A stretch of DNA of 64,000 nt from Acidilutibacter cellobiosedens (GTDB taxonomy: Bacteria; Bacillota; Clostridia; Tissierellales; Acidilutibacteraceae). The stretch covers positions 1,726,673 through 1,790,672 of the forward strand of contig NZ_CP035282.1 of the NCBI RefSeq assembly GCF_004103715.1. Reading direction: 5' to 3'. The translations under genes and the position numbers were made by a program. Of this stretch, positions 1 to 64,000 are shown piece by piece; position 1 is the first letter of the stretch, and the number at the start of each line of letters is the position of its first letter. The notes under the pieces were generated by a model, which did not search any database, was not told the DNA's origin, and saw nothing but the letters and a program-made list of their open reading frames with translations.

Positions 1-303
1 ATACTTAAGCTGACGGAAGGCTTGGCGTTTACTATTTTTGATATTCTTAAGGATGAATTTATGAAGTCTTTTTCTCGAAAAATAGGAGCTTTATTATTAA
101 AGTCAAGTTTTAAGGCATTTAAATCTAAGATGGATTACAGGGAGTACGGCGGAGCTCCTCTTCTTGGGATTAGTAAACCTGTTATAAAAGCTCATGGAAG
201 CTCTGACGAAATTGCTGTAAAAAATGCTATTAAGCAGACTAAAAATTTTGCAGAAAAGGATATTATAAAAATAATAGAGGATAATATATCTATTAGTGAG
301 TAA
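1..303 (+). CDS. plsX: Phosphate acyltransferase PlsX, C-terminal part
   Basis: This is the last 100 codons of a gene that begins upstream of the window; the frame is open from base 1. PlsX makes acyl-phosphate from acyl-ACP for phospholipid synthesis. The motif [10 protein letters not shown] followed by KAHGSSD is characteristic of the end of PlsX. The family is usually about 330 residues, so roughly 70% is missing. acpP, which encodes its acyl carrier partner, follows after a 100-base gap that contains a promoter. The fabD, fabG and fabH genes that often lie between plsX and acpP in Bacillus are absent here. The function is well supported by motif and context. Confidence 0.93.
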
Positions 304-337
304 TACTTAAAAATTTTTTGAAATTTTAATAATAAGT

Positions 338-366
338 TTGTCATAGATATAAAAAATATATATAAT
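338..366 (+). promoter_or_regulatory. Sigma-A-type promoter of acpP
   Basis: TTGTCA (338-343), a 17-base spacer and a perfect TATAAT (361-366) lie 40 bases upstream of the acpP start. This is a near-consensus housekeeping promoter, so acpP and rnc probably do not depend only on transcription from plsX. Confidence 0.75.
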
Positions 367-405
367 ATATATGTTTTAAAATATTATTATTTTGGAGGTA
401 TTTTT

Positions 406-642
406 ATGGTGCTTGAGAAATTAAAAAAGATTATTTCAGAACAATTTGATATTGATGAAGAAAACATAACTATGGATTCTTCTTTTCAAGATGATTTAAA
501 TGCAGATTCATTGGATTTAGTGGAACTTATAATGGCCATAGAGGATGAATTTGATCTGGAAGTTGATGACGATGAGGTTGATAAAATAAAAACCGTCGGA
601 GATGCAGTGGAGTATATTCAAAAAACGACTGATTTAGAGTAA
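406..642 (+). CDS. acpP: Acyl carrier protein
   Basis: This encodes a 78-residue acidic acyl carrier protein that carries growing fatty-acyl chains on a phosphopantetheine arm. The attachment motif DADSLDLVE... is visible, with the modified serine at residue 35. Length and acidity fit the family. A GGAGG ribosome binding site lies at 393-397. It has its own strong promoter and is followed by a weak hairpin before rnc, the usual partner in this gene order. Nothing is abnormal. Confidence 0.97.
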
Positions 643-656
643 TATTGATAAAAAAT

Positions 657-687
657 GGGTCTTGAGGATATCGAGACCTAATCTTTT
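657..687 (+). terminator. Weak hairpin between acpP and rnc
   Basis: GGTCTTGA (658-665) pairs with TCGAGACC (71-78 of the same hundred, 671-678) around a 5-base loop with one wobble pair. It is followed by the loosely U-rich TAATCTTTTAA. It may attenuate transcription so that acpP is made in excess over rnc, or it may mark a processing site. Confidence 0.5.
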
Positions 688-717
688 AATACTTGAAGAT
701 GTTTCGGAGGTATAGTT

Positions 718-1440
718 ATGAAATACAATTGTTCGTTTAAAGACAAATTGAGTATTTTTGAAGAGAAAATCAATTTTAAATTTAATAATATCGATATTTT
801 AATTAATGCTTTAACTCACAGCTCTTATGCAAATGAACATAAGGGAAAGTATTATGAACATAATGAAAGGTTGGAATTCTTAGGAGATTCGGTATTAAAC
901 ATAATTGTCAGTGACTACATATATAAAAAGTACCCTTATTATCCCGAAGGTGAACTTACCAAACTCAGAGCCGCCATAGTATGCGAATCGTCCTTAGCAT
1001 TTATATCGAGGCAGATAAACCTTGGAGAATATCTCGTTTTGGGGAAAGGAGAAGAAACTACGGGAGGAAGGGAAAGGGATTCCGTCTTGGCAGATGCTTT
1101 TGAAGCTTTGCTCGGAGGGATATATTTAGACGGAGGATTAGAGAAAGCTAAGGAATTTTTTATAAATATCTTTAAAAAGAATGTTATTTCTCTGGAAGAG
1201 GAAAAGGATTTATTTTTTGATTATAAGACAAAATTTCAGGAGATATTTCAAAAGAAATTCGGCTCAAAGATAGAATATACTATTGAAAAAGAGGAAGGCC
1301 CGGATCATGATAAGGTATTTTATGTAGATGTAGTTGTTGATAATAAAATATTGGGAAGAGGATTGGGAAAAAATAAAAAAGAAGCTGAACAAATGGCTGC
1401 AAAAGAAGCTCTTAACGGAATGGGTGTTAAAAATGAGTAA
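718..1440 (+). CDS. rnc: Ribonuclease III
   Basis: RNase III of 240 residues cleaves double-stranded RNA, including rRNA precursors. The signature NERLEFLGDSVLN, which carries the metal-binding acidic residues, is near residues 44-56. The nuclease domain covers about residues 1-155. A double-stranded-RNA-binding domain with the motif GLGKNKKEAEQMAAKEAL closes the protein. The ATG follows a clear GGAGG (706-710). The stop overlaps the start of the radical SAM gene by 8 bases, which suggests translational coupling. Length and domain order are typical. Confidence 0.97.
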   Translation: MKYNCSFKDKLSIFEEKINFKFNNIDILINALTHSSYANEHKGKYYEHNERLEFLGDSVLNIIVSDYIYKKYPYYPEGELTKLRAAIVCESSLAFISRQINLGEYLVLGKGEETTGGRERDSVLADAFEALLGGIYLDGGLEKAKEFFINIFKKNVISLEEEKDLFFDYKTKFQEIFQKKFGSKIEYTIEKEEGPDHDKVFYVDVVVDNKILGRGLGKNKKEAEQMAAKEALNGMGVKNE

Positions 1441-2521
1441 AGATTATTATATAATTCCTATTTTTGTTCCTCATTTGGGCTGTCCGCATAATTGTGTATT
1501 TTGTAATCAAAGAAGGATTACGGGTAAAACTGATGAAATGGATGAAAATAAAGCTCAACATATAATAGAGGAACATCTTTCCACAATACCTTCCCGCAGA
1601 AAAGATGTGGAAATAGCATTTTACGGAGGGAGTTTTACCGGTATTGATCTGAATCTTCAGGAAAGATTATTAAACGTAGCTTTTAAATATAAGAAAGAGG
1701 GTGCGGTAGATAGAATTCGCCTTTCTACACGACCTGATTATATAGACAAACTTAGGCTTGATATATTAAAAAAATATCATGTAGATATAATAGAGCTGGG
1801 GGTCCAGTCATTAGATGACGAAGTTCTTATTTTAAGCGGAAGAGGGCATAATAAGGAAGACGTATATCGTGCTTCAGACCTCATAAAATCTTATGGATTT
1901 AAACTGGGGCTTCAGATGATGATAGGCCTTCCTGGAGACAATATGGAAAAATCTCTCCTTACGGGAAGAGAGATCATCAAGATGAATCCCTTCTGTGTAA
2001 GGATATATCCTACTCTTGTAATTAAAGACACTTATTTGAAGGATTTATATGAAAAGGGCGAGTACGTTCCCCTTTCCTTAGAGGAAGCAATAGATATTTC
2101 GTCAAAGCTTTTAGTACTCTTTGAACGCAATAATATCGATGTTATAAGAATAGGACTTCAGCCTACTGAGAACATGACAACAGGGAAAGATGTGGTGGCA
2201 GGGCCATTTCATCCTGCCTTCAGACAATTAGTCGAATCAAGGCTTTACAGAGATTTTTTGGAGGAATACTTTAAAAATTTTCAGAAAGAGGATATTAAGA
2301 ATAAAATTATTACTATAGAAACGAAGGAAAGAAATATATCTCCTATGGCAGGGCAGAAATCGTCGAATATTAAATATTTAAAAGAATTATATGATTTTAG
2401 TAATATAAAGGTATATAAAAAGGATATTGATTCCCAAATCATCATTGTTCATATAGAAGATCATTATGATATAATAGATAAAAAGGATATTTTGAAAAAT
2501 TATTTTAGAGATATTGTTTAG
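1433..2521 (+). CDS. Elp3-like radical SAM protein without acetyltransferase domain
   Basis: This encodes a 362-residue radical S-adenosylmethionine protein. The iron-sulfur motif CPHNCVFCNQRR, with the CxxxCxxC arrangement, is at about residues 16-27, followed by the SAM-binding stretch AFYGGSFTG and by ELGVQSLDDEVL. These match the radical SAM half of Elp3 (COG1243), but there is no C-terminal acetyltransferase domain. I chose the ATG at 1433, which overlaps the end of rnc, because the residues upstream are only rnc sequence in another frame. Genes of this kind commonly lie between rnc and smc in clostridia. The substrate is not known; RNA modification is a guess from Elp3. Confidence 0.85.
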   Translation: MSKDYYIIPIFVPHLGCPHNCVFCNQRRITGKTDEMDENKAQHIIEEHLSTIPSRRKDVEIAFYGGSFTGIDLNLQERLLNVAFKYKKEGAVDRIRLSTRPDYIDKLRLDILKKYHVDIIELGVQSLDDEVLILSGRGHNKEDVYRASDLIKSYGFKLGLQMMIGLPGDNMEKSLLTGREIIKMNPFCVRIYPTLVIKDTYLKDLYEKGEYVPLSLEEAIDISSKLLVLFERNNIDVIRIGLQPTENMTTGKDVVAGPFHPAFRQLVESRLYRDFLEEYFKNFQKEDIKNKIITIETKERNISPMAGQKSSNIKYLKELYDFSNIKVYKKDIDSQIIIVHIEDHYDIIDKKDILKNYFRDIV

Positions 2522-2531
2522 ATGAGAAATT

Positions 2532-2565
2532 AAAGGGTTTCTGATGTTTCGGGAAACCTTTTAAT
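2532..2565 (+). terminator. Intrinsic terminator-like hairpin upstream of smc
   Basis: AAAGGGTTTC (2532-2541) pairs with GAAACCTTTT (2553-2562) with one wobble pair, and the stem ends in a T-run. It probably reduces read-through from the radical SAM gene into smc. Confidence 0.6.
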
Positions 2566-2586
2566 AAAAATGGCGAGGTGTTGTAT

Positions 2587-5500
2587 TTGCATCTTAAAAA
2601 ATTGGAAATGCACGGGTTTAAATCCTTTGCAGATAAAACGGAAATTGAATTTAAGGACGGTATAACGGGAATAGTCGGTCCAAACGGAAGCGGAAAGAGT
2701 AATATAGCCGATGCAGTGAGATGGGTTTTGGGAGAACAAAGCGTTAAAAATTTACGGGGAAACAAGATGGAAGATGTAATATTTTCCGGGACCGAAAAAC
2801 GCAGAGCTGTCGGATATGCCGAAGTTACAATTGTTTTCGATAATAAAGATTTAAAGATACCTATAGAATATTCTGAAGTTGCCGTTACAAGAAGGATGTT
2901 CAGATCGGGAGAAAGTGAATATTATATAAATAAAAATTCTTGCAGGCTTAAGGATATAAGAGAGCTTTTTATGGATACGGGAGTGGGCAAGGAAGGCTAT
3001 TCCATTATCGGGCAAGGGAGAGTTGATGAGATCCTCAGTACAAAACCAGAGGACAGAAGGAATATATTTGAAGAAGCATCTGGGATTGTTAAATTCAAAA
3101 TGCGAAAAGAAGAATCAGAGAAAAAGTTGGACAAGACGGAAGGAAATATACTCAGAATAAACGATATTATAACGGAATTGGAAAGTCAGACAGGTCCTTT
3201 GAAGGAACAATCGGAGACAGCTAAGGAATATTTAAAATTGTCTCAGGAATTGAAGGAAATCCAGGTTAATTTATTCTTGAGGGAGATTGATAATTTAAAT
3301 TCTAATCTTCTAAATCTTGAAAAGGATAAGAAAAGTATAGAAGACCAGATCAAAAAAAGCGTTGAGGAAAATGAGTACCTGCAAAAAGAATACCTGAATA
3401 TAAAATCCAAATTGGAAGAAAAGGAAGGATCAATTGAAAATATAAGAAATAAAAACTATGAAATTCAAAGTTCCGCTGAAAAATATCAAAATGAGTTGTC
3501 GTTAATTAATGAAAAGGAAAGGTACTTAAATAAAGAAAAGGAAAGAATTGAAGGAGAGATTACGAATTTAAATAAAGAGAGAGAAGAACTGCTTGCAGAA
3601 GAAAAAAAAGAAGAGAACTCTTTAAAGATTGCGGATGAGGAATTAATAAAACTAAGTAAAAAATTGGCAATAAATGTTGATGAATTAGACAGTATCAATA
3701 ATGAAATTTCATTAAAGGATAGTGACATACAAAGCCGGAAGGACAATATCTTTGAGAAACTTAACTCTGTGACGGATATAAAAAATAAGATTATTAATTT
3801 AAACGCTTTTGAAGAAAATATAAATAAAAGAATATGTCAGATAGATAGTGAAACAGAAGAGATGAGAAAAGAAAAAAGCGAAAAAATGCTGTTGCTGAAT
3901 GGAATTAAGAAAAGTATAGTCGATAGGGAAAAGGAATTTAACAGATATAAAGAAGAAGCGGAAAACAGGTTGAGACGTCAAAAAAAGCTTAAATCAGACA
4001 TAGAGAATATATCTTTAAAATTCAATGAATTGAAAGAAAACCTGAATGGGAAGATATCCAACTTTCAACTTCTGAAAAATATGGAAGAAGAATATGAGGG
4101 TTTTTATAAAAGCGTAAGAGGTATACTTAAAGCCATAGATAAAGATAATTTCTTGAGTAAGGGAGTAATAGGAGTAGTTGCCAATCTTATTAAGGTTGAC
4201 AAAAAATTTGAAAAGGCTATAGAGATGGCTTTAGGTTCAAATTTACAGAATATAGTCGTTGATAAAGAGGAGACAGCCAAAAAATTAATCGATTATTTGA
4301 AAAGAAACAGGTTGGGAAGAGCTACTTTTCTTCCCTGTACTGCCATAAGAGGAAATAAACTAAAAATCAGTTCTCACGACAGCAATGAAAAGGGAATTGT
4401 AGGAGTTGCCGCTGATTTAATTGATTTTGATAAAAGATATATGAATATCTTTGAATATCTTATGGGCAGAACTTTGATAGTGGAAAACATTGATTGGGGA
4501 ATAGCCATAAGCAAGAAATATAAAAACTCTTTTAAGATTGTTACCTTGGACGGGAATATTTTAAATCCGGGAGGTTCCATAACAGGAGGGAGTGTTTCCA
4601 ATGCTCCTACCAATATATTAGTGAGGAAAATGAAATTAGATGAATTGGTTAAGGATATTGATGTTCTTAAAGAAGAAAAGAAATCTTTAGAGAACAATAT
4701 ATGGAAGCTGAAATCTCTAAATGACAAAGAAGAAGCGGACTTAGAGGATTTAAATGAAAAGATCAAGACGATGAATATTGAAATTATTCAAATGAAAAAT
4801 GAAGAGGACAATATTGTTCAGGACATTGAGAGATTAAAAAACGGAGAGGATAAGTATTTAAAGGAAAAAGAAAGTTTAAATGCGGAAAAAACAGACATGA
4901 AAAAGGAAAGTCTGAATCTTAAGGATCAACTGAAAGAAGCAGAAGAGGGCAATACAATATTGAGAGAAAATATGAAGGAAGAGATGGAGAATTTTGAAAT
5001 AAGGAAAAAAACAAGAGATGAATTAAACGACAAGGTAACTCAAATGAAGATAGAGAAGAGCCTGAAAGAAAGTAATCTCAATTCAATTAAAGAAAAAATA
5101 AATAATATCAAAGAAAAAATAGGGAATTCTCTATTGGTCGTTAATACTAAAAAAGAGGAAATCGAAAAACTAAAAGATGATTTATTTCAGTTGGTTGATA
5201 AAAAGAAAGCTTTGTCTGAAAAGATAGATGCATGTAAATATGATCTTCAAAATTCCGAAGAGGAACTTGAAAAGGAAAAAGAAAAGAAAAAAGAACTTAC
5301 ATGTTCTTTAAACTTAAAGGATGAAAGCCTGAATATAATAAAGGATAATATAAGCAAGTTAGAGAAAAATTTAAATAATATCAATATTAAGGAGGCCAAG
5401 TATTCCGTACAGGTTGAAAATTGTTACGGAAAGCTCATGGAAGAGTACGAACTGACCTATGAAGAAGGGCTGGATTATAAAATTGATATAGATGATGAGA

Positions 5501-6165
5501 AAAAGTATTATGATAGAGCTAAGGATATAAAGGAATGTATAAAAAATCTCGGAACAGTTAATCTAAGCTCTGTGGAAGAATATAAGAAGGTAAAGGAAAG
5601 ATTGGACTTTATTAAAGATCAGAGAAAAGATTTAGTTGCCGCAAAAGAGGATTTGATCAATGTAATTAAAGAGATGGAAGAGAAAATGAGAGAGCAGTTT
5701 GTCCATAGTTTTAATTTGATCAGAAAAAACTTTAATGAAGTTTTTGTTGAGTTATTCGGAGGAGGAAAAGCGGATATCTATTTGGAAGAACCTGAAAAAG
5801 TTCTTACCAGCGGTATAGAGATAATATCTCAACCCCCTGGGAAGAAGCTTCAAAGTCTGACTTTGCTTTCAGGAGGAGAAAAATCCCTTACAGCAGTGGC
5901 CCTTTTGTTTTCCATACTGAAAACGAAGCCGACTCCTTTTTGTATTTTAGATGAAATAGATGCTGCTTTAGATGAAGGAAATATTTATAGATATACTAAA
6001 TACTTAAAGAAGATTTCTCAGGATACTCAGTTTATAATAATTACTCACAGAAAGAATACTATGGAAATTGCCGATGTGCTTCATGGTGCTACTATGGAAG
6101 AGGAAGGGGTAACTAAGATGGTATCCATCAAATTAAAAGATAAATACTCTGAAATTGCAAGCTAA
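2587..6165 (+). CDS. smc: Chromosome partition protein SMC
   Basis: This encodes an SMC ATPase of about 1192 residues that organises and segregates the chromosome together with ScpA and ScpB. The Walker A motif GPNGSGKS is at residues 31-38. Two long coiled coils flank a hinge domain near residues 500-680, where the glycine-rich GGSITGGS occurs. The C-terminal head has the ABC signature LSGGEKS and the Walker B motif FCILDEIDAALDE. I chose the TTG at 2587: AGGTG (2576-2580) is 6 bases upstream, and the protein then begins MHLKKLEMHGFKSFA, the usual SMC start. GTG 2578 and TTG 2581 are alternatives. ftsY follows 12 bases after the stop, as in B. subtilis. Confidence 0.96.
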   Translation: MHLKKLEMHGFKSFADKTEIEFKDGITGIVGPNGSGKSNIADAVRWVLGEQSVKNLRGNKMEDVIFSGTEKRRAVGYAEVTIVFDNKDLKIPIEYSEVAVTRRMFRSGESEYYINKNSCRLKDIRELFMDTGVGKEGYSIIGQGRVDEILSTKPEDRRNIFEEASGIVKFKMRKEESEKKLDKTEGNILRINDIITELESQTGPLKEQSETAKEYLKLSQELKEIQVNLFLREIDNLNSNLLNLEKDKKSIEDQIKKSVEENEYLQKEYLNIKSKLEEKEGSIENIRNKNYEIQSSAEKYQNELSLINEKERYLNKEKERIEGEITNLNKEREELLAEEKKEENSLKIADEELIKLSKKLAINVDELDSINNEISLKDSDIQSRKDNIFEKLNSVTDIKNKIINLNAFEENINKRICQIDSETEEMRKEKSEKMLLLNGIKKSIVDREKEFNRYKEEAENRLRRQKKLKSDIENISLKFNELKENLNGKISNFQLLKNMEEEYEGFYKSVRGILKAIDKDNFLSKGVIGVVANLIKVDKKFEKAIEMALGSNLQNIVVDKEETAKKLIDYLKRNRLGRATFLPCTAIRGNKLKISSHDSNEKGIVGVAADLIDFDKRYMNIFEYLMGRTLIVENIDWGIAISKKYKNSFKIVTLDGNILNPGGSITGGSVSNAPTNILVRKMKLDELVKDIDVLKEEKKSLENNIWKLKSLNDKEEADLEDLNEKIKTMNIEIIQMKNEEDNIVQDIERLKNGEDKYLKEKESLNAEKTDMKKESLNLKDQLKEAEEGNTILRENMKEEMENFEIRKKTRDELNDKVTQMKIEKSLKESNLNSIKEKINNIKEKIGNSLLVVNTKKEEIEKLKDDLFQLVDKKKALSEKIDACKYDLQNSEEELEKEKEKKKELTCSLNLKDESLNIIKDNISKLEKNLNNINIKEAKYSVQVENCYGKLMEEYELTYEEGLDYKIDIDDEKKYYDRAKDIKECIKNLGTVNLSSVEEYKKVKERLDFIKDQRKDLVAAKEDLINVIKEMEEKMREQFVHSFNLIRKNFNEVFVELFGGGKADIYLEEPEKVLTSGIEIISQPPGKKLQSLTLLSGGEKSLTAVALLFSILKTKPTPFCILDEIDAALDEGNIYRYTKYLKKISQDTQFIIITHRKNTMEIADVLHGATMEEEGVTKMVSIKLKDKYSEIAS

Positions 6166-6177
6166 GGAGGAAGAAGA

Positions 6178-7167
6178 ATGTTTAATATTTTCAAAAAGAA
6201 AAGCAATGAAGAAGATATAGAGGGAAAAGAAAAAGATACCGATGAAAATAAAGAAGGATTTTTGTCGAAGCTGAAAGAAGGGTTAGAGAAAACCAGAAAG
6301 GGAATGGCCGAAAAAATTGACAGTATATTGAAATCTTACGGCAAGATTGACAACGGCCTTTTTGATGAATTGGAAGAGATTTTGGTAACAAGCGATGTAG
6401 GGATTAATACAACTATGGATATTATCGAAAGGCTGAAAACAAAGGTAAAGGAAAATAAAGTAACGGAAGCTATCGAAGTAAAAGAATTGCTTAAAAATGA
6501 AATAAAGGATATATTAAATGAAAAAGAAAAAGACAGGGAATTAAATATTGAACCTTCTCCGGCAATTGTTTTAGTTGTAGGGGTAAATGGGGTGGGAAAG
6601 ACAACAACCATTGGAAAACTTGCATATAATTTGAGAGAAGAAGGCAAAAGGGTACTTATAGCGGCGGGAGACACCTTTAGGGCGGCGGCAATCGAACAAT
6701 TGGGGGAATGGAGCAAAAGAGCCGGAGTCGACATGATTGCCCATCAGGAAAATTCAGACCCGGCAGCAGTAATATTCGACGGAATCCAAGCAGCCAAAGC
6801 AAGAAAAACAGATGTACTGATATGTGACACGGCAGGAAGACTTCATAATAAGAAAAACCTTATGAATGAGCTGAATAAAATATTCAGAGTTGTTGAAAGA
6901 GAATACGGAGATGCCAGAAGAGAAGTACTTTTAGTGGTGGATGCAACGACCGGACAAAATGCGTTAATTCAAGCCAAAGAATTTCAGGAAGTATGTAATA
7001 TTTCGGGAATAGTATTGACAAAATTGGACGGAACGGCAAAAGGAGGAGTGGTTATTGCCCTCCAAACAGAATTAAATGTGCCCGTTAAGCTTATAGGAGT
7101 AGGAGAGGGAATCGAGGATCTTCAAAAATTTAATACCGATGATTTTGTTGATGCTATTTTTGATTAA
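6178..7167 (+). CDS. ftsY: Signal recognition particle receptor FtsY
   Basis: FtsY of 329 residues is the membrane-associated GTPase that docks ribosome-SRP complexes for co-translational protein insertion. A short charged A region (1-35) precedes the helical N domain. The G domain has GVNGVGKTTT at 135-144, followed by DTAGR and TKLDGTAKGG. It lies directly behind smc with a GGAGG site (6165-6169). Its partner ffh lies 1.2 kb downstream, separated by a hairpin-rich gap and an orphan membrane protein gene. Length and motifs are standard. Confidence 0.97.
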   Translation: MFNIFKKKSNEEDIEGKEKDTDENKEGFLSKLKEGLEKTRKGMAEKIDSILKSYGKIDNGLFDELEEILVTSDVGINTTMDIIERLKTKVKENKVTEAIEVKELLKNEIKDILNEKEKDRELNIEPSPAIVLVVGVNGVGKTTTIGKLAYNLREEGKRVLIAAGDTFRAAAIEQLGEWSKRAGVDMIAHQENSDPAAVIFDGIQAAKARKTDVLICDTAGRLHNKKNLMNELNKIFRVVEREYGDARREVLLVVDATTGQNALIQAKEFQEVCNISGIVLTKLDGTAKGGVVIALQTELNVPVKLIGVGEGIEDLQKFNTDDFVDAIFD

Positions 7168-7170
7168 TAT

Positions 7171-7211
7171 AAGAAAAGCTTTTATCGAAGAATTATAAGG
7201 AAGCTTTTCTT
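7171..7211 (+). repeat. Inverted repeat 1 downstream of ftsY
   Basis: AAGAAAAGCTT (7171-7181) is perfectly complementary to AAGCTTTTCTT (7201-7211), an 11-bp stem with a 19-base loop starting 4 bases after the ftsY stop. It may form part of the ftsY 3' end, although no clean T-run follows. Confidence 0.6.
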
Positions 7212-7224
7212 GAAACTCATTTAC

Positions 7225-7266
7225 GGAAAGTTCTTTTTAATCAATACTTATAAGAGAGAACTTTCC
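7225..7266 (+). repeat. Inverted repeat 2 downstream of ftsY
   Basis: GGAAAGTTCT (7225-7234) pairs perfectly with AGAACTTTCC (7257-7266), a 10-bp stem with a 22-base loop. It lies between two other hairpins in the ftsY 3' region. Confidence 0.6.
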
Positions 7267-7288
7267 TATTCGTTATAAAAATATTTAT

Positions 7289-7327
7289 AATAATACCATG
7301 AATTTTTTTGAAATTCATGGTATTATT
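7289..7327 (+). repeat. 17-bp perfect hairpin upstream of the orphan membrane protein gene
   Basis: AATAATACCATGAATTT (7289-7305) pairs with 7311-7327 over 17 bp around the loop TTTTG. It could be a bidirectional terminator, but only a short, interrupted T-rich tail follows. Its outer arms AATAATACC and GGTATTATT recur in the hairpin at 60006-60039. A possible TATAAT (7286-7291) overlaps the left arm. Confidence 0.65.
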
Positions 7328-7356
7328 GTTATAGGGAAACAAAGGAGGGGTTATTT

Positions 7357-7848
7357 ATGGAATGCCGATTTTTTGGTTTAAAAATCAATAAGTTTTTCAA
7401 ATTTTATTTACTGATTATCTCTTTACTTAACTTAGCATATATAGTTTTGGAAACATACAGTTTTAAATTGGGGAATTTATTTTCTTCCTTAGGAACCGAT
7501 TCGCTTTTCACAATTAAAGAAACTTATCCGATGGAATTTGCAATGAGGGAGAATATACAGAAAATTAATAATGCTGTAGTATATTTGATTTTATTTGTCA
7601 GCTTATTTTGTTTGTTAAGGCTTATAATGAAGAAATTTGATTCAACTGAGATAAAGCAATTTTTAATAGTTAATTCTGTTTATTTACTTTTTGCTGTTCT
7701 TATAAGTTATATACTTTCGGCTGTTTTTTCAGCTCCTATCGGGAATTTAACGACACAGCTCCTATCGGTTTGTGAAGTAACGGCTATAGTTTTGATATGT
7801 TATATTGTGAAAATCTTATATGGAAAAGTCAGATTGATGTTTCACTAA
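7357..7848 (+). CDS. Hypothetical four-helix membrane protein
   Basis: This predicted 163-residue protein is not one I recognise. It has four hydrophobic segments, at about residues 13-33, 72-90, 104-126 and 134-156, and short charged loops. The extracellular or cytoplasmic loop between the first two contains SLFTIKETYPMEF. A good AAGGAGGGG site (7343-7350) precedes the ATG at 7357, so it is likely translated. It is a single gene inserted between ftsY and the ylxM-ffh operon, bounded by hairpins on both sides. Nothing in the sequence shows its function. Confidence 0.7.
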   Translation: MECRFFGLKINKFFKFYLLIISLLNLAYIVLETYSFKLGNLFSSLGTDSLFTIKETYPMEFAMRENIQKINNAVVYLILFVSLFCLLRLIMKKFDSTEIKQFLIVNSVYLLFAVLISYILSAVFSAPIGNLTTQLLSVCEVTAIVLICYIVKILYGKVRLMFH

Positions 7849-7896
7849 ATGGATAAAATTTTTTTGTTCATGTTAGGTTTTTCCTCAATGCATTAG

Positions 7897-7925
7897 TTGA
7901 TCTAAATCTTAGCGATAAATATAAT
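7897..7925 (+). promoter_or_regulatory. Candidate upstream promoter (P1) of ylxM-ffh
   Basis: TTGATC (7897-7902), a 17-base spacer and a perfect TATAAT (7920-7925) precede the SRP operon. A second candidate promoter follows 44 bases downstream. Confidence 0.55.
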
Positions 7926-7940
7926 TTTTTGCTCGGTATG

Positions 7941-7969
7941 TTGACAAAGAAGAAATTATATATTAAAAT
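7941..7969 (+). promoter_or_regulatory. Candidate proximal promoter (P2) of ylxM-ffh
   Basis: A consensus TTGACA (7941-7946) is followed after 17 bases by TAAAAT (7964-7969). The -10 element forms the first bases of the left arm of the 21-bp hairpin at 7964-8008, so promoter opening and hairpin formation involve the same DNA. Confidence 0.6.
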
Positions 7970-8008
7970 AATTACTGTCAAGTTTATAACTTGACAGTAA
8001 TTATTTTA
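7964..8008 (+). repeat. 21-bp perfect hairpin in the ylxM leader
   Basis: Positions 7964-7984 pair without mismatch with 7988-8008 around a 3-base TAT loop; the core is ACTGTCAAGTT and its complement. It ends just before the ylxM ribosome binding site (GGTGAT, 8010-8015). There is no T-run after it, so it is not a standard terminator of the upstream gene. A leader structure affecting mRNA stability or translation is possible. Confidence 0.65.
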
Positions 8009-8022
8009 TGGTGATGATTATT

Positions 8023-8388
8023 ATGGAAAAATTGGTTGAAATGGGAATATTGTTTGATTTTTACGGAAAGCTTTTAAGTGAAAAGCAATACAGAGTTATA
8101 GATTTGTATTATATAAACAATTTTTCTTTAGCTGAAATCGGAGAAGAGATAAATATAAGCCGCCAGGGAGTTTATGATATTTTAAAAAGAGCAGAAAATC
8201 GTCTTGTTCAATATGAAGATAAATTAGGGTTGGTTAAGAAATTCAAGGACACTAACGAGAAAGTCAAAATTATACTGAATCTTACCAATGATATTATGAT
8301 GTTAATGGAGAAAAAGAAATTGAGTGAGATTAATAGTAAATTGCAGTATATCCAAAAAATTTCCCAAGAGATAATAGAAGAAGGATAG
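8023..8388 (+). CDS. ylxM: SRP-associated helix-turn-helix protein YlxM
   Basis: This 121-residue protein belongs to the UPF0122/YlxM family, encoded upstream of ffh in many Bacillota. The segment FDFYGKLLSEKQ followed by LYYINNFSLAEIGEEINISRQGVYD is a sigma-70 region-4-like helix-turn-helix. YlxM homologues are reported to bind SRP and modulate its activity. I chose the ATG at 8023, with GGTGAT 7 bases upstream, because the homologous proteins begin a few residues before LFDFY; an in-frame ATG at 8008 lies inside the hairpin. ffh starts 11 bases after the stop. Confidence 0.9.
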   Translation: MEKLVEMGILFDFYGKLLSEKQYRVIDLYYINNFSLAEIGEEINISRQGVYDILKRAENRLVQYEDKLGLVKKFKDTNEKVKIILNLTNDIMMLMEKKKLSEINSKLQYIQKISQEIIEEG

Positions 8389-8399
8389 GAGGGTAGACA

Positions 8400-9749
8400 A
8401 TGGCATTTGAAAGTTTGTCCGAAAAATTACAAAATGCTTTGAGTAAGCTTAAAGGTAAGGGAAAGCTTAATGAAAAAGATGTGGATTTAGCTATGCGAGA
8501 AGTAAAGTTGGCCCTTCTTGAAGCAGATGTAAACTTTAAGGTTGTAAAAAATTTCATAAATGATGTGAAAAAGAGAGCTGTCGGCTCGGAAGTGATGAAT
8601 AGTTTAACTCCCGGACAGCAGGTAGTTAAAATTGTAAATGATGAACTTACTAAACTGATGGGTGAGAGAGAAAGTAAAATTAATTTTTCGTCATCACCTC
8701 CTACTATAATACTTATGTGTGGACTTCAGGGTGCAGGGAAAACTACAACTGCGGCAAAGTTGAGCATGTCTTTTAAAAAACAGAATAGACGTCCTTTGCT
8801 GGTTGCCTGTGATATATACAGACCGGCTGCCATCAAGCAATTGGAGGTAGTAGGAGAGAAAGCGCAGGTCCCCGTATTTTCCATGGGAGATAAAATAAAT
8901 CCTGTTGATATTGCCAAGGCTGCTTTAGAGCATGGAAAGAAAAACGGCAACGATGTTATTATTATTGATACGGCAGGAAGGCTTCATATTGATGAAGATT
9001 TGATGGCTGAGCTTGAAAATATAAAAAATGTTTTAAACCCTGAGGAGGTATTGCTGGTTGTTGATTCCATGACCGGTCAGGACGCAGTAAATGTAGCTGA
9101 AACTTTTGATGAGAAACTTGGAATTACGGGAGTAATACTTACAAAACTCGATGGGGATGCAAGAGGCGGAGCTGCTCTTTCCATAAGAGCCGTAACAAAT
9201 AAACCTATTAAATTTGTTGCCATGGGTGAAAAATTGGAGGATTTGGAACCTTTTCATCCTGACAGAATGGCTTCAAGAATATTGGGAATGGGCGATGTAT
9301 TGACTTTAATTGAAAAAGCTCAATCTGCCATAGATGCACAAAAGGCAATGGAACTTGAAGAAAAACTCAGAACTCAGCAATTTACTTTGGATGATTTTCT
9401 GGATCAGTTGGATCAGATGAAAAATTTAGGACCTCTTGATCAGATTGTGGGAATGATACCGGGACTTAATTCAAAGGCGTTAAAGAATGTAGATGTGAAT
9501 GAAAAAGAATTAGTCAAAATAAAAGCAATTATACAGTCAATGACTAAAAAGGAGAGGCAAGATCCGTCGATTATTGATAGCGGCAGAAAAAAGAGAATAT
9601 CCGTGGGAAGCGGTACTAATATTCAGGAAGTAAATAAACTTTTGAAGCAATTTAAGGAAACAAAGAAGATGATGAAGAGATTTACGGATATGGGGAAGAT
9701 GTTTAAAAAAGGCGGAGGAATGAAAAAGAGAAGATTTCCATTTATGTGA
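8400..9749 (+). CDS. ffh: Signal recognition particle protein Ffh
   Basis: Ffh of 449 residues is the SRP54 GTPase that binds signal sequences and the 4.5S/6S-type SRP RNA. The N domain (1-90) precedes the G domain with GLQGAGKTTT at 108-117, DTAGRLHID and TKLDGDARGG. The methionine-rich M domain runs from about residue 300 to the end, with RISVGSGT and a basic glycine-rich tail. The start has AGGAGGG (8387-8393) at good spacing. It is co-transcribed with ylxM and probably with rpsP. Length and motifs are typical. Confidence 0.98.
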   Translation: MAFESLSEKLQNALSKLKGKGKLNEKDVDLAMREVKLALLEADVNFKVVKNFINDVKKRAVGSEVMNSLTPGQQVVKIVNDELTKLMGERESKINFSSSPPTIILMCGLQGAGKTTTAAKLSMSFKKQNRRPLLVACDIYRPAAIKQLEVVGEKAQVPVFSMGDKINPVDIAKAALEHGKKNGNDVIIIDTAGRLHIDEDLMAELENIKNVLNPEEVLLVVDSMTGQDAVNVAETFDEKLGITGVILTKLDGDARGGAALSIRAVTNKPIKFVAMGEKLEDLEPFHPDRMASRILGMGDVLTLIEKAQSAIDAQKAMELEEKLRTQQFTLDDFLDQLDQMKNLGPLDQIVGMIPGLNSKALKNVDVNEKELVKIKAIIQSMTKKERQDPSIIDSGRKKRISVGSGTNIQEVNKLLKQFKETKKMMKRFTDMGKMFKKGGGMKKRRFPFM

Positions 9750-9782
9750 TAAATGAGCAGTACATTAAAAGGAGGTGAAAAA

Positions 9783-10079
9783 ATGTCAGTTAAGATAAGA
9801 TTAAGAAGAACTGGAGCTAAAAAGAATCCTTTCTATAGAATTGTTGTGGCTGATTCTCGTTTTTCCAGGGACGGAAGATTTATAGAAGAAATCGGTTATT
9901 ATAATCCGTTAACAAATCCTAAGACTGTGAAAGTAAACGATGAAAAGGCTTTAAAATGGATGAGTACCGGCGCAAAACCAACGGAAACTGTAAACAAACT
10001 TTTTAAAGAAAGCGGATTATATTCCAGATCTCAAGAAGAAAAAGAAGAAGAAAAGAAGAATGAAGGCAGTGAAGAATAA
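9783..10079 (+). CDS. rpsP: Ribosomal protein bS16
   Basis: This 98-residue protein begins [19 protein letters not shown], the conserved start of bS16, a component of the 30S subunit body. A strong GGAGGTG (9771-9777) sets the start at 9783; in-frame sequence upstream is the gap after ffh. The tail after residue 80 is a highly charged run of Glu and Lys. It sits in the conserved order ffh-rpsP-khpA-rimM-trmD. Confidence 0.98.
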
Positions 10080-10098
10080 TTCCCGGGAGGTGAATTAA

Positions 10099-10329
10099 GT
10101 GGGTGAATTGGTAGAAATGATAGCAAAGGCTCTTGTTGATAATCCTGAGGAAGTTGAAGTAAACGAAATTGAGGGAACTCAATCGGTAATTATTGAATTG
10201 AAAGTAGCTCCGGAAGATATGGGGAAAGTAATAGGAAAGCAGGGCAGAATAGCAAAAGCAATAAGAACGGTTGTCAAGGCTGCCGCAATTAAAGAAAACA
10301 AGAGAGTAGTAGTTGAAATCATACAATAA
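10099..10329 (+). CDS. khpA: KH-domain RNA-binding protein KhpA
   Basis: This 76-residue protein is a single KH domain with the RNA-binding GxxG loop in GKVIGKQGRIAKAIRTV. It corresponds to YlqC/KhpA, which pairs with KhpB in other Bacillota and affects RNA metabolism and cell division. The start is GTG at 10099 with GGGAGGTG (10084-10091) upstream. It follows rpsP as in B. subtilis; the ylqD gene that comes next there is missing. A terminator begins within the stop codon. Confidence 0.93.
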   Translation: MGELVEMIAKALVDNPEEVEVNEIEGTQSVIIELKVAPEDMGKVIGKQGRIAKAIRTVVKAAAIKENKRVVVEIIQ

Positions 10330-10357
10330 AGGGGTTAGATAAAATCTAATCCCTTTT
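10328..10357 (+). terminator. Intrinsic terminator between khpA and rimM
   Basis: GGGGTTAGAT (10331-10340) pairs with ATCTAATCCC (10344-10353) around a 3-base loop with one wobble pair, and TTTT follows. Flanking A and T bases extend the stem. It should reduce transcription of rimM-trmD relative to rpsP. Confidence 0.8.
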
Positions 10358-10379
10358 ATACCTTTGAGGTGGTGAGAAT

Positions 10380-10883
10380 ATGGAATGGATACAGATTGGG
10401 AAAATAATCAATACCCATGGGATAAAAGGGGAGGTAAGAGTATACCCTTTGACAGATTATGTGGAAAGATTTGAAGAATTAAAGGAAATCTATGTAGGCG
10501 AGGCAAAACTTAAACTTCACATATCATCCGTATCATATAAAAAGGGAATACCTATATTAAAATTTAAAGAGTATGATAATATTAATGATGTAATCAAATA
10601 TAAAAATGAGTATATTTATATAGATGAAAAGAATAGAGTGGAACTTCCCGAGGGCCATTATTTTATATATGAAATAATCGGCTGTGACGTATATGACAAT
10701 TTTCAAAATATAATAGGAAAAGTGAAGGATGTTCTTCAACTAAGCAGTAATGATGTTTATGTAGTCAAAGATAAAGATTCGGATAAGGAATATTTAATTC
10801 CCGCCATAAAGGATGTGGTAAAGGCTGTAGATATTAAGAATAAAAGGATCATTATTAAGCCTATGGAGGGAATGATAGAATGA
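10380..10883 (+). CDS. rimM: Ribosome maturation factor RimM
   Basis: RimM of 167 residues assists assembly of the 30S head. The N-terminal barrel starts IGKIINTHGIKGEVRVYPLTD (conserved GxxxxHGIKGExRV pattern). The PRC-barrel lies at about residues 93-165 with GHYFIYEIIGCDVYD and DVYVVK. A GAGGTGGTGAG site (10365-10375) precedes the ATG. The stop overlaps the trmD start by 4 bases (ATGA), so the two are translationally coupled. Confidence 0.96.
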   Translation: MEWIQIGKIINTHGIKGEVRVYPLTDYVERFEELKEIYVGEAKLKLHISSVSYKKGIPILKFKEYDNINDVIKYKNEYIYIDEKNRVELPEGHYFIYEIIGCDVYDNFQNIIGKVKDVLQLSSNDVYVVKDKDSDKEYLIPAIKDVVKAVDIKNKRIIIKPMEGMIE

Positions 10884-11608
10884 AAATCGATGTTTTGACG
10901 TTATTTCCAGAATTATTTGAAAGATTTAATGATTGGAGCATAATCGGAAGGGCTGCGGAGAAAGGCATCATTCAATTAAATTGCATAAATATAAGAGATT
11001 TTTCAACGGATAAGCACAAAAGAGTTGATGATTATTCCTTTGGAGGAGGGCCGGGGATGATTATGCAGGTTGAACCTATATACGAAGCCATCGAAAGTGT
11101 AAGAGATGGGAACTCAAAGGTAATATATCTTTCTCCCAAGGGAGAACTTTATAATCAAAAGATTGCCAATTCCTTATCTGAAGAAGATCACCTGATACTC
11201 TTATGCGGACATTATGAAGGCATAGACAACAGGATAGTGGAAAATTATATAGATATGGAAATATCCATAGGAGACTATGTTCTTACGGGAGGGGAAATTC
11301 CCGCTATGGTTGTAATAGATTCTGTTACAAGACTTCTTCCCGGAGCATTAAGTTCTTCCGAGTCCTTTGAAGATGAATCTCATTTTAACGGTTTGTTGGA
11401 ATACCCCCAGTATACAAGGCCCCGGGAATTTAAGGAATTGGAAGTTCCGGAAATACTTCTCTCGGGAGATCACGAAAAAATAAATAAGTGGAGAAAATAT
11501 GAATCGTTAAAAATCACATATAAAAAGAGAAAAGATTTATTATTAAAAAAGGAATTAACGGAAGAAGAAAAGAATATGTTGGATGAAATTAGGAAAAAAG
11601 AGCCATAG
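10880..11608 (+). CDS. trmD: tRNA (guanine-N1)-methyltransferase TrmD
   Basis: TrmD of 242 residues methylates G37 of tRNAs to prevent frameshifting. The SPOUT knot region contains LLCGHYEGIDNR and SIGDYVLTGGEIPAM, which bind S-adenosylmethionine. The flexible GLLEYPQYTRP follows, then a helical C-terminal domain. It overlaps rimM by 4 bases. In most Bacillota rplS follows directly, but here a gene remnant and a new promoter intervene. Confidence 0.97.
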   Translation: MKIDVLTLFPELFERFNDWSIIGRAAEKGIIQLNCINIRDFSTDKHKRVDDYSFGGGPGMIMQVEPIYEAIESVRDGNSKVIYLSPKGELYNQKIANSLSEEDHLILLCGHYEGIDNRIVENYIDMEISIGDYVLTGGEIPAMVVIDSVTRLLPGALSSSESFEDESHFNGLLEYPQYTRPREFKELEVPEILLSGDHEKINKWRKYESLKITYKKRKDLLLKKELTEEEKNMLDEIRKKEP

Positions 11609-11638
11609 GAATGATTTCAAGAAATAATTATATTTAAT

Positions 11639-11785
11639 ATGGAGGGAGGAATAAATTTATGGGAGATTATAGTATTGTATAACGGAGAAATTGTTGAAAT
11701 GGGAACTCACGAATCCATCATGACCAATAAGGGCAGATATTATGAATTATTTTATTCTCAGTTTAATGGTAAAAATACACAATAG
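11639..11785 (+). pseudogene. Remnant of an ABC exporter (last ~37 codons plus a start-region scar)
   Basis: In frame from 11672 the DNA reads [17 protein letters not shown] and then [12 protein letters not shown] before a stop at 11783-11785. This is the extreme C-terminus of an exporter-type ABC ATPase (MsbA/LmrA family), just after the position of the H-loop. No Walker A, signature or Walker B motif lies upstream. In another frame a strong GGAGGGAGG (11641-11649) and ATG (11659) open a 7-codon reading frame that stops at 11680. This looks like an internal deletion that joined the start region to the last codons out of frame. A 48-codon frame from ATG 11639 could be translated, but it would have no ATPase function. 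Confidence 0.8.
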
Positions 11786-11801
11786 GTTTATAATAAAATA
11801 T

Positions 11802-11830
11802 TTGCAATTTCATTGTTTATATGCTATAAT
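11802..11830 (+). promoter_or_regulatory. Sigma-A-type promoter of rplS
   Basis: TTGCAA (11802-11807), 17 bases, then perfect TATAAT (11825-11830). It lies directly after the gene remnant and gives rplS its own transcript with a leader of about 70 bases. Confidence 0.75.
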
Positions 11831-11850
11831 ACACTTCGTATTTTGAATTA

Positions 11851-11900
11851 CGGATGGTCCTCTGCATAATATGTAAGAACATCTATGGAGAAGGGAGGGT
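11851..11900 (+). ncRNA. Probable L19 ribosomal leader
   Basis: The rplS leader folds as a nested hairpin. TCTGCATA (11861-11868) pairs with TATGGAGA (11884-11891) except for one G opposite G. Inside it, ATGT and ACAT form a 4-bp helix around AAGA. The preceding GGATGGTCC and the placement just before the rplS ribosome binding site resemble the L19 leader described in Bacillota, which is thought to let bL19 control its own synthesis. The family match is from memory, not from a covariance-model search. Confidence 0.5.
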
Positions 11901-11906
11901 ATGATT

Positions 11907-12257
11907 ATGAATAATATAATTAAAATGATAGAAGAAGAACAAATTAAAAAGGATATCCCCGCATTTAGCGTAGGAGATACCGTTCAGGTTCATTATAAGA
12001 TAAAAGAAGGTAATCGTGAAAGAATTCAGGTATTTGAAGGTATTGTTATCAAGAGACAGGGCGGAAGTTCGAGAGAGACTTTCACTGTAAGAAGAATATC
12101 TTATGGTGTTGGAGTTGAGAGAACGTTCCCTTTACATTCTCCCAGAATTGAGAAGATTGTGGTTACGAGAAAAGGTAAAGTAAGAAGGGCTAAATTATAT
12201 TACTTAAGAGGCAGGCAAGGAAAGGCTGCTAAAGTTAGAGAGAAGACGAATTATTAA
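11907..12257 (+). CDS. rplS: Ribosomal protein bL19
   Basis: This 116-residue protein lies at the interface of the two ribosomal subunits. The conserved core [16 protein letters not shown] and [12 protein letters not shown], then [11 protein letters not shown], is diagnostic. The GGGAGGG site at 11893-11899 fits ATG 11907 better than ATG 11901, which would leave one base of spacing. It is monocistronic or followed by weak read-through, because a terminator comes right after it. Confidence 0.98.
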
Positions 12258-12260
12258 TGT

Positions 12261-12292
12261 ATTGGGACTGGATAGTCCCAATATTTGTTTAT
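12261..12292 (+). terminator. Intrinsic terminator of rplS
   Basis: ATTGGGACT (12261-12269) pairs perfectly with AGTCCCAAT (12274-12282) around GGAT, followed by ATTTGTTTATT. Confidence 0.8.
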
Positions 12293-12325
12293 TAAGATAA
12301 ATAGTATAAAACAGTGGGTGATTTT

Positions 12326-13183
12326 ATGAATATAAATTGGTATCCAGGTCATATGAAAAAAACAAAAGAATCTATTAAAAAAAATTTAACTTTGGTAGAT
12401 ATTATATATGAGCTCTTAGATGGAAGAATACCTTTAAGCAGTAAAAACCCGGATATAGATTCCATAATAGGAAATAAACCTAAGATAACCATATTTAATA
12501 AAAGTGATTTAAGTAGTGAAGAAGGAAATAGAAAATGGAAGAATTATTTTAAAAAGAGCGGATTTCCTATTGTATTCATGGATTTAATGAATAATAGAGG
12601 ACTGAACGAATTGATAAAGTTGTCCTATGAGATTACTGAAGAAAAAAGAAAAAATTTACAGAAAAAAGGTATAAAAAATAAGCCTATACGGGTTATGGTC
12701 TTGGGAATACCTAATGTAGGAAAATCTACTTTGATTAATACTATTTCGGGAAGAAAGGGGACGAAGACCGGAAATAGGCCAGGTGTAACCAAGGGAAATC
12801 AATGGATAAAAATTAAGGATAATATGGAACTTTTAGATACTCCGGGAATATTATGGCCTAAGTTTGAGGATGAAAATACATCATTAAATTTAGCTTTTAC
12901 AGGTGCAATAAAGGATGAAGTACTGGATGTTCAAACTCTCGCCTTAAAGTTAATTGAGAGCCTTAAAAGATTATATCCTCAATTGCTGAAAGAGCGGTAT
13001 GAAGTAGATATAGAAAATGTTTCTTCCATAGATATACTTAACAGTATTGCTTATAAAAGGGGATGCATATTGCGGGGAGAAGAAATCGATTATGAGAAGG
13101 TATGTAATATGGTACTTGACGATTTCAGAAAGGGACGTATTGGCAGAGTTACATTGGAAATGCCGGAAGATTTGGAGGGATAA
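12326..13183 (+). CDS. rbgA: Ribosome biogenesis GTPase RbgA (YlqF)
   Basis: RbgA of 285 residues is a circularly permuted GTPase needed for late 50S assembly. It begins INWYPGHMKK, typical of the family. The G4 motif NKSD (about residue 58) comes before G1 GIPNVGKST (about 126) and G3 DTPG, which shows the permutation. The C-terminal helical domain binds rRNA. The start at ATG 12326 follows GGGTGA. It lies between rplS and rnhB exactly as in B. subtilis. Confidence 0.97.
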   Translation: MNINWYPGHMKKTKESIKKNLTLVDIIYELLDGRIPLSSKNPDIDSIIGNKPKITIFNKSDLSSEEGNRKWKNYFKKSGFPIVFMDLMNNRGLNELIKLSYEITEEKRKNLQKKGIKNKPIRVMVLGIPNVGKSTLINTISGRKGTKTGNRPGVTKGNQWIKIKDNMELLDTPGILWPKFEDENTSLNLAFTGAIKDEVLDVQTLALKLIESLKRLYPQLLKERYEVDIENVSSIDILNSIAYKRGCILRGEEIDYEKVCNMVLDDFRKGRIGRVTLEMPEDLEG

Positions 13184-13185
13184 GT

Positions 13186-13794
13186 ATGATTCCGTTTGAA
13201 GAGGAATTGACAAATAAAGGATTTAAAAATATTGCCTGTATTGATGAAGTAGGAAGGGGATGCCTTGCAGGAGACGTAATAGCGTGTGCCATTATTATGC
13301 CTAAGGAAGGTCCCCTTATAGAAGGAATTAGGGATTCGAAGAAGCTGTCGGCTAAAAAAAGAGAAGAACTGTATCCTAAGATCTTAGACAGAGCCGTAGC
13401 CGTAGGTATTGGAAGAGCAGATTGTCACGTAATTGATGAAATCAATATAAAACAAGCTACTCGGCTTGCTATGAAACAAGCGGTACTTAATTTGAAAGGG
13501 AAGGATGATAGAACCGTTATTCCCGATTATATACTTATCGATGCGGAAAACATTGATTTACCCATTGATCAGAAGGGTATAATAAAGGGTGATGATAAAT
13601 GCTATGGCATTGCTTGTGCATCTATTGTGGCTAAGGTATATAGGGATATGGAATGCTTAAAATGGGACAAGGAGTATAAGGGATATAATATAGCCCAAAA
13701 TAAAGGATACGGAACAAAGGAACACAGGGAAGCAATAAAAAAAATTGGCCCTTCTCCCATTCATAGAATGACATTTTTGAAAAATATTATTTAA
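13186..13794 (+). CDS. rnhB: Ribonuclease HII
   Basis: RNase HII of 202 residues removes ribonucleotides from DNA. The acidic metal site is seen in IDEVGRG (Asp20, Glu21) and in ILIDAE, with SKKLSAKKREELYP and the late HR motif of PIHRMTF. The start is 2 bases after the rbgA stop, and the two are presumably coupled. Its stop overlaps the next reading frame. Confidence 0.97.
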   Translation: MIPFEEELTNKGFKNIACIDEVGRGCLAGDVIACAIIMPKEGPLIEGIRDSKKLSAKKREELYPKILDRAVAVGIGRADCHVIDEINIKQATRLAMKQAVLNLKGKDDRTVIPDYILIDAENIDLPIDQKGIIKGDDKCYGIACASIVAKVYRDMECLKWDKEYKGYNIAQNKGYGTKEHREAIKKIGPSPIHRMTFLKNII

Positions 13795-13808
13795 TGGGGA
13801 TACGCAAT

Positions 13809-15380
13809 ATGAAAATTGAATTTAATTTGCCTGTTGACAGGAATTTGTTAAAATTTAATAATTTGATCAAAGAAGGAGATATCATCCAAGGAGACATTGT
13901 TGACATAATTGGTGATAAGGTAATACTAAATATTGAAAAATATGGACAAGTTGTAACAAAATCACTTATGGATATGTCTCAGTTTAAAAACAGCAAAATG
14001 GATTATTATGTTAAAGAAATTAATGGAGACACTGTTGTCATTACTCCTTTATATAAGGAAGATGAACAAAATATAGGACCTTCGTTATTTAAGGAAGAAG
14101 AAAATTATCTTAAATCTATACTCAAAGAATATAATATCGAAGAAGATTATATTTCTATGGAATTTTTAAAAGCCTTGTCGGAATATGATGTGCCTATAAA
14201 TGAAAATACTCTTCAGAAGGGAATTAAAATTCTTGATAGGGTTTATAAAATATTAAACTTAAAAGAGAATGAAAATATCATAAATGTTAATGACGGGAAT
14301 GATGATTTTGAGGAAGATATAAGAAATTTTGTAGTTATCAGAGATGAGCCATCGGATGATAAAGAAGAGAAAATTGAGAATTATTCTGAATTTAAAAATG
14401 ATAGTCCGACAGGAGAAAAAAACGTATTTTCTGCATACAGCAGAAATTTATCCCGTGAAAATGTTCTTATTGATAAAGAGGATATAAAGAGCAAAATATT
14501 GACAGTGAAAAATGATAGTAGAGAAGATATGGCGACGAACAAGGATAACAATTCCCTTATTAATGATGAAGTTAATGATGAAGGAATTGAAGAAAATGGG
14601 AAAAGTTTATTTATTGAAAATAAGATAAAATCTTTTTTTGAAGATAGAAATATAGATTCAAATTTTATAAAACAAATAGCATTTATGGTAAAACATAATA
14701 TAATTCCTTCCTTAAGAAACATTGAATTTATAATGAAGATAGAGCAGGGTGAAAGGCTTTTTTCAGAAAATTTCTTAAAATCTGTTGAAAAAATTGACAT
14801 TTCCTTATATAATGAATTAAAAAAGCTGGGCCTTAATATAGCGAAACTTGATGGAGATGAAATAAAAAATTATTATGAGGAACTGAATTATAAAATTGAG
14901 TTGGTAAACCATAAATATTTAAAAAGTAATATAGGCATGGAAGAAAAAGAGGAAATAATAAAAGAACTGAATGACAAGATAAGTTTCTTAAATGAATTGA
15001 ATGACAAAATAAGCTTTTATTATATACCGTTGTATTCAAAAGATGAAAGATTGGGTATGATATCTTTTTTGTCAAAAAAAGGGAAAGAAAAAAAGAGTAA
15101 TTTAAAGAATATAACTATTTTTATAAATCTTAATATGAGCAATATAGGAAACGTTAAGGTGTATTGTTTTGTTATGAACAGAACTATGGATGTGAATTTT
15201 AATATAGATGATGACTATTATTATTTATTTAAGGAAAATGAAGAATATTTAAAAAATAAACTTATGGAAAAAGGTTTTAAGATAAATAATATTACTTACA
15301 CTTCAGAGGGAAATTCAAATTTATTTAAGAAATTAATTGTCAATGACAAACCTTTTTTCTATATAGATTTAAAGGTGTAG
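13809..15380 (+). CDS. FliK-like protein (YlqG position)
   Basis: This encodes about 523 residues. The N-terminal stretch IKEGDIIQGDIVDIIGDKVILN resembles the small beta domain at the start of many clostridial FliK-like proteins. The middle, about residues 165-265, is acidic and low in complexity. The C-terminal 110 residues (NMSNIGNVKVYCFVMN, then KNKLMEKGFKINNITY) follow the pattern of the FliK hook-length-control domain. It occupies the place of B. subtilis ylqG and is followed by a stand-alone FlhB C-domain gene, which supports the FliK link. The start at ATG 13809 has GGGGA 8-9 bases upstream; ATG 13794, overlapping the rnhB stop, is an alternative. Its role is unknown. Confidence 0.7.
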   Translation: MKIEFNLPVDRNLLKFNNLIKEGDIIQGDIVDIIGDKVILNIEKYGQVVTKSLMDMSQFKNSKMDYYVKEINGDTVVITPLYKEDEQNIGPSLFKEEENYLKSILKEYNIEEDYISMEFLKALSEYDVPINENTLQKGIKILDRVYKILNLKENENIINVNDGNDDFEEDIRNFVVIRDEPSDDKEEKIENYSEFKNDSPTGEKNVFSAYSRNLSRENVLIDKEDIKSKILTVKNDSREDMATNKDNNSLINDEVNDEGIEENGKSLFIENKIKSFFEDRNIDSNFIKQIAFMVKHNIIPSLRNIEFIMKIEQGERLFSENFLKSVEKIDISLYNELKKLGLNIAKLDGDEIKNYYEELNYKIELVNHKYLKSNIGMEEKEEIIKELNDKISFLNELNDKISFYYIPLYSKDERLGMISFLSKKGKEKKSNLKNITIFINLNMSNIGNVKVYCFVMNRTMDVNFNIDDDYYYLFKENEEYLKNKLMEKGFKINNITYTSEGNSNLFKKLIVNDKPFFYIDLKV

Positions 15381-15383
15381 AAT

Positions 15384-15659
15384 ATGAAAGAGAAAAGAAA
15401 AAGCGCTGTAGCTTTAAAATATAATAAGGATAATTCAGTCCCTATAGTTGTTGCCAAGGGAAGAGGACATATTGCTGAAAAGATTATTGAAACAGCTAAA
15501 GAAAATAAAGTGGAAATATATGAAGATGAAGATGTAGCGGACAGTCTGATGAAATTGGAAATGGGAATGGAAATTCCTCAGGAGTTATATGAGGCTGTAG
15601 CTGAGATAATTGCTTATATATATAATTTAAACATGTATAGAGGAGAAAGTCATGAATAA
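15384..15659 (+). CDS. Stand-alone FlhB C-terminal-domain protein (YlqH-like)
   Basis: This 91-residue protein aligns with the cytoplasmic end of FlhB: SAVALKYNKDNSVPIVVAKG and IPQELYEAVAEIIAYIY match the corresponding part of the full FlhB encoded at 42583-43680. The self-cleavage motif NPTH present there is replaced by KRKS here, so it starts where the cleaved FlhB fragment would. Similar proteins (FlhX, YlqH) can partly replace the FlhB fragment in some bacteria. It lies 3 bases after the FliK-like gene and overlaps yraN by 8 bases. Confidence 0.88.
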   Translation: MKEKRKSAVALKYNKDNSVPIVVAKGRGHIAEKIIETAKENKVEIYEDEDVADSLMKLEMGMEIPQELYEAVAEIIAYIYNLNMYRGESHE

Positions 15660-16002
15660 TGTAAAAAAAGGGAAAAGGGGAGAAGATTTAGCATGCAATT
15701 ATCTCATTTCAGAGGGGTATGAAATAATTGAAAGAAATTTTTCCGTAAAAACGGGAGAAATTGATTTAATTGCGATAAAGGATGATGTAATTATTTTTAT
15801 TGAAGTTAAATCTCGAAGCAACTGTAATTATGGATATCCTTATGAGGCGGTTAATTCTCATAAGAGAAACAAAATTATAAATACATCTTTGCATTATATG
15901 AGGATAAAAAATTTGACGAATTATCAAATGCGATTTGATATAATTGAAGTATATTTTAACGAAAATGACAGAATAAACCATATAAAAAATGTTTTCTATT
16001 AG
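15652..16002 (+). CDS. yraN: UPF0102 endonuclease-fold protein YraN
   Basis: This 116-residue protein belongs to the UPF0102 family with a restriction-endonuclease-like fold. The motifs GEDLACNYL, GEIDLIAIKDD and FIEVKSRS include the Asp, Glu and Lys typical of the nuclease core. Its function is not established, but the frequent neighbours comM and dprA suggest DNA processing. GGAGAAAG precedes the ATG, which overlaps the previous gene. Confidence 0.93.
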   Translation: MNNVKKGKRGEDLACNYLISEGYEIIERNFSVKTGEIDLIAIKDDVIIFIEVKSRSNCNYGYPYEAVNSHKRNKIINTSLHYMRIKNLTNYQMRFDIIEVYFNENDRINHIKNVFY

Positions 16003-16068
16003 AGAATAGCGAAAAATACATAATATTACTTATAACCCGGGGAATAAAAATATAAAGGGGAAAGAATT

Positions 16069-17601
16069 ATGTACTCAAAAACAAACACATGTGTTCTTCA
16101 AGGGCTTTCAGGATACATCGTAGAAGTGGAAGCTGATTTGTCAAGGGGACTTCCCCTATTCAATATAGTCGGTCTTCCCGATACATCGATAAAAGAATCT
16201 AAGGAAAGAGTCCGGACCGCTATAAAAAATTCCGGATATGTATTTCCTTTAAGCAGAATAACGATTAATTTGGCTCCAGCAGTATTGAAAAAAGAAGGTT
16301 CTCAATTGGATCTGGCTATAGCAGTGGGGATACTTAAGGCTATGGAAATAATTAAGGAATTTGACAATCATAAACATACTGCTTTTATAGGGGAGTTGAC
16401 ATTAGAAGGAATAGTTAATAAAATTGAAGGAGCCCTTCCAATGATTATTTCCTTAAGAGAGATGGGGATAAAAAATGTAGTTCTGCCTTACGGCAACAGG
16501 GACGAATGTTCTTTGATAAATGATATCAATGTTTTTCCCGTTAAAAGCCTAAAGGATACAGTTGAATTTTTAAATAACGAAAAAGCCATAGTGCCCTATA
16601 AAAAGAAAAGGGAAGAACTTTTTCACAATGAAGATGAATTTGATGAAGACTTTAGCGATATTAAGGGCCAAGAAGGGCTTAAGAGGGCATTGGAGGTAGC
16701 TGCGGCGGGAGCACATAATATTCTTATAATCGGGCCTCCCGGTTCGGGTAAAACTATGGCAGCTAAAAGACTTCCCGGGATTTTACCGAAATTATCTTTT
16801 GACGAAGCTATAGAAGTTACCAAGATTTATAGTGTGGCAGGACTGCTGAAGGATAATTCGTTATTAATGAAAAGGCCTTTCAGGGCACCTCATCATACTG
16901 CGTCACCGGTTTCTTTAATTGGAGGAGGCAGAATACCTAAACCGGGAGAGATATCATTGGCCCATCACGGAGTTTTGTTTTTAGATGAATTGCCCGAGTT
17001 TCACAAGAACGTATTGGAAGTACTTCGGCAACCAATGGAGGATGGAGTAGTAACGATTTCAAGAGCAAATGCGACTCTTACATATCCTGCCCAGTTTATG
17101 CTTATAGGTGCTATGAACTTGTGTCCCTGCGGTCATTACGGAGATCCATATCACCCCTGTAATTGCAGCCGGATAAGTATTGACAGGTATTTAAATAGGA
17201 TAAGCAGTCCGCTGCTTGATAGAATAGATATTCATGTGGAAGTGCTTCCCGTTAAATATAAGGATTTAATTGGGAAAGGAAAAGAAGAATCTTCGTTGAT
17301 AATAAGGGAGAGAGTGAATATTGCAAGAGAACGTCAAGTCAAAAGGTATAAAGATGAAAAGATTTATAGTAATTCCATGTTATCTCCTAAGAATATAAAG
17401 AAATATTGCCTTTTAGACAAAAAGGCTGAAAATATAATTAAAGAAGCATTTAAAAAATTTAAATTTAGTGCCAGAAGTTATAATAAGATATTGAAAGTTT
17501 CGAGAACTATTGCTGACTTGGACGGAAAGGAATTTATAGAGGATAATCATATATTGGAGGCTATTCAGTATAGAAATTTGGAACAAAAATACTGGAGGTA
17601 A
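16069..17601 (+). CDS. ComM/YifB-family AAA+ ATPase
   Basis: This 510-residue protein is a magnesium-chelatase-like AAA+ protein. An N-terminal ChlI/Lon-like domain (1-170) begins KTNTCVLQGLSGYIVEVE. The ATPase core has GPPGSGKTMAAKRLPGILP and Walker B FLDELPEF, followed by a cysteine cluster in NLCPCGHYGDP...CNC. ComM is a branch-migration helicase active in natural transformation of Gram-negative bacteria; the role of the clostridial relatives is inferred. It lies between yraN and dprA, a grouping consistent with DNA uptake or recombination. Confidence 0.93.
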   Translation: MYSKTNTCVLQGLSGYIVEVEADLSRGLPLFNIVGLPDTSIKESKERVRTAIKNSGYVFPLSRITINLAPAVLKKEGSQLDLAIAVGILKAMEIIKEFDNHKHTAFIGELTLEGIVNKIEGALPMIISLREMGIKNVVLPYGNRDECSLINDINVFPVKSLKDTVEFLNNEKAIVPYKKKREELFHNEDEFDEDFSDIKGQEGLKRALEVAAAGAHNILIIGPPGSGKTMAAKRLPGILPKLSFDEAIEVTKIYSVAGLLKDNSLLMKRPFRAPHHTASPVSLIGGGRIPKPGEISLAHHGVLFLDELPEFHKNVLEVLRQPMEDGVVTISRANATLTYPAQFMLIGAMNLCPCGHYGDPYHPCNCSRISIDRYLNRISSPLLDRIDIHVEVLPVKYKDLIGKGKEESSLIIRERVNIARERQVKRYKDEKIYSNSMLSPKNIKKYCLLDKKAENIIKEAFKKFKFSARSYNKILKVSRTIADLDGKEFIEDNHILEAIQYRNLEQKYWR

Positions 17602-17613
17602 GGGGATGAATAT

Positions 17614-18714
17614 ATGAAAAATTTTTCCCACAAGGATATTTTAGTCTGGTTGAATAGTTTGTACATGAAGAATAAGACAATTGAGTACTTGATTGAATAT
17701 TTTAAAGATATAACGTTGTTATGGACTGCGCCTGCAAAAGAAATAATGAATATGGAAGGGTTAAAATATGAAATTAAGAACAAATTGATTTCTTACAGAA
17801 ATGAAGATTATTTGGAAAAAATTTTGGATAAAATAAAAAAATTAGATGTGGAAATAATAACTGTCTTAGATGAAGACTATCCGAAAAGGTTAAGAAACAT
17901 TGATGACAGTCCTGTTTTAATATATACTAAAGGAAAATTTAAAGATGAAGATCATTTGTCTTTAGCTATAGTCGGCTCAAGAAAAGCTACTTCCTATGGA
18001 AAATGGGTAAGTGAAAAAATTTCCGGAGAGTTAGCAAAAATTGGAGTGACAATAGTCAGCGGATTGGCAAGAGGGATAGATACGGAGGCTCATAAGGGAG
18101 CCTTAAAGGAAGGAGGAAGAACCATAGCGGTTCTCGGTTCCGGAATTAATGAAATATATCCCAAGAATAATGAAAAACTTTTTTATGAAATAGAAAATTC
18201 GGGAGCGGTAATCTCCGAGTTCCCCATAGATACTAAACCTTTCTCTCATAATTTTCCCCAGAGGAACAGAATAATCAGCGGTCTATCTTTGGGAGTAATA
18301 ATAGTTGAAGCTGGTGAAAGGAGCGGTTCCTTAATTACGGCTAACTTTGCGGCAGATCAGGGAAGAGAAGTATTTGCGGTTCCCGGAAATATCAACAGCA
18401 TTTTTAGCAGAGGAACTAACAGGTTGATTAAAGATGGAGCAAAAATTGTAATGGACATTGATGACATATTGGAAGAAATATCGGAGCTTAAAGAAAAAGT
18501 TATAAAGGTATCCAAAAAAGGAGAAATAGATTTTTCAAAGCTTGAGGAGAATGAAGCAAAAATTTTAAAATGTATAGTTGAAAAACCAGTTTATTGTAAT
18601 GATATAGTATATATGACAGGATTGGATATTTCTACTGTTAACAGTGTCCTTACTGCACTGCAATTAAAGGGAATGATAAGAGAATTAGGAGGAAAGATTT
18701 TCACATTATCATAG
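17614..18714 (+). CDS. dprA: DNA-processing protein DprA
   Basis: DprA of 366 residues loads RecA on single-stranded DNA during transformation. The N-terminal SAM-like helical region spans about residues 1-75. The Rossmann-type core contains VGSRKATSYG, SGLARGIDTEAHKGAL and the FPQRNRIISGLS segment. A winged-helix domain follows from about residue 305. The ATG at 17614 is preceded by AAGGGG. Its place between yifB and topA matches many Bacillota. Confidence 0.95.
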   Translation: MKNFSHKDILVWLNSLYMKNKTIEYLIEYFKDITLLWTAPAKEIMNMEGLKYEIKNKLISYRNEDYLEKILDKIKKLDVEIITVLDEDYPKRLRNIDDSPVLIYTKGKFKDEDHLSLAIVGSRKATSYGKWVSEKISGELAKIGVTIVSGLARGIDTEAHKGALKEGGRTIAVLGSGINEIYPKNNEKLFYEIENSGAVISEFPIDTKPFSHNFPQRNRIISGLSLGVIIVEAGERSGSLITANFAADQGREVFAVPGNINSIFSRGTNRLIKDGAKIVMDIDDILEEISELKEKVIKVSKKGEIDFSKLEENEAKILKCIVEKPVYCNDIVYMTGLDISTVNSVLTALQLKGMIRELGGKIFTLS

Positions 18715-18742
18715 AGATTAAAATATACGGAGGTGTTAAACA

Positions 18743-20827
18743 TTGCAAAAGAATCTAGTGATAGTTGAATCTCCTGCAAAGGCAAAGACCATAGGAAAGT
18801 TTTTGGGGAAGAACTATAAGGTAAAGGCATCTGTAGGCCATGTCAGAGATCTGCCTAAAAGCGATCTGGGAGTTGATATTGAAAATAATTTTGAGCCTAA
18901 ATATATAACTATCAGAGGGAAGGGGCCAATAATAAAAGAATTGAAAGATGAAGCCAAAAAATCCGACAATATCTATCTTGCGACGGACCCGGACAGAGAA
19001 GGAGAAGCTATATCGTGGCATCTGGCTCATTTACTTAATATAGATGAAAAAGAACCTGTTAGAATAGAATTTAATGAAATAACCAAATCGGCTATTCAGC
19101 AATCCGTCAAAAAGCCAAGACCTATTAATATAGACCTGGTTGATGCCCAGCAGGCAAGAAGGATATTGGATAGATTGGTAGGATATAAAATAAGTCCTCT
19201 TCTTTGGAAGAAGATAAGGAAAGGATTAAGTGCAGGAAGAGTTCAATCCGTAGCTGTAAAATTAATATGTGACAGAGAAAAGGAGATAAAGGGATTTATT
19301 CCTCAGGAATACTGGACAATTAAAGCGATATTTCTAAAGGGGAAGGATTCTTTTGAGGCAAATTTTTATGGAGAATTGAAAGACGGAAAGGAAAGAAAAT
19401 TAGAGTTAAAGAACAAGGAAGAAACGGATAATATTCTAAAGGAATTGAAAAAAGACGAATTCTATGTAAAAGAAATCAAGGCTGGTACCAAAAAAAGAAA
19501 TCCCTATCCTCCTTATATAACAAGTACCTTGCAGCAGGATGCAACTAAGAAACTGGGATTTTCCACTAAAAAAGCCATGATAATAGCTCAGCAATTGTAT
19601 GAAGGAATTGAAATTAAAGGAGAAGGATTTGTAGGGCTTATAACTTATATGAGAACGGATTCCACAAGGATATCCGAAGAAGCTATTAAATCCGCTGATG
19701 ATTATATTGTAAAGGAATATGGGAAAGAATATAGTTCGGGAGGAAGAAGATTCCATAAAAATTCAAAAGAGGTCCAGGATGCACATGAAAGCATAAGGCC
19801 TACACATATTTTGAGAACGCCCAACACTATTAAGGACTCCTTAACGGCTGACCAATATAAATTATATAAGATGATATGGAACAGATTTGTTTCAAGCCAG
19901 ATGAGTGCGGCTTTATATAATACATTGTCCGTTAAGATAAATTGCGGTAACTATATATTTAAAGCTGCCGGATCTATATTAAAATTCGATGGTTTTTTAA
20001 AACTTTATGAAAGTATAGATGAGAAAGAAAGAGATACTAATATACCACCTTTAGATGAGGGAGAAAGGCTTAATGTTAAAGAAATTTTACCAAATCAGCA
20101 TTTTACTCAACCTCCGGCTCAATATACGGAAGCAACTCTTATAAAGACTATGGAAGAATTAGGGATAGGAAGACCGAGTACATATTCTCCCATAATAAGT
20201 ACTATATTAAGCAGGGAATATGTAATACTTGAGAGAAAATATTTTAAGCCTACGGAACTTGGAATACTTGTTAATGATTTAATGAAAGAGTTCTTTAAAG
20301 ACATAATTAATGAGGAATTTACTGCCGATATGGAAGAAAAGCTGGATAAAATAGCAGAAGGAAATTATAAATGGAAGAAGCTTGTAGAGGATTTTTATAA
20401 AGAATTTAAAGTATCTTTGGATGTAGCGGAAAAGGAAATGGCTGAAATTGAAATTAAAGATGAGGAAACGGATATTAAATGTGAAAAATGCGGGAGAAAT
20501 ATGGTTATAAAACATGGAAGATACGGAAAATTTTTAGCTTGTCCCGGGTATCCCGAATGTAAAAATACAAAGCCTTTGGTTAAGGAAATAAATGTTTCCT
20601 GTCCTCTTTGCGGAGGGAAAATAGTGAGGAGAAGATCCAAAAAAGGGAGAACTTTTTATGGCTGCAGCAACTTTCCCAATTGTAATTTTTTATCTTGGGA
20701 TGAACCGATAAACGAAAAATGTCCTAAATGCGGGAGTGTGCTTGTACAGAAAAAAAATAAAAATGGAATTTTAATAAAATGCATAAATAAAGACTGTGAT
20801 TATGTTCGTCATGAAAACAATAAATAA
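18743..20827 (+). CDS. topA: DNA topoisomerase I
   Basis: Topoisomerase I of 694 residues relaxes negative supercoils. The Toprim domain starts LVIVESPAKAKTIGKFLG and has DPDREGE. The catalytic tyrosine is Tyr302 in GLITYMRTDST. Three C-terminal four-cysteine zinc ribbons are visible at about residues 575-605, 618-645 and 658-688. The start is TTG at 18743 with GGAGGTG (18730-18736). A strong terminator follows. Confidence 0.98.
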   Translation: MQKNLVIVESPAKAKTIGKFLGKNYKVKASVGHVRDLPKSDLGVDIENNFEPKYITIRGKGPIIKELKDEAKKSDNIYLATDPDREGEAISWHLAHLLNIDEKEPVRIEFNEITKSAIQQSVKKPRPINIDLVDAQQARRILDRLVGYKISPLLWKKIRKGLSAGRVQSVAVKLICDREKEIKGFIPQEYWTIKAIFLKGKDSFEANFYGELKDGKERKLELKNKEETDNILKELKKDEFYVKEIKAGTKKRNPYPPYITSTLQQDATKKLGFSTKKAMIIAQQLYEGIEIKGEGFVGLITYMRTDSTRISEEAIKSADDYIVKEYGKEYSSGGRRFHKNSKEVQDAHESIRPTHILRTPNTIKDSLTADQYKLYKMIWNRFVSSQMSAALYNTLSVKINCGNYIFKAAGSILKFDGFLKLYESIDEKERDTNIPPLDEGERLNVKEILPNQHFTQPPAQYTEATLIKTMEELGIGRPSTYSPIISTILSREYVILERKYFKPTELGILVNDLMKEFFKDIINEEFTADMEEKLDKIAEGNYKWKKLVEDFYKEFKVSLDVAEKEMAEIEIKDEETDIKCEKCGRNMVIKHGRYGKFLACPGYPECKNTKPLVKEINVSCPLCGGKIVRRRSKKGRTFYGCSNFPNCNFLSWDEPINEKCPKCGSVLVQKKNKNGILIKCINKDCDYVRHENNK

Positions 20828-20834
20828 TTAAATC

Positions 20835-20892
20835 TATCAAGAAGAAAATAAAATATTCTGAAAATATTTTATTTTCTTCTTGATATTTTAAT
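20835..20892 (+). terminator. 23-bp perfect hairpin terminator of topA
   Basis: Positions 20835-20857 pair without mismatch with 20863-20885 around a 5-base loop; the core is AAGAAGAAAATAAAATATT and its complement. TTTTAAT follows. The T-rich right arm and tail fit an unusually long intrinsic terminator, probably active in both directions. Confidence 0.8.
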
Positions 20893-20948
20893 GAAAGTAT
20901 GATACCATTTCATTTGTTTGCAGAGAATTTATAGGAGAGTGGATTTAA

Positions 20949-21479
20949 ATGCTTAGAGGAACTACTATCATAGCAATACGAAAAAATGGGAAAATAGCTA
21001 TAGCTGGTGATGGACAAGTGACAGCAGGTGAACATACCATAATGAAAAGTACCGCAAAAAAGGTTAGAAAGATATATAATAATAAAGTGGTTATTGGGTT
21101 TGCAGGATCTGTTGCAGATGCTATGACCTTAGCTGAAATGTTGGAAGAAAAGTTGGAACAGTATGGAGGGAATCTGTTAAGAGCTGCCGTAGAGTTGGCA
21201 AAGGAATGGAGAAGGGATAAGGTATTAAGAAAACTTGAAGCCATGCTTATAGCGGGAGATAATGAAAATCTTCTGATTGTTTCTGGAAGCGGAGAAGTTA
21301 TTGAACCTGATGATGGAATTGCAAGTATTGGTTCAGGAGGGAATTATGCTTTGGCGGCTGGAAAGGCTTTACTGAAACATACTGAAATGGACATTGAAGA
21401 CATAGTCAAAGAATCTCTACAAATTGCATCCACCATATGTGTTTACACTAACGATAATATATCCGTTGAAGTTCTTTAA
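20949..21479 (+). CDS. hslV: ATP-dependent protease subunit HslV (ClpQ)
   Basis: HslV of 176 residues is the proteolytic ring of the HslUV protease. The chain begins [15 protein letters not shown]; removal of MLRG exposes the N-terminal threonine nucleophile. GDGQVTAG and [10 protein letters not shown] are family motifs. The B. subtilis homologue uses serine, so this one follows the more common threonine form. AGGAGAG precedes the ATG. hslU starts 14 bases later and codY after it, as in B. subtilis; the codV/xerC recombinase gene usually upstream is missing. Confidence 0.97.
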
Positions 21480-21493
21480 GGAGTGTGATTTAA

Positions 21494-22894
21494 ATGGCAG
21501 AGTTAACGCCTAAGGAAATAGTGGAAGAATTAGATAAGTATATTATAGGGCAAGAGAAGGCGAAAAAAGCCGTAGCTATAGCCTTGAGAAGCAGATATAG
21601 AAGAAATTTGCTCGATGAGGAATTTAGAAATGAAGTTAAGCCTAAAAACATTTTGATGATTGGTCCTACGGGAGTGGGAAAGACCGAAATTGCCAGAAGG
21701 CTTGCTAAATTGGTTGATTCTCCCTTTATTAAGGCTGAAGCAACGAAATTTACCGAAGTAGGGTATGTGGGAAGAGATGTTGATTCTCTGATAAGAGATT
21801 TAGTGGAAGAAGCTATTAGAATAATCAAGAATAAAAAAATTGAACAAGTTTATGATAAAGGAAAAATTTTAGCTGATGAAAAAATAGTTGAATTATTAAT
21901 TCCTTCCAGGAGAAGAAAGGGAAGCAATATTAATCCTTTGAATATAATATTCGGCAATACTGAAGAAAAAGAAGGTAGCGAAGGTAAGAGCGATAATGAA
22001 GAGGATAATAATATACAAATCAGAAGAAATGAAGTCAGGGAAAAGTTAAGAAATGGGGAGTTAGATGATAAAATAATAGAAATTGAAGTAGAGGAGAGTC
22101 CTAATTCGTCCATTGGATTTTTTAGCGGACTTGGAATGGAAGAGTTAAATATAAATATGAATGATGTATTTGGAGATTTGGTTCCAAAGAAAACTAAGAA
22201 AAGAAAGGTTACTATTAAAGAAGCAAGAAAGATTATAGGGTCTCAGGAAGCGCAGAAATTGATAGATATGGACGAAGTTATTGATTCCGGGATAAAAAGT
22301 GCTCAGGAGAATGGCATAATATTTATTGATGAAATTGACAAAATTGCAGGAAAGGGATATGATTCCGGTCCCGATGTGTCGAGGGAGGGAGTCCAGAGGG
22401 ATATACTCCCTATTATAGAGGGAAGTACTGTTGTTACTAAGTATGGCCCCGTCAAGACCGATCATATTTTGTTTATTGCAGCAGGAGCATTTCATGTATC
22501 CAAGGTAAGTGATTTGATTCCTGAACTTCAGGGAAGATTTCCTATTAGAGTAGAATTGGAAAGTTTGACTGAAAAGAATTTTGAAGAAATATTGACCGCT
22601 CCTAAAAATGCCTTGACGAAACAATATGAATTGCTTTTTAAAACAGAAGGGATAGATTTGTCATTTACGGACGGTGCGTTGAAGGAAATCGCAAGGGTCG
22701 CCTTTATATCCAATGAACAATTTGAAAATATCGGAGCAAGAAGACTATATACGGTTTTAGAGAAATTACTTGAGGATATATCTTTTGACGCCCCGGATAT
22801 AAAGGAAAAAAAGATAGTAATAGACAAAAGATATGTGAAGGAAAAACTTATAAATGAGATACAAGAAAAAGACGTATCAAAGTATATATTATGA
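21494..22894 (+). CDS. hslU: ATP-dependent protease ATPase subunit HslU (ClpY)
   Basis: HslU of 466 residues unfolds substrates and feeds them to HslV. The AAA+ core has [14 protein letters not shown] (Walker A) and [12 protein letters not shown] (Walker B), with the I domain inserted between about residues 110 and 240. The pore loop GYVGRDV is present. The C-terminus ends in EKDVSKYIL, matching the family tail that enters HslV. It is 15 bases downstream of hslV. Confidence 0.98.
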
Positions 22895-22910
22895 TGAGGA
22901 GGATATAAAT

Positions 22911-23693
22911 ATGAGTGAAAGTTTATTGCAAAAAACCAGAAGATTGAATAAATCCATACAGAATTCAGGGTCTAAGCCAGTATCATTTCCGGAGTTGAGC
23001 AAGATATTGAGTGATATATTGGATGCGAATGTATATATAGCCAGCAGGAAGGGAAGAGTGTTAGGATATGAGCTGATTTCCGGATATGACTGTGATATAA
23101 TTGAAAACGAAGTGGTAAAAGGTAAAAAATTTCCGGATAAGTATAACGATGACTTATTGAGAGTAGTAGAAACTAAAGAGAATGTTAAAGAAATTTCGGA
23201 ATGTGTTTTTGACCAAGTATCCAAGTGTAATTATCCGGATAAAATAGTTACAATTATTCCTATTAACAGCGGTGGAGTAAGGCTCGGAACGTTGGTGCTA
23301 TCAAGATACGGGAAAGAGTTTACAGAGGATGATCTGGTACTGGGAGAATACAGTGCTACAGTTGTGGGAACGGAGATATTAAGATCCAAAAATGACGAAG
23401 TAGAAGAAGAAGCAAGAAAGCAAGCAGTTGTACAGATGGCAATCGGAACTTTGTCATATTCGGAACTTGAGGCCGTAGAACATATATTTAATGAATTAGA
23501 TGGAGATGAGGGCCTTCTTGTAGCAAGTAAAATTGCGGATAGAGTAGGGATTACCCGTTCCGTAATAGTTAATGCACTAAGGAAATTTGAAAGTGCAGGG
23601 GTAATTGAATCGAGATCCCTTGGAATGAAAGGTACTCATATAAAAATATTAAATGACAAATTAATAGAAGAATTAAAAAAAGTAACACAATAG
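22911..23693 (+). CDS. codY: Global transcriptional regulator CodY
   Basis: CodY of 260 residues senses branched-chain amino acids and GTP and represses stationary-phase genes. The N-terminal GAF domain (1-155) includes [14 protein letters not shown]. The C-terminal winged helix has [28 protein letters not shown] 22911 follows GAGGAGG (22894-22900). In B. subtilis CodY represses the fla/che operon that follows; here too that operon starts 315 bases downstream. A canonical terminator overlaps the stop codon. Confidence 0.97.
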
Positions 23694-23719
23694 TAGGTGA
23701 AAAACCTACTATTTTTTTT
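23691..23719 (+). terminator. Intrinsic terminator of hslVU-codY
   Basis: TAGTAGGT (23691-23698) pairs perfectly with ACCTACTA (23704-23711) around GAAAA, followed by eight Ts. The left arm includes the codY stop codon. Confidence 0.93.
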
Positions 23720-24008
23720 ATTGGATTTATAGGTAATAAAATAGATTGACTGCTTAGGAATAAATTCCCAGATATATTGGAACTTTGCTGGGTCTAACGT
23801 ACCATCTTGGTAAATATCATGTAATATTTTTGACATTATGAAGGAGTTTTGAAGAATATGAAGAATATAAAAATATAAAAGTAAAAAAAGTTGATTTTTT
23901 ATCGAAAAATGTTTTATTTCATAAAATATTCATGATAATATTGGTGAAAAATGTGGTAAAATGAAGAATAAAGATGTATTTTACATCTAATCTATCAGAG
24001 GTGATATT
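23720..24008. other. Intergenic region upstream of the flagellar operon
   Basis: This gap should hold the fla/che promoter, but I see no convincing -35/-10 pair. TAAAAT (23957-23962) lacks a good -35. The inverted repeat AGATGT/ACATCT (around 23972-23987) would lie in the flgB leader. The first half (about 23745-23836) has small inverted repeats: GGAATAAATTCC, CCCAG with CTGGG, and ACC with GGT. On the minus strand it reads as about 34 protein-like codons (MSKILHDIYQDGTLDPAKFQ, continuing YIWEFIPK), without a ribosome binding site. Its nature is unresolved. Confidence 0.5.
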
Positions 24009-24425
24009 GTGTTAGAAAAATTATTTTCAAATTCAGATTATTTAAAGACGGCATTGGATGGATCTTGGTTAAGAAATAAGGCGATAACTCAAAATATTGC
24101 CAACAGTAGTACTCCGAATTATAAAAGGGTGGATGTGGATTTTCAAACTTGTTTGAAAAATGCTTCCGAAAATTATAAAAAGATGAAACTTACAACTACG
24201 GATGAAAAACATATACCCTATAACGGATACACAAGAGAAGGCGAAGGCGTAAAAGTATACAGGGATGAAGATACATCATATCGTTTTGACGGCAATAACG
24301 TAAATATTGATACAGAAGAAGCGGAGTTATCGAAGAATGAGATACTGTATAGCAATTTACTTGATCAAATAAGTGATGAATATACAAAAATAAAAAAAGT
24401 AATAAGCGAAGGGAGTAAATACTAA
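24009..24425 (+). CDS. flgB: Flagellar rod protein FlgB
   Basis: FlgB of 138 residues is a proximal rod subunit, exported through the flagellar type III system. The N-terminal segment AITQNIANSSTPNYKR is the conserved rod/hook motif. The C-terminal helix is NEILYSNLLDQISDEYTKIKK. The start is GTG at 24009 with GAGGTGAT just upstream. It is the first gene of the motility operon, and its stop overlaps the flgC start by one base. Confidence 0.95.
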   Translation: MLEKLFSNSDYLKTALDGSWLRNKAITQNIANSSTPNYKRVDVDFQTCLKNASENYKKMKLTTTDEKHIPYNGYTREGEGVKVYRDEDTSYRFDGNNVNIDTEEAELSKNEILYSNLLDQISDEYTKIKKVISEGSKY

Positions 24426-24874
24426 TGGGAGTGTTTGATTCGATCAATGTTAGTGCATCAGCGTTAACCGCACAAAAAACAAGAATAGATGTAATAACAA
24501 AGAATATTGCCAATGCCGAAACTACTCAAGCGGCAGGCGGCATGCCTTACAGGAGGCAGATGGCGGTATTTAAGGAAATAAGAAATACTCCGTTTTCAGA
24601 ATATCTTTCGAAATTTAGTGATGAAAAAGCAGAAAACAGCGACGGAGGAGTTAAAATAAGTAAGATTGTGGAAGATACAACCCCGTTTAAACTCGTTTAT
24701 GATCCGGGAAACCCGGAGGCGGATGAAGATGGATATGTGAAGATGCCGAATGTGGAAGTCATAAATGAAATGGTAGATATGATAGATGCCCAAAGAGCTT
24801 ATGAAGCAAATATTACTGCGATGAATTCCACTAAAACAATGTTGATGAAAGCATTGGAAATCGGGAAAGAATAG
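24425..24874 (+). CDS. flgC: Flagellar rod protein FlgC
   Basis: FlgC of 149 residues is a proximal rod subunit. It begins GVFDSINVSASALTAQKTRIDVITKNIANAETT (pattern SASALTAQ...NIANA) and ends with the conserved VNEMVDMIDAQRAYEAN-type helix. It follows flgB directly, as in nearly all flagellar operons. Length is normal. Confidence 0.97.
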   Translation: MGVFDSINVSASALTAQKTRIDVITKNIANAETTQAAGGMPYRRQMAVFKEIRNTPFSEYLSKFSDEKAENSDGGVKISKIVEDTTPFKLVYDPGNPEADEDGYVKMPNVEVINEMVDMIDAQRAYEANITAMNSTKTMLMKALEIGKE

Positions 24875-24885
24875 GGGGAAGAAAA

Positions 24886-25191
24886 ATGGGAGTAAATTCG
24901 ATTGATTTAATTAATAATACGTTTCTTAATAATACTGATGAAGTAAATGACAGTAAAAATGATAATAAAGATATTTCCTTTGGAGATTATTTAAAAGATG
25001 CTTTGGATAAAGTCAATGATTTACAAGTTCAATCAGAAGAATATAAGAAATTATCGGCCACAGGAGAGTTGGATAACCTTCATGATGTATCCATTGCAGC
25101 CGAAAAAGCAGGAACAGCTTTGGATTTACTTTTAAGTGTCAGAAATAAAGTAGTAGAGGCATATAAGGAAATCATGAGGATTCAAATATAA
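24886..25191 (+). CDS. fliE: Flagellar hook-basal body protein FliE
   Basis: FliE of 101 residues links the MS ring to the rod. The motif FGDYLKDALDKVNDLQ and the C-terminal SVRNKVVEAYKEIMRIQI match the family. A GGGGGAAG site precedes the ATG. The N-terminal 25 residues are a variable Asn/Asp-rich segment. Confidence 0.95.
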   Translation: MGVNSIDLINNTFLNNTDEVNDSKNDNKDISFGDYLKDALDKVNDLQVQSEEYKKLSATGELDNLHDVSIAAEKAGTALDLLLSVRNKVVEAYKEIMRIQI

Positions 25192-25219
25192 TATTTGTAG
25201 CAAGAAATGAGGTGATTTG

Positions 25220-26749
25220 GTGGGAGAAACTATACAAAAAGTCAGGAATCAGTTAACTGAATTTTGGCAGAAAACAGATAAGAAAAAAAAAATCAAGATA
25301 GGAATCAGTGCTTTATTGGTAATCTTAGGTATTGTAATCTTAGTATTGATTTTTACCAGAACTAAATATGAGGTATTATATGATGATCTTTCTTTAAAGG
25401 ATTTGGGAGAAGTTACTAAGAAACTTGATGAATTGAATATAGAATGGAAAACCGGAGATAAAGAAACAACGATTCTTGTCCCGAAAGGCATGAAAAACAA
25501 GGTAAAAATAGAATTGGCGTCTTACGGTTTACCGAAGGAAGGATATAATTTTACCGATGCTTTTAATGATTCAAGTTGGACTATGACTGAATATGAGAAA
25601 AAGGAACGAATGAAGTATGCACTGCAGAATGAATTGGCTTCAACCATATCTGAGATAGACGGAGTAGAGAGTGCCACGGTGTACATAGATGAAAAAGAAG
25701 ATAGTGGCTTTGTAGTAGAAGATAATAAACAAGAAACTACTGCTTCGGTATTTTTGAAAAAAAGCGATAGTACTCCTTTGTCACAAGAAAAAATTACAGC
25801 TATTAAAAATTTGGTAGCAGGTTCTGTTAATATGAATCCCGAAAATGTTTCTCTTGTTGATGATCAGGGACAGCTTTTAGATGAGGAAAACGGTCAGAGT
25901 TCTGATACGAGTGATCAATATGCAATACAACAGAATCTTGAAAATAAAACTAATGAAAGTATTAGAAATTTCTTGGAGAATATGTTCGGATATGGGAATG
26001 TAGACGTAAGAAGCAGTTTTAAAATTAATTTTGATGTTGAAAATAGTAAGATAACTGAATTTTCTCCGCCTGTTGAAGGAAGCGAAGAGGGACTTGTAAG
26101 AAGTATGGAAGAAATAGAGGAGAATATGGTTGGAGACGAAGCCGAAGGGGTTCCGGGAACGGAAGAGAATCCCCCCGATTATCAGATGCCTGAAGACCAA
26201 AATGGTAAATATAATAAGGCAAGCCGGACTATTAATTATGAATTAAATGAAATAAATAAGGAAATAAGAAAGACTCCGGGACAGGTAGAAGGAGTGACTG
26301 TGGCAGTTCTTATAAATAAAAATGCACTATCTAGTGGAGAAATGACTGAAGAAAAAAAGAATGAAATATCCAAATTGGTTTATGCTGCTACCGGAATAGA
26401 TACAAAACAGGTACAAGTTAGCGCTGAAAACTTCAGTTCGGGTTCTGATAACACTGAGTTAAATAAGGGAAATTCACATCTTTTATTATGGCTGATAATA
26501 GGTGCTTTGGCAGCTGCGGGAGCCGGCGGATTTTTGATTTATAGAAAGAGAAAGCAAAAAGAAGAGGAAATGGAGTTAGATGAATTAGAAGAGGAAAATG
26601 AGTTAGAAAAGGAAGATACTGAAGTGAAACCTTCAGAGGAAATTGATTTTGATAAGAAAGAATCCGATATGAAAACTCAAATTGACAAGTTTATTGAAAA
26701 GAAGCCAGATGCAGTAGCGCAGCTATTGAGAACATGGCTGAATGAATAG
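25220..26749 (+). CDS. fliF: Flagellar MS-ring protein FliF
   Basis: FliF of 509 residues forms the membrane ring on which the flagellum is built. A transmembrane segment lies at about residues 27-47. The periplasmic ring-building motifs follow, with YEVLYDDLSLKDLGEV and EKKERMKYALQNELASTI. A second transmembrane helix is near residues 412-432 (LLLWLIIGALAAAGAGGFL), and the cytoplasmic tail binds FliG. I chose GTG 25220 because GAGGTGA (25209-25215) sits at proper spacing; TTG 25217 is the other option. Confidence 0.96.
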   Translation: MGETIQKVRNQLTEFWQKTDKKKKIKIGISALLVILGIVILVLIFTRTKYEVLYDDLSLKDLGEVTKKLDELNIEWKTGDKETTILVPKGMKNKVKIELASYGLPKEGYNFTDAFNDSSWTMTEYEKKERMKYALQNELASTISEIDGVESATVYIDEKEDSGFVVEDNKQETTASVFLKKSDSTPLSQEKITAIKNLVAGSVNMNPENVSLVDDQGQLLDEENGQSSDTSDQYAIQQNLENKTNESIRNFLENMFGYGNVDVRSSFKINFDVENSKITEFSPPVEGSEEGLVRSMEEIEENMVGDEAEGVPGTEENPPDYQMPEDQNGKYNKASRTINYELNEINKEIRKTPGQVEGVTVAVLINKNALSSGEMTEEKKNEISKLVYAATGIDTKQVQVSAENFSSGSDNTELNKGNSHLLLWLIIGALAAAGAGGFLIYRKRKQKEEEMELDELEEENELEKEDTEVKPSEEIDFDKKESDMKTQIDKFIEKKPDAVAQLLRTWLNE

Positions 26750-26760
26750 GAGTGACATTT

Positions 26761-27765
26761 ATGCCAAAGAAACAATTTACAGGCAAAGAAAAGGCGGCTA
26801 TACTACTAATTGCATTAGGGCCTCAGCGCTCAGCGGATATATTCAAGCATTTGGACGAAGATGAAATGGAAGAACTTACTCTGGAAATAGCAAACATAGG
26901 AAAGGTATCCCCTGAAGAAAAGGAAGAGGTAATAGAGGATTTTTATCAACTTTGTTTAGCACAGGAGTATATTTCAGAAGGCGGAATAAATTATGCGAAG
27001 GATATCTTGGAAAGAGCATTAGGTTCTGATAAGGCAACGGATATTATATCCAAGCTTACTTCCTCATTACAGGTGAGACCTTTTGAGTTTATCAAAAAAA
27101 CGGATATTAACCAGCTGTTAAACTATATACAAAATGAGCATCCCCAAACTATTGCCCTGATTTTATCCTATTTATCGCCAAGTCAGGCAGCGCAAATTTT
27201 GTCAAATTTGCCTCAGGAAAAACAATCTGAAGTTACAAGGAGGATTGCTATCATGGATAGCACTTCCCCCGAAATAGTAAAGAAGGTAGAAAAAGTATTG
27301 GAAAGTAAATTCTCGAGTATGATATCTCAAGATTTTGCTGCGACAGGGGGAATACAAACAGTTGTTGATATTTTGAATTCTGTGGATAGAGGAACCGAAA
27401 AGAATATTATGGAAGAGATGGATGTTAAAGATGCAGAATTAAGCGAAGAAATAAGAAAGAGAATGTTTGTATTTGAAGATATCATTTCTCTTGACAGCAA
27501 GAGTATTCAAAGAGTTGTCAGAGAGGTTGAAAATAGCCAATGGTCTATTGCTCTTAAAGGTTCAAGTCAGGATGTAAAAGAAGTTATATTTTCCAATATG
27601 TCTAAGAGACTTGTTGAGATGATAAAAGAAGATATTGATTTTATGGGACCTGTAAGGCTGAGAGATATAGAAGAGGCTCAACAGAATATAGTTAATGTGA
27701 TAAGAAAATTAGAAGAGGAAGGCGAAATAATTACTCCAAGGGGAGGAGATGAAATTATTGCCTAA
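26761..27765 (+). CDS. fliG: Flagellar motor switch protein FliG
   Basis: FliG of 334 residues connects the MS ring to the C ring and contacts MotA to generate torque. The start region FTGKEKAAILLIALGP is typical. The middle domain holds the EHPQ motif (NEHPQTIALILSYL). The C-terminal torque helix has charged residues in SIQRVVREVENSQ. ATG 26761 follows AGGAGTGA. The 3' end overlaps fliH by 17 bases. Confidence 0.97.
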   Translation: MPKKQFTGKEKAAILLIALGPQRSADIFKHLDEDEMEELTLEIANIGKVSPEEKEEVIEDFYQLCLAQEYISEGGINYAKDILERALGSDKATDIISKLTSSLQVRPFEFIKKTDINQLLNYIQNEHPQTIALILSYLSPSQAAQILSNLPQEKQSEVTRRIAIMDSTSPEIVKKVEKVLESKFSSMISQDFAATGGIQTVVDILNSVDRGTEKNIMEEMDVKDAELSEEIRKRMFVFEDIISLDSKSIQRVVREVENSQWSIALKGSSQDVKEVIFSNMSKRLVEMIKEDIDFMGPVRLRDIEEAQQNIVNVIRKLEEEGEIITPRGGDEIIA

Positions 27766-28549
27766 AATTATAAAATCTTTTCGGATAATTGAAAAAGAAG
27801 AGTTAGATGAAGAAAATATTGTTTCTCAAGACGATAGGGATAAAAACCTTGCCGATAGAAAAGTTCTTTTGAAGGAGGCTAAAAGGCAATATCGCATCAT
27901 TGTTAACGATGCTGAAGAAAAAGCTCAATCAATTTTAGAAAAGGCAAACAGAGATAATGAAAACTATTTAAATGATACTTACGAAAGAGCAAAAAAAATA
28001 CTCGAGGAGAGCAAGGAAGAAGGATATGAAAAGGGATATAAAGAGGGAACAAACAAGGGGTACGAAGAAGGAGCAAAAAAAGGGTTTGATGAAGGATACG
28101 GAGAGGGGAAAAGAAAATCCGATATTTTAATCCAAGAGGCTCTTGAGATAAAAAATGGTTATTTAAACAAAAGAGATTCTATCTATAAAGACATAGAAAA
28201 AGATGTAATATCCCTTGTAATCAATATATGTGAAAAGATATTGTACGAAAGAATGGATGAAAATAAAGAGCAGATTGTATCCCTTGTTTTAAAAGGTATT
28301 GAAAGTTTAAAGCCTGTAGCAAATATTACAGTAATAGTTTCCAAATATGATTATGACATAGTGGAAATGTCTAAAGCAAATATATTATCCAGAGCAAGCC
28401 TTGTTGACGAAATGGAAGTAAAAGTCGACAGCAATCTTGGTAAAGGAGACTGTATTATAGAAACGTCCAAGGGAAGTGTCGATGTAAGTCTTACAAATCA
28501 AATAAATGAAGTAAAAAAATTATTAAATAATATTTTAAGTAGCGAGTGA
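27749..28549 (+). CDS. fliH: Flagellar assembly protein FliH
   Basis: FliH of 266 residues regulates the export ATPase FliI and links it to the C ring. Residues about 40-90 form a charged coiled coil. A glycine-repeat helix follows, with repeating GYEKGYKEGTNKGYEEGAKKG spacing typical of FliH (GxxxG pattern). The C-terminal domain resembles the V-ATPase E-subunit fold. The start is uncertain: ATG 27749 is nearly fused to the GGAGGAG site, and TTG 27758 has better spacing. Confidence 0.92.
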   Translation: MKLLPKIIKSFRIIEKEELDEENIVSQDDRDKNLADRKVLLKEAKRQYRIIVNDAEEKAQSILEKANRDNENYLNDTYERAKKILEESKEEGYEKGYKEGTNKGYEEGAKKGFDEGYGEGKRKSDILIQEALEIKNGYLNKRDSIYKDIEKDVISLVINICEKILYERMDENKEQIVSLVLKGIESLKPVANITVIVSKYDYDIVEMSKANILSRASLVDEMEVKVDSNLGKGDCIIETSKGSVDVSLTNQINEVKKLLNNILSSE

Positions 28550-28554
28550 TATGA

Positions 28555-29895
28555 ATGATAGATAAGGTAGATATAAAAAAGTATATAAAGGCTGTTGAAG
28601 AAAAAAATTTTACTAAGTACTCGGGAAATATAACTAAGGTTACAGGTCTTACCATAGAATCTACCGGGCCTATGGTGAGCATGGGAGAGTTATGCTATAT
28701 ATACCCTCATAACCAAAGTACTCCAGTATTGGCTGAAGTAGTGGGATTTAAGGAAGATAAAATACTTCTGATGCCCTTGGGGATGATGGAAGGAATAGCA
28801 TCGGGAAGTACAGTAGTATCAAGCGGAAATTCTTTAAGGGTAAATGTAGGAGATGAATTGGTTGGAAGAGTAATAGACGGATTGGGAAATCCGATTGACG
28901 GAAAGGGTCCTATAAAAACTTTAAAGTATAATTCCGCTAATAGCAGTCCTCCCAATCCTCTGACAAGAAAGGTTATATCAGAACCTCTCCCTCTTGGAGT
29001 AAAAGCGATTGACGGATTATTAACTTGCGGTAAAGGTCAAAGAATCGGAATATTTTCAGGAAGCGGTGTCGGAAAGAGTACTCTTATGGGAATGATTTCG
29101 AGAAACAGCACTGCTGATATAAATGTTATAGGACTTATAGGTGAAAGAGGCAGAGAGGTGAGAGAATTTATTGAACATGATTTGAAGGAGGAAGGTCTTA
29201 AAAAATCGGTAGTTGTAGTATCTACATCGGATCAGCCTGCACTTATAAGGGTAAAAGGGGCAATGGTTACAACGGCTATTGCGGAATATTTCAGAGATAA
29301 AGGAAAAAATGTAATGCTTCTTATGGATTCTCTTACAAGATTTGCAATGGCACAAAGAGAAATCGGATTGGCAACAGGAGAACCTCCTGTGACCAGAGGG
29401 TTTACTCCATCCGTGTTTGCTGTTCTTCCGAGACTGTTGGAGCGTACAGGTACTTCCGATAAAGGGACGATAACGGGATTATATACTGTCCTTGTAGACG
29501 GAGATGATTTGAATGAACCTGTAACTGACGCAGTCAGAGGGATATTAGACGGACATATTGTTTTGTCAAGGAAATTGGCGAATCAAAACCATTATCCTGC
29601 TATTGATATATTAGCAAGTATAAGCAGAGTAATGCCCAATATAGTGGATAAAGAACATATGCAGGGAGCTAATGAAATAAAGGATGTGTTAGCTACATAT
29701 AAAGAAGCCGAAGATTTAATAAATATCGGAGCTTATAAAAGAGGTTCAAATAAAAAGATAGATATAGCAATTGAACTTATTGATGACATTAACAATTTTC
29801 TTACCCAAGAAACGTTGAAAAATTATACTTTTTCTGATGTTAAAGAAATGATTTTAAATATAAGCAAAAGAATAAATGAGCTTAAACATGTATAG
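28555..29895 (+). CDS. fliI: Flagellum-specific export ATPase FliI
   Basis: FliI of 446 residues energises export of flagellar subunits. It belongs to the F1-beta/type III ATPase family. Walker A SGSGVGKST lies near residues 168-176, with GERGREVREF and the Walker B region VMLLMDSLTRFAMAQREIG. The C-terminal YKEAEDLINIGAY is typical. It starts 5 bases after fliH. Confidence 0.98.
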   Translation: MIDKVDIKKYIKAVEEKNFTKYSGNITKVTGLTIESTGPMVSMGELCYIYPHNQSTPVLAEVVGFKEDKILLMPLGMMEGIASGSTVVSSGNSLRVNVGDELVGRVIDGLGNPIDGKGPIKTLKYNSANSSPPNPLTRKVISEPLPLGVKAIDGLLTCGKGQRIGIFSGSGVGKSTLMGMISRNSTADINVIGLIGERGREVREFIEHDLKEEGLKKSVVVVSTSDQPALIRVKGAMVTTAIAEYFRDKGKNVMLLMDSLTRFAMAQREIGLATGEPPVTRGFTPSVFAVLPRLLERTGTSDKGTITGLYTVLVDGDDLNEPVTDAVRGILDGHIVLSRKLANQNHYPAIDILASISRVMPNIVDKEHMQGANEIKDVLATYKEAEDLINIGAYKRGSNKKIDIAIELIDDINNFLTQETLKNYTFSDVKEMILNISKRINELKHV

Positions 29896-29906
29896 AGGTG
29901 AAGCAT

Positions 29907-30347
29907 ATGGAAAAGTTTAATTTTAAATTTGATAAGGTGCTGAATTATAAGTCAACTGTGGAAACTGTTAAAAAAGCGAATTATGGTAAATTAAAAGAAG
30001 AACTGAATAAAGAAGAAGATATACTAAATGGATATTATGACCATAAGGAAGATATGAAAACAAAGAAAAATGAGGAAGTTGCTAATACTAAAATAGGAAA
30101 TATGCAACTTTACAGTAAATATCTAAATGATCTTAAGAACAAAATTGAAAAGCAGGAAAATGTGGTAGTTAATAAAAGAATAGATGTGGACAAGTCAAAG
30201 GAAGAACTTGTTGAAGCTTCTAAAGAGAAGAAGATATTTGAAAGGCTAAAAGAAAATAAACATGAAGAATATCTGTATTTAGAAAAATTATCGGAGGACA
30301 AAATTGTCGATAATTTGGTCAGCTACAGATCCAACGCCCGAGGATAG
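29907..30347 (+). CDS. fliJ: Flagellar export protein FliJ
   Basis: FliJ of 146 residues is a coiled-coil stalk-like protein that couples FliI to FlhA. The sequence is almost entirely charged helix, beginning FNFKFDKVLNYKSTVE. Identity rests on its size, coiled-coil character and position between fliI and the next motility gene. ATG 29907 follows GAGGTGA; GTG 29898 lies inside that site. Confidence 0.9.
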   Translation: MEKFNFKFDKVLNYKSTVETVKKANYGKLKEELNKEEDILNGYYDHKEDMKTKKNEEVANTKIGNMQLYSKYLNDLKNKIEKQENVVVNKRIDVDKSKEELVEASKEKKIFERLKENKHEEYLYLEKLSEDKIVDNLVSYRSNARG

Positions 30348-30357
30348 GGGGACTATA

Positions 30358-31677
30358 ATGGAAAAGGCAGGGAAAATAAAAAACGAAAAAAGCAAACAAA
30401 ATATAAAAAAATATAGGCAGAACGCAGAGCATGCAGTAAATGAAAAGAATAATGAAGAAAACAAGAAAAAAGGCAAAAAAAGAATTGTTTTAATATTAGT
30501 TATGATATTTATAATAATATTTTTAGTGTCCGGTGTTTTAATATATTTCAACAACAAGACATTTAAGACAAAAGTCAACGGTGCTTTGAGTAATGTTCCG
30601 GAGTTTATAGGTTCTCATTTTGGAGATCAGCCTACGGAAGAAAATAAAGAAGAGATGAGAAAATATATGGCGAATTATTATTTGTCTCTTGAAGCTGACA
30701 GGGCTGCCGATAAATTATATGTAGTTAAAAAGGATAATGAAGGATTATTTAATGATATTATCAAGACAATGAATGATGTTTCCTCTGCCGGAACGGAGAG
30801 TATACTTAAGCTGATAAGGAATATGGATCTAAGAAAGAATTCCCTTTCTTCGATATATGATGAAATACGAAAAGATGAAAAAAGTCAATTAGAGGATGAA
30901 ATATCAAGATTCGAAGATATGGATACATATTTAGCTATAAACGAAATTGAGAGAAGATGCAAAGAGGATGGAGATTTTGCAGGAAAGCTTCCTCAAATGC
31001 TTAAATATATGGACGAGGATAAAGCGGGAGAGATATTATATTATATAGACGAAGGAATAAGAAATGAGATTCTTTCGGGATTGGATCAAAAAAGCAGAGG
31101 TGAGCTTGAGAGCTTGATGCTGAAAGAAGAAACTGATAAAAATAAATATGCAGATTTGTCAAAGCTGTATGAATTACGACCTGTTGATGTGTGTGTAAAG
31201 GAAATAGGAAATACAGACACTTATTCTATTGAAGAACTGGCTGATATTTATTTAAATTTAAGTATTAAAAAATCATCGGATATACTGTCAAGAGTGGAAG
31301 ACGAAGACTTTATGAAGGATATTTTATCGGCTGTAAGGAAAGAAGAACAACTTCAAAGAAGAGAACAAAACGTTGCTGAAAAAATGAGCGAAGGAATTAA
31401 ATTTATCAGTGAATACAATAAAAAAATTGATGAATTGGTGGAAGTATATAAGAAAATGGATCCTTCAGATGTAGGAAATATTTTAGAAAGTATGATGGGG
31501 AATAATAAAACAGTTACCAAGTTTGAAGTTGATTCAACTCCTGTATTTGAAATATCGGATTCCACAATAGTATTGGATGTACTTGGAAAGATGAAAAAGT
31601 CTGCAGTATCTGAAATACTGGGTTCGATGAGTGCGAAAAACGCTGCGGAACTTACTCAAATGCTGGCTAAACCTTAA
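30358..31677 (+). CDS. YlxF/MotE-like flagellar protein, enlarged
   Basis: This 439-residue protein sits at the ylxF position between fliJ and fliK. A basic N-terminus is followed by one transmembrane helix (about residues 41-63, IVLILVMIFIIIFLVSGVLIYF). Several helical repeats follow that resemble the MgtE N-terminal superhelix: KLPQMLKYMDEDKAGEILYY, DPSDVGNILESMM and SAVSEILGSMSAKNAAELTQML. YlxF of B. subtilis and MotE of rhizobia are about half this size, with one such region. ATG 30358 follows a GGGG site. The function is probably a scaffold near the motor, by inference. Confidence 0.75.
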   Translation: MEKAGKIKNEKSKQNIKKYRQNAEHAVNEKNNEENKKKGKKRIVLILVMIFIIIFLVSGVLIYFNNKTFKTKVNGALSNVPEFIGSHFGDQPTEENKEEMRKYMANYYLSLEADRAADKLYVVKKDNEGLFNDIIKTMNDVSSAGTESILKLIRNMDLRKNSLSSIYDEIRKDEKSQLEDEISRFEDMDTYLAINEIERRCKEDGDFAGKLPQMLKYMDEDKAGEILYYIDEGIRNEILSGLDQKSRGELESLMLKEETDKNKYADLSKLYELRPVDVCVKEIGNTDTYSIEELADIYLNLSIKKSSDILSRVEDEDFMKDILSAVRKEEQLQRREQNVAEKMSEGIKFISEYNKKIDELVEVYKKMDPSDVGNILESMMGNNKTVTKFEVDSTPVFEISDSTIVLDVLGKMKKSAVSEILGSMSAKNAAELTQMLAKP

Positions 31678-31712
31678 AATATAATTATCTAACATTGAAA
31701 GGAGGTGAGAAA

Positions 31713-33131
31713 GTGCAGGAATTAAATTTAAAAATCTTTGATATAGGAACAGCTGTGGTGTCCAATAAAGGAAAGGTAGACACAAAACACGGAATAAATT
31801 CACAGTTTGATAAACTGTTGAATGAAGTTAAATCCAAATATGGAATAGAAGATAAAGAAAGCAATGATTCCAAGAGTAAAGTAATTTCAAAAGTAGATCC
31901 TAAAGAAAGCATTGAGAAAAATGGCATTAATGACATTAAGGAGGATACTAAAATTGAAGATGCCGAACCTTTGGAAGATAATGAAGAAACTGAGGATGAG
32001 ACTTTAACGAATAAGGACATTGTTCTTTCTGTTCTTCAAAATATTATCAGTATTTTGGAAGATATCGATACAGGTAAACTTGATGATTCATCCACGAAAG
32101 ATGCATTAAAGGAATGCAAGAAAATTATAGAGGATATCCAAGATATGGTTGTTAACTTAAAGCCGGAAGAAGAGAGCAATATTTTGGGACTTATCCAAGA
32201 TAAAATAGAAAAATTCGGAGAGCTGATGGACAGCATAAAGGCAATAAAGAATACTGATGAAGACATTCTTTTGAAAGATGATCTGAATAATTTGGATTTA
32301 ATGTTAAAATCACTAAAGGGAGAAATTGTGAAGGATAATACCACGGCTGAGAAAAGCAATGAATCGGCAAATAACAAATCAATTTTTAACAGCCGTTATG
32401 ATGTGAAAAATGGGGAAACTTCCGGAGACAATGATAAAGAATTATTAAACAATTCGACAAAAGCAGATGAAAATCAGTTAAAGGCATCCCAAGAAGTTAA
32501 CAGGCAGCCGGAAACGGAAAATTCGTCAAAGATGGAAATGTCGGAAGAAAATAATCAAAGCAAAGATGGGGCAGAAGAGGAAGCAAATATTAAAGAATCA
32601 AAGGGAGAATCATTTTTAAGTTTAATTAAAAATGATAATACCGTTTCAAAGGAATCCGCTGTTTTTAAAAGTGATATTCCCCAAGTGAACAAAGAAAACA
32701 TAATAGAGCAGGTAGCAGAAAAAATCAAGATTTTAGTAAATGACGGCAACGAAGGCAAGCAGGAAGTAAGAATAAAGCTTAAGCCCGAGATACTGGGGGA
32801 ATTGGTTCTGAAAGTAGAGGTAGAGAAAGGAGTTGTCATAGCAAGAGCTGTAGTGGATAATTTTAGAACCAAGGAGTTACTGGAAATGAATATAAACCAG
32901 CTGCAGGAAGGGCTGAAAGAGCAAGGACTGGATATAAAAACATTTAGTGTATATGTAGGGAATAACAGTGATTTTGAAAAAGAAGGCAAAAATAATTTCT
33001 TCAGCAATAAGAGAAATAAAAAAGTAAAAATGAAGAATGTTAATTTAGAAGGAATTGGTAATTATGATGCTTCTATGTTCGTTGAGAATTTATCGAATAC
33101 GGAAGTCGGAAAACTTGATTTAATGGCATAG
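31713..33131 (+). CDS. fliK: Flagellar hook-length control protein FliK
   Basis: FliK of 472 residues measures the hook and switches export specificity by acting on FlhB. The N-terminal 330 residues are acidic, low in complexity and rich in Asn, Ser, Glu and Lys, as expected for the ruler part. The conserved C-terminal domain lies at about residues 345-430 ([20 protein letters not shown], then [15 protein letters not shown]). GTG 31713 follows a strong GGAGGTGA (31701-31708). Confidence 0.93.
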
Positions 33132-33142
33132 GAGGTGTAAAA

Positions 33143-33532
33143 ATGGCAGTTGATGGTGTAAATAACAATGAACCGGTATATTGGTTCAAAGATGAAAAAG
33201 AACAAACCGAACAAACAGAAAAAAGTAATTCGTTGGATAAGGATGCTTTTTTAAGGCTTTTAATGACGCAAATGTCTCATCAGGATCCTTTAAATCCCAT
33301 GGAAGATAAGGACATGTTGGCTCAGCTCGCACAATTTTCTTCCTTGGAGCAGATGAATAATTTAAATACCAATTTTAATTCCGCAAAGGATGAAATAGTG
33401 GAATCTCTTGAAAATATGAATAATAATCAGATTGATGCAAACATTGAAATACTCAAAGAAATAATAAATATAAAAAAAGCGATGGAAGCCTACGGAGGAG
33501 ACGAATCTCAAAAAGATTCAACAGAAGGTTAA
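33143..33532 (+). CDS. flgD: Flagellar hook assembly protein FlgD, minimal form
   Basis: FlgD of 129 residues caps the growing hook. The N-terminal domain is intact: [27 protein letters not shown] and [12 protein letters not shown]. The C-terminal Ig/Tudor-like domains of the roughly 230-residue Gram-negative protein are absent, as is usual in many Bacillota. GGAGGTG precedes the ATG. It lies between fliK and the TIGR02530-type gene. Confidence 0.95.
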
Positions 33533-33559
33533 AATCATGTTTTATTAGGAGCTGTTATT

Positions 33560-33946
33560 ATGGAAGAAATAAATGTTAAACAGTTGGAAAGTAGGATTAT
33601 AACTAATTCTCCCCAAAATATCTCTAAGGGAAATGTAAATGTAGAAAATAAAAATTTCCAACATATATTAGATAGGATTAAGGCTAATCAGGAAGAAATT
33701 AAATTTTCCAAACATGCCTTGGAAAGAATGGACGGAAGAAAAATAGAATTAAGTACGGACGAAACGGACAAGCTTAACAAAGCAGTGGAAAAAGCTGAGA
33801 AAAAAGGAGTAAAGGATGCTTTGATTCTAATGGGAGATAAGGCATTTATAGCGAGCATTAAAAATAGAACTATTATTACAACTGTTGACAGAGAAGGATT
33901 AAGAGATAATGTTTTTACAAATATAGACGGAGCGGTAATAATATAG
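33560..33946 (+). CDS. Flagellar operon protein, TIGR02530-type
   Basis: This 128-residue protein carries the motif IKFSKHALERMDGRKIELS, then KAVEKAEKKGVKDALILMGDKAFIASIKNRTIIT. This is the conserved pattern of the small flagellar operon protein found between flgD and flgE in Bacillota. Its biochemical role is not established; a hook assembly function is inferred from position. TTAGGAG precedes the ATG. Confidence 0.88.
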   Translation: MEEINVKQLESRIITNSPQNISKGNVNVENKNFQHILDRIKANQEEIKFSKHALERMDGRKIELSTDETDKLNKAVEKAEKKGVKDALILMGDKAFIASIKNRTIITTVDREGLRDNVFTNIDGAVII

Positions 33947-33947
33947 C

Positions 33948-33997
33948 CGGACCTATTAAGGAGGCTATTATATCTGAACGACAGAGGATATAGTCCG
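33948..33997 (+). other. Folded intergenic segment with an unused Shine-Dalgarno
   Basis: CGGA (33948-33951) can pair with TCCG (33994-33997), and TATATC (33969-33974) with GATATA (33987-33992). The left internal loop contains AAGGAGG (33958-33964), a perfect ribosome binding sequence with no ATG, GTG or TTG at suitable distance. The true flgE site lies downstream at 34011-34015. The purpose is unknown. Confidence 0.35.
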
Positions 33998-34023
33998 TTC
34001 TTAAAAAATAGGAGGAATGTATT

Positions 34024-35466
34024 ATGATGAGGTCAATGTACTCCGCAGTTTCAGGGCTTAGGGCACATCAGACGAAGATGGATGTTATAGGAAACAATAT
34101 AGCCAATATAAATACTGTGGGATATAAAAAGAGTCAGGTGGCTTTTCAGGATTTGTTAAATCAGCTTGTCAGAGGAGCAGGAGCACCTCAGGACGGAAAG
34201 GGAGGTACGAATCCTCAGCAGGTAGGGCTTGGAGTTGGCATAGGTTCGATAAATACCATTCAAACTCAGGGAAATACTCAGGCTACCGACAGTCCTACAG
34301 ATGTAATGATTGACGGTGAAGGATTTTTTGTGGTGACGGATGATACTAATTTTGAAAACAGATATTATACAAGAGCGGGGAATTTTACATTTGACAGGGC
34401 AGGAAATTTGGTTACGGCCGACGGATATAAGGTATTAGGCTACGGTGCCGACGAAGACGGGAACATTACGTCGGAGATCCGCCCCATAGTTGTAAACCGC
34501 TCTGAAACCGTGGCACCTACAACTACAAGGAATATTCAGTTTGACGGTAATTTGGATTCAAGGATGGATTTGCCCTATGAGGCTGTTGAGACTCAAGATG
34601 CAAGCGGTAAAAAGTACAAATTGGTTTTAAATAATGACGGGATATATAAAACCGATACTATAATCAGAGACAGCTTGGGAAACGGATATAAAGTTGAGTT
34701 TGAAATTTCAAAGAAGATAAAGGAAGGATTTTTTGATGGTAAAGGTAATTGGCCGGAGGAAATCGGGACCGGTGAATATGATACCAAAGAGGAAGCATTG
34801 GCTGATTTAGGGCATCTTTCCGGTGAATGGCAGTACAGGATACTTTCTATAAAGCCGGAAGGAGGAGACGGAAAAGAAATTACCCCTGTCGATGAATCTA
34901 AAGGATTTAAAGACATAGTCTTTAGCTCTGACGGAAAATTGACTACGGGAGGAAGTTTACAGATTAAAATAAAAGACGATGAAACAGGATTCGGAGAGAG
35001 AAATGAAAGCGGAGGATACAACAACATAATAAATGTGGACCTTTCACAATTGCATCAATATGCCGATGATACTTCCGCAAAGCCTAAGATTTTGGAAGGA
35101 AATACAGCCGGAGTAATAGAAGGATTTTCTATTTCCCCTAATGGGGAAGTTGTAGGGCAATTCAGCAACGGCGAAAAAAAGACTTTGGGGCAGTTGATTT
35201 TGGCTAAATTTGATAACTCCATGGGGCTTCAAAAACTCGGAGGAAATTTATTTACGGATACAAGAAATTCCGGAGAGCCTCAGGTAGGGAAACCTGGCGC
35301 CAGTGGTTATGGGTCGACAAAATCAGGTTCTTTGGAGATGTCCAACGTAGATATTTCTATGGAGTTTACGGAGATGATTACTACTGAAAGAGGATTTCAA
35401 GCAAATTCAAGGATTATAACGACTTCCGATGAGATGCTTCAGGAACTTGTAAATATGAAAAGATAA
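34024..35466 (+). CDS. flgE: Flagellar hook protein FlgE
   Basis: FlgE of 480 residues builds the hook. The N-terminus MRSMYSAVSGLRAHQTKMDVIGNNIANINTVGYKK pattern (SAVSGLRAHQ and NNIANINTVGYK) and the C-terminal VDISMEFTEMITTERGFQAN segment are diagnostic of hook proteins. The middle, about residues 150-370, forms the surface domains and is variable. GGAGG (34011-34015) supports ATG 34024; ATG 34027 is adjacent. A GC-rich hairpin follows the stop. Confidence 0.97.
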   Translation: MMRSMYSAVSGLRAHQTKMDVIGNNIANINTVGYKKSQVAFQDLLNQLVRGAGAPQDGKGGTNPQQVGLGVGIGSINTIQTQGNTQATDSPTDVMIDGEGFFVVTDDTNFENRYYTRAGNFTFDRAGNLVTADGYKVLGYGADEDGNITSEIRPIVVNRSETVAPTTTRNIQFDGNLDSRMDLPYEAVETQDASGKKYKLVLNNDGIYKTDTIIRDSLGNGYKVEFEISKKIKEGFFDGKGNWPEEIGTGEYDTKEEALADLGHLSGEWQYRILSIKPEGGDGKEITPVDESKGFKDIVFSSDGKLTTGGSLQIKIKDDETGFGERNESGGYNNIINVDLSQLHQYADDTSAKPKILEGNTAGVIEGFSISPNGEVVGQFSNGEKKTLGQLILAKFDNSMGLQKLGGNLFTDTRNSGEPQVGKPGASGYGSTKSGSLEMSNVDISMEFTEMITTERGFQANSRIITTSDEMLQELVNMKR

Positions 35467-35474
35467 TATTAAAA

Positions 35475-35497
35475 GCTGGGCAGTTTAGCTGCCCAGC
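35475..35497 (+). repeat. GC-rich hairpin between flgE and the swrD/flbD gene
   Basis: GCTGGGCAG (35475-35483) pairs perfectly with CTGCCCAGC (35489-35497) around TTTAG. It is followed by seven As, not Ts, so it is not a + strand intrinsic terminator. On the minus strand it would lack a downstream T-run too. It may protect or process the operon mRNA; it is the most GC-rich stem in the operon. Confidence 0.7.
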
Positions 35498-35517
35498 AAA
35501 AAAAGGTGGAAGATGTA

Positions 35518-35730
35518 ATGATAGAAGTTAAAAGATTAAACGGAAAAGAGTTTATTGTTAATTGTGATTTAATTGAATTTATCGAATCAACTCCTGATAC
35601 AGTCATAACTCTTACTACGGGGAAAAAAATAGTGGTCGCTGAAAGTATTGATGAAGTGATTAAAAAAATTATAGCTTTTAAAGGAAGAATTAATGATTAT
35701 CATAAAATTGAGCAAGGAAAAGAGGTGTAA
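35518..35730 (+). CDS. SwrD/FlbD-family motility protein
   Basis: This 70-residue protein belongs to the FlbD/SwrD family (IEVKRLNGKEFIVNCDLIEFIESTPDTVITLTTGKK pattern). In B. subtilis SwrD increases motor power through the stator. It lies directly upstream of motA, which fits that role. ATG 35518 follows AAAGGTGGA; the in-frame GTG at 35506 is within that site. Confidence 0.9.
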   Translation: MIEVKRLNGKEFIVNCDLIEFIESTPDTVITLTTGKKIVVAESIDEVIKKIIAFKGRINDYHKIEQGKEV

Positions 35731-35736
35731 TAAATT

Positions 35737-36534
35737 TTGGATATAGCAACTGTAGTGGGACTTCTTGCAGGAATATTTTTTACTATATATGGAGTTTACT
35801 CATCCGGAGGTGTTATAGCCTCATATATAAATATTCCATCCATAATAATTACATTAGGAGGTACTTTGGCTTCCACTCTTATGAGCTATCCTCTTAAAAG
35901 TTTTCTAAATTTGGGAAATGTAATTAGAAATGCATTTAAAGAAAAGGACTTCAGCCCTAATAAAATAATAGAAGAGATAATTAATCTTGCCAACGTTGCA
36001 CGTAAAGAAGGCTTGCTTTCTTTGGAGGAATATGGAGAGAAGATTAATGATGATTTTCTTAAAAAAGGAATTCTGCTGATAGTAGATGGTACCGATCCTG
36101 AATTGGTAAGAAATATAATGGAAACAGAGCTTACATTTCTTGAAGACAGACATGCTGAAGGTCAGAGAATGTTGGAGTCGGCAGCAACTTTTGCACCTGC
36201 TTTTGGTATGATAGGAACTCTTGTAGGACTTATAAACATGTTGAGAACCTTAAGTGATCCCAGTACTGTAGGACCTCAAATGTCTGTAGCGTTGGTAACG
36301 ACTTATTATGGGTCCATTTTAGCAAATGTCGTTTTTTTACCGATGGCTAATAAATTGAAAATTGTAGGAAACAAGGAGGTGCTGGTTAAGGAACTGATAA
36401 TAGAAGGATTGTTGGCAATACAGGCCGGAGAAAACCCAAGGATAATAGAAGAAAAGTTGAAGACCTTTGTATCTCCCCAAATGAGAAAAAATTACAGAGA
36501 ACAAGAACAGCTTAGAAGAGAGGGAGTTATATGA
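35737..36534 (+). CDS. motA: Flagellar stator protein MotA
   Basis: MotA of 265 residues forms the proton or sodium channel with MotB. Hydrophobic segments are at about residues 4-22, 30-48, 148-170 and 182-202, flanking a large cytoplasmic loop. FAPAFGMIGTLVGLINML and ATTYYGSILANVVFLP-like sequence are conserved. The start is TTG at 35737 with AGAGGTG upstream. It overlaps motB by 4 bases (ATGA). Confidence 0.96.
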   Translation: MDIATVVGLLAGIFFTIYGVYSSGGVIASYINIPSIIITLGGTLASTLMSYPLKSFLNLGNVIRNAFKEKDFSPNKIIEEIINLANVARKEGLLSLEEYGEKINDDFLKKGILLIVDGTDPELVRNIMETELTFLEDRHAEGQRMLESAATFAPAFGMIGTLVGLINMLRTLSDPSTVGPQMSVALVTTYYGSILANVVFLPMANKLKIVGNKEVLVKELIIEGLLAIQAGENPRIIEEKLKTFVSPQMRKNYREQEQLRREGVI

Positions 36535-37232
36535 GAAAGAAGAGAGAAGCGGATAATGTAAATACATCTTCCTGGCTTAATACATATGCTGATATGATAA
36601 CACTTTTACTCTGTTTCTTTGTGGCAATATATGCTTTTTCCAATGTAGATAAAGCAAAGTTTGATACTATGGTTCAGTCCTTTAGACCTGGTGAAAGTTC
36701 GGGAAACGGAAGTAATGTCAATATTGAAGATTTGGGATTGGACGAAGATGAGTTAGAAAGAATTAGGGATATTTTGGAAGAATATACTGATGAGAAGGGA
36801 CTTTCCGATGAAATTACGATGGATTTGGAAGAAAGAGGACTTGTCATAAGGTTTAAGGACAGTGTATTTTTTGACTCGGGAAAGGCTGATATAAAACCAA
36901 AATCAAAGAATATCCTCCATTATTTAGCGGAGATACTTAAGAAATCTGAGTTTAAAAGTATGCAGATTAAAATTGAAGGCCATACGGATTCGGATCCAAT
37001 TGTACATTCTAATGAGTATCCTACTAACTGGGAATTATCTGCAATAAGAGCGACCAATGTATTAAGATATTTAGTTGAAGTTGAAAATATTGAAGGAAAC
37101 AGGATATCTTCATCCGGATACAGCTATTACAGACCCATAGCGCCAAATGATACTAAAGCAAATAAAGCTAAAAACAGAAGGGTTGATATTGTAATACTCA
37201 GAGAGTCTTCTCAAAAAAATGAACCTAAGTAA
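36531..37232 (+). CDS. motB: Flagellar stator protein MotB
   Basis: MotB of 233 residues anchors the stator to peptidoglycan. The single transmembrane helix contains the ion-binding aspartate Asp21 in TYADMITLLLCFF. The OmpA-like peptidoglycan-binding domain (about 105-230) has IKIEGHTDSDPI and NWELSAIRATNVLRYL. It is coupled to motA. Whether protons or sodium ions are used cannot be decided here. Confidence 0.96.
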   Translation: MRKKREADNVNTSSWLNTYADMITLLLCFFVAIYAFSNVDKAKFDTMVQSFRPGESSGNGSNVNIEDLGLDEDELERIRDILEEYTDEKGLSDEITMDLEERGLVIRFKDSVFFDSGKADIKPKSKNILHYLAEILKKSEFKSMQIKIEGHTDSDPIVHSNEYPTNWELSAIRATNVLRYLVEVENIEGNRISSSGYSYYRPIAPNDTKANKAKNRRVDIVILRESSQKNEPK

Positions 37233-37244
37233 AGGAGTGATAAA

Positions 37245-37679
37245 GTGAGTACTAAGAAAGTAATACTAATTGTGGTAGTTGTTGTTATAATTATACTTGG
37301 ACTTGCCGGAACAATAGCGGGATATGTGTTTAATAAAGGGGGCTTTACTTTTTTTGAAAATAATAAGAAGAAGGAGAAAGTTGAAAAATATTATTTATCT
37401 TTAGATAGTATATATTGTAATATAAAAGACAGTAAAAAAGTGCTCAGCCTTAAGGTGACAATAGAACTGATCGATGAAGACAGCAAAACGGAATTGGAAA
37501 ATAAACAATTTTTAATAAAAGATGATATAAACAAAATAATCAGAAATAAAACAGAAGAAGAACTTCAGGGAAGCGAAGGGCTGACCAATCTTCAGAAGGA
37601 AATAAAGAACAGTTTGGTAAAAATATTCGATGACGAAAGTATCACAAATGTTTATTTCGATGAAATGATTATTCAGTAG
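37245..37679 (+). CDS. fliL: Flagellar basal body protein FliL
   Basis: FliL of 144 residues is a single-pass membrane protein that surrounds the stator. The transmembrane helix is at residues 6-28 (ILIVVVVVIIILGLAGTIAGY). The extracytoplasmic domain continues to the end, with YYLSLDSIYCNIKDSKK and VYFDEMIIQ at the C-terminus. The start is GTG at 37245 after AAAGGAGTGA. Its position before fliM is typical. Confidence 0.92.
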   Translation: MSTKKVILIVVVVVIIILGLAGTIAGYVFNKGGFTFFENNKKKEKVEKYYLSLDSIYCNIKDSKKVLSLKVTIELIDEDSKTELENKQFLIKDDINKIIRNKTEEELQGSEGLTNLQKEIKNSLVKIFDDESITNVYFDEMIIQ

Positions 37680-37693
37680 GGGAGGTAGCACAA

Positions 37694-38689
37694 TTGCCAG
37701 AAGTATTGTCTCAAAATGAAATAGATGCCCTACTTCAAGCTATTAGCTCAGGTGAAGCAAATGTCCAGGATATGAAAGAAGAGAAGGGTTCTAAAAAAGT
37801 TAAAAAGTATGATTTTAAAAATCCTCAGAAAATTGCAAAGGATCAATTGAGAACTTTAGAAATAATCCATGAGAATTTTAGTAGGCTATTGCAGACTTTT
37901 CTATCCGGCTACTTAAGAGCGCCTGTTAAGATAGGTATTATGACTGTGGATCAATATGCCTACAGTGAATTCAACAATGCGATTTCCAATCCGGCTTTTC
38001 TAACCATTATTAATTTTAACCCTTTGGATGGCCAGATAGTAATTGATATATCTACTAATATTGTATATACAATGATTGACAGACTCTTGGGAGGAGATGG
38101 AGATGGAAAATATGAATCCAGAGGATTTACGGAAATTGAATTATCGCTATTAACTGTAATAATGTCAAAACTAAATGATTTTATTAAGGAAGCATGGAGT
38201 AATGTAATTGATTTGGAACCGTCCTTAGAAAAGATTGAAACTAATTCTCAGTTTGCTCAGATAGTACCTCCTAACGAAACTGTTGCTTTGATAACATTGA
38301 ATATTGAAGTGGGAAAGGTAGAAGGAATGATAAATGTTTGTATTCCATATATAGTCATAGAGCCTATATTGGATAAACTTAGCACAAAATATTGGTTTTC
38401 GACTTCCAAAAAGGATGTTTCCGAAGAAGACGAAAAATTAATTAAAGATAGGATCTTGGATACGATAGTTCCCATAACAGCCGAACTGGGGAATACGAGA
38501 GTTAAGATCAGTGATATTGTCAATTTAACTGAGGGAGATGTAATAGGGTTTGATAAGAGTAATAATGAAAATATAAAGGTCAAAATAGGTCCCTTTGTTA
38601 AATTTTTAGGTAAACTTGGAACTAAGAATAATAAGATGGCAATAAAAATTAATAAGATAATAGAGGAAGGTGAAAATATATATGGCTAA
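37694..38689 (+). CDS. fliM: Flagellar motor switch protein FliM
   Basis: FliM of 331 residues forms the C ring and receives phosphorylated CheY. The N-terminal CheY-binding peptide LSQNEIDALLQAI is present. The middle CheC-like domain includes NFSRLLQTFLSGYLRAPV. The C-terminal SpoA domain is at about residues 250-325. The start is TTG at 37694 with GGAGGTAG upstream. It overlaps fliY by 8 bases. Confidence 0.97.
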   Translation: MPEVLSQNEIDALLQAISSGEANVQDMKEEKGSKKVKKYDFKNPQKIAKDQLRTLEIIHENFSRLLQTFLSGYLRAPVKIGIMTVDQYAYSEFNNAISNPAFLTIINFNPLDGQIVIDISTNIVYTMIDRLLGGDGDGKYESRGFTEIELSLLTVIMSKLNDFIKEAWSNVIDLEPSLEKIETNSQFAQIVPPNETVALITLNIEVGKVEGMINVCIPYIVIEPILDKLSTKYWFSTSKKDVSEEDEKLIKDRILDTIVPITAELGNTRVKISDIVNLTEGDVIGFDKSNNENIKVKIGPFVKFLGKLGTKNNKMAIKINKIIEEGENIYG

Positions 38690-39854
38690 TGATATGCTTT
38701 CTCAAGAAGAGATAGACGCATTATTAAAGGGAACAACGGAAGATAATTTAACGGATTTAAATGAGGAAATCAGTGAAGTGGAAAGAGATGCGCTGGGAGA
38801 GATTGGTAATATCAGTATGGGTTCGGCGGCAACTGCTTTATCTACTTTATTAAAACAGAGGGTAAGTATTACGATACCCCAAGTTTCCGTGGAGAATATC
38901 AATATTCTTGCCGATGAGTATACAATTCCCTTTGTTGCTATAGATGTAAAATATAAAACTGGACTGGAAGGGTCAAATGTATTAATATTAAAGACGGATG
39001 ATGTAAAAATCATAACTGATCTAATGTTAGGAAAAGAAACTTTTGATTTAAACAGAGAACTGACAGAAATGGATTTATCTGCTGTAAGCGAAGCTATGAA
39101 TCAGATGATGGGGACCGCATGTACGTCTCTTTCGGAGATGTTTTCAAGAAAGATAGATATTGAGCCTCCAAAATCCACGGAGATAACATTTGAAAAGGCA
39201 AAAGATGAGTTAGATGTATTGAAAAATGCCGATTCAATTGTTAAGATATCTTTTAAGATGACAGTGGGAGATATTATAAACAGTAATATCATGCAACTTA
39301 TTCCAGTAGGGTTTGCAAAGGAGTTAGTGTCAAAGTTAATGGGACAAGATTCTCAAGTTGAATCGGAGGAAGAAGTTGTTTCTGCCAATTCAACCGATGA
39401 CTCTTCTTTATCTTACGAATATGAAAAAGAAGATGATTTGGATAAAATGTTTGATTCAAAGGTAAAAAAGGAGGAAAGAAAGGAAGAGAAAAAAGAGAAG
39501 CATTTACACGAAAACAAAAATATAGAGACAGATAAAAGTGTTATTGTAAAAAAACCTAAGTTTGAGGCTTTTGATGTTGAGCCCAAGAAGGAAAACTTAC
39601 ACAATGAAAGTATAGATTTAGTAGGAGATATTCCCGTTGAAATAACCGCAGAACTGGGAAGGACAGCTAAAAAAATTAAAGAGATATTGGAATATGGCGT
39701 AGGTACTATTGTTGAATTGGATAAACTTGTAGGGGAACCATTAGATGTTTATGCAAACGGAAAATTTATTGCTAAGGGTGAAGTTGTGGTTATAGATGAT
39801 AATTTTGGGATAAGGATAACCGATATATCAAATTCATATAAAGAGGATAATTAA
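38682..39854 (+). CDS. fliY: Motor switch phosphatase FliY (CheC-FliN fusion)
   Basis: FliY of 390 residues combines a CheY-P-binding peptide (LSQEEIDALL), a CheC-type phosphatase domain and a C-terminal FliN domain (about 305-385). Both phosphatase ExxN sites are kept: EIGN in DALGEIGNISMGSA and EAMN in SAVSEAMNQMMGTA, so it should dephosphorylate CheY-P. A highly charged Lys/Glu linker of about 60 residues joins the domains. ATG 38682 follows GAAGGTGA. Confidence 0.95.
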   Translation: MANDMLSQEEIDALLKGTTEDNLTDLNEEISEVERDALGEIGNISMGSAATALSTLLKQRVSITIPQVSVENINILADEYTIPFVAIDVKYKTGLEGSNVLILKTDDVKIITDLMLGKETFDLNRELTEMDLSAVSEAMNQMMGTACTSLSEMFSRKIDIEPPKSTEITFEKAKDELDVLKNADSIVKISFKMTVGDIINSNIMQLIPVGFAKELVSKLMGQDSQVESEEEVVSANSTDDSSLSYEYEKEDDLDKMFDSKVKKEERKEEKKEKHLHENKNIETDKSVIVKKPKFEAFDVEPKKENLHNESIDLVGDIPVEITAELGRTAKKIKEILEYGVGTIVELDKLVGEPLDVYANGKFIAKGEVVVIDDNFGIRITDISNSYKEDN

Positions 39855-39883
39855 TTTAATAAGAATTTAAGGAGGATATACAT

Positions 39884-40246
39884 ATGGCTGATGGAATACT
39901 GATCGTAGATGATGCATCTTTTATGAGAATGATGATAAAAGATATTTTAACTAAAAATGGATTTACAGTTTTGGGAGAGGCGGAAAACGGGATGAAAGCT
40001 GTAGAAAAGTATAATGAATTAAAGCCCTCTCTTGTTATCATGGACATCACCATGCCTGAGGTAGATGGAATTCAAGCTGTGAAGGCAATAAGAAAAATTG
40101 ACGGGAACGCTAAAATAGTTATGTGTTCAGCAATGGGACAACAAGCTATGGTAATTGAAGCAATACAGGCGGGAGCAAAGGATTTTATTGTTAAGCCATT
40201 CCAAGCAGATAGAGTAATAGAAGCTGTAAAGAAGGTATTAAGCTAA
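39884..40246 (+). CDS. cheY: Chemotaxis response regulator CheY
   Basis: CheY of 120 residues is a single receiver domain that controls motor direction. The acidic pocket is Asp9 and Asp10, the phosphorylated residue is Asp54 in VIMDITMPEVDG, and Lys104 is in DFIVKPF. GGAGG precedes the ATG. It lies between fliY and fliO as in B. subtilis. Confidence 0.97.
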   Translation: MADGILIVDDASFMRMMIKDILTKNGFTVLGEAENGMKAVEKYNELKPSLVIMDITMPEVDGIQAVKAIRKIDGNAKIVMCSAMGQQAMVIEAIQAGAKDFIVKPFQADRVIEAVKKVLS

Positions 40247-40249
40247 AAT

Positions 40250-40771
40250 ATGGGAAAATATTTTGGAGGAATATTTATCTTTTTGATTACAGTATTTAAT
40301 TCCTTTGCTTATGCAGAAGGAAATGGCGGTGAAGAAAGTTTTTTAAAATTATTTATTAAAATGATTTTGTATCTTTTAATCTTTATCGCAGTTATAGTAC
40401 TATGTTTTTACGGGACAAAGCTTGTTGGGAAAAGATCTAAATCATTTTTTAAAAGTAAGTATATGGAAATAATTGATACGGTAAGCTTGGGAACAAATGT
40501 TAAATTGATAGTCATGAAGGTGAATGACAAAATTTATATTATGGGTGTAGGAAATAACGGCTTTACACTTATAGATAAAATTAATGAGGATGAATTTCCT
40601 ATATATGAAGAATCGGATGAAAAGAATTTTACGGACTACTTGAAAAAGTATAATTCAATTTTGGCGTTAAAAGATCTTGGAAAAATAAAAGACAAATTAA
40701 AAATGAAAAGGTCAAATGAAGTTAATTCAAATGAGTGTAGGGATGAAAAAGATGACAAAAAGAACAGTTAA
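40250..40771 (+). CDS. fliO: Flagellar biosynthesis protein FliO (FliZ of Bacillus)
   Basis: FliO of 173 residues helps assemble the FliPQR export gate. An N-terminal signal-like segment ends near AYAEG (residue 22), and a transmembrane helix follows at about residues 34-56. The FliO domain contains MEIIDTVSLGTNVKLIVMKV and KIYIMGVG. The ribosome binding site is poor, so translation may depend on cheY. Its end overlaps fliP by 20 bases. Confidence 0.9.
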   Translation: MGKYFGGIFIFLITVFNSFAYAEGNGGEESFLKLFIKMILYLLIFIAVIVLCFYGTKLVGKRSKSFFKSKYMEIIDTVSLGTNVKLIVMKVNDKIYIMGVGNNGFTLIDKINEDEFPIYEESDEKNFTDYLKKYNSILALKDLGKIKDKLKMKRSNEVNSNECRDEKDDKKNS

Positions 40772-41513
40772 TTTGTTAATTTTAATCTTTATTATAAGTA
40801 TGATATTTAGCAGTGGAGTTTATGCACAATCTGGGGTATCATTATTTGGGAAAAATATCAAAATAGAGGATGGAGGTACTCCTCAAGATTATGTATCTTC
40901 TATAAAGTTACTTCTTCTATTGACGGTATTATCTTTGGCACCATCGATACTGATAATGATGACAAGCTTTACCAGGATTATAATTATACTTTCTTTTATA
41001 AGGAATGCCTTAGGTTTGCAGCAGACTCCTCCCAGTCAGGTTTTAATCGGGTTGGCATTGTGCTTAACGATGTTTGTCATGGCTCCTGTTGGTAAACAAA
41101 TTAACAGCGAAGCTTTGCAGCCTTTTTTAAAGGAGGAAATAAATCAGGAAGAGGCTTTGAAAAAAGCGATGGCTCCCGTAAGAGAATTTATGTTCAAGCA
41201 GACGAGGGATAAAGACTTATCTCTTTTTATGAACATTAAAAATATTTCTAATGTTAAGAACTTGGATGCCATACCTAATTATGTGCTGATTCCGGCTTTT
41301 ATTATAAGTGAATTGAAAACTGCTTTTCAAATAGGATTTATTATATATGTGCCGTTTCTTGTAATAGATATGATAGTATCAAGTACTTTAATGTCAATGG
41401 GGATGATGATGCTTCCCCCTGTTATAATTTCATTTCCGTTTAAAATATTATTGTTTATTTTAGTTGACGGGTGGAATTTAATATCTAAAGCTATGGTTTT
41501 AGGATTCAAATAA
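40752..41513 (+). CDS. fliP: Flagellar export gate protein FliP
   Basis: FliP of 253 residues is a core export gate subunit. A signal peptide (LLILIFIISMIFSSGVYAQ) is followed by segments with MMTSFTRIIIILSFIRNALG and QTPPSQVLIGLALCLTMFVM, which are diagnostic. ATG 40752 has AGGGA at 40739-40743; ATG 40743 and 40731 are upstream alternatives. It overlaps the end of fliO. Confidence 0.96.
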   Translation: MTKRTVNLLILIFIISMIFSSGVYAQSGVSLFGKNIKIEDGGTPQDYVSSIKLLLLLTVLSLAPSILIMMTSFTRIIIILSFIRNALGLQQTPPSQVLIGLALCLTMFVMAPVGKQINSEALQPFLKEEINQEEALKKAMAPVREFMFKQTRDKDLSLFMNIKNISNVKNLDAIPNYVLIPAFIISELKTAFQIGFIIYVPFLVIDMIVSSTLMSMGMMMLPPVIISFPFKILLFILVDGWNLISKAMVLGFK

Positions 41514-41526
41514 TGGAGGTGGCGGT

Positions 41527-41796
41527 ATGAGTGAAGGAGATATAATTAAAATTGCACAAAGTGCTATTAGAACTATTTTAACGGCATCAGCTCCAATGCT
41601 GATCTTTAGTTTGGCAGTAGGTCTTGTTATAAGTATATTTCAGGCGGTAACTCAAATTCAGGAATCCACTTTAGCTTTTGTTCCTAAGATAATAGCCGTA
41701 CTTTTAGCTCTTGTAATATTTGGACCTTGGATATTGAAAGTTCTGACGGAATTTACTTCGGGGCTGCTTACAAATATTAATTCTTATATACAATAG
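41527..41796 (+). CDS. fliQ: Flagellar export gate protein FliQ
   Basis: FliQ of 89 residues has two transmembrane hairpin helices (about 15-37 and 53-75). VGLVISIFQAVTQIQESTLAFVPKI is the conserved family pattern (QAVTQIQE and LAFVPK). GGAGGTGG precedes the ATG. It lies between fliP and fliR. Confidence 0.97.
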   Translation: MSEGDIIKIAQSAIRTILTASAPMLIFSLAVGLVISIFQAVTQIQESTLAFVPKIIAVLLALVIFGPWILKVLTEFTSGLLTNINSYIQ

Positions 41797-41809
41797 ACAG
41801 GTGTTAATT

Positions 41810-42586
41810 ATGGAAGAAATTTTAAATATGGTACTTAGTAAATGGGAGATTTTTTTGTTAATCTTTATAAGGCTTTCAGGAATATTTATTTTCTCTCCTT
41901 TTTTTAGCTCTAAGAATGTACCAAATATTGTTAAAATAGGTTTTAACTTTATGCTTTCTATTATTGTTATGAATGTACTGAATATCAATTCTTTAAATTT
42001 AAAGGGGGCTAATTATGTTGTTTTGATAATTAAGGAACTGTCTATAGGACTTATCATAGGGTTTATAAGTTATGTTTTTTTTTCAACCTTTTATGTATTG
42101 GGGCAGATTATCGATATGGAAACGGGATTTGCCATGGTAAATGTTCTTGATCCTCAGTTTAATACGCAAATACCTGTTATGGGTAATTTTTATTATATAA
42201 TGTCATTTTTAATATTTTTGACTATAAACGGACATCATCTTTTGATAAAGGCATTGGTGGATAGTTATAAGCTTGCACCAATTGGTAAATTTACAATAGA
42301 TAAAAATATTGCTTTTTTCATGGCTGATATTGTGTCCAAAAGTTTTTCGATAGGGTTTAGATTGAGCATTCCTGTGATTACTACTATTTTATTAATTGAT
42401 ATTCTTATGGGGGTTCTTTCAAGAACTATGCCTCAGATGAATGTATTTGTTGTAGGAATGCCGCTAAAGATTGTTATAGGTCTTGTGGTAGTTATGGTGA
42501 CATTACCATTATTTGGGGTTATATCAAACAATGTATTTGAAGAAATGTTTAATAGTATATATGAATTCTTAAGGTTATTAACATGA
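41810..42586 (+). CDS. fliR: Flagellar export gate protein FliR
   Basis: FliR of 258 residues completes the export gate. It has about six hydrophobic segments and the motif RLSGIFIFSPFFSSKNVPN near the N-terminus, then NINGHHLLIKAL-like sequence (TINGHHLLI). ATG 41810 follows ACAGGTG. It overlaps flhB by 4 bases (ATGA), so the two are coupled. Confidence 0.95.
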   Translation: MEEILNMVLSKWEIFLLIFIRLSGIFIFSPFFSSKNVPNIVKIGFNFMLSIIVMNVLNINSLNLKGANYVVLIIKELSIGLIIGFISYVFFSTFYVLGQIIDMETGFAMVNVLDPQFNTQIPVMGNFYYIMSFLIFLTINGHHLLIKALVDSYKLAPIGKFTIDKNIAFFMADIVSKSFSIGFRLSIPVITTILLIDILMGVLSRTMPQMNVFVVGMPLKIVIGLVVVMVTLPLFGVISNNVFEEMFNSIYEFLRLLT

Positions 42587-43680
42587 GAAGCAGAATTTTT
42601 TCTATAGATTTACAACTTTTTGCAGAAGGAGAAAAGACAGAAAAGGCAACCCCAAAGAAAAGAAGAGATACAAGAGAAGAAGGGCAAGTTCTCCAAAGTA
42701 GAGAAGTCACTTCCGCCTTTATTTTATTATTATGCTTTATAGGTTTTAAAATTTTTGGAGGTAGAATATTCAGTAATTATCTTGAATTTTTAGAAGAGGT
42801 TTTTTCTTTAATATCTAATCCTACTGATATCTTTTTGGAGTCAAATTTTAAGGTAGGATTTCTAAAAGTTATTGTTGAATTTTTGGGGGCAATTCTTCCC
42901 ATAGGTTTAATATCTCTTCTATCAGGATTATTAATAAATTATGCTCAGATAGGATTCTTGTTTACGACAAAGCCTTTGAAGATTAAACTCAGCAGGATAA
43001 ATCCTATTGAAGGATTCAAGAGATTATTTTCAAAAAGAGCAATTATGGAGTTGTTAAAATCTATTATTAAGGTAGTCATCATAGGATATGTGGCTTATAA
43101 TTTTATATCGAATAATTTAAACACCATAATTAACCTTCCGGGACTTGAGATGATTCCGGCCATCAAAAGTATGTCAAGTATTATACTTGATTTTGCAATG
43201 AAGATTGCGGGAGTTTTAATTGCTCTTGCGTTTGTTGATTATTTTTATCAATGGAGAGAATACGAAAAGAATTTGATGATGAGTAAGGAAGAAATAAAAG
43301 AGGAATATAAGCAGACGGAAGGAAATCCTCAAACGAAATCTAAAATAAGGGAGACTCAGAGGAGGCTTGCCAGGAGTAGAATGATGCAGGAAGTTCCTAA
43401 GGCGGATGTTATAATTACAAATCCTACCCATCTTTCTGTTGCCCTGAAATATGATGCTGAAAAATATTCAGCTCCGTATTTGATAGCAAAAGGAGCGGAT
43501 AATATTGCTTTTAATATAAGAAAGATTGGAAAAGAAAATGATATACCGATTGTAGAGAACAAAATTTTGGCAAGAACTATATATGAAAATGTGGAAATCG
43601 GAGAGACAATTCCCGACGATTTGTATGAAGCGGTAGCTGAAGTATTGGCATATGTATATAGTTTAAAAGATAAGTATTAG
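42583..43680 (+). CDS. flhB: Flagellar export switch protein FlhB
   Basis: FlhB of 365 residues is the export component that changes substrate class after hook completion. Four transmembrane segments lie between about residues 42 and 220. The self-cleavage motif NPTH is at residues 280-283, inside ITNPTHLSVALKYD. The C-terminal domain aligns with the stand-alone protein at 15384-15659. The start region has the typical EKTEKATPKKRRDTREEGQV. Confidence 0.97.
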   Translation: MRSRIFSIDLQLFAEGEKTEKATPKKRRDTREEGQVLQSREVTSAFILLLCFIGFKIFGGRIFSNYLEFLEEVFSLISNPTDIFLESNFKVGFLKVIVEFLGAILPIGLISLLSGLLINYAQIGFLFTTKPLKIKLSRINPIEGFKRLFSKRAIMELLKSIIKVVIIGYVAYNFISNNLNTIINLPGLEMIPAIKSMSSIILDFAMKIAGVLIALAFVDYFYQWREYEKNLMMSKEEIKEEYKQTEGNPQTKSKIRETQRRLARSRMMQEVPKADVIITNPTHLSVALKYDAEKYSAPYLIAKGADNIAFNIRKIGKENDIPIVENKILARTIYENVEIGETIPDDLYEAVAEVLAYVYSLKDKY

Positions 43681-43690
43681 GAGGATTAAT

Positions 43691-45718
43691 ATGAAGTTTG
43701 GAGATATAGTTGTAGCGGTGGCAGTCATTGCTATGGTAGTAATAATTATAATACCTATTCCTAAGGTTTTATTGGATATTTTGCTTACTGTGAATCTTGC
43801 GTTAAGCTTGCTTATATTACTGCTTTCTATGTATACGAAAGATATATTGGATATATCCGTATTTCCTTCCCTTCTTTTAATAACTACTTTGTACAGAATG
43901 TCTTTAAATATATCTACAACAAGAGGAATTTTAACTGAAGGAAATGCTGGAAGCGTAATAGAGGTTTTTGGAAATTTTGTTATACAGGGTAATATAGTCG
44001 TCGGATTCATAATATACATTATAATTGTTATTGTGCAGTTTTTAGTAATTACAAAAGGTTCGGAAAGAGTTGCCGAAGTGGCTGCAAGATTCACTCTTGA
44101 TGCAATGCCCGGAAAGCAAATGGCAATAGATGCCGATTTAAATGCGGGACTTATTACTGAAAGTGAAGCGAAGAAGAAAAGAAAAGAGGTACAGCAATAT
44201 GCTGACTTTTATGGATCTATGGATGGAGCAAGTAAATTTGTAAAAGGAGATGCTATAGCAAGTATTCTAATAACCTTTGTAAATGTTTTGGGAGGCTTTT
44301 TAATAGGAATGATGAGTATGGGTTTAAGCTTTTCCGAAGCTTTACAAAAATATGTTCTTCTTACTGTAGGAAACGGATTGGTTGGCCAGATACCTGCCCT
44401 TTTGATTTCAACGGCAACAGGTATCATAGTTACCAGAGCTGCTTCTGAAAGCAGTTTAGGAAAAGATTTAGTCGAGCAGATGTTTGGGAAGAATCCTCAG
44501 CTTCTTTCTATAGTAGGTGGTGTGTTAGCATTTTTGGGAATATTTACTCCACTCCATTTTTATATAGTCATCGCTTTAATTTTCTTATTATTGTCCTATT
44601 TAATGAAGAAAGCAACAAAAGGAAAAGAGAAAGAAGAGAGTGTCTCCGTGGGGCCGACTGAAGCGGAGGAATTGAGAAGACCTGAAAATGTCATGTCCTT
44701 ATTAAAAGTGGACAGCATAGAGCTGGAATTTGGTTATGGCTTAATACCACTGGCGGACGTAAGCCAAGGCGGAGATTTATTGGACAGAATAGTAATGATA
44801 AGAAGGCAGATTGCTATGGAAATGGGGCTGGTGGTTCCTATTGTAAGATTGAGGGATAATATTCAACTAAATCCAAACGAATATGTGATAAAGATCAAGG
44901 GAGTGGAAGTCTCCAAAGGTGAAGTTTATTTCGATCATTATATGGCTATGGATTCCGGTGCAGCTACAGGTGAAATTGAAGGAATTGATACGGTAGAACC
45001 TGCTTTCGGACTTCCTGCTAAATGGATTACCGACAAAGAAAGAGAAAAGGCAGAAGTTTTGGGATATACAGTAGTAGATCCTCCTTCAGTAATAGCTACT
45101 CATTTAACTGAAATTATTAAGCAGAGAGCTTATGAATTAATAGGAAGACAGGAAGTTAAATCCCTTATTGATAATGTAAAGGAAGAATATCCCGCTGTGG
45201 TGGAAGAGGTTGTTCCGAAGGTGTTATCCCTTGGAGAGATAGAAAAGGTCCTTTCAAATCTTTTAAGAGAACAGATAAGTATCAGGGATATGGTTACAAT
45301 ATTGGAAACTTTAGCTGATTATGGTACGGTTACAAAGGATACGGATTTATTAACGGAGTATGTCAGGCAAAAACTTTCAGGGTATATAACAAACAGATAT
45401 GTGGAAAATAATCATTTGAAGGTCGTTACCTTGGACAGTCAAGTAGAAGAGTTGATAATGAATTCCATAAATAAAAGCGATACGGGTTCTTATCTTTCGT
45501 TAGAACCCAGGAAAGCTCAAACAATCTTAAACAATACATTGAAGGTAGTTAAAAAACTTACTTCCATCGGAGAACAACCTATAATATTAACGGCACCAAT
45601 TGTCAGATTGTATTTCAAAAGGCTTACAGAACAGTTGACAAATGATTTGGTTGTCTTGTCCTATAATGAGATAGAGTCTTCTGTTGAGGTCCAATCTGTA
45701 GGGATGGTGAGTATATAA
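43691..45718 (+). CDS. flhA: Flagellar export protein FlhA
   Basis: FlhA of 675 residues is the major export component. About eight transmembrane helices occupy residues 1-310, with LYRMSLNISTTRGIL and the conserved loop DAMPGKQMAIDADLNAG. The cytoplasmic domain (about 330-675) docks chaperones and FliI. AGGAGG precedes the ATG. Its stop overlaps the flhF start by one base. Confidence 0.98.
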   Translation: MKFGDIVVAVAVIAMVVIIIIPIPKVLLDILLTVNLALSLLILLLSMYTKDILDISVFPSLLLITTLYRMSLNISTTRGILTEGNAGSVIEVFGNFVIQGNIVVGFIIYIIIVIVQFLVITKGSERVAEVAARFTLDAMPGKQMAIDADLNAGLITESEAKKKRKEVQQYADFYGSMDGASKFVKGDAIASILITFVNVLGGFLIGMMSMGLSFSEALQKYVLLTVGNGLVGQIPALLISTATGIIVTRAASESSLGKDLVEQMFGKNPQLLSIVGGVLAFLGIFTPLHFYIVIALIFLLLSYLMKKATKGKEKEESVSVGPTEAEELRRPENVMSLLKVDSIELEFGYGLIPLADVSQGGDLLDRIVMIRRQIAMEMGLVVPIVRLRDNIQLNPNEYVIKIKGVEVSKGEVYFDHYMAMDSGAATGEIEGIDTVEPAFGLPAKWITDKEREKAEVLGYTVVDPPSVIATHLTEIIKQRAYELIGRQEVKSLIDNVKEEYPAVVEEVVPKVLSLGEIEKVLSNLLREQISIRDMVTILETLADYGTVTKDTDLLTEYVRQKLSGYITNRYVENNHLKVVTLDSQVEELIMNSINKSDTGSYLSLEPRKAQTILNNTLKVVKKLTSIGEQPIILTAPIVRLYFKRLTEQLTNDLVVLSYNEIESSVEVQSVGMVSI

Positions 45719-46803
45719 TGAAAATTAAAAGATATATAGGAGAAAATACTCAAGAGGTAATGGGTAAGCTAAAAAAAGAATTGGGGCCTGAAGCAGTAAT
45801 ACTTAATACCAAAACTATTAAAAAAGGTGGCTTTTTGGGATTATTTAAAAAAAGCATGGTTGAAGTAGTGGCGGCAGTAGATGAAGAAGAATATAGTTTT
45901 AAAAGACAAAATAACAGAGCAATTAGAAATAATAATGAGAATGATAATCTAAAAGCCGAAATAGTAAAGCTCCAAAACCTTGTAGAAAAAATGTATAATA
46001 ATATGAACAAGAGCGATGAGATAAACGAAAGACTTGAAAAGTACAGAGATGTTTTAGTATCCAATGGAGTTGACAAGTTGGTTGCTACCTCAATATTGAA
46101 TAGTATAAATGAAAATGTTAATATAGAAGATAAGGACGAAGAAACTCTTGATGGAATAGTGAATTATTATTTATATGAACGCCTCGGAGATGTAGAACCG
46201 ATAGAGATTGAAGAAAAGCAAAAAGTAATTTTTTTTGTTGGACCTACTGGTGTTGGAAAAACTACTACTTTGGCTAAGATAGCTTCAAGAATTATACTTG
46301 AAGGAAAACATAGTGTTGGATTAATAACTGCCGATACATACAGAATTGCTGCAGTGGATCAATTAAAGGTATATAGTGAAATACTTAATATTCCCTTGAA
46401 AACCGTTTATAAATCCCAAGATTTGAATAAAGCGTTGGAAGAGTTTAAGGACAAGAATATTGTATTAGTTGATACTGCAGGGAGAACCCATAAGGACAGG
46501 GAGCAAATACTTGAAACAAAAGAATTAACTGATTCTGTGGACAATAAGGAAATATATCTTGTTTTGAGTGTTTCAACGGATTTAAAAACTTTATTGTCCA
46601 TATTAAAACAGTATAGCTTGTTTCGTGAATGTAAAATTATTTTTACTAAGTTAGATGAAACGGAGAATTATGGGAATATATTAAATGTAAAATATTATTT
46701 TGATAATCCTCTTTCATATATTACAAATGGACAAGATGTTCCCGATAATATAGAAGTAGCGGATTTAAAAAAAATAGCGGGTCAATTGTTTAAGGAGAAT
46801 TAA
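45718..46803 (+). CDS. flhF: SRP-type GTPase FlhF
   Basis: FlhF of 361 residues is a third SRP-family GTPase that sets flagellar number or position. The B domain (1-60) starts MKIKRYIGENTQEVM. The G domain has [17 protein letters not shown] (about 172-188), then DTAGRTHKD and TKLDETENYG. It forms a pair with FlhG, encoded 1 base downstream. No obvious defects. Confidence 0.97.
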   Translation: MKIKRYIGENTQEVMGKLKKELGPEAVILNTKTIKKGGFLGLFKKSMVEVVAAVDEEEYSFKRQNNRAIRNNNENDNLKAEIVKLQNLVEKMYNNMNKSDEINERLEKYRDVLVSNGVDKLVATSILNSINENVNIEDKDEETLDGIVNYYLYERLGDVEPIEIEEKQKVIFFVGPTGVGKTTTLAKIASRIILEGKHSVGLITADTYRIAAVDQLKVYSEILNIPLKTVYKSQDLNKALEEFKDKNIVLVDTAGRTHKDREQILETKELTDSVDNKEIYLVLSVSTDLKTLLSILKQYSLFRECKIIFTKLDETENYGNILNVKYYFDNPLSYITNGQDVPDNIEVADLKKIAGQLFKEN

Positions 46804-46804
46804 T

Positions 46805-47707
46805 ATGCCGGATCAAGCTGAAAAATTAAGAAATTTAATAAAGAAAGATAGAAATATAAATATTGATGATTTTGTTACAAAGGAGAGAGAGAAAAAAAGT
46901 AAAGTTATTTCTATAACAAGTGGGAAAGGGGGAGTAGGAAAAACTAATTTTACTATAAATTTGGCAATTTCTTTAAAAAGATTGGGATATGAAGTAGTAG
47001 TCTTTGATGCGGATATCGGATTAGCCAATATAGATATTGTATCAGGAACTATAACCAAATATACCATTTCGAATTTATTGAAAGACGGGCTTGATATATT
47101 TGAAGTAATTCATGAAGGACCGGAGGGAATAAAGATACTGTCCGGAGGTACAGGAATAAATGAATTAACCTTAATCGACGATAAATCAATAAATAAGATA
47201 ATTGATGAATTAGGGAAATTAGAGAGATTTTCGGATTTTATATTAATTGATACGGGAGCGGGAATACATAATTCGGTAACGGACTTTATAATGTCTTCCG
47301 ACGAAGTTATAGTTATCACAACACCTGATCCTACATCTATTACTGATAGTTATACTTTAATAAAAACCTTGGTACTCAAAGGGTATGGAAGGCAACTAAA
47401 TGTAGTGATTAATATGGTTGATAGCAGAACTAATGCCTATGAAGTGTTTAATAAGCTTAACAGGGCAACCGATAGATTTCTGAATATCCAATTAAATTTC
47501 TTGGGTTTCTTGGATCGGAATAATATTGTTTCCAACGCTGTGAGAAAACAAGTTCCCTTTGTAATATCAGATCCTTATAATCAGATATCAAAGAAAATAA
47601 ATATTATAGCATTAAATACTGCGAAAGGGATAAATGTTTTACCAGATTATCGACCTAAAAGTTTTGTGGAAAAATTGAAATACTTTCTTTTAAAAAAGGG
47701 TGATTGA
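46805..47707 (+). CDS. flhG: MinD-like ATPase FlhG (YlxH)
   Basis: FlhG of 300 residues is a deviant Walker ATPase that stimulates FlhF and controls flagellar pattern. The N-terminal DQAEKLRNLI matches the FlhF-activating DQAxxLR helix. SGKGGVGKTNF is the Walker A motif, followed by DADIGLANIDI and LIDTGAGI. A Lys-rich amphipathic C-terminus is likely for membrane contact. Confidence 0.97.
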   Translation: MPDQAEKLRNLIKKDRNINIDDFVTKEREKKSKVISITSGKGGVGKTNFTINLAISLKRLGYEVVVFDADIGLANIDIVSGTITKYTISNLLKDGLDIFEVIHEGPEGIKILSGGTGINELTLIDDKSINKIIDELGKLERFSDFILIDTGAGIHNSVTDFIMSSDEVIVITTPDPTSITDSYTLIKTLVLKGYGRQLNVVINMVDSRTNAYEVFNKLNRATDRFLNIQLNFLGFLDRNNIVSNAVRKQVPFVISDPYNQISKKINIIALNTAKGINVLPDYRPKSFVEKLKYFLLKKGD

Positions 47708-47712
47708 AGATT

Positions 47713-48378
47713 ATGGACGATAAAAAAAAGCTTTTTCGTATAGGTCAAAGAATTGAAATTAGCAGAGAAGAGAAGAGAGGAAGAAAATTTTATCCGAGTC
47801 AAATTTTGGATATTATCGATAAAAATGTTTATGTCATCAGTGGGCCTATATATAAAACTTCTTTCATAATGGTTCATAAAAATGAAATAATTAAAATTTC
47901 TTGTGCAGTAAAAAATAAAGGAAGATTTTGTTTCGAAGGAAGAGTATTAGAAAGAAAGTTCAATAAGATATATATAGTTAAAATTCAACAAGTAAGCAAA
48001 GTTTACAGGACTCAAGAAAGGAATTATTACAGATTTCCTATAAATATAAAGGTAATAAAAAAGTTTGTTGTAGGAAAAAGCGAAAAAGAAGAAATCATTG
48101 AAGAAAATTGTGAGTCAAAGGATATAAGCGGAAACGGCATAGCCTTAAAAACATCTTTTAAACACAGCATAGGAGATATCGTAGGAATGAGTTTTGATAT
48201 AAATGACAGAACAATTAATGTTATGGGAAAAGTAGTGAGAATAAAGCCTGTAGATGTATTTTATTATAAATATGAAATTGGAGTAAACTTTTGCGATATC
48301 GCTTCGAAAGATAGGGAGACAATAATAAAATATATATTTGAAAGGGAAATAAGAATGAGAGAAAAAGGGTTGATATAA
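47713..48378 (+). CDS. PilZ-domain c-di-GMP effector (YcgR/DgrA-like)
   Basis: This 221-residue protein has an N-terminal YcgR-type domain (about 1-95) and a C-terminal PilZ domain (about 98-215). The c-di-GMP-binding motifs are complete: RNYYR (RxxxR) and DISGNG (DxSxxG). Such proteins slow the motor when c-di-GMP is high; YpfA/DgrA of B. subtilis acts on MotA. Its location inside the motility operon supports this. ATG 47713 follows AAGGGTGAT. Confidence 0.92.
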   Translation: MDDKKKLFRIGQRIEISREEKRGRKFYPSQILDIIDKNVYVISGPIYKTSFIMVHKNEIIKISCAVKNKGRFCFEGRVLERKFNKIYIVKIQQVSKVYRTQERNYYRFPINIKVIKKFVVGKSEKEEIIEENCESKDISGNGIALKTSFKHSIGDIVGMSFDINDRTINVMGKVVRIKPVDVFYYKYEIGVNFCDIASKDRETIIKYIFEREIRMREKGLI

Positions 48379-49430
48379 TGATTAAAGTATTAATAGTCGA
48401 TGATTCTGCACTAATAAGGAAAATTCTTTCTGATATATTAAACGAGGATGAAGAGATCCAAGTTATAGCGGTAGCAAGCAATGGAAAAGATGCGCTGGAG
48501 AAGATAGTACTTTTTAAACCGGATGTTGTTACTTTGGATATGGAAATGCCGGTAATGGATGGCATTGAAACTTTAAAAAATATTGTTGCCAAATATAATA
48601 TTCCTGTACTGATGATAAGTTCTTTGACTACTGAAGGTGCGGAATATACTATAAGAGCTTTGGAGGAAGGAGCGGTAGATTTTATTCCCAAACCTAAGAA
48701 TATATTTGGATTGGGAGGAAGTGCAGAAAGAAAGAAAATAATAGACAAGGTAAAGATTGCCAGCAGATCCAATAGAAGAAGATTATATAAAAAAATTGAT
48801 ATTTCAGAACCTGTTAAAAAGAAGTTTGATTTTGATATTCTTAGCGGAAGTAGCTACAATAATATAGTTGCTATTGGTACCTCAACCGGAGGACCGAGAG
48901 CTCTACAAGAAATAATACCAAAGATTCCTTATAATATTAATGCTACTATAGTGATAGTCCAGCATATGCCTCCTAATTTTACGAAATCTCTTGCGGACAG
49001 GCTTAATTCTTTGTCTCAGGTATTGGTAAAAGAAGGAGAAGAAGGGGAAAAACTTAAAAGAGGATATTGCTATATAGCACCGGGAGATTATCATCTATTA
49101 GTAGGTAAAAGAGGAGACGATTTATTTATTAAATTAAATCAGAGTCCTCCTATTTTGGGATTAAGACCGGCAGTAGATCCCATGATGGAATCAGTTGCTA
49201 ATATAGAGCATAAGAAAAAAGTAGGCATTATATTAACCGGAATGGGATCTGACGGAACATTAGGGTTAAAAAAGGTAAAAGAAAAAAAAGGTTTTATCAT
49301 TGCACAAGATGAAAAGTCATCGGTGGTTTTCGGAATGCCAAGGGCAGCTATTAATATAGGAATTGTTGATAAAATATTGCCTTTAGAGTCAATCGCCGAT
49401 GAGATTATAAATCAAGTGGGGGTGTTATAA
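48378..49430 (+). CDS. cheB: Chemotaxis methylesterase CheB
   Basis: CheB of 350 residues removes methyl groups from chemoreceptors. The receiver domain (1-120) has Asp54 in VTLDMEMPVMDG. The esterase domain (about 160-350) has the catalytic triad Ser169 (GTSTGGP), His196 (QHMPP) and Asp292 (GMGSDG). Its counterpart CheR is not encoded in this window. It directly precedes cheA. Confidence 0.97.
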   Translation: MIKVLIVDDSALIRKILSDILNEDEEIQVIAVASNGKDALEKIVLFKPDVVTLDMEMPVMDGIETLKNIVAKYNIPVLMISSLTTEGAEYTIRALEEGAVDFIPKPKNIFGLGGSAERKKIIDKVKIASRSNRRRLYKKIDISEPVKKKFDFDILSGSSYNNIVAIGTSTGGPRALQEIIPKIPYNINATIVIVQHMPPNFTKSLADRLNSLSQVLVKEGEEGEKLKRGYCYIAPGDYHLLVGKRGDDLFIKLNQSPPILGLRPAVDPMMESVANIEHKKKVGIILTGMGSDGTLGLKKVKEKKGFIIAQDEKSSVVFGMPRAAINIGIVDKILPLESIADEIINQVGVL

Positions 49431-51452
49431 ATGGATTTGGACATTAGTCAATACTTAAATGCATTTGTGGAAGAATCAAAAGAACATATACAAAATATGA
49501 ATGAAATACTTTTAGATCTTGAAAAGGATGTTCACAACCAGGACATATTAAATGAGTTGTTTAGAATAGCTCATACCTTAAAGGGAATGGCCGGAACAAT
49601 GGGATTTAACAGTATGGCAAATTTGACTCATCAGATGGAAGATGTTCTTCAGGGAATAAGAAGTGGAGAAATTCAAGTATCAGAGAATACCATGGATGTA
49701 CTCTTCGAATGTGCAGACGTTTTGGATTCATGCATATCTCAAATATCCGAAACAAGCAAGGAACCGGAAGACGATTATAGTGTTCTTATCAATAAATTGA
49801 AAAAGGCAATGAATAATGAAGAAAATGAAAGCAATGAAGACAATAAGGATAATAAAGATTATGAAAAACCAAAGAAGGAAAAAGTTGAGTTTAATGAATA
49901 TGTAAATAATGTTTTATGTAAAGCCAGTTCCCAAAATTTAAACAGTTTTCAGATAGATGTTCGTTTGAAAAGTACATGTATGCTTAAATCGGCAAGAGCG
50001 TTTGTTGTATTTAATACATTGGAAAACTTGGGAGAAATTATTTATTCGAATCCATCGGCAGAAGATATTGAAGACGAAAAATTTGATTTGGAATTTTCTA
50101 TAGTTATAGTCACTAAAGAGGAGAAAGAAAAAATAGAAGGAGAGTTGAACGGCATATCGGAAATTGAGAATATTCAGATTGCCGATCTGACTGAATTGGA
50201 AGTAAAAACGGAACAAGTTAAGTCTAAGGATATTACCGCGGAAAGAGAGTCTGTGACTCAAAAAGAAAAGAAAGAGAAAAATGGCGGCACTGTTTCCAAA
50301 TCTGCCAAAGTAGGAAAGACTGTAAGAGTTGATATTGATAGATTGGACAATCTTATGAATCTTGTCAGTGAGCTTATTATTATAAAGACAAGAATGGAGG
50401 GAATAGGAGAAACTTCTAATAAAGAAGGCATGAATGAAGCCATTGAATACTTAGAAAGAATTACTACAAGCCTTCACGATGCGGTAATGAAAGTGAGGAT
50501 GGTTCCTATTGAACGAGTGTTTAACAGATTTCCGAGAATGGTCAGGGACTTATCGAAGGAATTGAAAAAAAATGTTTCCCTTCAGATGTCCGGAGATGAA
50601 ACGGAAGTTGATAGAACGGTTATTGATGAAATTGGGGACCCTCTTATTCATTTAATCAGAAATTCAATAGATCATGGAATAGAACATCCGGAAGAAAGGA
50701 AAAAGCTTGGGAAGGATGAAACAGGCACGGTTATATTAAAAGCTTATCCTGACGGTAATAATGTAGTGGTAGAAGTAGAAGATGACGGCAGTGGAATTAA
50801 TTTTGAAAAAATAAAGAAAAAAGCTGTGGAAAAAGATTTGATAAATGGGAAAAATGCCGATACGATGAGTAAGGAAGAAGCAATTGAGCTTTTGTTTAAG
50901 CCTGGATTCAGTACTTCAGATGTAATCTCGGATGTATCGGGAAGAGGGGTAGGATTAGATGTAGTTAAGAGCAAAATAGAATCCATAGGTGGATCTATAG
51001 AAGTGGAGACAAAAGAAGGAAAAGGAACTAAATTTATAATCAGAATACCTTTAACTCTGGCAATAATTCAAGCGTTGCTGGTAAAGGTAAAAGAAGAAAT
51101 GTTTGCAATACCTTTAAGTTCAATATCGGAAATTATTAATATAAATAAAGAACAGATAAGAAATATACAAGGACAGGAAATAATACTATATAGAGGAAGA
51201 ACCATTCCCGTAATAAGGCTGAATAAAATAATCCATACTGAAATAGATGAAGAAAGAAACGAGCTCGTTTCCATTATTGTAAAGAAAGGGGACAAGCAGG
51301 CTGGATTAGTAGTGGACAGTCTCTTAGGACAGCAAGAAATTGTAATAAAGCCTTTAGGAAAGTATTTATCAAATGTTAAATATCTCGCAGGTGCAACCAT
51401 ATTAGGTAATGGGAAAATTTCTTTAATATTAGACGTAAATTCATTATTTTAG
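49431..51452 (+). CDS. cheA: Chemotaxis histidine kinase CheA
   Basis: CheA of 673 residues phosphorylates CheY and CheB. The HPt domain carries His48 in RIAHTLKGMAGTMGF. A charged linker, a P2 region (about 155-265), the dimerisation domain, the ATPase domain (IRNSIDHGIEHP, DDGSGINF and GRGVGLDVV) and the CheW-like P5 domain (about 540-673) follow. It starts one base after cheB. Confidence 0.97.
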   Translation: MDLDISQYLNAFVEESKEHIQNMNEILLDLEKDVHNQDILNELFRIAHTLKGMAGTMGFNSMANLTHQMEDVLQGIRSGEIQVSENTMDVLFECADVLDSCISQISETSKEPEDDYSVLINKLKKAMNNEENESNEDNKDNKDYEKPKKEKVEFNEYVNNVLCKASSQNLNSFQIDVRLKSTCMLKSARAFVVFNTLENLGEIIYSNPSAEDIEDEKFDLEFSIVIVTKEEKEKIEGELNGISEIENIQIADLTELEVKTEQVKSKDITAERESVTQKEKKEKNGGTVSKSAKVGKTVRVDIDRLDNLMNLVSELIIIKTRMEGIGETSNKEGMNEAIEYLERITTSLHDAVMKVRMVPIERVFNRFPRMVRDLSKELKKNVSLQMSGDETEVDRTVIDEIGDPLIHLIRNSIDHGIEHPEERKKLGKDETGTVILKAYPDGNNVVVEVEDDGSGINFEKIKKKAVEKDLINGKNADTMSKEEAIELLFKPGFSTSDVISDVSGRGVGLDVVKSKIESIGGSIEVETKEGKGTKFIIRIPLTLAIIQALLVKVKEEMFAIPLSSISEIININKEQIRNIQGQEIILYRGRTIPVIRLNKIIHTEIDEERNELVSIIVKKGDKQAGLVVDSLLGQQEIVIKPLGKYLSNVKYLAGATILGNGKISLILDVNSLF

Positions 51453-51466
51453 GGAGGGAAGATGAG

Positions 51467-51892
51467 ATGGCTTCTGATCTGAATAAATATGTGATATTTA
51501 AATTGATAGATGAGTATTACGGATTAGATATCGAAAATGTAATATCGGTTGAAAAGATGCAAGAATTTACAAGAGTTCCGAATGCGCCTTCTTATGTAAG
51601 AGGAGTAATAAATTTAAGAGGAGAAGTTATACCTGTTATTGATTTAAGAGAAAAATTAGGATTGAAATTAAAATCTACTGATGAAAATACAAGAATAATA
51701 ATTGTTTCTGAAAGTGAAATAAATTTGGGAATTGTTGTAGATTCATCTTCGGAAGTTTTAGAAATACAAAGAAGTCTTATAGATAAACCTTTAGCATCGG
51801 AGGAGGAATCCAATAATTATTTAAAAGGTATAGGAAAAGTTGATGGAAGATTGATTATAATTATTGATTTGGAAAAATTAATTGAAGCTTAA
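51467..51892 (+). CDS. cheW: Chemotaxis coupling protein CheW
   Basis: CheW of 141 residues couples receptors to CheA. The SH3-like core contains YYGLDIENVISVEKMQEF and RGVINLRGEVIPVIDLREKLGL. GGGAGGG precedes the ATG. It lies between cheA and cheC as in B. subtilis. Confidence 0.97.
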   Translation: MASDLNKYVIFKLIDEYYGLDIENVISVEKMQEFTRVPNAPSYVRGVINLRGEVIPVIDLREKLGLKLKSTDENTRIIIVSESEINLGIVVDSSSEVLEIQRSLIDKPLASEEESNNYLKGIGKVDGRLIIIIDLEKLIEA

Positions 51893-51907
51893 ATGGGGTG
51901 TTAAGAT

Positions 51908-52522
51908 ATGTCTATAAATATAGATGACATTAATAGCAATATTCTTGATGTTTTAAAGGAAATCGGAAATATTGGTTCCGGAAATGCGGCTACTGCTCTT
52001 GCCAATATGATATCTAAAAGGGTTAACATGGATGTACCTCAAACCCGGCTATTGGAATTCAAAGATGTTTCTAACCTGCTGGGCGGAGAGGAAAATCCGG
52101 TAGTAGGTATATATTTTGAAATGAAGGGAGATGTAGTAGGCAATATAATGTTTGTCCTGGACTTAAATTCTGCTAAGAATTTAACTGAAATGCTCTATAG
52201 TCATGATACGGATTCAGATGATTTGACTGAAATGGACATATCGGCATTATCGGAAATAGGTAATATAATATCCTCTTCCTATGTAAATTCTTTAAGTGAA
52301 TTAACAGGATTAAAGATTAAAATTTCGGTTCCGTCTTTATCTATAGATATGGCAGGAGCGATACTTAGCGTACCTGCAATTCAGTTTGGCCATATAGGAG
52401 ATCATGTGTTGTTTGTAGAAACTAAATTTGAGGAAGGAAAGAGGGAAGTTATAGGAAATCTTTTTTTAATTCCGGAAATTCAATCTTTTACTAAAATATT
52501 AAACGGCTTAGGAGTTTTGTAA
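51908..52522 (+). CDS. cheC: CheY-P phosphatase CheC
   Basis: CheC of 204 residues dephosphorylates CheY-P and binds CheD. Two ExxN active sites remain: EIGN in LKEIGNIGSGNAATAL and EIGN in LSEIGNIISSSYV. The chain is like the middle domain of FliY (38682-39854), so this operon has two phosphatases. cheD starts one base after the stop. Confidence 0.96.
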   Translation: MSINIDDINSNILDVLKEIGNIGSGNAATALANMISKRVNMDVPQTRLLEFKDVSNLLGGEENPVVGIYFEMKGDVVGNIMFVLDLNSAKNLTEMLYSHDTDSDDLTEMDISALSEIGNIISSSYVNSLSELTGLKIKISVPSLSIDMAGAILSVPAIQFGHIGDHVLFVETKFEEGKREVIGNLFLIPEIQSFTKILNGLGVL

Positions 52523-52523
52523 A

Positions 52524-53009
52524 ATGGGTGTAGTAATAAAAGTTGGAATGTCTGATTTAAATGTTTTAAAAGCACCGGGGATATTGACGACCTTAGGCCT
52601 CGGATCTTGTGTGGGAATAGCAATATTTGATAAAAGAAGAAAGATTGCAGGATTGGTACATATTATGCTTCCTTCCAGTAACGAAATAAAAAATAACGGA
52701 AATAAAGCAAAATTTGCGGATACCGGAATAGAAGTTTTAATTGAAGAAATGATTAAATTGGGTGCTAATAAAAGAGATTGCATTGCAAAAATTGCCGGAG
52801 GGTCTCAGATGTTCACATTTAATTCTAACAATGATATCTTGAAGATCGGGGAAAGAAATGTTAAATCTGCGAAAGAAAAATTGAGTCAATTGATGATACC
52901 CATTGTTGCTGAGGATACAGGAGGTAATTTTGGAAGAACGATAGAATTTAATTCGGAAGATGGAACTCTTTTCATAAAAACAATTGGTCATGGAGTTAAA
53001 ACTATTTAG
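52524..53009 (+). CDS. cheD: Chemoreceptor deamidase CheD
   Basis: CheD of 161 residues deamidates receptor glutamines and is regulated by CheC. The catalytic cysteine is Cys29 in LGLGSCVGIAIFD and the histidine is His46 in GLVHIMLPSS. It is adjacent to cheC. Length is normal. Confidence 0.96.
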   Translation: MGVVIKVGMSDLNVLKAPGILTTLGLGSCVGIAIFDKRRKIAGLVHIMLPSSNEIKNNGNKAKFADTGIEVLIEEMIKLGANKRDCIAKIAGGSQMFTFNSNNDILKIGERNVKSAKEKLSQLMIPIVAEDTGGNFGRTIEFNSEDGTLFIKTIGHGVKTI

Positions 53010-53032
53010 TTTATTCCTGTGGAGGTAGCCTT

Positions 53033-53791
53033 ATGACAACAAAAGAATTATGGTATAAATATAAAGAAACAAATGATATGGAATCAAAAAAGGAATTGAT
53101 AGAAAAATATGTTCCCTTAGTTAAAGTTGTAGCGGGAAGAATGTTCAACTTTTATGGAAGTAAAATTGAATATGATGATCTGGTAGGGTTTGGAGTGCTG
53201 GGACTTATAGACAGTATTGAGAGGTTTGATCTGCATAAAAATATAAAATTCGAAACCTATGCTCAGATACGAATAAAAGGTGCAATTATTGATAATATAA
53301 GAAAACTTGACTGGATTCCAAGATCTTTGAGGAAAAAGTCAAAAGATGTACAAAAAGCCATTTTTGAATTGGAGAACAAACTGGGATATAATCCTTCTAA
53401 CGAACAGATATCCGAGTATTTGCATATTTCACTAAAAGAAGTGGAAAATATGCTGTCAGATATAACTACATTTAATGTTGTATCTTTGGAGGACTTTTTA
53501 AATGAAAACGGAGAATACTTTTTTGAGGTAAAAGAAGATGATAAGGATACTCCTGAGAGGGTTTATGAAAAGGACGAAATAAAAAAAATACTGGTTGATA
53601 CCATAGATGCTCTTCCTGAGAAAGAAAAACTTATAATTTCTTTGTATTATTATGAAGAATTGACTTATAAAGAAATAGGTCATATTTTGAAGTTATCTGA
53701 ATCAAGAATATCTCAAATACATAGCAGGGTGTTAATAAAAATAAAAAACTGTTTAATTAAGAGTGGAATAAATTCAAATGATTTGAGGTGA
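53033..53791 (+). CDS. sigD: Flagellar sigma factor SigD/FliA
   Basis: Sigma-D of 252 residues directs late flagellar genes. Region 2 has YDDLVGFGVLGLIDSIERFD, region 3 is at about 95-150, and region 4 contains LTYKEIGHILKLSESRISQIHSR. GGAGG precedes the ATG. The late genes it would transcribe (flagellin, cap, receptors) lie outside the window. Confidence 0.96.
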   Translation: MTTKELWYKYKETNDMESKKELIEKYVPLVKVVAGRMFNFYGSKIEYDDLVGFGVLGLIDSIERFDLHKNIKFETYAQIRIKGAIIDNIRKLDWIPRSLRKKSKDVQKAIFELENKLGYNPSNEQISEYLHISLKEVENMLSDITTFNVVSLEDFLNENGEYFFEVKEDDKDTPERVYEKDEIKKILVDTIDALPEKEKLIISLYYYEELTYKEIGHILKLSESRISQIHSRVLIKIKNCLIKSGINSNDLR

Positions 53792-53796
53792 TTAAT

Positions 53797-55167
53797 ATGG
53801 GTACTGAAAAAAATATTTCCATAGAGTTATCCCGGGACAAAAAAGAGGGATATCTAACTTTAAAAACCGATAAAGATTTTGAAGGTTTTAGAGAAAAAGA
53901 TTATGATTTTATATTGGAAAAAATAAAAGAGGTTATTAAAGTTCCAATAGACGAAAAAATGATCAGGAATATATTAAAAAACAGACTATATGACGAAAAA
54001 TTTTTGATAGCTTCATGGATGGAACCTATTAATGGCAAGGATGGATATATAAAAAATTATTTTGATTCAGAAAAAAGCATGGTACCAAAGGTATTGGAGG
54101 ACGGAACGGTTGATTACAAGAACTTAGATATGGTTACAAATGTTAAAAAGGGTGATATTCTTTCAGAACTTATTCCGCCGGAAGACGGTAAGAACGGGAT
54201 GAGAGTAACGGGAGAGATAATTCCGTGTAAACAAGGTAAAAAAGCGTTTTTCAAAAGAGGCAAAAATGTAGGTATCAGTGATGACGGTTTATATGCAGTT
54301 GCTTTAAAAGCAGGGCAGGTCAAATATATGGGCAATAAAATATCCGTATTCGAGAACTTAAATCTTTCTTCTGTGGACAATTCCACCGGAAATATTAATT
54401 TTAATGGTAACGTTACAGTAAAAGAAAATGTAATGAACGGTTTTACCCTTAAGGCAGAAGGAGATATAAAAATAATGGGTATTGCAGAGGGAGCTTATAT
54501 AGAGAGCCAAGGAAATATATTTGTGAATACGGGAGTTCAAGGATACGGCAAAGGAGAAATTAAAGCTCAGGGTAATTTAACCACAAGATTTATTCAAAAT
54601 AGCATTATCAATTGTGCAGGAGATATAACTGCAGAGACGATAATGCATAGCGACGTAATAAGTAAGGGGAATATAAATGTAATCGGGAAAAAAGGGTTGA
54701 TTGTAGGCGGGACGTATAGAGCCAACAGGGAAATAAATGCAAAAATTATTGGATCATCCATGGCTATTTCAACCATACTGGAGGTAGGAACAGATCCTCA
54801 GATTAGATTAAAAAATGAAAATGTAAAGAAAACTCTTGATGACATTAGAAATAACTTAGATAAGATTGATAAAACTATTGATGCCTTGGAAAAAAGAGGT
54901 AAATTAAGTAATGAAAAGAAAGAAATGTATGATAAACTTGTTTATACACAAAAAAATTTATATGAAAAGATGATAGAGCTTAACAGGCAATATAATGAAA
55001 GTAAGACTTATATTGATGAGATGTCGGTAGGAAAAATTAAAGTCGAAGATATAATACATCCAGGGGTAAAGGTTATAATAGGAAATGCCGTTTTACTTAT
55101 TAGAGATGAATTGAGGCACTGTACATTATATAATAGTGAAGGAGAAATAAGGGTAGGTCCTTATTAG
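53797..55167 (+). CDS. FapA (DUF342) family protein
   Basis: This 456-residue protein belongs to the FapA/DUF342 family. The N-terminal part includes KKGDILSELIPPEDGKNGMRV. The middle (about 185-330) is a repetitive beta-helix with turns such as GNINFNGNVTVKENV and AEGDIKIMG. A C-terminal coiled coil (about 340-410) follows. FapA proteins often lie beside sigD and affect polarity or motility in some species; the biochemical role is unclear. ATG 53797 follows GAGGTGAT. Confidence 0.85.
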   Translation: MGTEKNISIELSRDKKEGYLTLKTDKDFEGFREKDYDFILEKIKEVIKVPIDEKMIRNILKNRLYDEKFLIASWMEPINGKDGYIKNYFDSEKSMVPKVLEDGTVDYKNLDMVTNVKKGDILSELIPPEDGKNGMRVTGEIIPCKQGKKAFFKRGKNVGISDDGLYAVALKAGQVKYMGNKISVFENLNLSSVDNSTGNINFNGNVTVKENVMNGFTLKAEGDIKIMGIAEGAYIESQGNIFVNTGVQGYGKGEIKAQGNLTTRFIQNSIINCAGDITAETIMHSDVISKGNINVIGKKGLIVGGTYRANREINAKIIGSSMAISTILEVGTDPQIRLKNENVKKTLDDIRNNLDKIDKTIDALEKRGKLSNEKKEMYDKLVYTQKNLYEKMIELNRQYNESKTYIDEMSVGKIKVEDIIHPGVKVIIGNAVLLIRDELRHCTLYNSEGEIRVGPY

Positions 55168-55178
55168 GAGGGGATAAT

Positions 55179-55490
55179 ATGCCAGTCAGGCCTGTAGATT
55201 ATATTCCTCTGGTACATCAAACTCAGGAATTATCAAAAGTAAAACAATCGGAAATTGAAAGAACTAAAGTTCAGATGGAAAATAACTTTGTTCAAAAGGA
55301 AAAGACAATTAAAAGGAATGAGACAAGAGTCAATGATCCGGAAAAAAATGAGAGGGTAAGGATCGATCCAAATAGTAAAAGACAAAATACTAACGAAAAT
55401 AAAAAGAGAAAAGAAGAAGAAAATAAAATCGTAAAAGACAGAAAGAATGAAGAAGTTAAAGAAGGAAGTAAGATAGATATTAGGATTTAA
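55179..55490 (+). CDS. Small charged protein of unknown function
   Basis: I do not recognise a named family for this 103-residue protein. The start MPVRPVDYIPLVHQTQEL is followed by an almost fully charged Lys/Glu/Asn-rich helix, and it ends GSKIDIRI. A GGAGGGG site (55167-55173) precedes ATG 55179, and it lies tightly between the FapA-like and SwrB-like genes, so it is probably expressed with the motility operon. Similar small charged genes occur near sigD in clostridia. Confidence 0.7.
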   Translation: MPVRPVDYIPLVHQTQELSKVKQSEIERTKVQMENNFVQKEKTIKRNETRVNDPEKNERVRIDPNSKRQNTNENKKRKEEENKIVKDRKNEEVKEGSKIDIRI

Positions 55491-55503
55491 GAGGTGTAAA
55501 ATA

Positions 55504-55935
55504 GTGTTGTATAATGTATTGATGATTTTGGGAATTTTTTGTATTGTTATTTCTTTTATATTTTTAAATTCTTTTTCCAATAAAGAAAAAGGGTTCTTTG
55601 ATGAAATTACCGATATGTATAAAGACATCGAAAAATATAAAGATCATATGGAGGTAGCCATAGATGATTTAGAAAAAATAATTGATTTTTCAGTTGATAA
55701 GGCAGACAAATATATTTCCGATTATCCTGTTGCCAAAAAGGAAGAAAGAAATGCCTCACTTACACAGGAAGATGATTTTTTCATAATAAATCATAAAGAT
55801 GAAGATGATTTATCAAAAAAGGTGTTTGAACTTAAAAATATCGGAATGGATAATAAAGAGATTGCACAAAAACTTAACAGAGGAATAAGAGAAGTGGAAA
55901 TCATTATAAAAATGAATAGCCAATTGAAAAAGTAA
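55504..55935 (+). CDS. SwrB-like membrane protein (DUF6115-type)
   Basis: This 143-residue protein has an N-terminal transmembrane helix (about residues 3-22, VLMILGIFCIVISFIFL), a charged coiled-coil middle, and a C-terminal helix-turn-helix-like segment (ELKNIGMDNKEIAQKLNRG). The layout and the place after sigD match SwrB of B. subtilis, which promotes flagellar export maturation. The assignment is by architecture and position. The start is GTG 55504 with AAGAGGTG upstream. Confidence 0.75.
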   Translation: MLYNVLMILGIFCIVISFIFLNSFSNKEKGFFDEITDMYKDIEKYKDHMEVAIDDLEKIIDFSVDKADKYISDYPVAKKEERNASLTQEDDFFIINHKDEDDLSKKVFELKNIGMDNKEIAQKLNRGIREVEIIIKMNSQLKK

Positions 55936-56001
55936 TTTTTACTATTAAATTGTTTAATATAATAAATTATGACTGATAAAGTTAGTATTTATGCCTATTG
56001 T

Positions 56002-56036
56002 GGGAGTCTTGAAGAAAAATGTGAGGCTCCCTTTTT
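56002..56036 (+). terminator. Terminator of the flagellar/chemotaxis operon
   Basis: GGGAGTCTT (56002-56010) pairs with GAGGCTCCC (56023-56031) through seven Watson-Crick-type and two wobble pairs, followed by TTTTT. It separates the motility operon from the redox cassette. Confidence 0.8.
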
Positions 56037-56077
56037 CGTATATGCATTATCTTTGGAGTGGGGATATAAAAGTAAAC

Positions 56078-56106
56078 TTGACAAAATATATCCAGAATGA
56101 TATATT
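56078..56106 (+). promoter_or_regulatory. Promoter of the Rrf2 gene with internal operator
   Basis: Consensus TTGACA (56078-56083), 17 bases, then TATATT (56101-56106). The inverted repeat ATATATC (56086-56092), 6 bases, GATATAT (56099-56105) fills the space between the two elements and overlaps the -10. This is where a self-repressing Rrf2 dimer would bind; that is an inference. Confidence 0.75.
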
Positions 56107-56146
56107 AATTATGATAGATAAAATTTTATTGAATGGAGGGAACTAG

Positions 56147-56557
56147 TTGCTGATTACACGGGAAACAGATTACGCGTTGAGAATTTTGCGCGTATTGGCA
56201 AACGGGAAACGGGTTACTTCAGGTGAGATATGTAAACGTGAATTGCTTCCTCAGCAGTTTGTATATAAGATTTTAAAGAAGTTGGAGAAGGCAGGAATTA
56301 TACAGATTACCCGAGGTGTTGACGGGGGCTGTAGATTAACCGGAGACCTTAAAAAGCTCAGTTTATATGATTTGACTGAAATCGTTGAGGGAAATAAGTT
56401 TATAAGCGCTTGTATGCAACCTAATTTTCAGTGTGCATGGAGAAAGAAATACAACTCTAAGTGTAATGTACATTGTCATTTATTGAAAATCCAGGAGGTA
56501 TTTGATAGAGAATTGCGTATCCATAGTATTTATCAAATATTATTTGAACAAGTTTAA
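56147..56557 (+). CDS. Rrf2-family transcriptional regulator, cysteine-rich
   Basis: This 136-residue protein has the Rrf2 winged-helix domain: ITRETDYALRILRVLANG, LLPQQFVYKILKKLEKAG and RGVDGGCRL. The C-terminal half has Cys89, Cys96, Cys106 and Cys110 with His109 and His111, in the region where IscR and NsrR bind iron-sulfur clusters, so it may sense O2, NO or redox state. The start is TTG 56147 with GGAGGGAA upstream. It has its own promoter with an operator-like repeat, and the fusion gene and flavodiiron gene follow. Arginine is mostly CGN here, unlike the rest of the window. Confidence 0.9.
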   Translation: MLITRETDYALRILRVLANGKRVTSGEICKRELLPQQFVYKILKKLEKAGIIQITRGVDGGCRLTGDLKKLSLYDLTEIVEGNKFISACMQPNFQCAWRKKYNSKCNVHCHLLKIQEVFDRELRIHSIYQILFEQV

Positions 56558-56576
56558 CTTTTTATTTAAATGGATT

Positions 56577-56604
56577 TGAACATTAAATATATTTTACATA
56601 TAAA
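56577..56604 (+). promoter_or_regulatory. Candidate promoter of the fusion gene
   Basis: TTGAAC (56577-56582), 16 bases, then TATAAA (56599-56604). A short inverted repeat TATAT (56588-56592), 5 bases, ATATA (56598-56602) overlaps it at the same place as the operator of the Rrf2 promoter. A second TATAAT (56684-56689) lacks a clear -35. The AT-rich background makes these calls weak. Confidence 0.4.
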
Positions 56605-56736
56605 GTGGACAATTTTTATCAAGTATATGAAACCCGTTTAAAATGCTGGTTTGCTACCATAAAATTAGGTATTTGGTATGCTTTATAATAAGTTTTATAC
56701 AAATAAAATATAATTTAAATAAAAGGAGGGAATGGT

Positions 56737-58641
56737 ATGTTTTTTAAGACAAGGGAAGATCATGAATCTTTACGTACAAAAATTCGAGAATTTGCGGAAA
56801 CTGAATTGAAACCTCAAACGTTTCTTCTTGATAAGGAGAATGAGTTTCCTACAGAGATTGTTAGAAAAATGGGAGAGATGGGTTTGATGGGAGTTCCATA
56901 TCCTAAGGAGTATGGCGGTTTAGACTTGGATATGATCAGTTACGCTATTGCCGTTGAGGAGATTTCTCGAATAGATGGGGGCACCGGAGTTATTCTTTCT
57001 GCTCATGTTTCTTTAGGATCGTGGCCCATATTTGCTTATGGTACAGAAGAACAAAAACAAAAATATCTGATTCCTTTGGCAAAAGGCGAAAAATTGGGGG
57101 CATTTGGTCTTACAGAACCAAATGCCGGCAGTGATCCGGGGGGAATGGAAACCACGGCTGTTCTTGACGGTGATTATTATATACTGAACGGCGGAAAGAT
57201 TTTTATAACAAATGCAGATAAAGCTGATATCTATATTATTTTTGCTGTTACTATACCGGATATAGGAACTCACGGTATTAGTGCATTTATTGTGGAAAAA
57301 GGATGGGAAGGTTTTACTTTTGGAGATCACTATGACAAGATGGGTATCCGTTCGTCTTCTACTGCTGAATTGATTTTTAATAATGTGAAAGTTCCAAAGG
57401 AAAATTTATTAGGAAAGGAAGGAGACGGATTTAAGATCGCAATGTCTACTTTAGATGGCGGTCGTATCGGTATTGCCTCCCAGGCTTTAGGTATTGCTCA
57501 AGGAGCTTATGAAAGTGCTTTAGAGTATTCCAAAGAAAGAATTCAGTTTGGAATGCCTATTTGTTATCAGCAGATTATTTCATTTAAACTGGCTGATATG
57601 GCTACAAAGCTTCGAGCATCCCGACTTATGGTATATAGTGCTGCCGACCTTAAGGAAAATCATGAGTCTTATAGTATGGAATCTGCCATGGCAAAGCAAT
57701 ATGTTTCTGACAATTGTTTGGAAATTGTAAATGATGCCCTTCAAATTTTTGGAGGTAATGGGTATTTGAAAGGCATGGAGGTAGAGCGGGCTTATCGTGA
57801 TGCAAAAATTTGTACAATTTATGAAGGCACCAACGAAATTCAACGGATAGTTATTGCGTCTCACATTATCGGGAAAATGCCAAAAAATGAAGCCACCACA
57901 CGGGGAAAACGAGGGTCCTTAACCGGAACACGCAAAAAGATGATTTTTAAAGATGGTACTGCCAAAGAACAAGTAGCTGCTTTGGTAGATGCGTTGAAAG
58001 CGGATGGATATGATTTTACCGTAGGGATAGACATTGATACTCCTATTTCCAAAGCTGAGAGAGTTGTAAGTGTAGGCAGGGGAATTGGCAATAAAAAAAA
58101 TATGTTCATAGTGAAAGATCTTGCTGTTCAAGCAGGCGCAGCTCTGGGTTCTTCCCGTCCTGTAGCCGAAACCCTGAAATATGTTCCCCTAAACCGTTAT
58201 GTTGGAATGTCGGGACAAAAATTTAACGGCAATTTATATATAGCCTGTGGTATTTCCGGAGCAGGTCAGCATTTGAAAGGAATTAAAGATGCCACTACCA
58301 TTGTTGCTATTAACAATGATCCAAATGCTCCTATTTTTAAAAACTGCGATTATGGGATTGTAGGAGATATGATGGAAGTTGTTCCGCTACTTACTGCCGC
58401 CCTTGATAATGGCGAACCTAAAAGGTTAGCACCTCCCATGAAAAAAATGAAGAAGGCTGTTCCGAAAAAGGTCGCTCCGTCTTGGAAGAGATATGTCTGC
58501 AACGGATGTGGATACGAATACGATCCTGCTGTCGGAGATCCGGATAATGATATTCAGCCGGAGACTATTTTTGACTCCCTTCCCGAAGAATGGATTTGTC
58601 CTGAGTGCGGCGAAGAAAAGAAAAATTTTATAGAAGTATAA
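56737..58641 (+). CDS. Acyl-CoA dehydrogenase / ETF-alpha FAD domain / rubredoxin fusion
   Basis: This encodes a 634-residue three-part flavoprotein. Residues 1-380 are a complete acyl-CoA dehydrogenase with the catalytic base Glu363 in [10 protein letters not shown] and [11 protein letters not shown] for FAD. Residues about 436-562 are the C-terminal FAD domain of electron transfer flavoprotein alpha: [29 protein letters not shown] and [11 protein letters not shown]. The N-terminal ETF-alpha domain and all of ETF-beta are missing. Residues 584-634 are a rubredoxin with Cys588, 591, 621 and 624. Electrons would pass from an acyl-CoA to FAD, to the second FAD, to rubredoxin, then to the flavodiiron protein encoded next. 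The acyl-CoA substrate is unknown; short-chain is likely. CGN codons make up 15 of 22 arginines. Confidence 0.93.
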
Positions 58642-58692
58642 TAAAATTGCTAAAAATAATAAATATTTATTTAATGTAAAGGAGGATTTGGT

Positions 58693-59895
58693 ATGCATTG
58701 TGTTAGAAAAGTAATTGATGATCTTTATTGGGTAGGAGCTAATGATCATCGTCTTGCATTATTTGAAAATATTCATCCTATTCCACGAGGTGTTTCTTAT
58801 AATTCATATGTGCTTTTGGATAAACGGACAGTTCTTTTTGATACGGTAGACTGGTCGGTTTGCCGTCAATTTTTAGAAAATATTGAAGCGGTTTTGAAAG
58901 GCAGACAATTGGATTATTTAGTGATTAATCATTTGGAGCCTGACCATGCTGCATGTATTGAAGAGATTTTATTGCGTTATCCTAAAATCAAAATTATAAG
59001 TAATGAAAAAGCTTTTATGATGATGCGACAGTTTGGTTTCCATATTGATGAACGCATTGAAGAGGTTAAAGAAGGGGATACGAAATCTTTCGGGAAACAT
59101 GTGGTGACTTTTGTATCTGCGCCGATGGTTCATTGGCCTGAAGCCATGGTTACTTTTGATACGACTAACGGAGTTCTTTTTTCTGCAGATGCTTTTGGTT
59201 CCTTTGGTGCTTTAGACGGAAAACTTTTTAATGATGAGGTGAATTTCGAACGTGATTGGATAGATGATGCCAGAAGATATTTTACAAATATCGTAGGAAA
59301 ATATGGTCCTCACGTTCAGGCACTGCTCAAAAAGGCTTCAGGAATTGATATTAAAATTATATGCCCTCTTCACGGTCCCGTATGGCACAGTAATTTAGGA
59401 TATTTTTTGGATAAATATGACAAATGGAGCAGATATGAACCGGAGGAAAAGGGAGTTATGATCGTATATGCTTCTATGTATGGCAATACCGAAAGTGCGG
59501 CGACCATCTTGGCCTCAAAGTTGGTAGAAAAGGGTTTAACTAATTTGGTAATGTACGATGTCTCTAATACCCATGTATCCTATTTGATTTCTGAAACATT
59601 CCGTCTCAGCCATGTAGTATTGGCTTCCGTTACTTATAATTTGGGAATTTATCCAATGATGCACAGTTATCTGATGGATATGAAGGCATTAAATTTGCAG
59701 AAACGTACTTTTGCCATTATAGAGAACGGTTCTTGGGCTTGTAAGTCAGGAACATTGATTAGAGAATTCCTGGAAAATGAAGTTAGGGATATGACTGTTT
59801 TAGATGAAAAATTGACTCTAAATTCAACTATGAACGAAGATAATCTTTCGGATATGGAAGTTCTTGCTGATAGCATTATTAAGTCCATGAAATAA
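58693..59895 (+). CDS. A-type flavodiiron protein (FprA-like)
   Basis: This 400-residue protein reduces O2 to water, or NO to N2O, using electrons from rubredoxin. The metallo-beta-lactamase-like domain (1-250) has all diiron ligands: His80, Glu82 and Asp84 (NHLEPDH), His147, Asp166 and His227. The flavodoxin domain (about 254-400) starts MIVYASMYGNTESAA. It is an A-type protein without an attached rubredoxin, and the rubredoxin is supplied by the fusion protein upstream, 51 bases away. GGAGG (58680-58684) precedes the ATG. A palindromic terminator follows. Its CGN arginine codons match the two genes before it. Confidence 0.96.
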   Translation: MHCVRKVIDDLYWVGANDHRLALFENIHPIPRGVSYNSYVLLDKRTVLFDTVDWSVCRQFLENIEAVLKGRQLDYLVINHLEPDHAACIEEILLRYPKIKIISNEKAFMMMRQFGFHIDERIEEVKEGDTKSFGKHVVTFVSAPMVHWPEAMVTFDTTNGVLFSADAFGSFGALDGKLFNDEVNFERDWIDDARRYFTNIVGKYGPHVQALLKKASGIDIKIICPLHGPVWHSNLGYFLDKYDKWSRYEPEEKGVMIVYASMYGNTESAATILASKLVEKGLTNLVMYDVSNTHVSYLISETFRLSHVVLASVTYNLGIYPMMHSYLMDMKALNLQKRTFAIIENGSWACKSGTLIREFLENEVRDMTVLDEKLTLNSTMNEDNLSDMEVLADSIIKSMK

Positions 59896-59960
59896 TTTTT
59901 TTATAACCTGTGGGAAAGCCATATTTACCTTAATTTATACTTGACCTAAAATGGGTTTCA

Positions 59961-59996
59961 AAAAAGGTTTCATTAATATATTAATGAAACCTTTTT
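59961..59996 (+). terminator. Palindromic bidirectional terminator after the flavodiiron gene
   Basis: Positions 59961-59978 and 59979-59996 are perfectly complementary (AAAAAGGTTTCATTAATA and its complement) with no spacer. The arms begin with A5 and end with T5, a typical two-way intrinsic terminator. It closes the Rrf2 cassette. Confidence 0.85.
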
Positions 59997-60005
59997 ACTA
60001 CTACT

Positions 60006-60039
60006 AATAATACCTTTTTGAATTCAGGGAGGTATTATT
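60006..60039 (+). repeat. Inverted repeat sharing arms with the 7289 hairpin
   Basis: AATAATACCT (60006-60015) pairs with AGGTATTATT (60030-60039) around a 14-base loop that contains TTTTGAATTCA. The hairpin at 7289-7327 has the same outer arms and a similar TTTTGAAATTCA segment, so the two may be copies of one small repeat. Confidence 0.55.
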
Positions 60040-60107
60040 TATATAATCTTAAAAATATCTTTTACGGTATCATTGCTTTTTAACATAATAAAATTTGGAG
60101 GAATTGC

Positions 60108-60136
60108 TTGAGAATGGATGCAGAATGTGATATAAC
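60108..60136 (+). promoter_or_regulatory. Promoter of the ATP-grasp gene
   Basis: TTGAGA (60108-60113), 17 bases, TATAAC (60131-60136), about 50 bases upstream of the start codon. It indicates that this gene is transcribed apart from the redox cassette. I see nothing else in the 289-base gap beyond the two inverted repeats. Confidence 0.6.
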
Positions 60137-60184
60137 ATAATCGGCGATAAGTTTTATAATGTCAAAGAAAAGGAGATAATATAG

Positions 60185-61195
60185 ATGAAGGCGGGTATAT
60201 TTTGGAGAAAGCTCAGAAATGTAGAGCAGCAAATGAGACTTACCTCTGACAAGGTTTATGATGATGCTTATGAAGAGGCCTACCATCATTATTCAGCTTT
60301 GAAAACTGCCGGTTATGATGCTTGCCTCTTACAATGGAAAAAAGACCCCAGAGAAACTTTTGATGATATTAAAAAAGAAAATATTGATATTATATTTAAC
60401 GCATCCAGTACAAAGGAAATTGCGTTTTTAGAAACCTTCGGTATTCCTTATGTTGGGTCGGGAATTGACCTTGTACCATTAAACAAGGCTCAAAGAAAGG
60501 AAATTGTGATTTATAATAAACTTCCAACCCCTAAGTTTGTCATAGCCGATGATGCAAATAGGATACCGGAAATAAATTTAAATTATCCTCTTTTTGCTAA
60601 ACCTATTGCAGGAAGGGGAAGTGCCGGTATTGGTGAGGATAATATAATATACAGGAAAGAAGAATTACCAAGGGTAGTGAAAAAGATTACCGAAAATATT
60701 GGGCAGAGAGCATTAATAGAGGAATTTATAGAAGGAAGAGAGATAACCGTCGGCATCATAGGCTATAAAAAACCCATAGTGCTACCTATTGTAGAAATAG
60801 GGTACAATTCTGTTAAAACCAATACATTTGAACATAAAATGTATGATAAAGAAATAATATATTGTCCTGCTGATTTTTCAAAAGAAGAGGAGAGGCGTAT
60901 TAAAAATACGGCTTTAAAAATATACAGGGTATTGAATGCAAAGGATTATTCCAGAATTGATATGATTATAGGAAAAAACGGTATACCATACTTTTTGGAG
61001 CTTAATACCTTTGCCGGACTTACTATGGATTCGAAAAAAGATGAGTACGGCGATATGAAAGTTCATCATGGATATATGGGATATTCCGCAAAGGCTGCAG
61101 GAATGACTTCATCAGAGTTCATAAGCACTATTTTAGAAAGCGGGATAGAAAGATATGGTTTAAAAAATAAGGATAAAAGAAAATTAATATCTTAA
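60185..61195 (+). CDS. D-Ala-D-Ala-ligase-like ATP-grasp protein
   Basis: This 336-residue protein belongs to the ATP-grasp fold close to D-alanine-D-alanine ligase. FGIPYVGSGIDLVPLNKAQ, FAKPIAGRGSAGIGEDN, EEFIEGREITVGI and YFLELNTFAGLT match ATP- and metal-binding parts. The N-terminal HGxxGEDG substrate loop of true Ddl is absent; FNASSTKEIAFLE stands there. It is therefore unlikely to be the cell-wall Ddl and may join another amino-acid-like substrate. AAGGAGA precedes the ATG. Arginine codons are AGA/AGG as in the native genes. No mur or van gene lies nearby. Confidence 0.75.
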   Translation: MKAGIFWRKLRNVEQQMRLTSDKVYDDAYEEAYHHYSALKTAGYDACLLQWKKDPRETFDDIKKENIDIIFNASSTKEIAFLETFGIPYVGSGIDLVPLNKAQRKEIVIYNKLPTPKFVIADDANRIPEINLNYPLFAKPIAGRGSAGIGEDNIIYRKEELPRVVKKITENIGQRALIEEFIEGREITVGIIGYKKPIVLPIVEIGYNSVKTNTFEHKMYDKEIIYCPADFSKEEERRIKNTALKIYRVLNAKDYSRIDMIIGKNGIPYFLELNTFAGLTMDSKKDEYGDMKVHHGYMGYSAKAAGMTSSEFISTILESGIERYGLKNKDKRKLIS

Positions 61196-61237
61196 TGTAG
61201 TGTGAAGAAAAGGAATGTATAAAAAAATAAAAATATG

Positions 61238-61266
61238 TTGATTATAGCAATGATATATGCTATACT
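61238..61266 (+). promoter_or_regulatory. Promoter of rpsB
   Basis: TTGATT (61238-61243), 17 bases, TATACT (61261-61266), giving a leader of about 100 bases before rpsB. Confidence 0.7.
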
Positions 61267-61296
61267 ACTATAGTGATTACACACATTCGTGGATTT

Positions 61297-61325
61297 TTAA
61301 AGACGTGCCTTTGATGGTACTTTAA
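61297..61325 (+). ncRNA. Hairpin in the rpsB leader
   Basis: TTAAA (61297-61301) pairs with TTTAA (61321-61325), and GTGCC (61305-61309) pairs with GGTAC (61316-61320) with one wobble pair. Leaders of rpsB in Bacillota can be targets for feedback by S2; this one is only a candidate. Confidence 0.4.
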
Positions 61326-61353
61326 GAAGATGAGATGAATGGAGGAATAAAAC

Positions 61354-61446
61354 ATGGAGGTGAATTTAAATGTCAGTTATTACGATGAAAAGTTTATTGG
61401 AAGCAGGGGTACACTTTGGACATCAAACCAGAAGATGGAACCCTAA
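61354..61446 (+). other. Out-of-frame upstream reading frame overlapping the rpsB start
   Basis: ATG 61354 has its own GGAGG (61341-61345) at 8-base spacing and opens 30 codons ([14 protein letters not shown] and so on) ending at 61446, in a different frame from rpsB. The ATG and next codons also form the rpsB ribosome binding site (GGAGGTGA, 61356-61363). Ribosomes starting here would compete with rpsB initiation. It may be accidental. Confidence 0.4.
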
Positions 61447-62077
61447 GATGGCAGAGTATATATTTACTGAAAGAAATGGTATATATATCATTGATCTTCA
61501 GAAAACGGTGAAGAAAGTAGAGGAAGCTTATGATTTTGTAAAAGAAGTATCCGAAAATGGTGGAGAGATATTGTTTGTAGGAACTAAAAAGCAAGCTCAG
61601 GAAGCAATAGAGTCGGAAGCCAAGAGATGTGGTATGCACTATGTTAATCAGAGATGGTTAGGCGGAATGTTAACTAACTATAATACCATCAGAAAAAGAA
61701 TTGACAGATTACAAGAGTTAAATACTATGGAGGAAGACGGAACTTTTGATCTTCTGCCAAAGAAAGAAGTAATTAAATTAAAACATGAAAGAGACAGACT
61801 GGAAAAGTTCTTAGGCGGAATTAAGAATATGAATAAAATTCCTGATGCTATCTTTGTAGTCGATCCAAGAAAGGAAAGAATAGCGGTTAAAGAAGCTAAA
61901 ATATTAGGAATACCTGTTGTTGGTATTGTTGATACAAACTGTGATCCGGATGAAATAGATTATGTAATTCCGGGGAATGACGATGCTATAAGGGCAGTTA
62001 AGTTATTAACTGAAACTGTTGCAAATGCAGTATTGGAAGGAAAACAGGGAGAACAGATGGAAATTTCTGAGGAATAA
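61370..62077 (+). CDS. rpsB: Ribosomal protein uS2
   Basis: uS2 of 235 residues binds late to the 30S subunit. [25 protein letters not shown] and [20 protein letters not shown] are diagnostic. GGAGGTGA (61356-61363) supports ATG 61370. It heads rpsB-tsf-pyrH-frr, preceded by its own promoter and leader, and a terminator-like hairpin before tsf reduces read-through. Confidence 0.98.
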
Positions 62078-62084
62078 ATAAGAG

Positions 62085-62132
62085 GGTAAGGGGGAGAGAA
62101 GATATTTTCTTATTTCACTCTTACCGTTTTTT
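62085..62132 (+). terminator. Terminator-attenuator between rpsB and tsf
   Basis: GGTAAG (62085-62090) pairs with CTTACC (62120-62125), enclosing an inner AGAA/TTCT stem, followed by GTTTTTT. It lies 8 bases after the rpsB stop and probably sets the rpsB to tsf ratio. Confidence 0.65.
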
Positions 62133-62153
62133 GACAATAGAAGGAGGGATACG

Positions 62154-62801
62154 ATGAGTATATCTGCATCACTTGTTAAAGAATTGAGAGAAAAAACAGG
62201 CGTTGGAATGATGGATTGTAAAAGAGCATTGGAGGAAACCAATGGGGATGTTGAAAAAGCTGTTGATCTTCTGAGAGAAAGAGGATTATCCAAAGCAGCA
62301 AAAAAAGCAGGAAGGGTAACTGCTGAAGGTTTAGTAGATGCATACATACACAATGGAAGAATAGGTGTTTTAATTGAAATAAATACAGAAACGGATTTTG
62401 CTGCTAAAAGTAGTGATTTTAAGCAATTTATTAGAGACATGGCAATGCAAGTTGCTGCTTCCAGTCCTAAATATGTTTCTAAAGAAGATGTTCCGGAAGA
62501 TGAAGTGGACAAAGAAAGAGAAATTCTTACTGAACAGGTAAAAAATGAAGGAAAACCGGAACATGTTGCTAATAAAATTGTTGAAGGAAGATTGGAAAAA
62601 TTTTATGAAGAGGTATGCTTGCTGGAGCAGCCTTTTATCAGGGATACCAATATTAGAGTAAAGGATTTGCTCAATGAAAAGATTTCTAAGATAGGAGAAA
62701 ATATAAAGATAAGAAGATTTGTAAGATACGAAGTCGGAGAAGGATTGGAAAAACGAGAAGAGAACTTTGCCGAAGAAGTTGCAAAACAAGTTAAAATGTA
62801 A
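62154..62801 (+). CDS. tsf: Elongation factor Ts
   Basis: EF-Ts of 215 residues recycles EF-Tu. The N-terminal domain has VKELREKTGVGMMDCKRALEE and the core has LIEINTETDFAAKSSDF. It is a short form with one core half compared with the roughly 280-residue protein of E. coli, as in several other bacteria. AAGGAGGG precedes the ATG. A 48-base palindrome begins at its stop. Confidence 0.97.
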   Translation: MSISASLVKELREKTGVGMMDCKRALEETNGDVEKAVDLLRERGLSKAAKKAGRVTAEGLVDAYIHNGRIGVLIEINTETDFAAKSSDFKQFIRDMAMQVAASSPKYVSKEDVPEDEVDKEREILTEQVKNEGKPEHVANKIVEGRLEKFYEEVCLLEQPFIRDTNIRVKDLLNEKISKIGENIKIRRFVRYEVGEGLEKREENFAEEVAKQVKM

Positions 62802-62849
62802 ATTTTACTTAAATGGAGAACAAATATTTGTTCTCCATTTAAGTAAAAT
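62802..62849. repeat. 48-base perfect palindrome between tsf and pyrH
   Basis: Positions 62802-62825 and 62826-62849 are exact reverse complements with no spacer; the arm contains ACTTAAATGGAGAACAAAT. It is not followed by a T-run on either strand (an A-run follows on +), so it is not a standard terminator. It could be a cruciform, an mRNA-stabilising hairpin or a binding site. Confidence 0.8.
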
Positions 62850-62912
62850 CTCAAAAAAAACAAGAAGGAATTATTGAGTTTATATAGAATTAAATATTTG
62901 AGGAGGATTAGC

Positions 62913-63629
62913 ATGAGTCAGCCAAAATATAAGAGGATTGTATTGAAGTTGAGTGGGGAAGCTTTAGCTGGAGATAAAGGAGTAGGAATAGACGAAGATA
63001 CTATCGAAAAAATATCGGAACAGATAAAAAAGCTGCAAATTATGGGAACCGAGATAGCTATAGTGGTAGGAGGAGGAAATTTTTGGAGAGGACGTAGTGC
63101 TAAGGGAATGGATAGGGCTACTTCTGATTATATGGGGATGCTGGGAACTGTTATTAATGCTTTGGCATTACAGGATTCCTTAGAAAAAGCCGGAGTTATA
63201 ACAAGGGTTCAAAGTGCGATTGAAATGAGAGAGGTTGCGGAACCGTATATCAGAAGAAGGGCAATAAGACATTTGGAAAAAGGAAGAGTAGTTATATTTG
63301 CCGCGGGAACGGGAAATCCTTATTTTTCTACGGATACTACTGCTGCATTAAGAGCTGCTGAAATTGAAGCTGATGTGATATTGTTGGCCAAAAAAGGAGT
63401 CGACGGAGTTTACGATTCTGATCCTAAGATGAATTCAGAAGCCAAAAAATTCGAACAGTTAAAGTACATAGATATTTTAAATATGGGATTAAAGGTCATG
63501 GATTCGACAGCTACATCTCTATGTATGGATAATCAAATACCTTTAATTGTATTTGGTATCGATGAACCGGACAATATTATAAATGTTGTTCTCGGTAAAA
63601 AAATTGGAACTCAAGTAAAGGAGGAATAG
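62913..63629 (+). CDS. pyrH: Uridylate kinase
   Basis: UMP kinase of 238 residues makes UDP. The amino-acid-kinase fold motifs [26 protein letters not shown] and [13 protein letters not shown] are clear. ATG 62913 follows GAGGAGG (62900-62906). It lies between tsf and frr in the common order. Length and residues are normal. Confidence 0.98.
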
Positions 63630-63631
63630 CT

Positions 63632-64000
63632 ATGTATCTGGAAATTCATAAGGAAACAGAAGAGAGGATGAAAAAGACAATAGGTGTGTACAAAGAAGAA
63701 CTTGCAGGGATAAGAGCAGGAAGAGCAAATCCGTCTATTTTGGATAAAATTACTATTGAATATTATGGAGCCGTTACACCTTTAGTTCAGGTTGCGGGAA
63801 TATCTGCGCCGGAACCGAGACTTTTAGTTATACAGCCTTGGGATCCTAAGACAATTCCGTTGATTGAAAAGTCAATATTAAAGTCGGATCTCGGATTAAA
63901 TCCTTCCAATGATGGCAAGATTATTAGGCTCGTTATACCTCAATTGACGGAAGAACGAAGAAAGAGCTTGGTAAAGATGGTAAAAAAAGCTGCCGAGAAT
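63632..64000 (+). CDS. frr: Ribosome recycling factor, N-terminal part
   Basis: The frame is open from ATG 63632 to the window end (123 codons of about 185). It begins [20 protein letters not shown] and has [16 protein letters not shown] and [14 protein letters not shown], which are diagnostic for RRF, the factor that splits post-termination ribosomes with EF-G. AAGGAGG lies 2-3 bases after the pyrH end region. The C-terminus is outside the window. Confidence 0.96.

Follow-up and report, generated by a model that had tools for sequence, protein, structure and literature searches.

A likely butyryl-CoA oxygen oxidoreductase operon with a local Rrf2 regulator and predicted operators in Acidilutibacter cellobiosedens

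Introduction

Butyryl-CoA oxygen oxidoreductase (BOOR), described in 2024 in Fusobacterium nucleatum, is composed of BCR (FN1424) and the flavodiiron protein FDP (FN1423). BCR is reported to carry Bcd, C-terminal EtfA and rubredoxin domains, in this order, and to be encoded bicistronically with a class-A flavodiiron protein, the two partners forming an alpha4-beta4 complex that reduces O2 to water with butyryl-CoA as donor; NO reductase activity is reported to be absent from the complex. The association of BOOR with an Rrf2 regulator, that of the C0FN14 group, has been reported in gut Clostridia in a 2026 preprint (PMC13404960), according to which an aspartate at position 8 and three cysteines make up the ligand set of NsrR.

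The subject of this work is a 64,000-nucleotide stretch of the Acidilutibacter cellobiosedens genome (contig NZ_CP035282.1, positions 1,726,673 to 1,790,672; hereafter, the window), which contains an operon with the same domain order and gene order as F. nucleatum BOOR, but with a gene for an Rrf2 regulator and a pair of predicted operators in front of it. A wholly novel system is ruled out, since both the enzyme and the Rrf2 link are in print. The elements that are new here are the operator, the counts of flavodiiron linkage, a second fusion in the host and Cys-free variants, while the kind of enzyme was already known; the fusion-flavodiiron chain proposed in the initial annotation dates back to 2024.

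Organization of the operon

The three genes of the operon (Table 1) run in the same direction, with a gap of 51 nt between bcr and the flavodiiron gene by ORF coordinates, and have genes for DUF6115 and D-Ala-D-Ala-ligase-like proteins on their flanks (Pfam). No ETF-beta gene adjoins the operon, the host etfBA genes being located elsewhere (flanking genes, Pfam). RNA-based control was considered and rejected, the window having no Rfam match at the gathering score. The long intact frames, together with homologues that are 74-87% identical over the full length of the fusion, indicate that these ORFs are not due to chance, and an assembly artefact is ruled out by 30 aligned homologues, from other records, that carry the same fusion. 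The three ORFs lie where the initial annotation placed them. Its description of a single protein that joins Glu363, an ETF-alpha FAD domain and a four-cysteine rubredoxin was confirmed by Pfam search and residue check, that of an adjoining flavodiiron gene with all diiron ligands by motif check, and that of a cysteine-rich Rrf2 regulator by a Pfam Rrf2 match and the six cysteines counted in the sequence.

Table 1. Features of the operon, in window coordinates; matrix scores derive from a matrix built with operators 1 and 2 among its sites.
Feature	Position	Strand	Remarks
Predicted Rrf2 operator 1, AAACTTGACAAAATATATCCAGAAT, on rrf2 promoter	56074..56098	+	25-bp palindromic motif, matrix score 33.1
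Promoter-like TTGACA-17-TATATT (11/12)	56078..56106	+	Consensus match alone; overlapped by operator 1
Rrf2-family regulator gene	56147..56557	+	TTG start, 136 aa; PF02082 2.3e-22; ligand conservation
Predicted Rrf2 operator 2, AAAGTGGACAATTTTTATCAAGTAT, upstream of fusion gene	56602..56626	+	Matrix score 33.5, exact core
BCR fusion gene (acyl-CoA dehydrogenase / ETF-alpha FAD domain / rubredoxin)	56737..58641	+	634 aa
Acyl-CoA dehydrogenase part, residues 7-377	56755..57867	+	Pfam N/M/C domains; base Glu363
ETF-alpha FAD-binding domain, residues 437-517	58045..58287	+	PF00766 6e-25
Rubredoxin domain, residues 585-631, Cys588/591/621/624	58489..58629	+	PF00301 5e-19; genome search agrees on place
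Class-A flavodiiron gene (metallo-beta-lactamase + flavodoxin)	58693..59895	+	400 aa; PF19583, PF00258
Terminator-like AT-rich hairpin, 3' of operon	59961..59996	+	MFE -16.7 kcal/mol, z -7.65; absent from list of G+C-rich terminator scan

The BCR fusion and its flavodiiron partner

Glu363 and the four rubredoxin cysteines are invariant in all 31 aligned fusions, that of the window included. The closest solved structure to the dehydrogenase part is 5ol2 chain C (E 5.4e-140), and among the best 60 of 211 matches the solved relatives of the fusion are exclusively separate acyl-CoA dehydrogenases. An AlphaFold model of the fusion, computed with 31 near sequences (mean pLDDT 78.6, pTM 0.58; pLDDT <50 at residues 125-137, 200-204, 341-343, 362-397 and 575-581), is too weak for the judgement of inter-domain geometry. 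The flavodiiron protein displays Pfam matches to ODP (residues 35-228, 8e-21) and Flavodoxin_1 (7e-6; 26.6 bits, cut-off 25), has 6etb and 1e5d as structural relatives, and carries the motifs NHLEPDH (from 79), MVHWPE (from 145), SADAF (from 164) and PLHGP (from 225), which provide the complete set of diiron ligands (H80, E82, D84, H85, H147, D166, H227). In a set of 29 flavodiiron proteins, LHGL stands in place of LHGP, so that none of the 29 matches all four ligand patterns; the other three patterns are present in every member, as is the histidine of LHGL in the five sequences inspected.

The flavodiiron gene lies directly 3' of the three-domain fusion at all 80 named-record loci of a survey that covered the best 80 of 366 relatives, the more distant members of that collection lying outside it, and also at 39/39 further loci (identical proteins counted once, at the first-met locus; some two-domain genes judged on short loci, with the same result on longer loci of the same genes) and at another 20/20. 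No three-domain homologue apart from a flavodiiron gene was met in these surveys, in keeping with the link drawn in the initial annotation.

The BCR of Fusobacterium vincentii is 74.8% identical to that of the window and is followed, approximately 34 nt past the end of the match, by a flavodiiron protein 66% identical to the window's, with no Rrf2 gene within 3 kb upstream; that of Fusobacterium sp. L015 reaches 79.7% identity. In the tree, the window BCR belongs to a supported group of 27 BCRs with three domains, members from Clostridium, Caproiciproducens and Fusobacterium among them. The kinship with Fusobacterium BCR is based on F. vincentii, L015 and the tree. A viral origin was also considered and rejected: three stretches in viral contigs match a search pattern, none of which codes for a relative.

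Host metabolism and the identity of the donor

The host harbors bcd-etfB-etfA, thiolase, 3-hydroxyacyl-CoA dehydrogenase and enoyl-CoA hydratase genes, as well as one further acyl-CoA dehydrogenase gene (Pfam), and its rnfC scores above its cut-off. The presence of these butyryl-CoA pathway genes, and of butyryl-CoA and short-chain enzymes among the best solved acyl-CoA dehydrogenase relatives, makes it unlikely that the same chain employs another physiological acyl-CoA, such as a C6 or branched one. That possibility is evoked by the near relatives of the window BCR in Caproiciproducens and related genera, which elongate chains. Butyryl-CoA is the more probable donor, but another short-chain acyl-CoA could be the substrate.

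Rubredoxin-free and Cys-free relatives

In 29 of the 31 genomes of one genus of the same order as the host, the BOOR fusion carries a rubredoxin domain in which the four cysteines are replaced by Asp, Ser, Ser and Ser (29/29), and purifying selection acts on this domain as well as on the dehydrogenase, the FAD site of ETF-alpha and the adjoining flavodiiron gene. In nine fusions of 641-648 aa, the C-terminus shows a Cys-free rubredoxin domain; other relatives consist of a rubredoxin-less ACAD-ETF-alpha fusion paired with a flavodiiron gene. The host itself encodes a second fusion without rubredoxin, whose long branch leaves its position in the tree unsure. A single simple loss is not supported as the source of the two-domain forms: the tree requires four changes, at least two of them forced by starred branches.

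The initial annotation had named rubredoxin as the electron carrier; this is the path proposed for the window protein, whose four cysteines are intact, but an obligatory role is less sure because natural relatives lack these residues. The absence of free rubredoxin from such genomes would have made a strong case for direct transfer, but is ruled out: all 24 genomes with Cys-free or two-domain forms, and 31/31 genomes of the Cys-free genus, have a frame of 56-100 aa that codes for rubredoxin on its own. Rubredoxin iron would not be obligatory if the Cys-free enzymes are functional. It is tentatively suggested, at somewhat less than even confidence, that this holds for BOOR-class enzymes, with electrons of Cys-free and rubredoxin-less forms passing directly from the ETF-alpha FAD to the flavodiiron FMN or through free rubredoxin, and the iron-free domain serving as a docking arm or binding another metal.

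Some two-domain relatives are found in butyrate-type clusters: L157, and likewise L166, precede genes for enoyl-CoA hydratase, thiolase and 3-hydroxyacyl-CoA dehydrogenase, and L155 has genes for 3-hydroxyacyl-CoA dehydrogenase and acetyl-CoA hydrolase/transferase next to it (all Pfam-confirmed). These settings could suggest that BCR acts chiefly in the reductive direction, forming butyryl-CoA from crotonyl-CoA on electrons supplied by free rubredoxin or a different carrier, with the flavodiiron protein as a side partner. Such a role is hardly to be expected for the window enzyme, given that the two-domain relatives form a separate, rubredoxin-less clade, that three-domain forms have the flavodiiron gene at every locus examined, and that the host owns a separate bcd-etfBA.

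The Rrf2 regulator and its predicted operators

The window regulator has an Rrf2 fold with Asp8 and three cysteines (C89, C96, C106) as in NsrR-type Fe-S Rrf2 proteins, and D8, C62, C89, C96 and C106 are invariant in 29/29 BOOR-linked Rrf2 proteins of at least 45% identity (the window's counted in). It resembles the C0FN14 group (PMC13404960) both in these ligands and in its place directly upstream of BCR-FDP. Eisenbergiella tayi, an example in that preprint, is also part of the present set (L033). Rrf2 was found at only 33/80 BOOR loci, with none detected at the other 47, some of which lie too close to contig ends, and it is therefore placed outside the core BOOR system.

The NsrR ligand set of the regulator, the reduction of NO reported for many flavodiiron proteins, and the flavorubredoxin NO reductases that are the top PDB sequence matches of the window flavodiiron protein could together be read as signs of an operon that is chiefly an NO reductase, performing acyl-CoA-driven conversion of NO to N2O under an NsrR-like NO sensor. 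This reading is quite improbable in view of the lack of such activity reported for the F. nucleatum complex, and of the 47 loci at which Rrf2 went undetected. The operon itself probably responds to O2 or NO.

A GAYAA-N3-TTRTC core within the 25-bp palindrome is, judging from sequence, the probable Rrf2 operator, the motif having been widened post hoc from loci that are related rather than independent. The exact core occurs in 12/29 rrf2-bcr intergenic stretches and in 12/29 stretches upstream of rrf2; with at most one mismatch, a site is present in either region at 24/29 loci and in neither at 5/29. In the 200 nt before BCR at loci with no detected Rrf2, the exact core was found in 1/47 and the core with at most one mismatch in 4/47 (exact core, intergenic stretches versus this control, Fisher p 1.6e-5), and none of the five intergenic stretches at loci with a more distant Rrf2 (<45% identity) has a site. 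In addition, a Vescimonas locus (L263) outside the derivation set carries the exact core before rrf2. In the host genome, a 20-base pattern with 0-1 mismatches finds operators 1 and 2 only; a wide Rrf2 regulon is not supported, all other matches having at least two mismatches and the total of 28 comparing with 25 for the reversed pattern, although fully symmetric sites may be under-counted because the pattern is asymmetric. The operator is proposed here; the main text of PMC13404960 does not contain the words motif, operator or binding site, nor the string palindrom.

Proposed function

These data point, with good confidence, to a BOOR operon, with Rrf2 as its local regulator, that would reduce O2 to water at the expense of butyryl-CoA. 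Under anoxia, Rrf2, probably bearing an Fe-S cluster, would bind both operators and repress rrf2 and bcr-fdp, and damage to the cluster by O2 or NO would lead to derepression, as also proposed for this regulator group in PMC13404960. The dehydrogenase FAD would then pass electrons to the FAD of ETF-alpha, from where they would travel, in this species through rubredoxin iron, to the flavodiiron FMN and diiron site; O2 would there be reduced to water, which is the net reaction that has been reported for the homologue from F. nucleatum. The initial proposal of an acyl-CoA-to-O2 chain without ETF-beta or NADH is supported, and agrees with what has been reported for F. nucleatum. Crotonyl-CoA could be re-reduced by the separate Bcd-EtfBA, whose genes are present; with RnfC also in the host, O2 removal may therefore be tied to energy conservation.

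A published oxygen-scavenging enzyme is thus placed in another anaerobe, of the order of Tissierella, and its likely local regulator gains a concrete, testable predicted operator. Natural Cys-free variants turn electron transfer through rubredoxin iron, hitherto assumed, into an experimental question, and strict anaerobes that spend fermentation intermediates against air are of relevance for butyrate-producing gut bacteria.

Comparison with known systems

The dehydrogenase and ETF-alpha FAD domain are homologous to those of the bifurcating Bcd-EtfAB complexes of the Clostridium kluyveri and C. difficile type, from which the window fusion differs by its added rubredoxin, by the lack of the N-terminal ETF domain PF01012 (not found by Pfam) and by the lack of an adjoining ETF-beta gene; it would therefore have no NADH-side flavin. 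With the NAD(P)H-driven flavodiiron systems (rubredoxin oxidoreductase/rubredoxin/FDP, and the multidomain FDP of C. difficile), as described in the literature, it shares a rubredoxin-type donor and an O2-reducing flavodiiron protein. Unlike in those systems, the electron donor of the window chain is predicted to be acyl-CoA, and the operon very likely turns O2 into water with an intermediate of butyrate metabolism.

Gene content and residues of the operon

Three consecutive genes were found on the forward strand at the positions in the table, and the whole observation made on them in the initial annotation was borne out. Pfam and NCBIfam detect an Rrf2 domain in the regulator; acyl-CoA dehydrogenase (residues 7-377), ETF-alpha FAD (437-517) and rubredoxin (585-631) domains in the 634-aa fusion, here called BCR; and metallo-beta-lactamase-like diiron and flavodoxin domains in the 400-aa flavodiiron protein (FDP). 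A residue listing confirmed that all catalytic and metal-binding residues of these proteins are present. The best solved relatives of the first part of the fusion are acyl-CoA dehydrogenases, including butyryl-CoA and short-chain enzymes, and those of the FDP are flavorubredoxin/rubredoxin:oxygen oxidoreductase. The pair very probably works as a butyryl-CoA oxygen oxidoreductase (BOOR; BCR plus FDP), reducing mainly O2, and within BCR the electron path would run via the rubredoxin domain. Genes for a DUF6115 protein and a D-Ala-D-Ala-ligase-like protein flank the operon, and the hairpin at its 3' side is probably a terminator.

Positions of the operon genes, predicted signals and second host fusion
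Feature	Position	Strand	Remarks
Rrf2 regulator	56147-56557	+	
BCR fusion	56737-58641	+	
FDP	58693-59895	+	
Predicted operator 1	56074-56098	+	overlaps the region's top promoter-like match, TTGACA-17-TATATT, 11/12
Predicted operator 2	56602-56626	+	before BCR
AT-rich hairpin	59961-59996	+	strong, z -7.65; 3' of operon
Second host acyl-CoA dehydrogenase/ETF-alpha fusion	G000:C1:1565466-1567175 (L090:7467-9176)		569 aa; from ETF_alpha genome search

Metabolic setting in the host

The window lies within a single 3.74-Mb contig. Elsewhere in the genome, acyl-CoA dehydrogenase, etfB and etfA genes stand in a row behind a gene with the two Pfam domains of a Rex-type redox regulator. Another cluster encodes thiolase, 3-hydroxyacyl-CoA dehydrogenase, enoyl-CoA hydratase and acyl-CoA dehydrogenase (Pfam), followed by etfB-like and etfA frames; rnfC has one match above the cut-off. 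These genes make butyryl-CoA and a recycling loop as described for F. nucleatum plausible in this host, and the window system may be coupled to energy conservation. The genome also encodes one free rubredoxin and, far from BCR, another flavodiiron protein of class A that shares 50.5% identity with the window FDP.

Relatives of BCR and their linkage to flavodiiron genes

A protein search identified a Fusobacterium vincentii record whose BCR is 74.8% identical to that of the window and carries the four rubredoxin cysteines, with a flavodiiron protein (66% identical) beginning ~34 nt past the BCR match; the BCR of Fusobacterium sp. L015 reaches 79.7%. In a tree of 82 fusions, from which the rubredoxin columns were left out, the window BCR pairs with that of locus L003 (87% identity), inside a supported group of 27 fusions with all three domains. 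This group also contains Caproiciproducens, Megasphaera, Clostridium and Fusobacterium BCRs, and its internal branching is only partly settled.

The FDP gene is next downstream in 80/80 loci of the named-record collection genome_contigs (the best 80 of 366 stretches encoding a relative), 18-183 nt past the end of the BCR match, in 39/39 distinct fusions of three-domain length from a second collection, nine of which lack the rubredoxin cysteines, and in 20 further Cys-free fusions. In none of these sets did the fusion lie apart from a flavodiiron gene, the arrangement that the initial annotation had named as refuting its proposal if found consistently. At least two species are common to both collections, as seen from identical rows in the tree; the host's order includes Tissierella, and genome G021, also from that order, has a BCR that matches the one of Tissierella praeacuta (L044) at every column compared.

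The order rrf2-bcr-fdp also occurs on NZ_AP023417.1 (locus L263), whose record name gives it as a 142-kb Vescimonas fastidiosa plasmid. Behind these genes come one of the nitroreductase family and a frame that shares 49% identity with part of the window FDP.

The Rrf2 regulator and its predicted operator

An Rrf2 gene precedes BCR at 33 of the best 80 of 366 loci, 28 of them at >=45% identity; these 28 and the window form the set of 29 analyzed here. D8, C62, C89, C96 and C106 are invariant in 29/29, and H109 is kept in 25/29. C62 (window numbering) is an extra cysteine beyond the usual ligand set in all 29 BOOR-linked regulators.

A shared-palindrome search recovered GATAA-N3-TTATC in 8/29 rrf2-bcr intergenic stretches. 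Widened after the data had been seen to GAYAA-N3-TTRTC, the core occurs exactly in 12/29 intergenic stretches and in 12/29 stretches upstream of rrf2, and with no more than one mismatch in either stretch at 24/29 loci; shuffles of the same stretches gave averages of 0 and 0.05 exact matches per set and 0.9 one-mismatch best matches. Among 47 control loci without a detected Rrf2, an exact core stands within 200 nt before BCR at 1/47, and a core with no more than one mismatch at 4/47 (Fisher p 1.6e-5 for the exact core, intergenic versus controls, with stretches of differing length and related loci that are not independent). None of five loci with a more distant Rrf2 (<45%) has an intergenic site within one mismatch. 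The sole exact control, L008, has a contig that ends ~410 nt upstream of BCR and bears four operator-like repeats there (L008:60-280; 62-64 nt apart; 0, 1, 1 and 2 mismatches), so an Rrf2 gene may lie off the contig. The Vescimonas locus, which is outside the motif derivation set, has an exact site before rrf2.

When the core is extended by six bases in both directions, a 25-bp palindrome emerges that approximates AAACTTGATAAAATTTATCAAGTTT and resembles the IscR type-1 site. At 0-1 mismatch, a 20-base pattern finds only the two window sites in the whole genome, weaker matches being at background level. These sites are predicted operator candidates. A 2026 preprint (PMC13404960) describes an uncharacterised Rrf2 protein, C0FN14, which has Asp8 and three Cys and is encoded beside BOOR in gut Clostridia; its authors propose that cluster oxidation by ROS/NOS lifts BCR-FDP repression. 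The window operon would be induced by O2 or NO.

Fusions without a rubredoxin domain

The second host fusion comprises only the acyl-CoA dehydrogenase and the ETF-alpha FAD domain and is 64% identical to the window BCR; neighbours read by eye include no flavodiiron or ETF-beta gene. It sits after PTS- and peptidase-looking genes and before a transposase-like frame. Such two-domain frames (549-591 aa) number 26 among 249 genomes of the host's order, the host's copy included, and among 398 genomes drawn from the phylum only the host's copy and that of G150 were found. Of these 27 two-domain fusions, one is directly followed by a flavodiiron gene, 13 have such a gene upstream on the other strand, no more than two genes away, and 13 have it in neither position. 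The catalytic Glu and ETF-alpha R474, S492, G493, G508, H512 and N526 are kept in 27/27; Q494 is replaced in 10/27 and D538 in 1/27. Genome G478 holds an additional two-domain gene with an internal stop, outside the 27.

Three fusions without an adjacent FDP possibly represent ETF-beta-free crotonyl-CoA/butyryl-CoA enzymes: L157 is followed by genes for enoyl-CoA hydratase, thiolase and 3-hydroxyacyl-CoA dehydrogenase, as is L166, and L155 neighbours genes for 3-hydroxyacyl-CoA dehydrogenase and acetyl-CoA hydrolase/transferase. L163 (G518:C3), also among the 13 with a flavodiiron gene in neither position, has its two-domain fusion immediately before an entire three-domain BCR-FDP pair; in the tree this fusion nests within the three-domain forms, the placement to be expected if a duplicate had lost its rubredoxin domain.

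Layouts similar to those of L157, L166 and L155 were seen at L158, L160 and L161. At L159, L162, L167, L168 and L170-L178, the two-domain fusion and a second flavodiiron gene of class A, whose product shares 42-45% identity with the window FDP, are arranged divergently.

A Cys-free rubredoxin domain in one genus

In g26, a genus of the host's order, 29/31 genomes encode a three-domain BCR (G471 and G486 yielded no such match) with a low-scoring rubredoxin domain that starts late in the Pfam model. Cysteine is absent from this domain in 29/29 (loci L179-L187 and L224-L243), the four ligand positions being Asp, Ser, Ser and Ser, whereas CxxC...CxxC is present in 80/80 genome_contigs BCRs (best 80 of 366). 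The Cys-free forms constitute one clade (support 100, 8 representatives). The domain looks to be under purifying selection rather than decaying: pN/pS is 0.18 and dN/dS ~0.11 over all pairs (dehydrogenase, 0.06; ETF-alpha part, 0.09), and at two of the three Ser positions the serine is retained with both TCN and AGY codons in use. The next gene begins 5-13 nt on in 29/29. Its product is a flavodiiron protein; three of the four ligand motifs are present in 29/29, and the fourth ligand His is present in the five sequences inspected. Since all 31 g26 genomes have a free rubredoxin, electrons of the Cys-free BCR may detour through it. Literature searches listed no report of Cys-free BCRs by title or abstract; the primary BOOR paper may mention such forms.

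Comparison with known BOOR systems

At the level of sequence, the parts of the window system, their order, conservation and residues, and the operator candidates are in evidence, and the BCR-FDP pair would be active. The primary BOOR paper is that of Bystrom and Wolthers 2024 (Biochemistry 63:2352). A 2025 review on F. nucleatum (PMC12288474) and PMC12630350 both cite that work; the former describes F. nucleatum BCR as a fusion of butyryl-CoA dehydrogenase, the EtfA C-terminus and rubredoxin, bicistronic with the flavodiiron protein FN1423, and states that BOOR, Rnf and Bcd-Etf occur in many Firmicutes, and the latter gives the pair as FN1423-FN1424. For this homologue, electron transfer from acyl-CoA to O2 and complex formation are reported. 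What specialists would want tested are the variants without the cysteines or without rubredoxin; BOOR-type systems are already known from the literature, and the novelty of the window locus itself is low.
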